The notes under the pieces are model-generated. The model did no database searches. It was not told where the DNA came from and saw only the letters and a program-made list of their open reading frames with translations. From contig JAUWGW010000017.1 in assembly GCA_030606215.1 (NCBI GenBank), positions 1 through 34,656 of the forward strand: a stretch of 34,656 nt of DNA. Reading direction: 5' to 3'. Below are positions 1 to 34,656 of this stretch, piece by piece. Both the position numbers and the translations under genes were made by a program. The DNA comes from a bacterium. Lineage in GTDB: Bacteria > NPL-UPA2 > JAUVJM01. Numbering within the stretch: position 1 is the first letter of the stretch; each line of letters begins with the position of its first letter.

Positions 1-139
1 CTTCAGATTTATAGCCAATGTCAATCAGTGCATATTTCTCATCAACCTGGATAACCTTACCCTTTACGATTGTTCCAGGTTTCACATTCTGGAAAGTTTC
101 CTCATACATTCTTGCTGCTTCTTCTCGTTTTTCTACCAT
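1..139 (-). CDS. rpsA: 30S ribosomal protein S1, N-terminal fragment (runs off window start)
   Basis: Only the first 46 codons are present; the gene continues beyond base 1. The reverse strand reads from an ATG at 139 as MVEKREEAARMYEETFQNV, followed by KPGTIVKGKVIQVDEKYAL and IDIGYKSE. That second part is the opening strand pattern of an S1 (OB-fold) RNA-binding domain as found in ribosomal protein S1, which helps the 30S subunit bind mRNA. An AGAGAGG-type ribosome binding site lies about ten bases upstream. It follows ispH by 27 bases and is the last gene visible in the minus-strand operon. The order cmk, plsC, ispH, rpsA supports the call, because S1 is often found next to cmk or ispH in bacteria. 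A shorter S1-domain protein cannot be excluded from this fragment. Confidence 0.85.
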   Translation of the reverse strand, partial: MVEKREEAARMYEETFQNVKPGTIVKGKVIQVDEKYALIDIGYKSE

Positions 140-166
140 CAATTTTCGCCTGCCTCTCTTTTAGAT

Positions 167-1012
167 TTAGCAGATTTTATCATAAGAGCTGTCACCTGAC
201 AACAATTTTCTCATCACTTCTCTGATAATCCAGTTGGGGGTGGAAGTTCCTGCGGTTACCCCAACTTTCTTTTTTCCTTTGAGCCAGGAGGGTTTGATTT
301 CATCTGCCGTTTCTATATGATGGGTTTCTGTCCCACTTCTCTTGCAGATTTCTGCAAGTCTTTGTGTATTGGCACTGTTGTATCCGCCGGCAACAAGCAT
401 CAAATCGCATCTGTTAGCCAGCTCGTATGCAGACTTCTGTCTCCTTGCTGTCTCCTCGCAGATTGTGTTGAAAACCCTGAGTTCTGAAGTTTTCTTGACA
501 AGTGCGGATACAACCTCATTGAAATTTTCAACTGTCTGAGTGGTCTGTGAGAGAACACCAAGCTTCTTTCTTCTTCGCATTTTTTCTACATCTGAGACTT
601 TTTCAACCACTTTTACTTCCGGGAGAGCCAGAATTTCAGGGTGGTCTTTTTCTCCGACAACAATAACTTCATAACCTTCTTTCTGAAGTAATGTGGTTAA
701 TTCCTGGACCTTCTTGACAAAGGGGCAGGTAGCGTCAATTATTGAAAGCCCTTTTTTCTTTGCAGTTTTCACCAGTCTTGGGTGAACTCCATGTGAACGG
801 ATAATTACAGTTCCGGATTTTATCCCTGAAAGGTTCTCAACTACGTGAATCCCCTTTTTCTTTAATCTTTCCACTTCCTGCCTGTTATGGATAAGAGGAC
901 CTAAGGAATATATAGCTTTCCTACTCTTTACCGCATTTTGAGCGAGCATGGTTGCCCTTCTTACACCAAAACAGAATCCCGAATATTTTGCTAATTCTAC
1001 TTTTTTGGACAT
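167..1012 (-). CDS. ispH: 4-hydroxy-3-methylbut-2-enyl diphosphate reductase (IspH/LytB)
   Basis: This is the last enzyme of the MEP isoprenoid pathway. It reduces HMBPP to isopentenyl and dimethylallyl diphosphate using a [4Fe-4S] cluster. The three cluster cysteines are visible at C14 (GFCFGV), C96 (DATCPFV) and C185 (NTICEET). The substrate-binding histidines are at H42, H74 and H124, and the catalytic Glu is E126 in the HPE motif. The length of 281 residues is normal for the short bacterial form. Its start overlaps the 3' end of plsC by 16 bases and rpsA follows 27 bases downstream, so translation is probably coupled. In some Clostridia IspH is fused to S1; here the two are separate but adjacent. 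Confidence 0.96.
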   Translation of the reverse strand: MSKKVELAKYSGFCFGVRRATMLAQNAVKSRKAIYSLGPLIHNRQEVERLKKKGIHVVENLSGIKSGTVIIRSHGVHPRLVKTAKKKGLSIIDATCPFVKKVQELTTLLQKEGYEVIVVGEKDHPEILALPEVKVVEKVSDVEKMRRRKKLGVLSQTTQTVENFNEVVSALVKKTSELRVFNTICEETARRQKSAYELANRCDLMLVAGGYNSANTQRLAEICKRSGTETHHIETADEIKPSWLKGKKKVGVTAGTSTPNWIIREVMRKLLSGDSSYDKIC

Positions 1013-1632
1013 AGTACTTTTGGGGGTGGTTGTAAACCCTCAATTCTCTGCATTACCTCGTCAGTCAACTTTTGATAGAAAATCCGTTTGCCTTCATTTG
1101 CAGTAATTTCATTTGGAAACACAGGTTTTCCGAACCGAACCTGAACTTTCTTTAGTCTTATCCACCTTGCATCTACAGGCAATGCTTTTTCGGTCCCGGA
1201 AACTTTTGTCGGTATAACCGGTGCTCCACTGATGCAGGCAAACATTCCAAGACCTGGACCGCCTTTCTTGAGTTTCCCGGTAGTACTGCGTGTCCCTTCA
1301 GGAAAAATCAAAAGTCCCCCACCTTCTTTCAGTATGGAGATTGCTTTCCTGATTGTCTGTGGATGAAGTCTATCCTTTCTCACAGGGAAAGCCTGACAGA
1401 TTCTCAAAAGCCACCCGATGAAAGGGATCTCAAATAAGCTGCCCCTTGCCATATAATGAAGGTCTCTCGGGACAAAGGCACCCGCAACAACCGGGTCAAG
1501 GAAACTTATATGATTTGGAGCAATGAGGAAAGCTCCCTTAGATGGGATGTGTTCTGCACCTTTTACATCTACACGGAATAGCAATTTCATGAGGATTCTT
1601 GCAAGCCTGCATATGAAAAAATATCTACTCAT
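997..1632 (-). CDS. plsC: 1-acyl-sn-glycerol-3-phosphate acyltransferase
   Basis: This is a lysophosphatidate acyltransferase, which adds the second acyl chain in phosphatidic acid synthesis at the inner membrane. The catalytic HX4D box is at residues 41-46 (NHISFLDP). The acyl-acceptor motif FPEGTRS is at 110-116, and an APVIPTKVSG stretch corresponds to motif IV. A weakly hydrophobic N-terminus (FFICRLARILMKLLF) probably associates with the membrane. The 211-residue length is typical of the short bacterial PlsC. The gene overlaps cmk by four bases (ATGA) and ispH by 16 bases, placing it firmly in the operon. Confidence 0.94.
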   Translation of the reverse strand: MSRYFFICRLARILMKLLFRVDVKGAEHIPSKGAFLIAPNHISFLDPVVAGAFVPRDLHYMARGSLFEIPFIGWLLRICQAFPVRKDRLHPQTIRKAISILKEGGGLLIFPEGTRSTTGKLKKGGPGLGMFACISGAPVIPTKVSGTEKALPVDARWIRLKKVQVRFGKPVFPNEITANEGKRIFYQKLTDEVMQRIEGLQPPPKVLCPKK

Positions 1633-2294
1633 CCCTGACCTACATGTCTCAGGATGGTTTCCACTACCTCATCGATATTCATGTGTGTTGTGTCAATAAC
1701 AACTGCCCCATCAGCAACCCGAAGTGGGGCAACTTTTCTTCCTTTATCCTTCTCATCACGCAAACGGAGCTCTTCCTCAACCTCATCAATCCTTACTCTA
1801 TACCCCTTCTCCTTCAATTCTTCATACCGCCTTCTAATTCTTTCTCCAACTTCAGCATCAAGATAGATTTTCCTGTCCGCATCGGGGAAAACGATTGTCC
1901 CAATATCTCTCCCTTCAAGAACTACCCCACCTTCCTTGCCCATTTCCCTCTGTAGAGCTACCATACATTCACGGACCTCGGGTACATTTGCAATATAGGA
2001 TACGTTCTTTGTAACTTCCGGATTGCGTATCTCGGTTGTTACATCAATATCATCCACGAAAACTTTTCCATCCTTCTTTAACTTAATAGATGTTCTCTTC
2101 GCAAGTTTTACAAGACTCTTTTCATCTGTAAGGTCAAGTTTTTCACACAGAGCTTTCCATGTGAGAGCGCGGTACATAGCTCCGGTATCCACATATAGAT
2201 AATTAAGCTTCTCTGCTGCAATACGGGAGATTGTGCTTTTCCCCGACCCCGCAGGCCCATCAATGGCAATTACAAATCCATTTTTTCTCGCCAT
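1629..2294 (-). CDS. cmk: (d)CMP kinase
   Basis: Cytidylate kinase phosphorylates CMP and dCMP to the diphosphates with ATP. The P-loop GPAGSGKST lies at residues 14-22, followed by the family pattern VDTGAMYRALT. The nucleotide-monophosphate site shows EGRDIGTIVFPDADRKIYLD, and the LID region contains RRYEELKEKGY and LRDEKDKGR. The length of 221 residues is standard for the bacterial type 1 enzyme. It overlaps aroA by 25 bases and plsC by four bases. Confidence 0.97.
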   Translation of the reverse strand: MARKNGFVIAIDGPAGSGKSTISRIAAEKLNYLYVDTGAMYRALTWKALCEKLDLTDEKSLVKLAKRTSIKLKKDGKVFVDDIDVTTEIRNPEVTKNVSYIANVPEVRECMVALQREMGKEGGVVLEGRDIGTIVFPDADRKIYLDAEVGERIRRRYEELKEKGYRVRIDEVEEELRLRDEKDKGRKVAPLRVADGAVVIDTTHMNIDEVVETILRHVGQG

Positions 2295-3589
2295 GAGGCA
2301 GCTCCAGGGGCAATCATTTCAATCGTGTCAATGAATCCGGGGAAGGAAGTGTTGATACAGTCTGTATTCAGAATTGTAGTTTCACCTTCTGCCGTTAAAC
2401 CTGCAATTACCATTGCCATTGCAATTCTGTGGTCTCCGAAACTGTCAACTTCGCATCCCTTAAGTGGTTTCCCACCGCGGATTAATAATCCGTCTTTCAG
2501 TTCTTTAACATCAGCGCCAAGACGGGTTAGATTAATCGCCAGAGTTTTTATTCTATCACTTTCTTTTACCCTCAACTCTGCTGCGCCGCGGATAATACTT
2601 TCCCCCTTTATAACTGCGCCTGCTACAGCAAGAGCAGGAATCTCATCCAATAGATTTGGTATATCGTCAGGTCCGATTTTTAGAGGCTTGAGTTCGCTTC
2701 CTTCCACAGTTACATCTGCTGTTGGTTCAAAAAGTTCTTCCTTAGGTTGAGATAATGTAATTTTAGCTCCTGCTCTTTCCAGGATATTTAGAAACCTTGT
2801 TCTTGTCGGGTTAACCCCTACACCGGTAACTTTGATATTTGAATTAGGGGAAATGGCAGCGGCAGTTAAGAAGAAACAGGCGGCTGATATGTCGCCCGGG
2901 ATGTTAAATTTCTTTCCTTCCAGTTCTTGCCTTCCTTTTATTGCAGTAGTCTGCTCATCAATACTAAGTTCAGCGCCAAAAAAATGTAACATACGCTCGG
3001 TATGGTCCCTTGAAAGTAATGGTTCACTTATTAAAGTTTTCCCATCTGCATATAAACCTGCAAGTAAGATTGCTGATTTGACCTGGGCACTGGGGATAGG
3101 GGAGATGTGATGTATAGGATGTAGAGCTCCTCCTTCTATAGTCAGTGGGGCAAAATTTGCTCCATCCCTGCCTGAAATTTTGGCTCCCATCTTCATTAGA
3201 GGTTCAGTTACACGGCGCATCGGTCTTCGTTTCAGACTTTCATCACCTGTGAGACAGGTTTGAAATGGCTGCCCTGCAAGTATCCCGAGTAAAATTCTCA
3301 TTGTTGTTCCGGAATTACCTGCGTCAATAGCTCTTTCTGGCTTATTCAATCCGTGAAGACCTCTACCTTGAATAATTAATTTAGTCTTTAATTTGTTAAT
3401 ATCCACTCCGAGAGATTGAAACGCCTTCACTGTATTCATACAATCTTCACCTGTTGCAAACCCGTTTACCTTTGTTAAACCATTTGCAATTGCGCCGAGC
3501 ATCACAGCCCTGTGGGATATTGATTTATCTCCTGGGACACTGAATGCTCCTTTCAGGGGGCTTTTTCCTTTAACTCTTATTAAGCTCAT
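2270..3589 (-). CDS. aroA: 3-phosphoshikimate 1-carboxyvinyltransferase (EPSP synthase)
   Basis: This enzyme transfers the enolpyruvyl group of PEP to shikimate-3-phosphate, the sixth step of the shikimate pathway. The N-terminal PGDKSISHRA motif (residues 19-28) contributes K22, S23 and R27 to shikimate-3-phosphate and PEP binding. AGNSGTTMR (about 91-99) is the PEP-binding loop, and LKRRPMRRV, KESDRI and FGDHRIAMA follow in the expected order. The 439-residue length is complete. The gene overlaps tyrA at its 5' end by 20 bases and cmk at its 3' end by 25 bases. Its pairing with tyrA makes a short aromatic amino acid module inside the operon. Confidence 0.97.
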   Translation of the reverse strand: MSLIRVKGKSPLKGAFSVPGDKSISHRAVMLGAIANGLTKVNGFATGEDCMNTVKAFQSLGVDINKLKTKLIIQGRGLHGLNKPERAIDAGNSGTTMRILLGILAGQPFQTCLTGDESLKRRPMRRVTEPLMKMGAKISGRDGANFAPLTIEGGALHPIHHISPIPSAQVKSAILLAGLYADGKTLISEPLLSRDHTERMLHFFGAELSIDEQTTAIKGRQELEGKKFNIPGDISAACFFLTAAAISPNSNIKVTGVGVNPTRTRFLNILERAGAKITLSQPKEELFEPTADVTVEGSELKPLKIGPDDIPNLLDEIPALAVAGAVIKGESIIRGAAELRVKESDRIKTLAINLTRLGADVKELKDGLLIRGGKPLKGCEVDSFGDHRIAMAMVIAGLTAEGETTILNTDCINTSFPGFIDTIEMIAPGAASWREKMDL

Positions 3590-4439
3590 CTCTTAATTTT
3601 TTCCCCTTTTTTAGAAATTTCATTAAAGATGTGCTATCTCCGGCTCTTATAGATTTTTCTATTCTCAGGAGCAATCCCCGATACATTTTTAAAGAAGATA
3701 CTATTTTACCTTTATTACTCATACAAATGTCTTCCCAGAGGATAGGGGAGGAGGCGGCAATTCTTGTTGTATCGCGAAACCCGCTTGCTATGAGGGAGAG
3801 GATACGCTTATCTTTTTTCTTGAAATCACCTATAAGGTTGACAAGACCTGCGGCCGCAAGGTGAGGAAGGTGCGATGTTAAAGCTAAGAGACTATCGTGT
3901 TCTTCAGGGTTCATAATCATGACCTTCATTCCCAGAGCTTTCCAGAAATTTTTAATAGAGTTAATACTGCGCGGGGAGCTTCTCCTGCAAGGTGTGAGAA
4001 TACAAGCTGCATTTTTGAAAAGTGTACTGCTTGCGGCTTCTATACCGGATTTTTCTGAACCTGCGAGTGGATGGCTGCCGACAAAATAAATGTTTTGAGG
4101 CAAAAGTTTTTCCATTGCCATCACAATCTTTTGTTTCGTGCTTCCCACATCCGTAATGATACAACCTGATTTAAGGTGCGGGATTGCAGTTTTAACAATC
4201 TTGCTAATTGCACCTACCGGGACAGCTATAATCACAAGGTCACTATTTCTGACCCCTTCCGCTATGTCAGTAGTTCCCTTATCAACAGCTCCAATTTTAA
4301 CGGCTTCCCGGATTGATTCCTTTCTTCTTGCCACTCCGATAACCTCGCCGAGTCTATTCTTTCTTATAGCCATTCCGACCGAACCGCCAATAAGCCCCAT
4401 CCCCACAATAGCTATTTTTTTAAATCTTAAATTTTTCAC
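3570..4439 (-). CDS. tyrA: Prephenate dehydrogenase
   Basis: The protein oxidatively decarboxylates prephenate (or arogenate) on the way to tyrosine. The Rossmann motif GMGLIGGSVG is at the N-terminus, and the GSHPLAGSEKSG block carries the catalytic His. The C-terminal helical dimerisation domain is present, but there is no ACT domain, so tyrosine feedback through ACT is not expected. The open frame extends to a GTG at 4469, but I prefer the GTG at 4439. It starts right before the Rossmann fold and has an AAGGAG twelve bases upstream, a rather long spacing; a CTG at 4445 would be better spaced. The start overlaps the end of the upstream ATPase gene by 20 bases. Confidence 0.9.
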   Translation of the reverse strand: MKNLRFKKIAIVGMGLIGGSVGMAIRKNRLGEVIGVARRKESIREAVKIGAVDKGTTDIAEGVRNSDLVIIAVPVGAISKIVKTAIPHLKSGCIITDVGSTKQKIVMAMEKLLPQNIYFVGSHPLAGSEKSGIEAASSTLFKNAACILTPCRRSSPRSINSIKNFWKALGMKVMIMNPEEHDSLLALTSHLPHLAAAGLVNLIGDFKKKDKRILSLIASGFRDTTRIAASSPILWEDICMSNKGKIVSSLKMYRGLLLRIEKSIRAGDSTSLMKFLKKGKKLRDELNKS

Positions 4440-5769
4440 TTTCAGACTTTGCTCCTTTTTCCGGAACACGGCAATATGTTAAAAGCCATTTTCTGATAGG
4501 GAAAAATCTAACCTTTCCCCCTTGTCTTTTTTCTTCACCTTCATAATCTTGGGTAATAATTATCAGATTGGAACAATTCAGTTTTTCACTTGCTCTAAAT
4601 AAGTTTTTTAGTTCACGCTGTCTTGTATTATAATCGCTTATATCAAAACAAGCCTGAATGAGAGTTAAAACCTTTCTCCCCTTTTTAATCAAAAAATCCA
4701 CTTCTCCCCCATTTGAAGAATAATAAAAAATATCTCTATTTGGTTCTAATCCCTTTTTTAATAGAGAAAGAAAAACTAAATTCTCAAATTTTTTGCTTTC
4801 ATCATTTCCAATAATGCTGGTAATAAAAGCGTTATCAACCATATAAATTTTGGGAAGGCTTTGCTCTACATTCTTCAAAGAAAAGGAAAATTTTTTCAGG
4901 GGAAAGAAGATAAAAGCATCATTGAAAAATTCCAGATAATTATACAGCGTGTTTTTGCTAACTTTGACATTTAGAGACTTCAAAAAATTATAGAATCTGT
5001 GAACTGAAAACTCTTTTGCTCTAACTAAATGATTGAACATTGATTTAATTACTTTAGTATTTCTTATTTTGTGTCTTTCAATGAGGTCTCGATAAATGGT
5101 AACTTCTACAATTTCATTAATCATTCTTTCTCGTTCCTTAGGGTAAATTATAGTTTCCGGGTACCCGCCATATGAGAAATATTCTGAAAAAGCATTTGCT
5201 ACCTTAGCTTTTTCTCCGGAAGAAAGATATTTTTTATAAGTGATATTTTTCGCTTTCAGGAACTCTGAAAAGGAAAAAGGTAAAAGCACATAATTTAAAG
5301 TTCTACCACGCAATGAAGTAGCAATTTCTTTTGACAGGAGTTTGGAAGAGGAACCGGAGATAAAAACCGAAGCCTCTTCCTTATCCAGAATACTTCTAAT
5401 AAAGATCTCCCATCTTTCAACATTCTGGATTTCGTCAAAGAACAACCACACCTTTTGGCTTTTATTCTCAGGATAAATTTCGTAGAAGACTTCCAGCGCC
5501 ATTGATAAATCATTCAGGGAAAAATCAGTTAATTTTTGGTCTTCAAAGTTTATATATAAGATTTCCTTCTTCTTAACCCCTTTTCTGAGTAGTTTTTCAA
5601 TTAAATAATAAAGGTAATAAGTTTTCCCGCTTCTTCTTGGTCCCAAAATCACAATAGCCCTTTTTATGGGAATTTCCAAATCTACTTCCAGTTCTCTTTC
5701 TATTAGCTCCGGAAGGTCTTTCTTTTGAAAATCCAGAATTATTTGAGCCAGGATTTCTTTCTTTAACAT
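4420..5769 (-). CDS. AAA_14 / DUF4143 family ATPase
   Basis: The N-terminal AAA_14 domain has Walker A GPRRSGKT (residues 43-50), Walker B VWLFFDEIQ (107-115) and the SGSSSKLLSKEIATSLRGR block (138-156) typical of the family. A DUF4143 domain follows from about 215. Near residue 365 a GGEVDFLI motif followed by LIQACFDI resembles a PD-(D/E)XK nuclease-like fold. These ATPases are widespread, often patchily distributed, and their cellular role is not settled. The gene has a consensus sigma-70 type promoter and an inverted repeat before its start, so it is probably its own transcription unit reading on into tyrA. Two sampled 60-base lines count 23% and 27% GC by hand, lower than in prs, which suggests recent acquisition in front of the aro operon. 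Confidence 0.9.
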   Translation of the reverse strand: MLKKEILAQIILDFQKKDLPELIERELEVDLEIPIKRAIVILGPRRSGKTYYLYYLIEKLLRKGVKKKEILYINFEDQKLTDFSLNDLSMALEVFYEIYPENKSQKVWLFFDEIQNVERWEIFIRSILDKEEASVFISGSSSKLLSKEIATSLRGRTLNYVLLPFSFSEFLKAKNITYKKYLSSGEKAKVANAFSEYFSYGGYPETIIYPKERERMINEIVEVTIYRDLIERHKIRNTKVIKSMFNHLVRAKEFSVHRFYNFLKSLNVKVSKNTLYNYLEFFNDAFIFFPLKKFSFSLKNVEQSLPKIYMVDNAFITSIIGNDESKKFENLVFLSLLKKGLEPNRDIFYYSSNGGEVDFLIKKGRKVLTLIQACFDISDYNTRQRELKNLFRASEKLNCSNLIIITQDYEGEEKRQGGKVRFFPIRKWLLTYCRVPEKGAKSESEKFKI

Positions 5770-5781
5770 GGTATTTTATAA

Positions 5782-5808
5782 AGGGAAATAATCAAACAAA
5801 GTTTCCCT
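5782..5808 (-). promoter_or_regulatory. Inverted repeat in the leader of the ATPase gene
   Basis: AGGGAAA (5782-5788) and TTTCCCT (5802-5808) form a perfect seven-base inverted repeat separated by 13 bases. It sits just downstream of the predicted -10 box and ends 13 bases before the ATG. It could be an operator for a repressor or an mRNA hairpin close to the ribosome binding site. Nothing in the sequence decides between these. Confidence 0.4.
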
Positions 5809-5816
5809 ATTTATAT

Positions 5817-5844
5817 ATTATATATTTCATAAGGTTCGTGTCAA
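5817..5844 (-). promoter_or_regulatory. Predicted sigma-70 type promoter for the ATPase gene
   Basis: On the minus strand, TTGACA occupies 5844-5839 and TATAAT occupies 5822-5817, with a 16-base spacer. Both hexamers match consensus perfectly. The predicted transcription start near 5810 leaves a leader of about 40 bases before the ATG at 5769. It probably also drives tyrA, aroA and the genes below, since no comparable gap exists between them. Confidence 0.75.
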
Positions 5845-6068
5845 GTTTTTTAATAAAAACCCCAACAACCATTAACAAAGAGATACTTTTCTCATTAACA
5901 CTGCCATCAACCTCAATTTCTACATTTCTATTGTCTGTTTGGTGATAATGCTTTAAAATAACCACTGGGAACGTTATTGTTATATTATAGACTTTTTTAA
6001 TGGAGAAGCAAGAAATTTTAGACAAGTTTGGCTAGTTCAAGGGTCTTTCTTTATGAAAGGATGAAAGT
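5845..6068. other. Gene-free divergent intergenic region
   Basis: This AT-rich stretch separates the minus-strand ATPase promoter from the plus-strand ECF sigma gene. I see no convincing gene; a 72-codon minus-strand frame here lacks recognisable features. A GGGAAC at 5967-5972 resembles an ECF-type -35 element and could belong to an autoregulated sigma promoter, but no clear -10 partner is seen. A GAAAGG ribosome binding site precedes the GTG start at 6069. Confidence 0.4.
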
Positions 6069-6566
6069 GTGCAGGATACTTCAGCGCTGAGTAGAATCTA
6101 CGATGAATATGGAGCAAGGCTGTATCATTACTTACTTGCTATGCTTCGTTCAAAGGATGATGCTGAGGAGGTTCTTCAAAATCTTTTTATGAGATTAGCT
6201 TATAAGCAGAAAAGATTAGAGAATGTCAGAAATCTTACTGGTTATCTCTTTTCTGCGGCTCGGAATGAAGCTATACGATTCATTAGAAAATGTAAGCGGC
6301 ACCGTGAAATTATGGGAAATTTTAGAAATGTTGCTCTTTTGGAATCTGGGGATAACAGAGATATTTTACCTGAGGAAGTGGATAGGATAAATAGAGCACT
6401 TACTATGCTTCCTCAATATCAAAGGGAGGTAATTGTGCTGAAAGTTTATGAAGGTCTTAGTTTTCGTGAGATTGCAAGGATAACAAAGGTTTTCCCGAAT
6501 ACAGCAGCAAGCAGGTACCGTTATGGAGTAGAAAAACTTCGCAGTTTACTTCAGAGGGAAGAATGA
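6069..6566 (+). CDS. ECF-family RNA polymerase sigma factor
   Basis: This 165-residue protein has the two-domain ECF layout. Region 2 covers the N-terminal 70 residues, with DDAEEVLQNLFMRL and NLTGYLFSAARNEAIRF as the core and promoter-melting segments. Region 4 covers the C-terminal 60 residues, with LPQYQREVIVLKVYEGLSF and REIARITKVFPNTAASRYRY as the helix-turn-helix that reads the -35 element. The start is a GTG at 6069 with GAAAGG upstream. The next gene overlaps by four bases and encodes a one-helix membrane protein, the usual arrangement for an ECF sigma and its anti-sigma. Its target genes are unknown; an ECF-like GGGAAC lies about 100 bases upstream. Confidence 0.92.
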   Translation: MQDTSALSRIYDEYGARLYHYLLAMLRSKDDAEEVLQNLFMRLAYKQKRLENVRNLTGYLFSAARNEAIRFIRKCKRHREIMGNFRNVALLESGDNRDILPEEVDRINRALTMLPQYQREVIVLKVYEGLSFREIARITKVFPNTAASRYRYGVEKLRSLLQREE

Positions 6567-6994
6567 TGGAAGAGTATCTAAAAAAATTTCAACCGGCAAA
6601 ACCAAGTCCTGGCCTGAAGGATAATATTTTCAGAGCAGTTCGTGCTGAGCTATCCTCAATTGCAAATGGGAGGTTTGCTCTAATTGACAAGATATGGTCA
6701 AATCAATTATTCTGGGCTACGGCAACCACTCTTTTAGTCTGTCTCGTAGCTTCCAATCTCTATCATCATGAGGTATGTCAGAAAAGGGTAGCAGGACTCT
6801 ATGCCCCGAAAGTTTTGGAGACATTAACAGTAGAGAAAGATAATGGTAAGGAATTAGCCGGGGATTTGATAGCCCTTCTTGGTGAAGGTAATTTTGCAGT
6901 TATCCGAAAACTTTGGGAAATGAGTTTAAGAGAACCCACTACACCAACCATGCTTGAGTTCAGAAATGAGTTGATGGAAAAATGGTTTGGGTGA
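6563..6994 (+). CDS. Putative anti-sigma factor, single-pass membrane protein
   Basis: The gene overlaps the ECF sigma stop by four bases. The 143-residue product has a soluble N-terminal segment of about 45 residues (EEYLKKFQPAKPSPGLKDN and following), one membrane helix near 50-64 (FWATATTLLVCLVASNLY) and an outer domain of about 75 residues. This is the topology of a membrane anti-sigma factor. The HxxxCxxC zinc motif of the ZAS class is absent, and the outer domain is unlike families I know. The assignment therefore rests on position and topology. Starts at ATG 6563 and ATG 6566 are equally possible. Confidence 0.65.
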   Translation: MMEEYLKKFQPAKPSPGLKDNIFRAVRAELSSIANGRFALIDKIWSNQLFWATATTLLVCLVASNLYHHEVCQKRVAGLYAPKVLETLTVEKDNGKELAGDLIALLGEGNFAVIRKLWEMSLREPTTPTMLEFRNELMEKWFG

Positions 6995-7054
6995 AACCTG
7001 AAAGAGTTCTGTGAGTAAGAAAACAGTGGAAAGTTCAAACTGGGAGGAAAGCAG

Positions 7055-8383
7055 ATGAAAAAGCTAAAGAGAATTGGGAAGGGGTTAGTATTAAGTGGAG
7101 TTGTAATTTCACTGATAGGTGGCATTGTCTATACGGTTTTGAGTTACTCAGTCAGTGTGGAGTTGGAAAGAGAGTTAGAGGAGATAAAGCATTCAGGTAA
7201 ACCTATAACTTTAGAAGAACTTACTCCAGCACCTGTTCCTGATGAAGAGAATGCTGCCCTTATTTACAAGAAGGCATTTGCTATGATAGTAAAAGGAACA
7301 AAAGAAGAAGAAAAACTCCATAATTTGAAATGGTCAGAAAAAGAAATTCCCGCTGTCCGCCGTCTCCTTGAGAAAAATGAAGATACTCTGAATCTCCTCA
7401 GGGAGGCAGCCCAACTTGAAAAATGTCATTTCCCCCTTGATTATACTAAGGGATTTGAAATGCTACTTCCCCACCTGCGATACTTTAGGACATGTGCTCG
7501 CCTACTTGCTGCCGATGCACTTATCAAATCTATGGATGGCAAGACGGATGAAGCACTGAGTAGTTGCCAGGTAGGTTTGGGGATGGGCAAAGCTTTGCAG
7601 GATTCACCACTTGCTATATCCCTATTAGTGCGTAACGCTACTGATTCAATAATACTGACTGCTCTTGAGGAAATTTTCAGTAAGAGCGGTGGTGCAAGCA
7701 AAGGTATGTGTTATGCCGTCCTTAGTGAATTAGATATCAGTGAGGAAGGGTGTCTAAGCTTTGCCAGGACTTTTGAAGTTGAGCGATGTTTAGGAATATC
7801 TACGTTTCGCCGGATGCAGAATGATCCCTCTTATCTAGAAAAAGTGTCGGGAGCATCTGAGGAGGAATTTAAAAAAGCAGGATTGAAAGGTATCAATGAG
7901 TATCTTGCTCGTTATGGAGAAGAAGACTTTCTTGCTTATCTAAGGTTGATGAAAAAAAACATTTCCCTGTGGCAGGTTCCCTATTATGAATCCAGGGAAT
8001 CATGGCAAGAATTGTTGTCTGGGGAGAATGCCATCCCCCCACAGGCAATTCTAACAAACATGCTCATGCCTGCTTTGTTCCGAATAGCTGTTGTGAATGC
8101 TCATCACGATGCCTTGGTTAGAGCAAACTATCTGGCTTTGGCTCTCAAGATATACAAAACAGGGCGAGGAGCATATCCAGAATCGCTGCAGGATTTAGTG
8201 CCAGGAATTATTGGCAAGCTTCCCTCAGACCCATTTACCGGAAGGGACTATATCTATAAGCGAGAAGGCGAAGGGTTTGCTGTTTATTCTGTAGCAGACA
8301 ATCTTAAAGATGATGGTGGAAATTGGGGCAAGCCTAATAGATATACTGGAGACTTTGATATAGTATGCAGGTTTGAGAGATAA
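7055..8383 (+). CDS. Uncharacterised membrane-anchored protein with pseudopilin-like C-terminal segment
   Basis: The 442-residue protein starts with one hydrophobic helix (about 9-30) preceded by lysines, so it is probably anchored with most of the chain outside the membrane. Residues about 40-340 are helical with no family I recognise. The last 90 residues (RANYLALALKIYKTGRGAYP, then SLQDLVPGI, DPFTGRDYIYKR and DGGNWGKP) resemble the periplasmic part of GspG-like pseudopilins. Here that segment is a C-terminal domain with no prepilin leader. GGGAGG precedes the ATG. The gene follows the sigma/anti-sigma pair by 60 bases on the same strand and is a likely target or partner of that system. Confidence 0.7.
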   Translation: MKKLKRIGKGLVLSGVVISLIGGIVYTVLSYSVSVELERELEEIKHSGKPITLEELTPAPVPDEENAALIYKKAFAMIVKGTKEEEKLHNLKWSEKEIPAVRRLLEKNEDTLNLLREAAQLEKCHFPLDYTKGFEMLLPHLRYFRTCARLLAADALIKSMDGKTDEALSSCQVGLGMGKALQDSPLAISLLVRNATDSIILTALEEIFSKSGGASKGMCYAVLSELDISEEGCLSFARTFEVERCLGISTFRRMQNDPSYLEKVSGASEEEFKKAGLKGINEYLARYGEEDFLAYLRLMKKNISLWQVPYYESRESWQELLSGENAIPPQAILTNMLMPALFRIAVVNAHHDALVRANYLALALKIYKTGRGAYPESLQDLVPGIIGKLPSDPFTGRDYIYKREGEGFAVYSVADNLKDDGGNWGKPNRYTGDFDIVCRFER

Positions 8384-8414
8384 ATTCTCTTGTTGCCTGT
8401 TCACAATAGAAAGA

Positions 8415-8451
8415 AAACTTGCAGGTAAAGTGGTATGGGTTTAGCAAGTTT
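8415..8451 (-). terminator. Possible intrinsic terminator for the minus-strand pseudopilin operon
   Basis: AAACTTGC (8415-8422) and GCAAGTTT (8444-8451) form a perfect eight-base inverted repeat with a 21-base loop in the gap between two convergent genes. Read on the minus strand, the hairpin is followed by TTCTTTCT, a T-rich run. The stem is AT-rich and the loop large, so termination efficiency is uncertain. Confidence 0.4.
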
Positions 8452-8467
8452 GACACATGATACTATC

Positions 8468-9142
8468 TTAATAGAGGCAGCCGGGGTCAAGGGTTATTTC
8501 GTCTATCTTTGACCTGGGAATCCAGCTTGCATGTGAATCGCAGAAGACCGCGTTAAACCCGTCTATGTGGTGGTAAAGAACCCGGTCCTCAAAATAAGTG
8601 CTCTGAGAATTTACCCACATATAATCGCCATCAACTATAAGCGCGCATTTTGAAGGATTTTTAACTTTCCTGCCATCTCCTCCGACTCTGCCTTCAGCTC
8701 CGCTGTCGTGTTCTTCGTCGTAATTCCCGTAGTTATCAATACCCAGAATATCTTCATTTGCCGAGTAGGAACAGCGACTAAAAGCAGATTCTCCTTCCCA
8801 GCAGTACCATTCAAAATTGTCCGGGTCCGGGTCAGAAAGACAGACGAAAATCTCTGCTTTCCAGGAAAGATATGGTGCTATCGCATCCAGCCAGGGCTGC
8901 CCAACTCCGTAACTTACCGTCATCCCTTCATCAAAATACCAGCCGCATAATGGATACAATCCGTCAAAATCATTGATGTACATCTCAAATCCAAGACACA
9001 TCTGTTTCATATTGTTGAGGCAAGCTATCATACGGCCGCGTTCACGCGCACCTTTCAATGCCGGCAAGAGTATTGCGGCGAGAAGAGATATGATTGTGAT
9101 TACCGTGAGTAACTCAATTAGAGTGAATCCCTTAGCTTGCAT
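8468..9142 (-). CDS. Type II secretion / type IV pilin-like pseudopilin, PVC-type
   Basis: The open frame extends upstream, but the start should be the ATG at 9142, which gives the leader MQAKG followed by FTLIELLTVITIISLLAAIL. This is a classic prepilin signal, cleaved after G5, with the conserved Glu at position +5. The downstream RGRMIACLNNMKQM and the C-terminal FNAVFCDSHASWI block match the large pseudopilin-like family common in Planctomycetota and Lentisphaerota. Many cysteines in the body suggest disulfides in the periplasm. It begins five bases after the stop of the zinc-ribbon gene. The product would be inserted in the inner membrane, cut by a prepilin peptidase and assembled in a secretion or pilus-like fibre. 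Confidence 0.85.
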   Translation of the reverse strand: MQAKGFTLIELLTVITIISLLAAILLPALKGARERGRMIACLNNMKQMCLGFEMYINDFDGLYPLCGWYFDEGMTVSYGVGQPWLDAIAPYLSWKAEIFVCLSDPDPDNFEWYCWEGESAFSRCSYSANEDILGIDNYGNYDEEHDSGAEGRVGGDGRKVKNPSKCALIVDGDYMWVNSQSTYFEDRVLYHHIDGFNAVFCDSHASWIPRSKIDEITLDPGCLY

Positions 9143-9147
9143 ATGTA

Positions 9148-9852
9148 TCACTCTGGTATTTTTGAAAGCAGGGCGCTTTTCTTTGAACCGCATTTGGGGC
9201 AAACCGGTGGTTGGTTTATCCAGTTTATTTTTTGCCAGACATAGATATGACCGCATTTCTCACATTTAATGGCCATGAGTGCTTTACGTTTTCCACAATT
9301 AGGACATTTGATCGGGTAGAAGGAGATAGGGGAAGCGAAGAACTCTCCGTCTTCCTGGCATAGGAAGACAACTTTTTCAGGTTTCCTTTCCAAGGCTCTC
9401 GTGTAAACTGGGCGTATTGTCACGAATAAACTTACAAAAAGAACAAGAATTAATCCGAACCCAACAACTGGATTTCCTTTCCAGTACTTCCGAAATAGGG
9501 GTTCCCTAACAACCCCGATTTCAACAACCGGGTAGAATTTCCCAGAAGAACATTTCGGACATTTCATCCCGGGAACCCATACGCCACGACCATTCTGGCT
9601 GAGCAGCTTTATAGTCATTATTCTGTGGTATCCACACTCTTCACATCTAATTTCCCTTTTATGTGTCCAACTTTCAAACTCGAGTTCTTCCATTTTATCA
9701 AGCAGTTTACGCAGTAGTGCTCTGCACTCAGCCGGCACTCCTGTCGTGAGGGTTGTCATTCCTCTTATCTGAGCTGCGGTCCATCCTTCATCTATTTTCT
9801 CTTTCAACCAGAGCAGAGCCCCATCTTTATTGACGACTTTGCCTAACTTCAT
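9148..9852 (-). CDS. Zinc-ribbon membrane protein of unknown function
   Basis: The 234-residue protein has a helical N-terminal third. It then has paired CxxC knuckles: CEEC with CPKC (residues about 74-103), and CPNC, CEKC and CPKC in the last 60 residues. One membrane helix lies near 130-148 (VVGFGLILVLFVSLFVTI). The knuckles suggest two to three zinc ribbons, one set on each side of the membrane. I do not recognise a named family. It overlaps the PilZ gene by four bases and precedes the pseudopilin by five bases, so it may belong to the same envelope or secretion process. Confidence 0.75.
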   Translation of the reverse strand: MKLGKVVNKDGALLWLKEKIDEGWTAAQIRGMTTLTTGVPAECRALLRKLLDKMEELEFESWTHKREIRCEECGYHRIMTIKLLSQNGRGVWVPGMKCPKCSSGKFYPVVEIGVVREPLFRKYWKGNPVVGFGLILVLFVSLFVTIRPVYTRALERKPEKVVFLCQEDGEFFASPISFYPIKCPNCGKRKALMAIKCEKCGHIYVWQKINWINQPPVCPKCGSKKSALLSKIPE

Positions 9853-10295
9853 CTTACTAATCTCTCCCTGTGAACTCTAAACCACTTTTCCAATGCTCGT
9901 TTGAAAGCATGGTTTGTAATTTCCTTTGACAGGTGCTCTTCCACGAAATTTATAATCTTAGCTTCTTTTTCTTCCGGAAGATTTTCAAAGACTACACCGA
10001 ATTTTCCGGGAATTTTCCCGGATTCTTCAACCCACATAACCTTTGCTCTGACTTTAACCCTGCAGAAAATGCTTGGGAGTTCAAGTGCTAACTGAAGTCC
10101 ATATTTCTCTTTAATGAGATTTTCAATCAGTTCTCTGCCGAGACCTGGGACCTCAAGCATGGTTCCTCCTCCACCTATATTGATTGTAGACCCAGCGCCC
10201 GTCCAGACCCTTTTATTTTCCTCATCAAGCACTTCCACTCTTGCAGGAAGATGAACACTGCACCTTAGCCATTTTCTTCTGGCTGCTACTGTCAT
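9849..10295 (-). CDS. PilZ domain protein
   Basis: PilZ domains bind cyclic di-GMP through an N-terminal RxxxR and a downstream (D/N)xSxxG motif. Here the first is at R7-R11 (RRKWLR). The second reads NIGGGG at 39-44, keeping N39 and G44 but with Gly where Ser is expected. The rest of the 148-residue protein shows the barrel strands (VKVRAKVMWVEE, GKFGVVFENL) and a C-terminal helix. Binding is plausible but weakened or altered. The gene lies 11 bases after apt and overlaps the zinc-ribbon gene by four bases, upstream of the pseudopilin. A GGDEF cyclase at 22187 could supply the ligand. Confidence 0.8.
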   Translation of the reverse strand: MTVAARRKWLRCSVHLPARVEVLDEENKRVWTGAGSTINIGGGGTMLEVPGLGRELIENLIKEKYGLQLALELPSIFCRVKVRAKVMWVEESGKIPGKFGVVFENLPEEKEAKIINFVEEHLSKEITNHAFKRALEKWFRVHRERLVR

Positions 10296-10306
10296 GACAG
10301 AATCCC

Positions 10307-10822
10307 TCAGTATTTTATAAGCGAAAAAACAGGGTATCCGGAGAGTTTTTCTCTGCCCTTAAGCTCTGTCAATTCAATCAGAAAAACAAGCTCAACTATT
10401 CTGCCGCCAAGTTGTTCCACAAGACTGACAGCCGCAGAACTTGTTCCTCCTGTTGCTAACAGATCATCAACAATTAAGACACTGTCTCCTTTCTGAAGAG
10501 CATCGCGGTGTATTTCCAGGGTATCTTTTCCATATTCCAGGTCATAGCTTGCGGTGCAGGTTTCCCAGGGAAGTTTCCCTTCCTTCCGTATTGGCACAAT
10601 CCCTGCTCCAAGACGGTATGCTAAAACTCCCCCGAGTATAAACCCTCTTGCTTCAATGGAAGCTACCACATCTATTTTTTCACCACCATACCGGCTTGCA
10701 AGAGTATCAATCAATTCCGCAAATGCTTTCTTATCCCTGAGCAAGGTTGTAATATCCCTGAAGAGAATGCCTTTCTTCGGAAAATCAGGGATACTTCTAA
10801 TTTTTTCTTTCAGATGCTCCAT
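10307..10822 (-). CDS. apt: Adenine phosphoribosyltransferase
   Basis: This purine salvage enzyme converts adenine and PRPP to AMP. The opening [18 protein letters not shown] is the family's N-terminal signature, and [17 protein letters not shown] is the PRPP-binding loop. [12 protein letters not shown] is the conserved hood and active-site segment. The 171-residue length is normal. Its start overlaps the end of the sigma factor gene by 26 bases, so it is translated within that operon. Confidence 0.96.
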
Positions 10823-11642
10823 TTTCTGTCTCCTTAAATCTCATCCGCAGCTTTTTAATTGCAGAACTCTCAATCTGTCGGATTCTTTCTCTCGTCAAAC
10901 CCATTTCCCTGCCGATTTCTTCCAGTGTGCGGAAGATTCCATCTTCAAGTCCAAAACGCAGTTTCAGCACACTTGCTTCTTTCTCAGAGAGATTGCTTAC
11001 GTGATGCATAATCAGTTCATGCTGTATCATGCGGTCAACTTCTCTGGTTCCTGAACTTCCTCCGCTCATATCCTGAATCATATCTATGAGTTGTCCACTT
11101 CCCTCGTTTCCGAGAGGCTTGTCAAGCGAATCAGGAGGAAGCGCTATCTCTTTTAATGTTCTGACTTTCTCTACAGGCAGTTTCATCTCTAGAGCGAGCT
11201 CTTCCACAGTTGGTTCTCTTTCAAGTTTCTGTCTTAACTCCCGAGTTGCTTTTCTTGACTTACTTAGAAGCCATGTAAGATAAACCGGGATGCGGATTAG
11301 TTTCCCCTGGTTAGCAAGTGCGCGAGTTATGGATTGTCTTATCCACCAGCCTGCATAAGTCGCAAATTTGCAGCCTTTGTCTGGGTTGTATCTTTTCACT
11401 GTCTTTATCAATCCCAAATTCCCTTCTTCAATCAAATCAAGCAGTGGCAAACCTAAATGGTGGTATCTCTTTGCAATGCTGACAACAAGGAGCAAATTCG
11501 CCTGGACTATTTTCTTATTTGCTTCTGTATCGCCCTTTTTAGCGCTTCTTATAAGCTCCTTTTCTTCTTCCGGTGTGAGTAGAGGCGCTTGTTTTATCTC
11601 ATCAAGATAATGTCTGAGGTTCTTATCAATTTCTACCATCAC
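10797..11642 (-). CDS. RpoD/RpoS-type (group 1 or 2) sigma-70 factor
   Basis: The order of regions is 1.2 ([20 protein letters not shown]), 2 ([40 protein letters not shown]), 3 ([20 protein letters not shown]) and 4 ([18 protein letters not shown]). The 281-residue length, with no long region 1.1 and no non-conserved insert, suits a short RpoD or an RpoS/SigB-like alternative factor. I cannot say which without the rest of the genome. It overlaps sppA by four bases and apt by 26 bases, so it is embedded in a mixed operon with a protease and envelope genes. Confidence 0.92.
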
Positions 11643-12490
11643 TGAATTAAAATAGATGGGGAGAGCTTGAGTTGAGTTGAACCAAGGATGAATTGAAGCA
11701 GTGAGAATTTCTTTCTTTCCGTTATTATTCTCGGCTCACCTTTTATTCCGCTAACATCCGCTGCTATTTCTATTGCATCGTCGAGGTTCCCAAGCTCATC
11801 AACAAGTTGATATTCAAGAGCCTGCTCTCCTGTGAATATTCTGCCGTCAGCAATTAATGTTAGTTCCTCGGGAGTTAACCCTCTTCGTTCCTCAATAACG
11901 CGCAAGAATTGGCTATGTATATTGTCGATGACTTCTATTAACAGCTTCTCTTCATCCGGCGTCAATTCCCTTGTGGTTGACCCTATATCTTTGTAATCCA
12001 CGCTTGTAATTGTCTTGACATTTATCCCGATTTTACTCAGGAGCTCTTCCACATTCAGTATGTTTATCAATACCCCAATGCTGCCGGTCAGAGTGGCGGG
12101 GTTGGCAACAATTTTTTCCGCTCCGCACGCTATGTAATATCCACCGGAAGCCGCTACATTTCCGAGAGATGCTATAATTGGCTTTTCTCCCTTCTCGCGA
12201 ATCTTATTCACTTCTTCGTAGATTTCCTGGGTTGAGGCAACGCTGCCGCCGGGGCTGTCTATTCTCAAAACTATAGCTTTAACCCTGGGGCGTTTCTCAT
12301 ATCGGTGCAGGAGGTCAATAACGGGTTTTGACTGATATATTTCCCCTGTAATATTTACAATGGCTACTTCCTCACCGCCGAACAAGGGCCTGTCTTGCGT
12401 GGCAAATATAAATACGGAGACTATTAGGAGGACAAGTACAATCAGGCACACAGCAAAAATAATTCCACAACCTGCTAAAAATTTCTTCAT
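11639..12490 (-). CDS. sppA: Signal peptide peptidase SppA, short form
   Basis: SppA degrades signal peptides left in the membrane. An N-terminal membrane helix (about 8-30) is followed by the S49 peptidase domain. The nucleophile Ser is S115 in NVAASGGYYIA and the general base Lys is K167 in SVDYKDIGS. RIDSPGGSV and TLTGSIGV are the other family landmarks. The 283-residue length matches the short bacterial and archaeal form, which makes a homo-octamer rather than the tandem E. coli type. It overlaps the upstream small gene and the downstream sigma gene by four bases each. Confidence 0.95.
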   Translation of the reverse strand: MKKFLAGCGIIFAVCLIVLVLLIVSVFIFATQDRPLFGGEEVAIVNITGEIYQSKPVIDLLHRYEKRPRVKAIVLRIDSPGGSVASTQEIYEEVNKIREKGEKPIIASLGNVAASGGYYIACGAEKIVANPATLTGSIGVLINILNVEELLSKIGINVKTITSVDYKDIGSTTRELTPDEEKLLIEVIDNIHSQFLRVIEERRGLTPEELTLIADGRIFTGEQALEYQLVDELGNLDDAIEIAADVSGIKGEPRIITERKKFSLLQFILGSTQLKLSPSILIQ

Positions 12491-12729
12491 ATAATTTCCT
12501 CCTCAATTAGCTGGACTATTTTCAGTATCTCTCCTGTTTCCTTATTTATTCGTGTGACATAAACAATAACTCCTCTCATGTATAATCTGTTCAGGAGTCC
12601 GTCAAGTTCTGAACTTAACATGCTAAGTTCCCCCTCTAACTCATCAGGGCTGTAACGCACAATTCCTTCGTTATCCTGCCTTGCTTTCAAAAGCTTGTAT
12701 AAAGCCTTCTCTTCTTCATCCAAATCCAT
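12487..12729 (-). CDS. Small uncharacterised acidic protein
   Basis: The product is about 80 residues, acidic and helical. DELEGELSMLSSELDGLLNR followed by LYMRGVIVYVTR and a beta-like GEILKIVQL tail give a pattern that could be a small winged-helix-like fold, but this is only a shape impression. A TTG at 12732 is in frame just before the ATG at 12729; the ATG has GGAG about nine bases upstream and is preferred. It is the first gene of the operon that continues with sppA, which overlaps its stop by four bases. No function can be given. Confidence 0.7.
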   Translation of the reverse strand: MDLDEEEKALYKLLKARQDNEGIVRYSPDELEGELSMLSSELDGLLNRLYMRGVIVYVTRINKETGEILKIVQLIEEEII

Positions 12730-12773
12730 CAACCTTAACTCCAGTGGTAAATATCCAGTAGAGTACGTTCGAG

Positions 12774-12888
12774 CCTGTCATCCCTTCGTTCCACTCAGGA
12801 CAGCGTCTGAGGAGCAAAGCGGTCCTGAACAAAGTGAAGGAACTCCAGATTCTTCCCCTTCGTTTCACTCAGGGTCAGAATGACACGG
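12774..12888. repeat. Degenerate REP-like palindromic repeat cluster
   Basis: Three related units occupy the gap before the sppA operon. Units at about 12774-12803 and 12855-12888 share CCCTTCGTT(T/C)CACTCAGG on the plus strand. A unit at 12821-12841 carries the same motif inverted (GTCCTGAACAAAGTGAAGGA). The CCAGATTCTTC ... CAGAATGACAC context matches a palindromic repeat I know from many environmental bacterial genomes. The repeats end only four bases before the stop codon of the FHA gene, and may act as its transcription end or as a selfish repeat. Confidence 0.7.
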
Positions 12889-12891
12889 CGT

Positions 12892-13362
12892 TTATTTCCA
12901 GGTCAAAAGCTGAATCAACCAGTGAATGTCAAATATAAGTATAATAATGAAAATTATTATCAGGATAATTATTAAGCGAACTGGAATATGAAATTTCACC
13001 TTCCCCCTTTTTTTTCTTTGAGGAGTTTCTTCTTTTCTCACACTTACCTTTTTCCCTGGAACATCCATTACAACTTTGAGATGCGCGCGACCAATTTGTA
13101 TTTCATCGCCGGGGAGCAGGATTCTTGTATCTATTTTCTCCCCATTTACTTTCACTCCTTCATGTGCCCCCAGGTCCCTTATTATACATTTTTCCCCCTC
13201 AACAATTACTCTTGCGTGGAAAGGTGAAACTCCTTTATTACGAAGGACAATTTGATTGAGGTTGGAACGACCTATACCTGTAGTGGGCTTATCAAGTTTG
13301 TATTCTTCCTTCCTTTTATTTCTTTCCATCACAACCAGTTTTAATTGTTTCCAGTCTTGCAT
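12892..13362 (-). CDS. FHA domain protein with C-terminal membrane anchor
   Basis: The forkhead-associated domain, which binds phosphothreonine, covers residues about 8-100. The core residues are present: G31-R32-S33, S46-P47-F48-H49 (the SxxH motif) and N73-G74. A basic linker (KVSVRKEETPQRKKRGK) leads to a very hydrophobic C-terminal helix at about 128-152. The protein is therefore a tail-anchored FHA receptor facing the cytoplasm. It lies nine bases after the exchanger gene. No Ser/Thr kinase is in the window, so its partner is unknown. Confidence 0.88.
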   Translation of the reverse strand: MQDWKQLKLVVMERNKRKEEYKLDKPTTGIGRSNLNQIVLRNKGVSPFHARVIVEGEKCIIRDLGAHEGVKVNGEKIDTRILLPGDEIQIGRAHLKVVMDVPGKKVSVRKEETPQRKKRGKVKFHIPVRLIIILIIIFIIILIFDIHWLIQLLTWK

Positions 13363-13371
13363 CTTCTCACC

Positions 13372-14334
13372 CTATCCCATATGGAACAAAAGGTAACTGC
13401 CAACTATATAGATGATCACCATGCCAATAGCATCCAATCCAAGTCTCAGGAATGACTTCCGAGACCTGTATATGATACCAACTATTACTATTGCTGTCAT
13501 TAAAATTCCGAGAAGTGCTGTCAGGATATGGTTCACAGATACTACGGAAAGAATACCGGCATCCGGCAGGAAGGCATCGGACATGGGGACTATTAGCACA
13601 TTGAACATATTGGAGCCCAGGATATTGGCTATTGCCATGTCAAATGCTCCGCGTCGCACGGCAGAAATACTTGTTGTCATCTCCGGCAATGAAGTAGCGA
13701 TCCCGAGGAAAATTACTCCAATGAAGGTTTTCCCCCATCCTGTCTGGTTTGCTATTCCTTCTGCGATGTGAACTAACCAGATACTTGCTCCGAATATGAA
13801 AAAAGCGCACACGAGATATTTCAAAAATGATTCTATAGGAGAATTTGTCCTTACGCTTGAGACAGCTTTTTTCTGAGAGCGGAAAACAAGTCTTGCTCCA
13901 AGCAAATAGACGAGAACTATTATAATACTGAGGGGACCGATTCCTGCAATCGTGAAAGGGATATGAGCTGAGATTCCAGCTATAATCAGAGAAGAGAGGA
14001 TTATACTTATGCCGCCGCATAAAATTAATCCTGTATCTGTCTCTTTAAGAAGAGGACCTTTTCCCTGAACCACATCAAGGATAGCAATTATGAAAAGATT
14101 AAATGCAATACTGCCGAGAATGTTTCCAAGGGCAAGGTCAGGCACTTTTACTAAAGCGACTGAGCATGTAGAAGTAAAAACTTCCGGTAAACTGGTTGCT
14201 ACTGCAAGAAGAGTAAAACCGATCCATACATCTCCCCAGCCTTTTTCTTCAGCAAATCTATGTGCATGGTAAACTAACTTGCTTCCTGCAACGACAATAA
14301 TGAGGCAAGCGCCTATAAACTGGAGCCAGAGCAA
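13372..14334 (-). CDS. Calcium/sodium antiporter (CaCA family, YrbG-like)
   Basis: The 320-residue integral membrane protein contains both alpha repeats of the CaCA superfamily. The first is AVATSLPEVFTS with LGNILGSIAFN (about 46-82); the second is GIATSLPEMTTS with IANILGSNMFN. About ten membrane helices are visible, in two halves of five with opposite topology. Such proteins exchange Ca2+ (or K+) for Na+ or H+. It overlaps gpmI by 22 bases and is followed by the FHA gene. Confidence 0.93.
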   Translation of the reverse strand: MLWLQFIGACLIIVVAGSKLVYHAHRFAEEKGWGDVWIGFTLLAVATSLPEVFTSTCSVALVKVPDLALGNILGSIAFNLFIIAILDVVQGKGPLLKETDTGLILCGGISIILSSLIIAGISAHIPFTIAGIGPLSIIIVLVYLLGARLVFRSQKKAVSSVRTNSPIESFLKYLVCAFFIFGASIWLVHIAEGIANQTGWGKTFIGVIFLGIATSLPEMTTSISAVRRGAFDMAIANILGSNMFNVLIVPMSDAFLPDAGILSVVSVNHILTALLGILMTAIVIVGIIYRSRKSFLRLGLDAIGMVIIYIVGSYLLFHMG

Positions 14335-15899
14335 TCAGGTCCCTCCAAAGTCTCAATTAAGTTCTCAGTGCTCATGTCTGCAGGTTGCTGTATTCCTAAC
14401 AAATACAAAATTGTGGGAGCTATACTTGACAATATGCCTTTAGGTTTTAGTCTTGTTGTTTCATGGTCTTTAGCAATATATATGAATTCTACCGGATTTT
14501 TTGTATGAGATGTTTTGGGTAACCCGGTCTTGTAATCTATCATTTCCTCAACATTTCCGTGGTCAGCTGTAACCAGTGCTATCCCCTCTTGTGCCAGTAT
14601 TGCATTTACAACTCTGCCGACACATTTATCTACAATTTCCACGGCCCTTATCGCGGCTTCATAATTACCTGTGTGTCCAACCATATCACAATTCGCGAAA
14701 TTTAAGATGATAACCGCAAATCTTTTAGACTTTATTTCCTTAATTACAGCTTCTGTGACATCAGGCGCGTTCATTTCAGGGTGTTGTCCAAAGGTCGCAG
14801 GGTCATAAACACTTTTAATTTCAATTCGCTCTTCATTTTCAAAAGGGTCAATAAGCTTCCCGTTAAAAAATGATGTCACGTGCCTGAACTTTTGCGTTTC
14901 AGAGATTCGAAGCTGCCTCAAACCATTTCTGCTTATAATTTCCCCCAAAAGATTTCTCATCTCTTTGGTCTCATCAATTGCTCCTAATATATTAAGACGA
15001 AAGGTATCGTAATACCTTGTAAATCCACAATAAACAATGGATAGTTTTTTCCGTCTCTCTCCTGGATATTCTTCTTCCACAAAAGCTTTTGTTAGTTGAA
15101 TAGCCCTATCCTGCCTATAATTAAAATGAATAACTGAATCGCCATCTTTAATTCCGGAGAAGTCATGTATAACTGATGGGGGGATATATTCATCGAACAT
15201 TTCCAAACCATCAGGCGCCTTATCATTGTCATACGCTCTTGTTATTGCTCTTTCTGCACTATCTACTCTAATGCCTTCTGCTTTTGTGAGTGCATTGTAA
15301 GCCTGAGTTGTCAAATGCCAATTTTCCCCTCGATCCATCGCATAATACCTGCCCATCAAAGTGCCAATTTTACCTGTTTGATATTCTTTTATCTTCTTAT
15401 TTAAGATTTGAAGGAATCCTAATGCACTTCTTGGTGGTGTGTCTCTCCCGTCGGAGAAGAAATGAATATATAATTTCTTAATATTTTGTTGTCTTGCATA
15501 TTTCAAAATAGCAAATAAATGGTTCTGGTGCGCATGAACCCCTTCATCTTGCACAAGACCCATTACATGCAGAGATGAGTTGTTTGCTTTGCAGTTATTA
15601 ATAGCCCTTTGAAAATTGGAATTTTTAAAGAAAGAGCCGTCTTTGATTGAATCGTTTACCCTTGTTAACTCTTGCTTCACAATTCTTCCAGCACCCATAT
15701 TGAGATGGCCAACCTCTGAAGAACCCTGGTATCCCTCCGGCAAGCCAACTGAAACCCCAGCCGCTCCTAATACTGTATTAGGATATTTTTTCAGGAATAG
15801 ATCCACATTGGGCGTATTAGCATTTGCAACAGCATTATGCTCTGGATTAGGGTTTATACCCCAGCCGTCTCTAATTATAAGTACAATATTTTTTCTCAT
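14313..15899 (-). CDS. gpmI: 2,3-bisphosphoglycerate-independent phosphoglycerate mutase
   Basis: This Mn2+-dependent enzyme of glycolysis interconverts 3- and 2-phosphoglycerate. IIRDGWGINPNPEHNA carries the first metal Asp (D11), and QGSSEVGHLNMGAGR carries the phosphorylated Ser (S61). GRYYAMDRGENW, NYRQDRA, NFANCDMVGHTGN and VTADHGNVEEM supply the remaining metal and substrate ligands. The 528-residue length is complete. It overlaps the upstream DapA-like gene by four bases and the downstream exchanger by 22. Enolase, the next glycolytic enzyme, is encoded at 29754. Confidence 0.96.
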   Translation of the reverse strand: MRKNIVLIIRDGWGINPNPEHNAVANANTPNVDLFLKKYPNTVLGAAGVSVGLPEGYQGSSEVGHLNMGAGRIVKQELTRVNDSIKDGSFFKNSNFQRAINNCKANNSSLHVMGLVQDEGVHAHQNHLFAILKYARQQNIKKLYIHFFSDGRDTPPRSALGFLQILNKKIKEYQTGKIGTLMGRYYAMDRGENWHLTTQAYNALTKAEGIRVDSAERAITRAYDNDKAPDGLEMFDEYIPPSVIHDFSGIKDGDSVIHFNYRQDRAIQLTKAFVEEEYPGERRKKLSIVYCGFTRYYDTFRLNILGAIDETKEMRNLLGEIISRNGLRQLRISETQKFRHVTSFFNGKLIDPFENEERIEIKSVYDPATFGQHPEMNAPDVTEAVIKEIKSKRFAVIILNFANCDMVGHTGNYEAAIRAVEIVDKCVGRVVNAILAQEGIALVTADHGNVEEMIDYKTGLPKTSHTKNPVEFIYIAKDHETTRLKPKGILSSIAPTILYLLGIQQPADMSTENLIETLEGPDCSGSSL

Positions 15900-16933
15900 A
15901 TCTCTATTAAGTCCTCTAATAAATTGCAGATTTTCACTTTTTCTTCTGAATTTGCTCCCTTTAAACCTTTAGCCACAGTATCTGAGTTTATTAACCCCAT
16001 ATGTTTCAGACCTGCTTTTACTAAAGCCACCGGATTGGTCCTGTAGCAGAAAATAAGTTTCTTTATCGTTTCTCTCTTCTGCCATAAGAGCTTGCAGTAA
16101 TCTGCGTTTTCTTTTCTAAGATCATCGGGTAGAAGTGAGGAATTAACCACTTCTTTCCAGTATTTGTGCAGGATATTAGCGCCGATGGATATAACGCCGC
16201 CGCTGCTCGGATTATTCAGGAAATTCAGTTCATTCCCATCGTAGAAACCAAACTCCGGGCGGTGTCTGCCCGCTCTCATATAGTTGAGGAAGCGATGCAA
16301 ATCGCCGCTGTGTTCAAGTCCGGCTATTCTTTCGTTATATGAAAGTTTTTTGAAAACATTTGTTCTGATGTTGTGTCTTTTTAAACTCTTTCGCAGATTT
16401 GAAATTAACCCCGGGTTATTAGACAGGATAATCGGAATAGATGTAACCTCAGCGAGCTTCTCATAGTAGGCAGGAAGCCCGCGATTACTGTGATACCAGA
16501 GAGGGCAGTCAAATAGAAAGATTTTCCCTCTGTAATTCAGGTCTTTCCTGCAATCTTCAACCATCTTTATATTTTCCAGAGTTCGCTCAGCAGTATCCCC
16601 CGTAATTCCGATTATGAGTTCGGTCTCTCCATTTATTACTTTCATTGCAGTTTCAATAACTTTCTTTCTTATTTCTCTGCGGAGGAACATCCCTTCCGCC
16701 GTACTGTTGATAAGCACAGCCGTTTCTTTAACTTCTATGAGAAGTCTCCTAAGCCCTTCTACATCTAAATCTAACTCAGGCTTTAGACTTTGCCCGCCTG
16801 CCGGCGAGGCAGGGACTTTAGACTTTGGACTGTATTTGTGAAGAGGCATTACAACCGCTGTGATTAGCCCCTGTGGTATTTGCTCTGTCATCTTTTCTCT
16901 CATTGAAAATGAGTATATCTCACGTAATTGCAC
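15896..16933 (-). CDS. Divergent DapA/NanA-family (dihydrodipicolinate synthase-like) aldolase
   Basis: The (beta/alpha)8 aldolase pattern is seen in QGLITAVVMPLHKY at the start, IPIILSNNPG in the middle and GGVISIGANILHKYWKEVV later. The Schiff-base Lys is likely K195 (VFKKLS, matching IKEAS). The usual YNxPG motif reads SNNPG, so the catalytic Tyr is replaced by S171, and the GTTGE motif reads STAEG. DapA activity is therefore doubtful; another aldolase role or a non-catalytic role is possible. Initiation at M11 (16903) or M15 (16891) fits the family better than 16933. About 18 residues near 34-51 are encoded by a palindromic repeat inserted in frame. The gene sits 55 bases after the MFS gene and overlaps gpmI by four. 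Confidence 0.8.
   Translation of the reverse strand: MQLREIYSFSMREKMTEQIPQGLITAVVMPLHKYSPKSKVPASPAGGQSLKPELDLDVEGLRRLLIEVKETAVLINSTAEGMFLRREIRKKVIETAMKVINGETELIIGITGDTAERTLENIKMVEDCRKDLNYRGKIFLFDCPLWYHSNRGLPAYYEKLAEVTSIPIILSNNPGLISNLRKSLKRHNIRTNVFKKLSYNERIAGLEHSGDLHRFLNYMRAGRHRPEFGFYDGNELNFLNNPSSGGVISIGANILHKYWKEVVNSSLLPDDLRKENADYCKLLWQKRETIKKLIFCYRTNPVALVKAGLKHMGLINSDTVAKGLKGANSEEKVKICNLLEDLIEI
16781..16827. repeat. Palindromic element with flanking 12-base direct repeats, inside the DapA-like gene
   Basis: CTTTAGACTTTG occurs perfectly at 16781-16792 and 16816-16827. Between them lie 23 GC-rich bases (16793-16815) that fold as an imperfect hairpin of 3+4+3 pairs with single-base bulges around a CCGG centre. 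The element adds a short Pro/Ala/Gly/Ser/Lys-rich insert to the DapA-like protein without breaking the frame. Confidence 0.65.
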
Positions 16934-16988
16934 TTGTCAATCCAATGTTCCCCCAAAAATGTTCCAAAAAAAATCATTTGATTTTTCT

Positions 16989-18521
16989 TCAGCGGTGCTG
17001 GTGCGGTTTGGGAGTGCGTTTGAGTTTGTTTCCGGCAGATTTGGAAAAGGTGCGCACAGCCATTGAAAGGTTAGCAAAGGCGGTAAATGGGTTAATCAAA
17101 CGGAACTGTCTGATTAATGCTGGTGCGGATATTTCACCGCTGACCTTTACTCTTGTGAGCACAACAAAGGCAGTGAAGCGTAAAATGGCAGCGAAGATAA
17201 AAAGTATGATATAGTTGGTTATTGGTAGGCCCAGCAAACTGGCGGAAAATTCCCTGAAGGCATCCATTATCAATGCCCCCAGGAGGGGTGCAATGACTCC
17301 AAATATCCCCACAAAAGAAAAAAAACTGCTGATGAATTTTGACTTACCTTTCTCGGGCAGCAATGCCATAAGCAGGTTGAATAATGACAGGCCTATTCCT
17401 GCCCAGAATATCCCTCCTATCAAATAAAGCAGCGGCATGACCGCTCGGTAATTGTGAGGTGTCATTATGGCGTAACCTAAAGGGATGAAGGAGACAGCGA
17501 GCACACAGATTGCAAGAACAGGTCTGTGTCCAAACCTATCTGAGAGATTTCCCCAAACAAGTGTAGAGATGATATGGCTCAGAGTAAAGAGGGCAATATA
17601 TATACTGATAGTATACTGGCTCAGAGATATTTCTTTGAGAAGAAATACGGGTACATATGGTGCCATAATGATTGTGCTTAAGGCCCAGAAGATAGTAAAA
17701 CAGAGAAAATTCCTGAAGTTGTTATCCCTGAGAGGTGCCCTGAAGATATCGACAAAACTTAAATCCGGCTCTTTTTCTATTTTTAGCATTGGGACCTGTC
17801 TGAGGAACCATGTGCCAGCCAGACCGATCAGTGTAGATACACAAAAGACGAGGGCGTAGTTTCTGAAATCGCCATGCAGGTCTAAATATTTGCCTACTGC
17901 CACAGGTGCCAGAAAGGTAGCAAGCCCTATGAATATGTTACGCCTGCTAAAGAAATTTCCTCTCATCCTGGGATGAATAAAGTCAGCCATCCATGATGCC
18001 CATGCGGCGCCGGACAGTGCCCCGAATAGACTTGAAATAAAGATAGCCCCGAACATGAGCCAGACCTTGGCCTGTGTTCTCACCTGAGGTAAGAGCAAAG
18101 GGAGCCCTGCGACTGCAAACCAGAGTAGTTTTTGGATTGCTGAGGTGCTGATACAGAATTTCTTTCTGTTTCCATATTTCTCAATATAATAGGAGCCCAA
18201 AAACTGGCCAATATAGGCGAGCTGGGGCAGGGAAGCCAGTATGCCGATTTCCAGAGATGTAGCACCTATCTTAAGAAAGAAGCTTGTCAGAAAAACACTT
18301 CCTACCATAGACCCGGTAATAGCCATGAAGATAGTTGTCAGCGCGCCCTCAATTATGACTGCCTTCTGGCCCACAAGCAAATCCCGGTCAGAAATTCCAT
18401 TCATTTTTTCAGTTCTCATTTTTCGCTCTGCAGTTGCAAATCTTGCCTTCTGTGCTAATAGAAAAGTCATGCTGCTTTTACCATAACCAGTGTTTGCTTT
18501 GCAACAACTTAATTTTACCAT
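16989..18521 (-). CDS. Major facilitator superfamily transporter
   Basis: About twelve hydrophobic helices in two halves are visible. The loop between helices 2 and 3 (GSYYIEKYGNRKKF) and its equivalent in the second half (WGNLSDRFGHRPV) match the MFS signature. The substrate is unknown. The open frame begins at 18521, but the first 34 residues are polar and unlike a transporter start. M35 (18419) or M40 (18404) are good alternatives, and no clear ribosome binding site decides. It is the first gene of a minus-strand group that continues into the DapA-like gene and gpmI. Confidence 0.88.
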   Translation of the reverse strand: MVKLSCCKANTGYGKSSMTFLLAQKARFATAERKMRTEKMNGISDRDLLVGQKAVIIEGALTTIFMAITGSMVGSVFLTSFFLKIGATSLEIGILASLPQLAYIGQFLGSYYIEKYGNRKKFCISTSAIQKLLWFAVAGLPLLLPQVRTQAKVWLMFGAIFISSLFGALSGAAWASWMADFIHPRMRGNFFSRRNIFIGLATFLAPVAVGKYLDLHGDFRNYALVFCVSTLIGLAGTWFLRQVPMLKIEKEPDLSFVDIFRAPLRDNNFRNFLCFTIFWALSTIIMAPYVPVFLLKEISLSQYTISIYIALFTLSHIISTLVWGNLSDRFGHRPVLAICVLAVSFIPLGYAIMTPHNYRAVMPLLYLIGGIFWAGIGLSLFNLLMALLPEKGKSKFISSFFSFVGIFGVIAPLLGALIMDAFREFSASLLGLPITNYIILFIFAAILRFTAFVVLTRVKVSGEISAPALIRQFRLINPFTAFANLSMAVRTFSKSAGNKLKRTPKPHQHR

Positions 18522-18555
18522 GATGATTCAGAAAAAATTCCAAAGAGGATTGTGC

Positions 18556-18584
18556 TTGACGGCTACTGAAATAGGTGATATACG
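18556..18584 (+). promoter_or_regulatory. Predicted sigma-70 type promoter for prs
   Basis: TTGACG at 18556-18561 and TATACG at 18579-18584 are separated by the optimal 17 bases. The predicted start near 18591 leaves a leader of about 37 bases to the prs ATG, which has GGGGAGA upstream. Confidence 0.6.
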
Positions 18585-18607
18585 TAATTCATTGACACTG
18601 AAATAGG
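18556..18607 (+). repeat. Direct repeat across the prs promoter
   Basis: ACTGAAATAGG occurs at 18565-18575 and again at 18597-18607. Each copy is preceded by TTGAC, directly in the second copy and with four extra bases (GGCT) in the first. One copy lies in the spacer of the predicted promoter and the other just after the start site. This could be a regulator binding pair or a simple local duplication. Confidence 0.5.
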
Positions 18608-18627
18608 GTTTTGATGGGGAGAAAAGA

Positions 18628-19560
18628 ATGGAAAATGATTTAAAACTTTTTACGGGTAATGCCAATCCGGGGCTTTCCGGAGAAATAGCGGATTATCTCC
18701 AGGTTCCGCTTGGGGGGGTAAATGTTAGCAATTTTCCTGATGGAGAAACCCTGGTAGAGATACAGGAAAATGTGAGGGGGAAAGATACTTTTGTAATTCA
18801 GTCAACCTGCCCGCCTGTGAACAATAACCTTATGGAATTGCTCCTTATGATGGATGCTTTAAGACGCGCATCTGCCCGTAGAATAACTGCTGTTATCCCA
18901 TATTATGGATATGGCAGGCAGGATAGGAAGGTGAAACCGAGAGTCCCAATAAGTGCAAAACTTGTGGCGGACCTGATAACATCTGCCGGAGCAAGCAGGG
19001 TTCTGGCAGTGGATTTACATGTGGGTCAGATTCAGGGGTTTTTTAATATACCTGTGGATCACCTTTTTGCGGCTCCCGTGTTCATTGATTATTTCAAGAA
19101 AAGGCAGATTCCAGACCTTGTCATTATTGCACCTGACCCGGGGGGTGTGGAGAGGGCGAGAGCTTTTGCCAAAAGGTTGGATGTCCCGATGGCAATCATT
19201 GATAAAAGGCGGACAGAGGAGCGCGAGGTTAGGGTAATGCATGTGATTGGGGACGTAGCGAAAAAAAATGCTATTGTTATTGATGATATGATTGACAGGG
19301 CAGGGACGATGGGGGAAGCTATAAGAGGATTGAGAGAGAGCGGGGTAAAAGATATTTACTATGGCGCAACACATCCTGTTTTCTCTGACCCTGCAATGGA
19401 AAGAATTGAGAGTTCTGATTTGAAAGAGGTGGCTGTTACAAACACCATTCCACTTCGCAAAGAATCAAGTAAAGTAACTGTGCTTTCTGTAGCTTCGCTA
19501 TTGGGTGAGGCAATTAAGAGAATCCATACAGAAAGTTCTGTAAGCTCACTTTTTGTATAA
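18628..19560 (+). CDS. prs: Ribose-phosphate pyrophosphokinase (PRPP synthetase)
   Basis: The enzyme makes PRPP from ribose-5-phosphate and ATP, supplying nucleotide, His and Trp synthesis. Family landmarks are FPDGE, the flexible loop [31 protein letters not shown], and the PRPP loop [12 protein letters not shown] (about 217-228). The PRPP loop normally reads D-[ST]-x-G-T; here residue 224 is Arg, an unusual change. The 310-residue length is complete. The start is ATG 18628 with GGGGAGA upstream. It heads a plus-strand run with gspC and the genes beyond. Confidence 0.95.
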
Positions 19561-20389
19561 GAGAAGGGTCTTGAATAATTACAAATTAGTAAATATTGTC
19601 CTGCTTTTGGTGATTGCATTTCTCTCTTTTGAGGTCATAATGGAGATAGGGAAATGCCGGAAGGATTTTTATGCGGAAACTTTTCCTGAGGAAGTATCAT
19701 CTAAAGAGATCGCTCATGAGAAACCTATCAGTTACTTTTCCGTTATCGAGAGGAGAAATCTTTTCGGTATATCTAAACAGCCTGAATTCCGGGGTGTGGA
19801 AAGTGGTGCAATTCCCGGTTTCAGATTAAGAGGGACAGTGATTCTTAAATCTGGAGGGGGGTATGCTATTCTGGAAAACCTAACTACCGGAGTGCAGGAA
19901 CTCCGCATGCTTGGTGATAAAGTTGGAGGATTAAAACTTGTTAGTGTTGAGTGGGAAAAGGTAATTTTAAGGGGTTCCGGCGGAGAGAAAGTCCTTGCAA
20001 TGGTTTCACCACAGCAGAAAGAATTATCTCCTCCAAAAATAGTGAAGAAGAAGGTTGAAACAGTTAAAAATAAGCGTATTATTCCGAGGAGTTTGGTTGA
20101 ATCTGCTGCTGCCAATGCCAACCAGATTTTAACCCAGGTGCGAATTAGACCACATTTTGTATCCGGGATTTCGGAAGGATACCGGCTCGGGAGCATTCAA
20201 CCTGGAAGTATTATTGAAGAAATTGGATTTCAGAATGGGGATGTTATCAAGAAAGTGAATGGAGAAGTTCTGGATAACCCTGAGAAAATTTTCCGTGTAT
20301 ATCAAGAGATTCAGAAAACCGGAGTAGTTGTTGTAGATGTCCTGCGTAATAATGGAGTTGTAAGCCTCACCTACGAGATAAGAGATTAA
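19553..20389 (+). CDS. GspC-like type II secretion protein with PDZ domain
   Basis: One N-terminal membrane helix (about 12-32) is followed by the homology region typical of GspC, with the hallmark [10 protein letters not shown] (64-72) and strands through residue 150. A Lys-rich linker leads to a C-terminal PDZ domain (about 195-276: [35 protein letters not shown]). GspC links the inner-membrane platform to the GspD secretin and helps choose substrates. The start given is a TTG overlapping the prs stop by eight bases. A TTG at 19571 is an alternative, and neither has a good ribosome binding site. No other gsp gene is adjacent; the pseudopilin at 8468 may work in the same machine. Confidence 0.82.
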
Positions 20390-20392
20390 CAA

Positions 20393-21589
20393 TTGTGGTC
20401 GTTAATTATCGTCATTCTCACCTTTGCTCTCATTTTGCTTGCTTCAAAGAAACTGGAGCTTGGTTACGCACTTCTGCTTGGAGCTTGTCTCATCGGTTTT
20501 CTTTCTCAGATGGGATGGGGCAGCTTCTGGGAGAGTTTATATAATGCAATATTTGATAAGAAAACCGGAAACCTCCTCTGTTTGCTCTTCCTCATTCTCA
20601 TATTCAGCCAGGCTCTGAAGTTAAGCGGTCAACTTGAGCGTCTTGTTGATGCGTCAGCTGAGCTTTTTTCTGACGTCCGCTTAATGGTTTTCTTCATGCC
20701 CGCTCTTATCGGTATGTTACCAATGCCAGGCGGAGCTTATTTTTCTGCACCTATGGTTGAGAAAGCCTTAGAGAAAACTAACTTCAGCCCTGAGAAGAAA
20801 GTCTTTGCAAATTACTGGTTCCGTCATGTCTGGGAATACATCCTCCCGCTTTATCCGGGTATTGTTGCTATGGTTGCTCTGACAGGACTTGGATTTGGGG
20901 AGGTGGTCAGAGCCAATGTTCTACTCACTCTTTCAGCTTGTTTCGGAGGTATGCTTATTGTTTTCACTCATGGCGGGTTTAAGAAGGAGGCATATCGCGG
21001 TAATATCACCTCTCTCTGGAAATTCCTGCGGGAAATTTCTCCAATTGCAACGGTCCTCGCTCTTGCGATATTCTTCAGAATTCACATTGCAGTTTCGCTT
21101 GGGTTGGGAATTGCAATTGTTTTTCTTATGAACCATTCCGGTATTCATTCAATCCGGATTGCTTTTAAAAAGGCGCTGTCTTTCAAGATGTTTATAATGG
21201 TGATGGGAATTGTAATATTCAAGGATATTCTTTCAAACTGTGGACTTGTAGAAGAGATTGCAGCATTTATGGAGGAGCGTAACATTGGAGCACTCCCGGT
21301 GATTTTTGGGGTCTCCTTCTTGAGCGGCCTTGTTACAGGAATAACAATTGGTTTTGTTGGAATAAGTCTTCCAATTATACTGGCAATTATTGAAGAGCCT
21401 ACCAGATGGAATATGATGTTTGTATTCGCATGCGGGTTTGGCGGTGTGTTACTTTCCCCGGTGCATTTATGCCTTATCATGACAACTCAGTATTTCAAGG
21501 CAAATTTGGCAGGTGTATACCGCTATATTATTCCGGCAACACTTCTGATGATGGGGATTGGATTTGCCGGAATGTTAATTGCGGGGTAG
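20393..21589 (+). CDS. DUF401 family membrane transporter-like protein
   Basis: The 398-residue protein is nearly all hydrophobic helices (about ten). It carries the DUF401 landmarks MPALIGMLPMPGGAYFSAPM and NYWFRHVWEYILPLYPGIV in the first half and TGITIGFVGISLPI in the second. The fold looks like that of carboxylate or ion permeases of the IT superfamily, but no substrate is known. Translation starts at a TTG three bases after the gspC stop, so it is probably coupled to gspC. Confidence 0.85.
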   Translation: MWSLIIVILTFALILLASKKLELGYALLLGACLIGFLSQMGWGSFWESLYNAIFDKKTGNLLCLLFLILIFSQALKLSGQLERLVDASAELFSDVRLMVFFMPALIGMLPMPGGAYFSAPMVEKALEKTNFSPEKKVFANYWFRHVWEYILPLYPGIVAMVALTGLGFGEVVRANVLLTLSACFGGMLIVFTHGGFKKEAYRGNITSLWKFLREISPIATVLALAIFFRIHIAVSLGLGIAIVFLMNHSGIHSIRIAFKKALSFKMFIMVMGIVIFKDILSNCGLVEEIAAFMEERNIGALPVIFGVSFLSGLVTGITIGFVGISLPIILAIIEEPTRWNMMFVFACGFGGVLLSPVHLCLIMTTQYFKANLAGVYRYIIPATLLMMGIGFAGMLIAG

Positions 21590-21641
21590 GAGTTAACAAT
21601 TTTTCTTGCTTTGCCTGGATAGCTGGGATAATATTGGTCAA

Positions 21642-22160
21642 ATGGATATGGAAGAGAAATTCAAATATGCTTTAAAGAAAACGGAGATAATACGGCCTGC
21701 TAATTATAATCTCTATACTTTCAGCAGCACGACGATAAGGTATGCAATTGCGACTGAACTTGCTGATAAAATTCTTGTTGAGGTTCGCGACGGAGAGCTG
21801 ACTGCTGAAAGACCTGCGATTATAACCCCTTCACATTTTGCAGAAAATTACCTGGAGGGGTTTGACCCTGAGCAGGCTGAATATATTGAAATGATGTTGA
21901 AGAAGTTTGGACTGCGCGGGCTCAGGTATAAATATAAAAATGAGACGAAAAGTGTAAAACTTATATCCGGTTCCTTCCAGAATATAGTTGAGAAAATCAA
22001 AAGGGAAATAGAAACTAAGGGTGATGATTTTGCGGCTATTATCAAAGGAGTTCCAGATATGTGGGGAGTCTCCCTGATGAAATATGTAGTTGAACTCATT
22101 TCAAGGTCATTTCCCGATAATATTCGGGAGTTAGAGGAGCGAGGTTGGTTTGGTTACTGA
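21642..22160 (+). CDS. Conserved-looking protein of unknown function
   Basis: I do not recognise a named family. The 172-residue protein is soluble and mixed alpha/beta. Notable segments are KYALKKTEIIRP near the start, SSTTIRYAIATELAD, RPAIITPSHFAENYLEGFDP and, near the end, AAIIKGVPDMWGVSLMKYVV. The reading frame is open back to a TTG at 21606, but the ATG at 21642 or 21648 gives a more natural start. It lies between the DUF401 gene and the GGDEF gene, 26 bases from the latter, and is probably co-transcribed. Confidence 0.75.
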   Translation: MDMEEKFKYALKKTEIIRPANYNLYTFSSTTIRYAIATELADKILVEVRDGELTAERPAIITPSHFAENYLEGFDPEQAEYIEMMLKKFGLRGLRYKYKNETKSVKLISGSFQNIVEKIKREIETKGDDFAAIIKGVPDMWGVSLMKYVVELISRSFPDNIRELEERGWFGY

Positions 22161-22186
22161 AAATTGTTTAAGGAGCATTGAGGGAC

Positions 22187-23032
22187 ATGGTAGAGGAGAA
22201 TGAAGTAAAGAATCTGGAGCTTCTCGGGTATGATGTTGTTGAAGAGGCAGGGGAGGATACTGCCGCAAAGAAAATACACAAGATAAAGGATGAAAGGAAG
22301 GAGATATTCTACAGCGATTTACTCTACACCTTGATGAACCTGCGGTTCAGTGAAGAGGAGGCAAGAGAACATTGGGCTGAGATGGTGAAACATAAATGGG
22401 TGATGAGTGAGAAGCTCAAACGGAATGTTGGAATTAGAGTAGCCGCTCTTGATTATTTCAAGAATATAAAAGGGTTGGTTAGAAGCCCGAAGATTGTGGA
22501 AGTTTCAGAATTTGCCGCAACAAGCTGGCGTGCGATTACAGATAGTCTCACAGAGCTGTATAACCACCGCTATTTCCAGAATGCAGTTAGCAGGGAGGTG
22601 AACAGAGTTAAGGAGAAAGGTGGTTGTTTCTCCATCCTGCTTTTTGACATAGATTTTTTCAAGATATACAATGATAGTAACGGTCATATTGCGGGGGACG
22701 TTGTTCTTGTAGAAGTTGCACGTATTTTAAAGAAAAATATGCGTGCGGAGGATGTAGCAGCGAGATACGGTGGAGAGGAATTTGGAGTTGTTATTCCAAA
22801 CGCCGGGAAAGAGGGAGCATTTGAAATAGCTGAACGAATCAGGATTGCTGTTAAGGAGTTTAAGTTTGCGAATGAAGAGGTGCTTCCTTCCAATCAGGTT
22901 ACAATCAGCGCAGGGTTAGCAACCTGCCCTGAAGATGGGAAAACAAGACGAAAATTAATCAGTGTTGTTGACCAGAGGTTGTACAAAGCAAAATGGAAGG
23001 GGAGGGACCAAATCTGCATCAGCAATGAGTGA
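22187..23032 (+). CDS. Diguanylate cyclase (GGDEF domain)
   Basis: The enzyme makes cyclic di-GMP from two GTP. The catalytic GGEEF motif is at residues about 195-199, and the allosteric inhibition site RxxD (RAED) lies exactly five residues upstream, so product feedback is probable. The DSLTELYNHRYF entry motif and FDIDFFKIYNDSNGH metal-site block are intact. The N-terminal 115 residues contain no membrane helix; HWAEMVKHKWVMSEKLKRNV suggests a helical sensory or dimerisation domain. The start is taken as ATG 22187 with AAGGAG eleven bases upstream; a TTG at 22178 is also in frame. Confidence 0.93.
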   Translation: MVEENEVKNLELLGYDVVEEAGEDTAAKKIHKIKDERKEIFYSDLLYTLMNLRFSEEEAREHWAEMVKHKWVMSEKLKRNVGIRVAALDYFKNIKGLVRSPKIVEVSEFAATSWRAITDSLTELYNHRYFQNAVSREVNRVKEKGGCFSILLFDIDFFKIYNDSNGHIAGDVVLVEVARILKKNMRAEDVAARYGGEEFGVVIPNAGKEGAFEIAERIRIAVKEFKFANEEVLPSNQVTISAGLATCPEDGKTRRKLISVVDQRLYKAKWKGRDQICISNE

Positions 23033-23088
23033 ACCCTGTTAGATTCCTCTTTACATGTTGCCGGTGAAATGCTAATTTATCTTCCACT

Positions 23089-24579
23089 ATGCCCGGTTCT
23101 CTCATTGGTCTGTCTGTATGCTATGGGCTCGGTATACTTGCAGGGACAACATTTAATTTCCACCTGACTGGCCTCTATGTAATCCTCATCATTACATTTG
23201 TTACAGCCTGTCTTCTCATCAAGAAAAGTATTGGCAGAATCCCAATCTATCTTTGTCTGTTTCTCATTGGAGTGATTGTTGTCCACTCAAATCTAAGCCA
23301 CCCTTCGCATATCTCAAATCTGGTTTCAGCGGAGGGAGGAAGAAAACTTGATTTAAAGGGGACAATTGTCAGCGAACCGGAACCAAACTCTTTAATCTTA
23401 CGGGCTGAAGAGGTTCTGGAGAAAGGGAAGTGGAAAATTACCAAGGGACTTGTGCTTGTAAGGTTAAATTCTGTTGATATCAATTGCAGTTATGCAGATA
23501 GTGTCAGAATAGATGGATATCTTTCCCTACCGTCTTCACCACGCAATCCTGGCGAGTTTAATTATCGCAGTTTCCTCGCCCGCAAGAAGGTATATGCTCT
23601 GGTAAATGTATTTTCGCAGAATCAGGTAACTCCTCTGGGTACGGGTCATGTGAACCCTGTTACACGTCTGGCTCTTATTTTAAAACATCGGATGGAGATA
23701 ATCATAAGAAAGAGCATGTCCCCGCCACAAAGTCTTTTTCTGGAGGCTACACTCCTGGGTAACAGGTGGAGATTACCCGAAGAATGGAATGAGATTTTCT
23801 CTCACACAGGCACAGCACATATTCTTGCAATATCGGGGCTGCATGTAGGGTTTGTATTTTCAATAGCTCTCATTCTTTTCAGGATATTGGGTTTTCCCAT
23901 AAAAATGCAGGCTTTCCTCACAATTACTATTATAATAATCTACTGCCTGATTACAGGTGGTAGACCCCCGGCAGTCCGTGCTTCCATAATGGCTGTTACG
24001 ATTCTGACGGGGGTGATTCTTGGGCGCCCCGTTAACATCTGGAATAGCCTTGCTTTAGCCGCTTTTCTTATCCTTATTCTGAACCCGATAGAATTATTTG
24101 ACCCGGGATTTCAGATGTCGTTTATGGCAGTGTCCGGTATAATCTATATTCATCCTCGCCTTCAGAAGTTGTGGAATCCTTCAAATAGCTGGTTAGGACG
24201 GGCATGGAAGGCAGTAATAGTAATTACTGGAGCCCAGGTTGCCATTTTGCCCTTAGTTGCATATTATTTTAATATTTTCCCTCTTATCTCTTTTCCTGCA
24301 AACCTTGTAGTTGTTCCAATATTGGGATTGGTTGTTGGATTGGGTTTTTCTGCCTGTATCTCCGGTCTTATCTGGATTGGTTTTGCTCACCTTTTCAATG
24401 CGGCAAACTGGGTTGTAATCACAGTGTTATTAAAGATATTAAATTTCCTTTATCTGCTCCCCGGTTCTTGCATTGAGGTGCCGTCTCCGCCGATTTATCT
24501 TATAATTGTTTATTACGCGGGTGTTTTTGTTCTGCTGAAGATAGTGGAAGATGTAGAAATAGGCAGAAGTTTAGTCTAA
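23089..24579 (+). CDS. comEC: ComEC/Rec2 DNA-uptake channel, membrane half
   Basis: ComEC carries one DNA strand across the inner membrane in natural transformation. This 496-residue protein has N-terminal helices, a soluble DUF4131 (OB-fold-like) domain (about 75-190), then the Competence domain with HTGTAHILAISGLHVGFVFS, GGRPPAVRASIMA and a run of helices to residue 490. It stops where a normal ComEC would continue into a metallo-beta-lactamase domain. That domain is encoded by the next gene, whose ATG overlaps this stop (TAATG). It follows the GGDEF gene by 56 bases. Confidence 0.9.
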   Translation: MPGSLIGLSVCYGLGILAGTTFNFHLTGLYVILIITFVTACLLIKKSIGRIPIYLCLFLIGVIVVHSNLSHPSHISNLVSAEGGRKLDLKGTIVSEPEPNSLILRAEEVLEKGKWKITKGLVLVRLNSVDINCSYADSVRIDGYLSLPSSPRNPGEFNYRSFLARKKVYALVNVFSQNQVTPLGTGHVNPVTRLALILKHRMEIIIRKSMSPPQSLFLEATLLGNRWRLPEEWNEIFSHTGTAHILAISGLHVGFVFSIALILFRILGFPIKMQAFLTITIIIIYCLITGGRPPAVRASIMAVTILTGVILGRPVNIWNSLALAAFLILILNPIELFDPGFQMSFMAVSGIIYIHPRLQKLWNPSNSWLGRAWKAVIVITGAQVAILPLVAYYFNIFPLISFPANLVVVPILGLVVGLGFSACISGLIWIGFAHLFNAANWVVITVLLKILNFLYLLPGSCIEVPSPPIYLIIVYYAGVFVLLKIVEDVEIGRSLV

Positions 24580-25433
24580 TGTCTAAATCACGGTTACTTA
24601 TCATCTCACTCTTACTCATATGTATTCTTATATGGGTAGGAGTATGGCAAAAGCCCAACACTCTGAAAGTAATTTTCTTTGATGTTGGGCAGGGCGATGC
24701 CATTTTAATTCTCTTCCCGTGCGGTGGGAACATGCTTATTGATGGAGGGGAGAAGGCACAGGGGGAAAGAGTTATTCTGCCATATCTCAAGAAGAAAGGC
24801 ATCAGAAAAATAGACACAGTTGTTTTAACACATGCTCATTCTGACCATGTTGGTGGATTGATTCCAATTTTGAAAACTTTTCCGGTAGGGTTTGTAGTTG
24901 AAAGCGGTTTTCCGCATACAACTGACCTTTACATGGAATTTCTTGAACTAATTGATGAGAAAAACATTCCATATAAGATGGTTCATCGCGGACAGGAGCT
25001 TACCGGATTTTCAGGTGTAAGAATTGAGTTTTTAAATCCACCGCATCCATTTCTTGAAGGTAGAGGGTCGGATATTAATAACAATTCTATTGTTATTAAG
25101 TTGAGTTACGGCAGAGTTCAGTTCCTGTTCTGTGCTGACATTGAGAAAGAAGCAGAGAGAGAACTCCTTAACTGTGGAAGCAAACTCCGCAGTCTCATAA
25201 TGAAAGTTCCCCATCATGGAAGCAAAACATCAAGTTCATGGGAGTTTGTCAAAAGAGTTAACCCTGAGGCTGCAATTATTTCTGTTGGAAGAAGAAACAG
25301 GTTTGGACATCCGGATTCCATGACCCTTATGAAATATAGAAGAATTGGCAGCGAAATTTACAGAACAGATATTAATGGCGCAATTATAATTTCTACCGAT
25401 GGTAGAAGATACAAACTGAAAAAGTTTCTATAA
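24579..25433 (+). CDS. ComEC metallo-beta-lactamase half, separate membrane-anchored protein
   Basis: The 284-residue protein has an N-terminal membrane helix (about 5-22) and then the ComEC-type MBL domain: KVIFFDVGQGDAILI, LIDGG, the metal motif THAHSDHVGG (HAHSDH at 85-90), FCADIEKEAE and VPHHGSKTS. In intact ComEC this domain is C-terminal and is thought to process incoming DNA. Here it has its own start and anchor, coupled to the channel gene by a one-base overlap, so the two products probably form one complex outside the inner membrane. No decay is visible. Confidence 0.88.
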   Translation: MSKSRLLIISLLLICILIWVGVWQKPNTLKVIFFDVGQGDAILILFPCGGNMLIDGGEKAQGERVILPYLKKKGIRKIDTVVLTHAHSDHVGGLIPILKTFPVGFVVESGFPHTTDLYMEFLELIDEKNIPYKMVHRGQELTGFSGVRIEFLNPPHPFLEGRGSDINNNSIVIKLSYGRVQFLFCADIEKEAERELLNCGSKLRSLIMKVPHHGSKTSSSWEFVKRVNPEAAIISVGRRNRFGHPDSMTLMKYRRIGSEIYRTDINGAIIISTDGRRYKLKKFL

Positions 25434-25584
25434 GGAACCGCTTATTGTAACTCACACGTTTTCTCCCTTCTTCATACCAACTAAGTTGCCCATATCCTGT
25501 CGCAAGACAATCACAAATCGCCCTTGACAAATGCGAAAAAATCTTAATTGAAAATTTAATATTCCCATTTATCTCCTCATACAA
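25393..25584 (-). pseudogene. Possible decayed remnant in the gap after the acetyltransferase gene
   Basis: The 156-base gap 25434-25589 between two convergent genes holds a 63-codon minus-strand frame. Its middle part, LSRAICDCLATGYGQ, loosely resembles the SxxxNIAEGYGR segment of 23S-rRNA-intervening four-helix-bundle proteins. The frame runs 41 bases into the MBL gene. A GAGGAG before a second, shorter frame (ATG at about 25570) is also present. Both may be chance. No clear terminator is seen here. Confidence 0.2.
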
Positions 25585-25589
25585 TATGT

Positions 25590-26087
25590 TTACAAAAAGT
25601 TTTTCTCATAAAGCATAAAATGTCTTCCATGCTTGTAATAATCCTTTACAGCAATATTCCCACTAACAACTAAAGTGCTACCTTCTTTTTCACTAATGTT
25701 TTTATACCCGGCTTTTTCAAACAGCTTCAGAGAAGGTATGTTTTCAGGATCTATTGTAAGCTCAATCCGCTCACAACCAATTTTCATCAATTCCATTTCA
25801 ACCGATTTCAAAAGTTTCATTCCTATCCCCTCGCCATGCATTTTAGGAGTTACGCCTATTTGCCATAAGAAATATGTCTTATTATGAGTTTGCGAGATAA
25901 AGCCCATTACAAATCCAATTATGCTGTTATTATATTCAGCAACAAAGCAGGTGTTTCCAAAATATCTTAGGATTATTTTGTAAAAATGTTCAGAATAATT
26001 TTCTAACGGCTTGCAATTGGAAACAAATTGATAAACTTTGAGAAACCCACTTTCATTCGCTCTGCGTATGGTTATAGTTTCTTTCAT
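25590..26087 (-). CDS. GNAT acetyltransferase, EctA-like; proposed beta-lysine acetyltransferase
   Basis: The 165-residue protein is one GNAT domain. [55 protein letters not shown] (acetyl-CoA loop) and [20 protein letters not shown] follow the pattern of EctA, the diaminobutyrate acetyltransferase of ectoine synthesis. Its position, overlapping the aminomutase fusion gene by four bases, is that of AblB, which acetylates beta-lysine at N-epsilon. AblB proteins I know are longer, about 270 residues, and not EctA-like. I infer an acetyltransferase acting on beta-lysine or a derivative; acetylation of another diamine such as diaminobutyrate is the main alternative. Confidence 0.85.
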
Positions 26088-28756
26088 AATCTACTTTCAC
26101 GAAAGGCAATTTTAGACTTGATCATTTCCTCAGTGCCAATATCAAACCTATAGTGAAAACTGCCATTAACTAATGAGACTGCTTTCTCTACCTTTTTATT
26201 CGCTTTAGAAACAGTATCAGCTTTCCCAATAAGAGCAATACCTCTCTCAGAACCGGTATTCAATTTCCCGTTGTCGTTAACTCCACAGCTGTAGTAGATA
26301 TTAACATCTTCTTTTTTTATATCTGATTCTATAAAAGCAATATCCAATACCTCATTTAATTTCTCGGGATAATTATTAGGAACTATGTATTTACATACTG
26401 ACGCTTTATTCTCAAGTCTGAGTTTCTTCTCTTTACCTCTCAGTAAATCTTTAATTATATCCAATACATTATCCTTCAGTATTATCAAAGTATTCATCCA
26501 TTCAGGATCTCCAGGACGAAAATTGTATTCTATAAGTTTTATCCCTTTCTCTGTAATCATAAACTGCCCGTATAAAAAACCACGGCATATCTGACCTGTT
26601 TCAGCTTGAAAAGCTTTCACGGTTTTTCTTATGATATCAATTCCTGAATCATAATCTTTCTGCTTCATAAAAGGCAATATATACCCTATATCTGAGTAAG
26701 AGCCCATACTTGCGGTATTAAGTCCTCTGTCACCTGGCAATTTTTTCTTAAAATCCTGCACAGCAGGAGTTGGGATTATGCAAGTTCCATTAACCAAACA
26801 TTGCAGAGTAAACTCTTCGCCTTCAAGCTTTTCCTCTATCAAAACTTTTGAGTTATCATTTAAGATATTTGTTATGTACTCTATAACCTCCTTTTTATTT
26901 CTTAATTGGTCCCCAGAAACCTTCACTCCTAATCCCTCAGTAAGAGAAACTGGTTTAACAGCGACGTTCCATTGAATATCTTTTGCATATTGAATAGCTG
27001 GCTTAGTTTCGCTAAATACATTAAATTCGGGCAGTGCATCAATTCTATATTTACGCATAAGTTTTCTTGCAAACTCTTTATCCGATTCCAATTTTGCAGC
27101 TGTGCTATTCGGCCCAAACACAGGTATTTTTTCTGCCTCTAAAACATCAACAATACCAAAAGAAAGTGGAAATGCCGTTGTTATAATTACTAGATCTGCT
27201 TTAACTGTTTTAGCGTATTTCACAATATCTTCTATTTTATATAAACTGCCTATTTTATAACCATCAACTAAGGATACTATTCCTGGATTTTTTGTATCCA
27301 AATATGAAAACACTTTTATCCTTTTATTGCTTTTTATATTCTCAATAGTAATTTGCTCCTTTGCCCAGCTTCCAACTATGAGAACATTTTTTATATTATT
27401 TAGATTGGAGAGGGATAGTCTATCACCAATATTCTTTTGATTTTTGTTCCTTCTTTTAGCTCTGTCAGTATGTTCCGGAGTAAGAGCAATTGTCTTGTCA
27501 AAGTCAGATAAAAGTTTTCCAATTCCTGTGGCATTAACTTCCTTTGCCGCATCAAGCTTTAACTGCAGTTTACAATCAGCGCAGTTTCTATCACAAAAAA
27601 TAGGTTCGTAAGAATCTGGTTCCTTATAAGTAGAAATTACACCTTCATAATTTCGTAGAACAATCTTGTTGGTTGACCATGAGATTATATAATTTGGCAT
27701 AACAGGAATTTTTCCAGCGCCACTTGGCGCATCAACAATGTAAGTAGGAATAGCGAAACCGCTTGTGTGTCCTATTAAACTTTCAATAATTTCTATGCCC
27801 TTTCCGACTGGGGTTCTAAAATGGGATAAGCCTTCTGTTAAATCGCATTGATATAAGTAATAAGGTCTTACTCGACTTTGAACAAGGTCGTGTGATAATT
27901 TTTTAATTATCCGAGGACAGTCATTTACTCCTGCCAATAATACACTCTGATTACCTAATGGAATTCCTGCATCGGCCAATTTTCTTAACGATTCTTTTGC
28001 TGAGGCTGTTATTTCCCTAGGGTGATTAAAATGTGTATTAATCCATAGCGGATGATGTTTTTTCAACATCTCAATTAAATCATCAGTTATGCGATAAGGC
28101 AAAACAGCAGGCATCCTTGTTCCTATTCTTATTACCTCAACATGCGGAATTTTTTGCAGTTCGGTCAGTATCCAGTCAAGATAGTCATCTGACAACATAA
28201 AAGGATCACCTCCAGAAAGCAGAACATCTCTGACAACAGGAGTGTTTTTTATATAGTTAATGCCTTTCATGATTTCTTTCTTTGATGGAATATAATCCGA
28301 GTCGCCCACTTTCCTTTTTCTTGTGCAGTGTCTGCAGTACATGGAACATGTATTGCTTACTATAAACAGAACCCTGTCTGGATATCTATGTGTTATACCA
28401 ACAACTGGACTATCTTTGTCTTCATGCAACGGATCGCTCATATCATATTTTTCTAAAATTAGTTCGCGAGAATCAGGGAATGACTGCTTAAAGACAGGAT
28501 CGTTTATATAATCATCTTTATCAATAAGAGACAGATAATATGGAGTTATAGACATGGGAAATTTATCAATTGTTCTTCTAAGTTCAGACTTTTCCTTTTT
28601 ACTTAATTTGATGTCGGTTAGTTTCTCAAATGCCTCAACATCTTTAATAGAGTGTTTTAACTGCCATTTATAATCTCTCCAATTTGAAAAAATTGGTTCC
28701 TGCTCAGCAGAAATAATATTAACTATGTTTTTTTGTTGTTTATTATCGAATTTCAT
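26084..28756 (-). CDS. Lysine 2,3-aminomutase fused to a PurD-like ATP-grasp ligase
   Basis: Residues 1-415 form a complete lysine 2,3-aminomutase. The radical-SAM cluster is C137-x3-C141-x2-C144, the PLP lysine is K349 (SGAGKIP), and the lysine-binding aspartates are D305 (CDLTEGL) and D342 (VDAPSG). The zinc cysteines C280, C388, C392 and C395 are present. Residues about 455-885 match glycinamide ribonucleotide synthetase (PurD): [54 protein letters not shown] and [12 protein letters not shown], with Mg ligands E743 and N745. The PurD N-terminal GGREHA motif is changed to SWAKEQ, so phosphoribosylamine is probably not the substrate. I infer that the first half makes beta-lysine and the second uses ATP to form an amide with it or with its acetyl form. 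The start overlaps the MarR stop by one base. Confidence 0.92.
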
Positions 28757-29292
28757 TATTCTTTTAAACTTTTGACATCTTCTTCTGATTGAATAATAGA
28801 AGATTCAACATCTACCATCTTATCTTCTGCTCCAAAGATAGAAGAATCAATTAACACTTCTGATACCATCATTGACAATAATTTTAGCAAGCTTTTATTG
28901 ATTTCTATTTTCTCCTCTTTTTTTATAACAGATAAAGCATTTATCAATTTTTTTTGGAGTGAAAGCGGAGCGCTTTTTAGAGTCTCTTTCCCCTTCTCTG
29001 TTAGTTCAATAAGTATCACTCTTCTATCAGCGAAATTCCTTGCTCTTGTGACCAGTTCTTTTCTTTCAAGTTGATCTATAACACCAGTAATCATACTTGG
29101 AGACAAAGAAACCTTTTTACTTAACTGGCTAAGTGAAATTGGGCTTGAATCTCCAAGAATTAATAAGCAAGATAGTTGTGAAGAATTTATTTTATGTTCC
29201 ATTTTTAATTTTGCAGAATAAATATCTATGGTTTTAATTATTCTTCTTAAAGTACTGAAGATCTCAAATTCTATAGTACTGCTATTGTTCAT
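28756..29292 (-). CDS. MarR-family transcriptional regulator
   Basis: The 178-residue protein has the MarR winged helix: [19 protein letters not shown] and [11 protein letters not shown] form the recognition unit, and [18 protein letters not shown] is the wing with its conserved DRR. Helices before and after provide the dimer interface; the acidic C-terminal tail ([10 protein letters not shown]) extends past the usual end. It is the first gene of the cassette and shares its transcript with the aminomutase fusion. MarR-type EctR and CosR regulate ectoine and other compatible-solute genes, which fits the proposed role. A long dyad over its promoter suggests autorepression. Confidence 0.92.
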
Positions 29293-29344
29293 TTTTCTAT
29301 TTTCCTTCTATAATTTTTATGCTTTTTCTGACAATCAATGCTTT

Positions 29345-29380
29345 ACACATAAATATTATATCTATAAAATATTTATATGT
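29345..29380. promoter_or_regulatory. Candidate MarR operator: 13-base dyad covering the -10 box and spacer
   Basis: ACACATAAATATT (29345-29357) and AATATTTATATGT (29368-29380) are inverted repeats with one mismatch in 13 and a 10-base centre. The dyad covers the -10 box, the spacer and the edge of the -35 box. This is an ideal place for a dimeric repressor to block RNA polymerase; the adjacent MarR protein is the natural candidate. Confidence 0.6.
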
Positions 29381-29383
29381 CAA
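29355..29383 (-). promoter_or_regulatory. Predicted sigma-70 promoter of the MarR / beta-lysine cassette
   Basis: On the minus strand TTGACA (29383-29378) and TATAAT (29360-29355) are both perfect consensus hexamers with a 17-base spacer. The predicted start near 29348 gives a leader of about 56 bases to the MarR ATG, which is preceded by AGAAGGAAAA. A promoter this strong normally needs a repressor, in line with the dyad that covers it. Confidence 0.75.
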
Positions 29384-29422
29384 AGTTTTTCTACCTCTTT
29401 TTTTAAAAGCATAGAAGGACTT

Positions 29423-29619
29423 ATGCAGAAGAATCTATTTGAGGAAGCAGTAGTTAGGTTAAAGGAATCTTTAAAAGAAAATTCAAACCATGCTCCAACC
29501 AACTCCAACTTAGCTTTCTGTCTTGAGAAGCTGAAGCAGTATGATGAAGTAGTCCAGGTATGAAGAAGGTGTGACAGGCTCAGTAAGACTTCTAAGGGGA
29601 AGATACAACAGCACATAAT
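29423..29619 (+). pseudogene. Tetratricopeptide-repeat gene remnant
   Basis: From ATG 29423, after a GAAGG ribosome site, 46 codons read as one TPR unit and the start of the next (FEEAVVRLKESLKENS, LAFCLEKLKQYDEVVQ), then hit TGA at 29561. Skipping one base at 29558 would continue as YEEGVTGSVRL for a further 20 codons to TAA at 29617. The open frame also extends upstream without a good start. I read this as a truncated, frameshifted leftover of a larger TPR protein; a functional 46-residue peptide is less likely. The rest of the gap 29293-29753 holds only the promoters listed. Confidence 0.5.
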
Positions 29620-29682
29620 GTTAATATGTATTTTGTAATGGCATTTTGACTTGGAGTCTTGAGTTATCGTTTTGACATAGGA

Positions 29683-29710
29683 TTGGAAATAAAGACTTTA
29701 CTTAGATAAT
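29683..29710 (+). promoter_or_regulatory. Weak candidate promoter for eno
   Basis: TTGGAA (29683-29688) and GATAAT (29705-29710) are 16 bases apart, upstream of the enolase ATG, which has GGAGGAG seven bases before it. A TTGACA at 29672-29677 has no well-placed -10 partner. The call is tentative. Confidence 0.3.
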
Positions 29711-29723
29711 AGAGATGTGGTAA

Positions 29724-31290
<1,567 letters not shown>

Positions 31291-31303
31291 ATTCGGAGTT
31301 AAA

Positions 31304-31918
31304 ATGTATTCTGGGGTGGCTGTCTTCTTAGTTGTATCTGCAATCTTTCTTGCGGTTATCTCAAGAGAGAGCTCCGGCAGGGAAACGAAGAATGGAAACT
31401 TGAGAAGATTCCCGGAAGTTCTCTATTCTCCGGAGGTTGCCCAGCGAAATGCAATACGGATAATAACGATTTGTGTAGTGCTTGGATTCATTGGAGGCGG
31501 GATAATGCGCTTTTCCCTGGTTCAGCAGGATTTTGTTGAGGAAGGCGGAATCTATGAAAAACTTGAGCTTGGGGAAGAGGAAGTAGGCATCATCCTCAAA
31601 AATCAGAAAATAGTTGGAGGTATGTGGTTGAGTGCTCTTGCCGTATGTTTAGTTGCAGGAGCTTCTCTGCGGGGAAGAGAACATATCCATCCGCGGCAGG
31701 TTGTGTCAGTTTTGATTCTTGTCCCGGGTTTTGTTATCGGGCTTTTTATAATGGCAATCAGCCCGGATGTGCTTCCCGAAAAAGCGGGCGTGGTAACAGT
31801 TGGAAGTGTATGTCAGCATTATTTTTTAATAGGAGTTGCGGTGATGATAGTTACGCTTTTTTGTTCGTGGTTTTGCTGGCATTCTGGAGAAAGGCAACTG
31901 AAAAATGAAAAGCTTTAA
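31304..31918 (+). CDS. Uncharacterised membrane protein with about five helices
   Basis: The start is taken as ATG 31304 (GGAG six bases upstream) rather than the earlier in-frame ATG 31214, which would overlap the ftsB-like gene. The 204-residue product has helices near VAVFLVVSAIFLAVIS, IRIITICVVLGFIGGG, WLSALAVCLVAGASL, VVSVLILVPGFVIGLFIM and YFLIGVAVMIVTLFCSW. A soluble loop of about 35 residues follows the second helix. I recognise no family. The gene ends 14 bases inside the next gene, so the two are likely translated together. Confidence 0.7.
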   Translation: MYSGVAVFLVVSAIFLAVISRESSGRETKNGNLRRFPEVLYSPEVAQRNAIRIITICVVLGFIGGGIMRFSLVQQDFVEEGGIYEKLELGEEEVGIILKNQKIVGGMWLSALAVCLVAGASLRGREHIHPRQVVSVLILVPGFVIGLFIMAISPDVLPEKAGVVTVGSVCQHYFLIGVAVMIVTLFCSWFCWHSGERQLKNEKL

Positions 31919-33707
31919 AATTTTCAATTTTCAATTTTCAATTTGCATTGTTATGCTGATTTTTATGGTTTCAGTTTCTCTTGCCTCGGAGTTTACCCAG
32001 CCTTTGCGTGCAGAAGCGAGTTTTATGTCTGTAGAGGAACTTAAGCCGGGAATGAAAGGGATTGGCAAAACAGTATTCTCGGGAAGAGAAATCAGTGAGT
32101 TTGAAGTAGAGATAATTGGTGTGCTCAAAAATGTATATCCGAAAGGGGACCTGATTTTGGTGCGTCTCAGAGATGAGCTTCTGGATAAGACTGGACTCAT
32201 ATCCGGTATGAGTGGAAGTCCTGTATATATAGATGGGAGACTTATTGGAGCAATAGCCTATGGTTGGGGGTTTACAGAAGAGACTATTGCAGGTGTGACT
32301 CCAATTATGGAGATGCTTCCTCTTCTAAATGAGGATACCCGGATTAGCGAGACCAGCTGGCGGGGCAAAGTCAATCTCAGTCAACCGTTTTCATTCGGAA
32401 AGTATACGCTGAGGGAAATTGTTGTCCACCCGTATACCACGCCGGAATATAACCCATCTCGGATGGTGTTAATGCCAATTGCAACTCCACTTATGGTTGG
32501 AGGATTCACACAAGATGTAATGAATGAAATGGAGCAGGTTTTCAAGGAATTTGGGCTTTTGCCTCTTCAGGGTGGTGGAGGAGGGGAAGGAGCTTCGGCG
32601 GATATTGTTCCTGGAGCTGTAGTAGGGGCTCAGCTCTTATCTGGTGATTGTGAATTGACTGCGCTTGGAACACTTACATACATAGAGGGTGGTAAGATAC
32701 TTGCATTCGGGCACCCATTTCTGGCGGCAGGGAAAGTGGATTTCCCGATGACAGGTGGTTCCATCCATACAATTGTCCCGAGTAGTTTCTTTTCCTTCAA
32801 ATTAGGTTCCTCAACCACTGCTTTCGGAAGAATCAGCCGTGATACAAGAGTTGCAATCGGCGGTGAGGTTGGTGAATTTTCCGAGCTCATACCGTTATGT
32901 ATTGTAATTAAATCTGCTGATGAGAAAAAAGAGTTTAATTACAGAATGATTGAAGATGAGTTCTGGTCGCCAACTCTTCTGGATTGGTGTGTTTTGAATT
33001 CTATCATGAGCACTTCTTCCCCGCGTGAAAAAACAGCAAGCAGCAAACTCAGGATTGAGTTTAAAGATTATTCAGAGCCAGTCCTTGTTCAAAATAGCAC
33101 AATTATCACAGAAAAATGGCTGGAAGAGATAACAGGTCCGTTGAAAGCAATGATGGATAATCAATTCCGGAAAGTGGATGTTCAGAGCATAGACCTTGAA
33201 GTAGAACTCAGCGATACGCCTCTATCAGCAGTTATTGAAAGTATAAGGGTTGATAAGCTTGAGGTGAAGCCGGGGGAAGATATTAATTTGACTGTTATCC
33301 TTAAACCTTATGGGGGTGAATATACACTGCTCAGAACGACAATTACCATACCGAAAGATTTGCCTGACGGCGAACTTACAGTTATCGTCTGTGATGCCAG
33401 GGGTAGTATACAGATGACAGGAACAATAAACCCTGAAAAGTTAAAACCGCACAGTTTTGAACAGTTGGTTGAACTTTTTCGGGAGATTGAAAAAAATAAT
33501 GAGATAGTTGTGAGGATTCTTACACCATTCAGCGGTGTTACAGTACGCGGGCAGGAACTTCCTTCGCTCCCTCCTTCCTTAATCAGTATAATGAGTTCAT
33601 CCAGAGAAACCGGGATTGAAAGTTTTGGCAGGGAAATTTTCCGCAAGATTCCGACAAAGTGGATTATCTCAGGACATCACCAGTTGCAGGTTAAGGTGAA
33701 AAGGTAA
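31905..33707 (+). CDS. Secreted SpoIVB peptidase S55-like domain protein
   Basis: The 600-residue protein has an N-terminal signal sequence or anchor (to about residue 28). Residues about 43-140 match the second half of the SpoIVB S55 peptidase domain, with the nucleophile S103 in GLISGMSGSPVYIDGRLIGA. Residues about 236-300 match the first half, with H270 in ALGTLTYIEGGKILAFGHPF. In SpoIVB the His half comes first and the Ser half last, so the order here is reversed. Residues 400-600 are beta-rich with no family I know. The gene overlaps the upstream membrane protein by 14 bases. An in-frame ATG at codon 17 could serve as a start if the repeat-bearing leader is not used. Confidence 0.85.
   Translation: MKSFKIFNFQFSICIVMLIFMVSVSLASEFTQPLRAEASFMSVEELKPGMKGIGKTVFSGREISEFEVEIIGVLKNVYPKGDLILVRLRDELLDKTGLISGMSGSPVYIDGRLIGAIAYGWGFTEETIAGVTPIMEMLPLLNEDTRISETSWRGKVNLSQPFSFGKYTLREIVVHPYTTPEYNPSRMVLMPIATPLMVGGFTQDVMNEMEQVFKEFGLLPLQGGGGGEGASADIVPGAVVGAQLLSGDCELTALGTLTYIEGGKILAFGHPFLAAGKVDFPMTGGSIHTIVPSSFFSFKLGSSTTAFGRISRDTRVAIGGEVGEFSELIPLCIVIKSADEKKEFNYRMIEDEFWSPTLLDWCVLNSIMSTSSPREKTASSKLRIEFKDYSEPVLVQNSTIITEKWLEEITGPLKAMMDNQFRKVDVQSIDLEVELSDTPLSAVIESIRVDKLEVKPGEDINLTVILKPYGGEYTLLRTTITIPKDLPDGELTVIVCDARGSIQMTGTINPEKLKPHSFEQLVELFREIEKNNEIVVRILTPFSGVTVRGQELPSLPPSLISIMSSSRETGIESFGREIFRKIPTKWIISGHHQLQVKVKR
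31921..31944 (+). repeat. Heptanucleotide tandem repeat in a signal-peptide region
   Basis: TTTTCAA is repeated three times plus TTT. It lies within codons 6-14 of the S55-like gene. Because seven is not a multiple of three, gain or loss of one unit would shift the frame. Confidence 0.7.
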
Positions 33708-33729
33708 ATAATATGAGAAAGGAGAACAG

Positions 33730-34656
33730 ATGAGAAAGGTAAACATCTGGCTGTTGATATTCATCCTGTGTTCCAGTTCATATGCTGTTACAACGGGCGT
33801 GTTTCATCAGACCGCTCAAGAAGATTTTGACAGCGGCGAATTTGAAAATGTCTCAACTACAAGTGATGGGGATGTCTCGCTTTCCCCGCTTGTTGAAAAA
33901 CTTGTAGATGTAGATGAGCTTTATGTGTGGGCTCTGACGGTTGATAATAAGGGTAACCTTTATGCGGGAACGGGGAATGAGGGAAAAATCTATAAGATAA
34001 ATAGGAAAGGGAAAATGTCTCTTCTCTATGATTCTCCTGAACTTGAGGTGCAATCCCTAACCTTAGATGAAAAAGGAAATGTATATGCAGGAACTTCCCC
34101 AAAGGCTATTATCTACAAAATATCGCCTGATGGCGAAGCAGCAACATACTGTGATTTGCCTGACTCTCACATATGGTGTCTTGTCTTTGATAGTCAGGGT
34201 AATCTATATGCAGGGACAGGAGATGAAGGCAGAATTTATCGAATTACACCTGATGGGAAAGAGATGCTCTTCTACGATTCCAGCCAATCCCATATATTAT
34301 GCCTTACGAGAGACAAAGATAATAATTTCTATGCTGGAAGTGAGCCGGATGGTATTGTGTACAGGCTGACTCCTGAAGGAGAAGTCTCAGTTCTCTATGA
34401 TGCGAGAGAAAGCGAGATTCATGCACTTGCGCTTGATAAAGATGGTAATCTTTATGCAGGGACAGCCGGGGATTCTATTCCGACTGATGAGAAAAATACA
34501 CAACCCCAGGAGAAAGCTCCTAAAGAGAAGCCTGAGAAAACTGTTCCAAACAGCCTGTATCGGATTAGTCCTTCTGGCTGCATCAGCAGGCTCTTCACTT
34601 CAAAATATCTTATCCTCAGCATTTTTCCCGATATGAGCGGAAATATCTATATCGGT
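33730..34656 (+). CDS. Secreted beta-propeller-like repeat protein, 5' part (runs off window end)
   Basis: From ATG 33730, with AAGGAG five bases upstream, 309 codons are open to the window end. A signal peptide (MRKVNIWLLIFILCSSSYA) is followed by repeats of about 41 residues built on GN(L/V/F)YAGT, (I/V)Y(K/R)I and LYDS. Copies start near residues 67, 107, 148, 189 and 230. These are like NHL or two-component-sensor beta-propeller blades. A Pro/Glu/Lys-rich insert (about 250-274) breaks the fifth blade. The protein is exported; its ligand and true length are unknown. Confidence 0.85.
   Translation, partial: MRKVNIWLLIFILCSSSYAVTTGVFHQTAQEDFDSGEFENVSTTSDGDVSLSPLVEKLVDVDELYVWALTVDNKGNLYAGTGNEGKIYKINRKGKMSLLYDSPELEVQSLTLDEKGNVYAGTSPKAIIYKISPDGEAATYCDLPDSHIWCLVFDSQGNLYAGTGDEGRIYRITPDGKEMLFYDSSQSHILCLTRDKDNNFYAGSEPDGIVYRLTPEGEVSVLYDARESEIHALALDKDGNLYAGTAGDSIPTDEKNTQPQEKAPKEKPEKTVPNSLYRISPSGCISRLFTSKYLILSIFPDMSGNIYIG

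Follow-up and report, generated by a model that had tools for sequence, protein, structure and literature searches.

The locus

The window analysed here is a stretch of 34,656 nucleotides, and on its minus strand, at positions 26084-28756, it carries a single open frame of 890 amino acids with zero internal stops. Translation, Pfam/TIGRFAM-type domain matches and an alignment to 2A5H identify it as a fused gene for a lysine 2,3-aminomutase (KAM) and a PurD-like ATP-grasp ligase. The fusion is the middle member of an operon, also read on the minus strand, that begins with a MarR-family regulator (29292-28756; PF01047) and ends with an EctA-like GNAT acetyltransferase of 165 amino acids (26087-25590), the overlaps being 1 nt and 4 nt (ATGA), respectively.

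The original prediction for this DNA described, without giving its strand, one 890-codon frame with a complete aminomutase and a complete ATP-grasp ligase, and frame and domains are indeed as described. The linker, given there as lying near residues 415-455, is shorter. The KAM domain comprises residues 1-440 (27437-28756), the junction about residues 437-454 (27395-27448), and the ligase domain residues 455-890 (26084-27394). Absent from that prediction was the third enzyme, the GNAT, which turns out to be the constant partner.

The aminomutase half

The KAM half matches TIGR03820 with 773 bits (cut-off 525) over residues 24-436 and aligns at 54% to 2A5H in Foldseek. In an alignment made to map residues onto 2A5H, the radical SAM CxxxCxxC motif is recognized at residues 137-144 (28325-28348, minus strand) as C137, C141 and C144, while D305, D342 and K349 correspond to D293, D330 and K337; the residues singled out earlier as marks of a complete aminomutase are thus all in place. 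Both sequence criteria for AblA/KamA, namely the TIGR03820 score and the CxxxCxxC motif together with the PLP lysine and the lysine-binding aspartates, assign this half to AblA-type lysine 2,3-aminomutases. In a quick tree of KAM sequences, the ligase-type KAMs are interleaved with the AblB-type KAMs, and the ligase-associated KAM appears to be no special subtype. This interleaving fits one common β-lysine-forming step followed by exchangeable downstream modules.

The fusion

The nearest relatives of the fused protein, in two genomes of another phylum (L114 and L130), are 92-93% identical to it and are encoded by two unfused genes, with a stop/start overlap of one base (TGATG). Relative to L114, one nucleotide is deleted at the junction, five are inserted and TGA is changed to TGG. 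There is no in-frame ATG, GTG or TTG between residues 400 and 481, so a separate start with an intact ligase N terminus is impossible and the ligase depends on the fusion. Among 80 aminomutase loci from public genomes, the order KAM-ligase was found in four, each time as two genes. In three of them, from Methanoperedens nitroreducens, Methanoperedenaceae FeB_1 and Euphemobacter frigidus, the GNAT is present too; the fourth, from an Aminicenantes genome, lies on a contig that breaks off within the ligase gene.

The fact that all other KAM-ligase relatives found are unfused, and that the genome is a draft in 34 contigs, could be taken to mean that the join is an assembly or sequencing error and that the organism really has two adjacent genes. 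This would require two independent indels that jointly keep the frame, one of them of 5 nt outside a homopolymer, as well as the change of TGA to TGG. We regard such an error as quite improbable; an assembly artefact at the junction is unlikely, and the fusion is probably a genuine, recent and local event. It is also incidental, since every other KAM-ligase relative found has two adjacent genes. The proposed search for the same two-domain architecture accordingly had a divided outcome, with the same gene pair and its neighbours recovered and the fused form seen in no other KAM-ligase relative.

The ligase half is related to PurD

Residues 457-875 contain GARS_N, GARS_A and GARS_C in order, and residues 457-878 match TIGR00877, the curated PurD model, with 324 bits (cut-off 288); the members of the ligase family mostly score above this cut-off. 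E743 and N745, cited earlier in support of a complete ligase, lie within a conserved EYN motif, and with all three GARS domains complete that claim is borne out. PurD structures are the best structural matches to an AlphaFold model of the ligase half. A model of the whole fusion (17 rows) has a mean pLDDT of 59 and is confident for the ligase half only, and with the KAM half so poorly modelled no domain interface can be claimed.

A separate, ordinary purD elsewhere in the genome had been suggested as something to look for, and one is present (G000:C5:17497-18753), its product scoring 566 bits against TIGR00877 compared with 324 for the fused ligase. An ordinary PurD also occurs in all six ligase-bearing Methanoperedens. 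In a tree of 30 sequences, 13 ligases and 17 PurDs fall on opposite sides of one branch with support of 100/100, although some end branches are long and the finer placement inside each group is unsure.

In Aquifex PurD, the residues reported to bind ATP are K103, K143, E185, E192 and K214, those for magnesium are E100 and K214, and those for glycine are D212, R287 and E292 (PMC8880213). By alignment these sites are K560, K601, E641, E648, K670, E557, D668, R747 and E752 in the fused protein, and all nine residues are identical in all 13 ligases and all 17 PurDs; R747 and E752 belong to a 10-residue motif (residues 743-752; 26501-26530, minus strand). The phosphoribosylamine side of PurD is formed by the motifs GGREHA, GPE and TGGMG. 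In place of the first, where PurD has G-G-R-E-H, the fused protein has GSWAKEQ (residues 462-468; 27353-27373, minus strand), with G, S, W, A and K invariant across the 13 ligases, E found in 12 of them and Q in 11; GPE has become TTA and TGGMG has become TASMG across the ligase family. The earlier suggestion that loss of GGREHA points to a different amine is thereby reinforced across the whole family, so that the acyl-phosphate chemistry would be kept and the amine acceptor would be new. The glycine site, too, is probably kept. Its neighbours are altered, from F to P after R747 and from A or T to W after E752, and the activated acid may for this reason not be glycine; on the other hand, since the glycine-binding residues are all retained, glycine may remain the activated acid, in which case β-lysine would be the amine acceptor and not the acid.

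Could the ligase half simply be a plain GAR synthetase whose linkage to KAM is accidental? Its score above the curated PurD cut-off is what one would expect of such an enzyme, and it shares with PurD the fold, the domain order and all of the reported ATP, magnesium and glycine residues. It differs in its acceptor-site motifs, including the lost phosphoribosylamine loop, in the presence of a separate PurD of 566 bits elsewhere in the same genome, and in its linkage to KAM and GNAT instead of purine genes, in an operon conserved across phyla. We consider a plain GAR synthetase extremely improbable, and judged by its sequence the ligase is a relative of PurD and not PurD.

The Methanoperedens genome L116 encodes, besides an ordinary PurD, a 503-residue PurD homologue (L116:5429-6940) that is 41% identical to the ligase and may be another divergent PurD paralogue. 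Neither this protein nor a 35% identical one in L121 was admitted to the ligase family, as no KAM or GNAT gene adjoins them and they look like ordinary or divergent PurDs.

The acetyltransferase and the regulator

The GNAT has a PF00583 match and scores 82.5 bits against TIGR02406 (EctA), below the cut-off of 120.6. Its best PDB sequence matches are EctA; with a structure model, many GNATs give comparable Z scores and the 50 matches listed do not include EctA, so the link to EctA rests on sequence. EctA is thus the closest curated family and, by sequence, the closest solved structure for an enzyme that itself falls below the EctA cut-off. The substrate of EctA is a diamino acid, whose terminal amine it acetylates, and by this precedent β-lysine or the ligase product could reasonably supply the amine for the GNAT. 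An ectoine-type route was considered and rejected: PF06339 (EctC) has no match in the window genome (G000) and none above cut-off in 13 bearer genomes. Nor is the GNAT a canonical AblB, as TIGR03827 has no match in it, or anywhere else in the window genome.

A MarR gene lies upstream in both the window and L114 and probably encodes the regulator of the operon; many AblA-AblB operons likewise have a MarR homologue next to ablA. No Rfam matches to RNA regulators were found in ten loci.

Conservation of the operon and its relation to AblB

The conserved unit is the operon of KAM, PurD-like ligase and EctA-like GNAT, not the fusion. Its bearers include six Methanoperedenaceae species, Auribacterota, an Omnitrophota-group genome, the Aminicenantes genome with the truncated locus, and two small phyla. 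The arrangement KAM-ligase-GNAT is seen in the window (fused) and in L114, L130, L007, L010, L120, L015, L131 and, to the contig end, L027. Three Methanoperedens (L117, L118 and L119) have KAM-AblB-ligase-GNAT. In G090 and G1011, ligase and GNAT form one gene of 620-621 amino acids located away from KAM, and G090 has KAM-symporter-AblB elsewhere in the genome. Ligase and GNAT are adjacent in every locus long enough to tell. These arrangements point to one module, able to replace AblB or to accompany it.

In the remaining aminomutase loci KAM-AblB is the rule, and the original prediction named AblB as the only partner of AblA. That does not hold here, where AblB is absent and the ligase and GNAT replace or supplement it. 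A TIGR03827 search found AblB in none of the nine KAM-ligase genomes lacking an adjacent AblB, although these are draft genomes and single absences are uncertain. Compared with the AblA-AblB operon of methanogens, bacteria and Methanoperedens, the ligase operon has in common the aminomutase, its operon position, the MarR and MscS/YnaI neighbours and an acetyltransferase partner; it differs in the absence or supplementation of AblB and in two additional enzymes, the PurD-like ligase and a GNAT from a different subfamily.

In Methanoperedens, ynaI, a gene for an MscS-type channel, lies upstream of both the AblB and the ligase versions. The ynaI-kamA-ablB operon is salt-induced (PMC11337218), and salt induction and solute accumulation are in the literature for the AblB version only. 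The gene lengths in that report (ynaI 1098 bp, kamA 1326 bp, ablB 870 bp) agree better with the AblB-type METP1 locus (L009:4894-7317) than with the ligase-type Mnv1 locus (L007:4912-7332), and the report is thus probably silent on the ligase version.

Distribution and horizontal transfer

On a ligase profile, family members score above 650 bits (full length) and ordinary PurDs about 300 to 410 bits. By this measure the ligase is present in six of 34 Methanoperedenaceae, in two of five genomes of the small phylum that holds L114, in two of 82 genomes of the phylum of G090, in one of 285 Omnitrophota-group genomes, and in one of 297 genomes from the phylum of the Aminicenantes locus, that one being the Aminicenantes genome itself. 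Among 386 spread genomes, it was found in the window genome and two others; a fourth match, L121, is an ordinary PurD by context. The ligase family is rare and patchy. No relatives were found in viral_contigs, and no plasmid matches at E 1e-60.

Positions 25532-29424 of the window share 90% DNA identity with L114 and L130, and the rest of the window has no match to either. This segment has 34% G+C inside a region of 42%, L114 and L130 having 35% overall. By identity and composition, it was evidently acquired from the L114/L130 lineage or a close relative. Elsewhere in the window, at 4420-5769, a gene for an AAA-type ATPase-like protein of 449 amino acids lies in a local A+T-rich stretch of 32-36% G+C, which may mark another acquired segment.

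A proposed pathway and its alternatives

We propose that this is an osmolyte operon, a variant of AblA-AblB, in which the ligase joins glycine or a similar compound to β-lysine and the GNAT acetylates, giving a neutral compatible solute; we put the probability of this reading at roughly one half. KAM is predicted, on strong family knowledge, to convert L-lysine to β-lysine. Using ATP, the PurD-like ligase would first convert an acid, most likely glycine or another small amino acid like it, to an acyl phosphate and would then move the acyl group to an amine of β-lysine instead of phosphoribosylamine. The EctA-like GNAT would acetylate the remaining amine, after or before ligation. The product would be a neutral acetylated dipeptide-like compatible solute, for example Nε-(N-acetylglycyl)-β-lysine or an isomer. 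We infer the substrates, the order of steps, the product and the osmotic role; glycyl phosphate and its transfer to the β-lysine amine are suggested by the retained and changed residues together with the operon, and the role as a compatible solute by the gene context.

There is a precedent of sorts in N-acetylglutaminylglutamine amide (TIGR03103), an acetylated dipeptide osmolyte made by a GNAT and an ATP-grasp enzyme. By analogy, both systems would pair an ATP-grasp ligase with a GNAT to make an acetylated dipeptide solute, and ligase and GNAT are sometimes fused. The present ligase is, in contrast, of the PurD type, has its GNAT at the C terminus when fused, gives no significant match to TIGR03103, and serves a β-lysine branch; the GNAT itself scores only 26.7 bits against that model (cut-off 569). 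Our search of the open-access literature found no paper on this module, on an aminomutase/ATP-grasp link or on glycyl-β-lysine.

The main rival, which is close to the view of the original prediction, keeps the same operon and osmolyte role and has the ligase activate the carboxylate of β-lysine, or of Nε-acetyl-β-lysine, and condense it with ammonia or an amino acid, so that the product is an amide or a β-lysyl peptide. Substitutions next to the glycine-binding residues (F to P, A to W) would suit a different acid, and the position of the ligase directly after AblB in three Methanoperedens means that Nε-acetyl-β-lysine could be the substrate. Still, no member of the family departs from D668, R747 or E752, the glycine-binding residues of PurD, and it is the amine-acceptor loops that are altered; we think this rival somewhat unlikely. 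The original proposal of a ligase acting on β-lysine to make a new solute stands in its tie to β-lysine through the operon, in the changed amine-acceptor site and in the likely osmolyte context, while the retained PurD glycine residues speak against β-lysine as the acid.

It is also conceivable that the GNAT merely replaces AblB, that the solute is ordinary Nε-acetyl-β-lysine and that the ligase makes something unrelated, given that most bearers lack AblB and that the GNAT resembles EctA, with its action on the terminal amine of a diamino acid. The inseparability of ligase and GNAT, fused in two genomes, and the presence of AblB and GNAT together in one operon in three others make this doubtful. 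A remaining alternative, that β-lysine is turned by the operon into a secreted or signalling natural product and not into an intracellular solute, draws on the occurrence of β-lysine amides in antibiotics and on an ABC transporter of the amino-acid type, made up of an ATPase and a chain that combines binding protein and permease, that follows the operon in L114 (7589-9734) and L130 (2885-5030). We judge it very unlikely. There are no NRPS, modifying or resistance genes nearby, the MscS and MarR neighbours also adjoin ordinary ablA-ablB, and a homologue of the ABC gene lies between KAM and AblB in the Lentisphaeria genome L076, suggesting that the transporter may import the solute or its precursor.

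Taken with these alternatives, the sequence evidence appears to strengthen the guess of a new β-lysine derivative and to shift its weight from the fusion to the conserved three-enzyme module; it suggests that β-lysine is the basis of a further protective solute not yet reported. Somewhat more tentatively than the pathway itself, we propose that the module makes a new compatible solute, an acetylated glycyl or aminoacyl β-lysine, by an ATP-grasp activity hidden as PurD in databases, and that it moves between methane-oxidising archaea and bacteria, where it takes the place of AblB or accompanies it. If this is true, β-lysine would be the core of a second solute family, beyond Nε-acetyl-β-lysine, in methane-oxidising archaea and several uncultured bacterial phyla, which would bear on how freshwater methane oxidisers withstand salinisation. 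The PurD family would have been recruited to peptide-like osmolyte synthesis, and some genes called purD by the curated model would not be purine genes, with effects on pathway predictions.

One further gene accompanies these operons. In several Methanoperedens, whether or not the ligase is present, the 3' end of the β-lysine operon is occupied by a gene for a second KamA-family radical SAM protein of about 604 amino acids with an N-terminal extension (L008:8162-9976, L118:969-2783, L119:8124-9938 and L120:3085-4902); the L008 copy matches no curated equivalog (lysine, glutamate or arginine 2,3-aminomutase) above cut-off.
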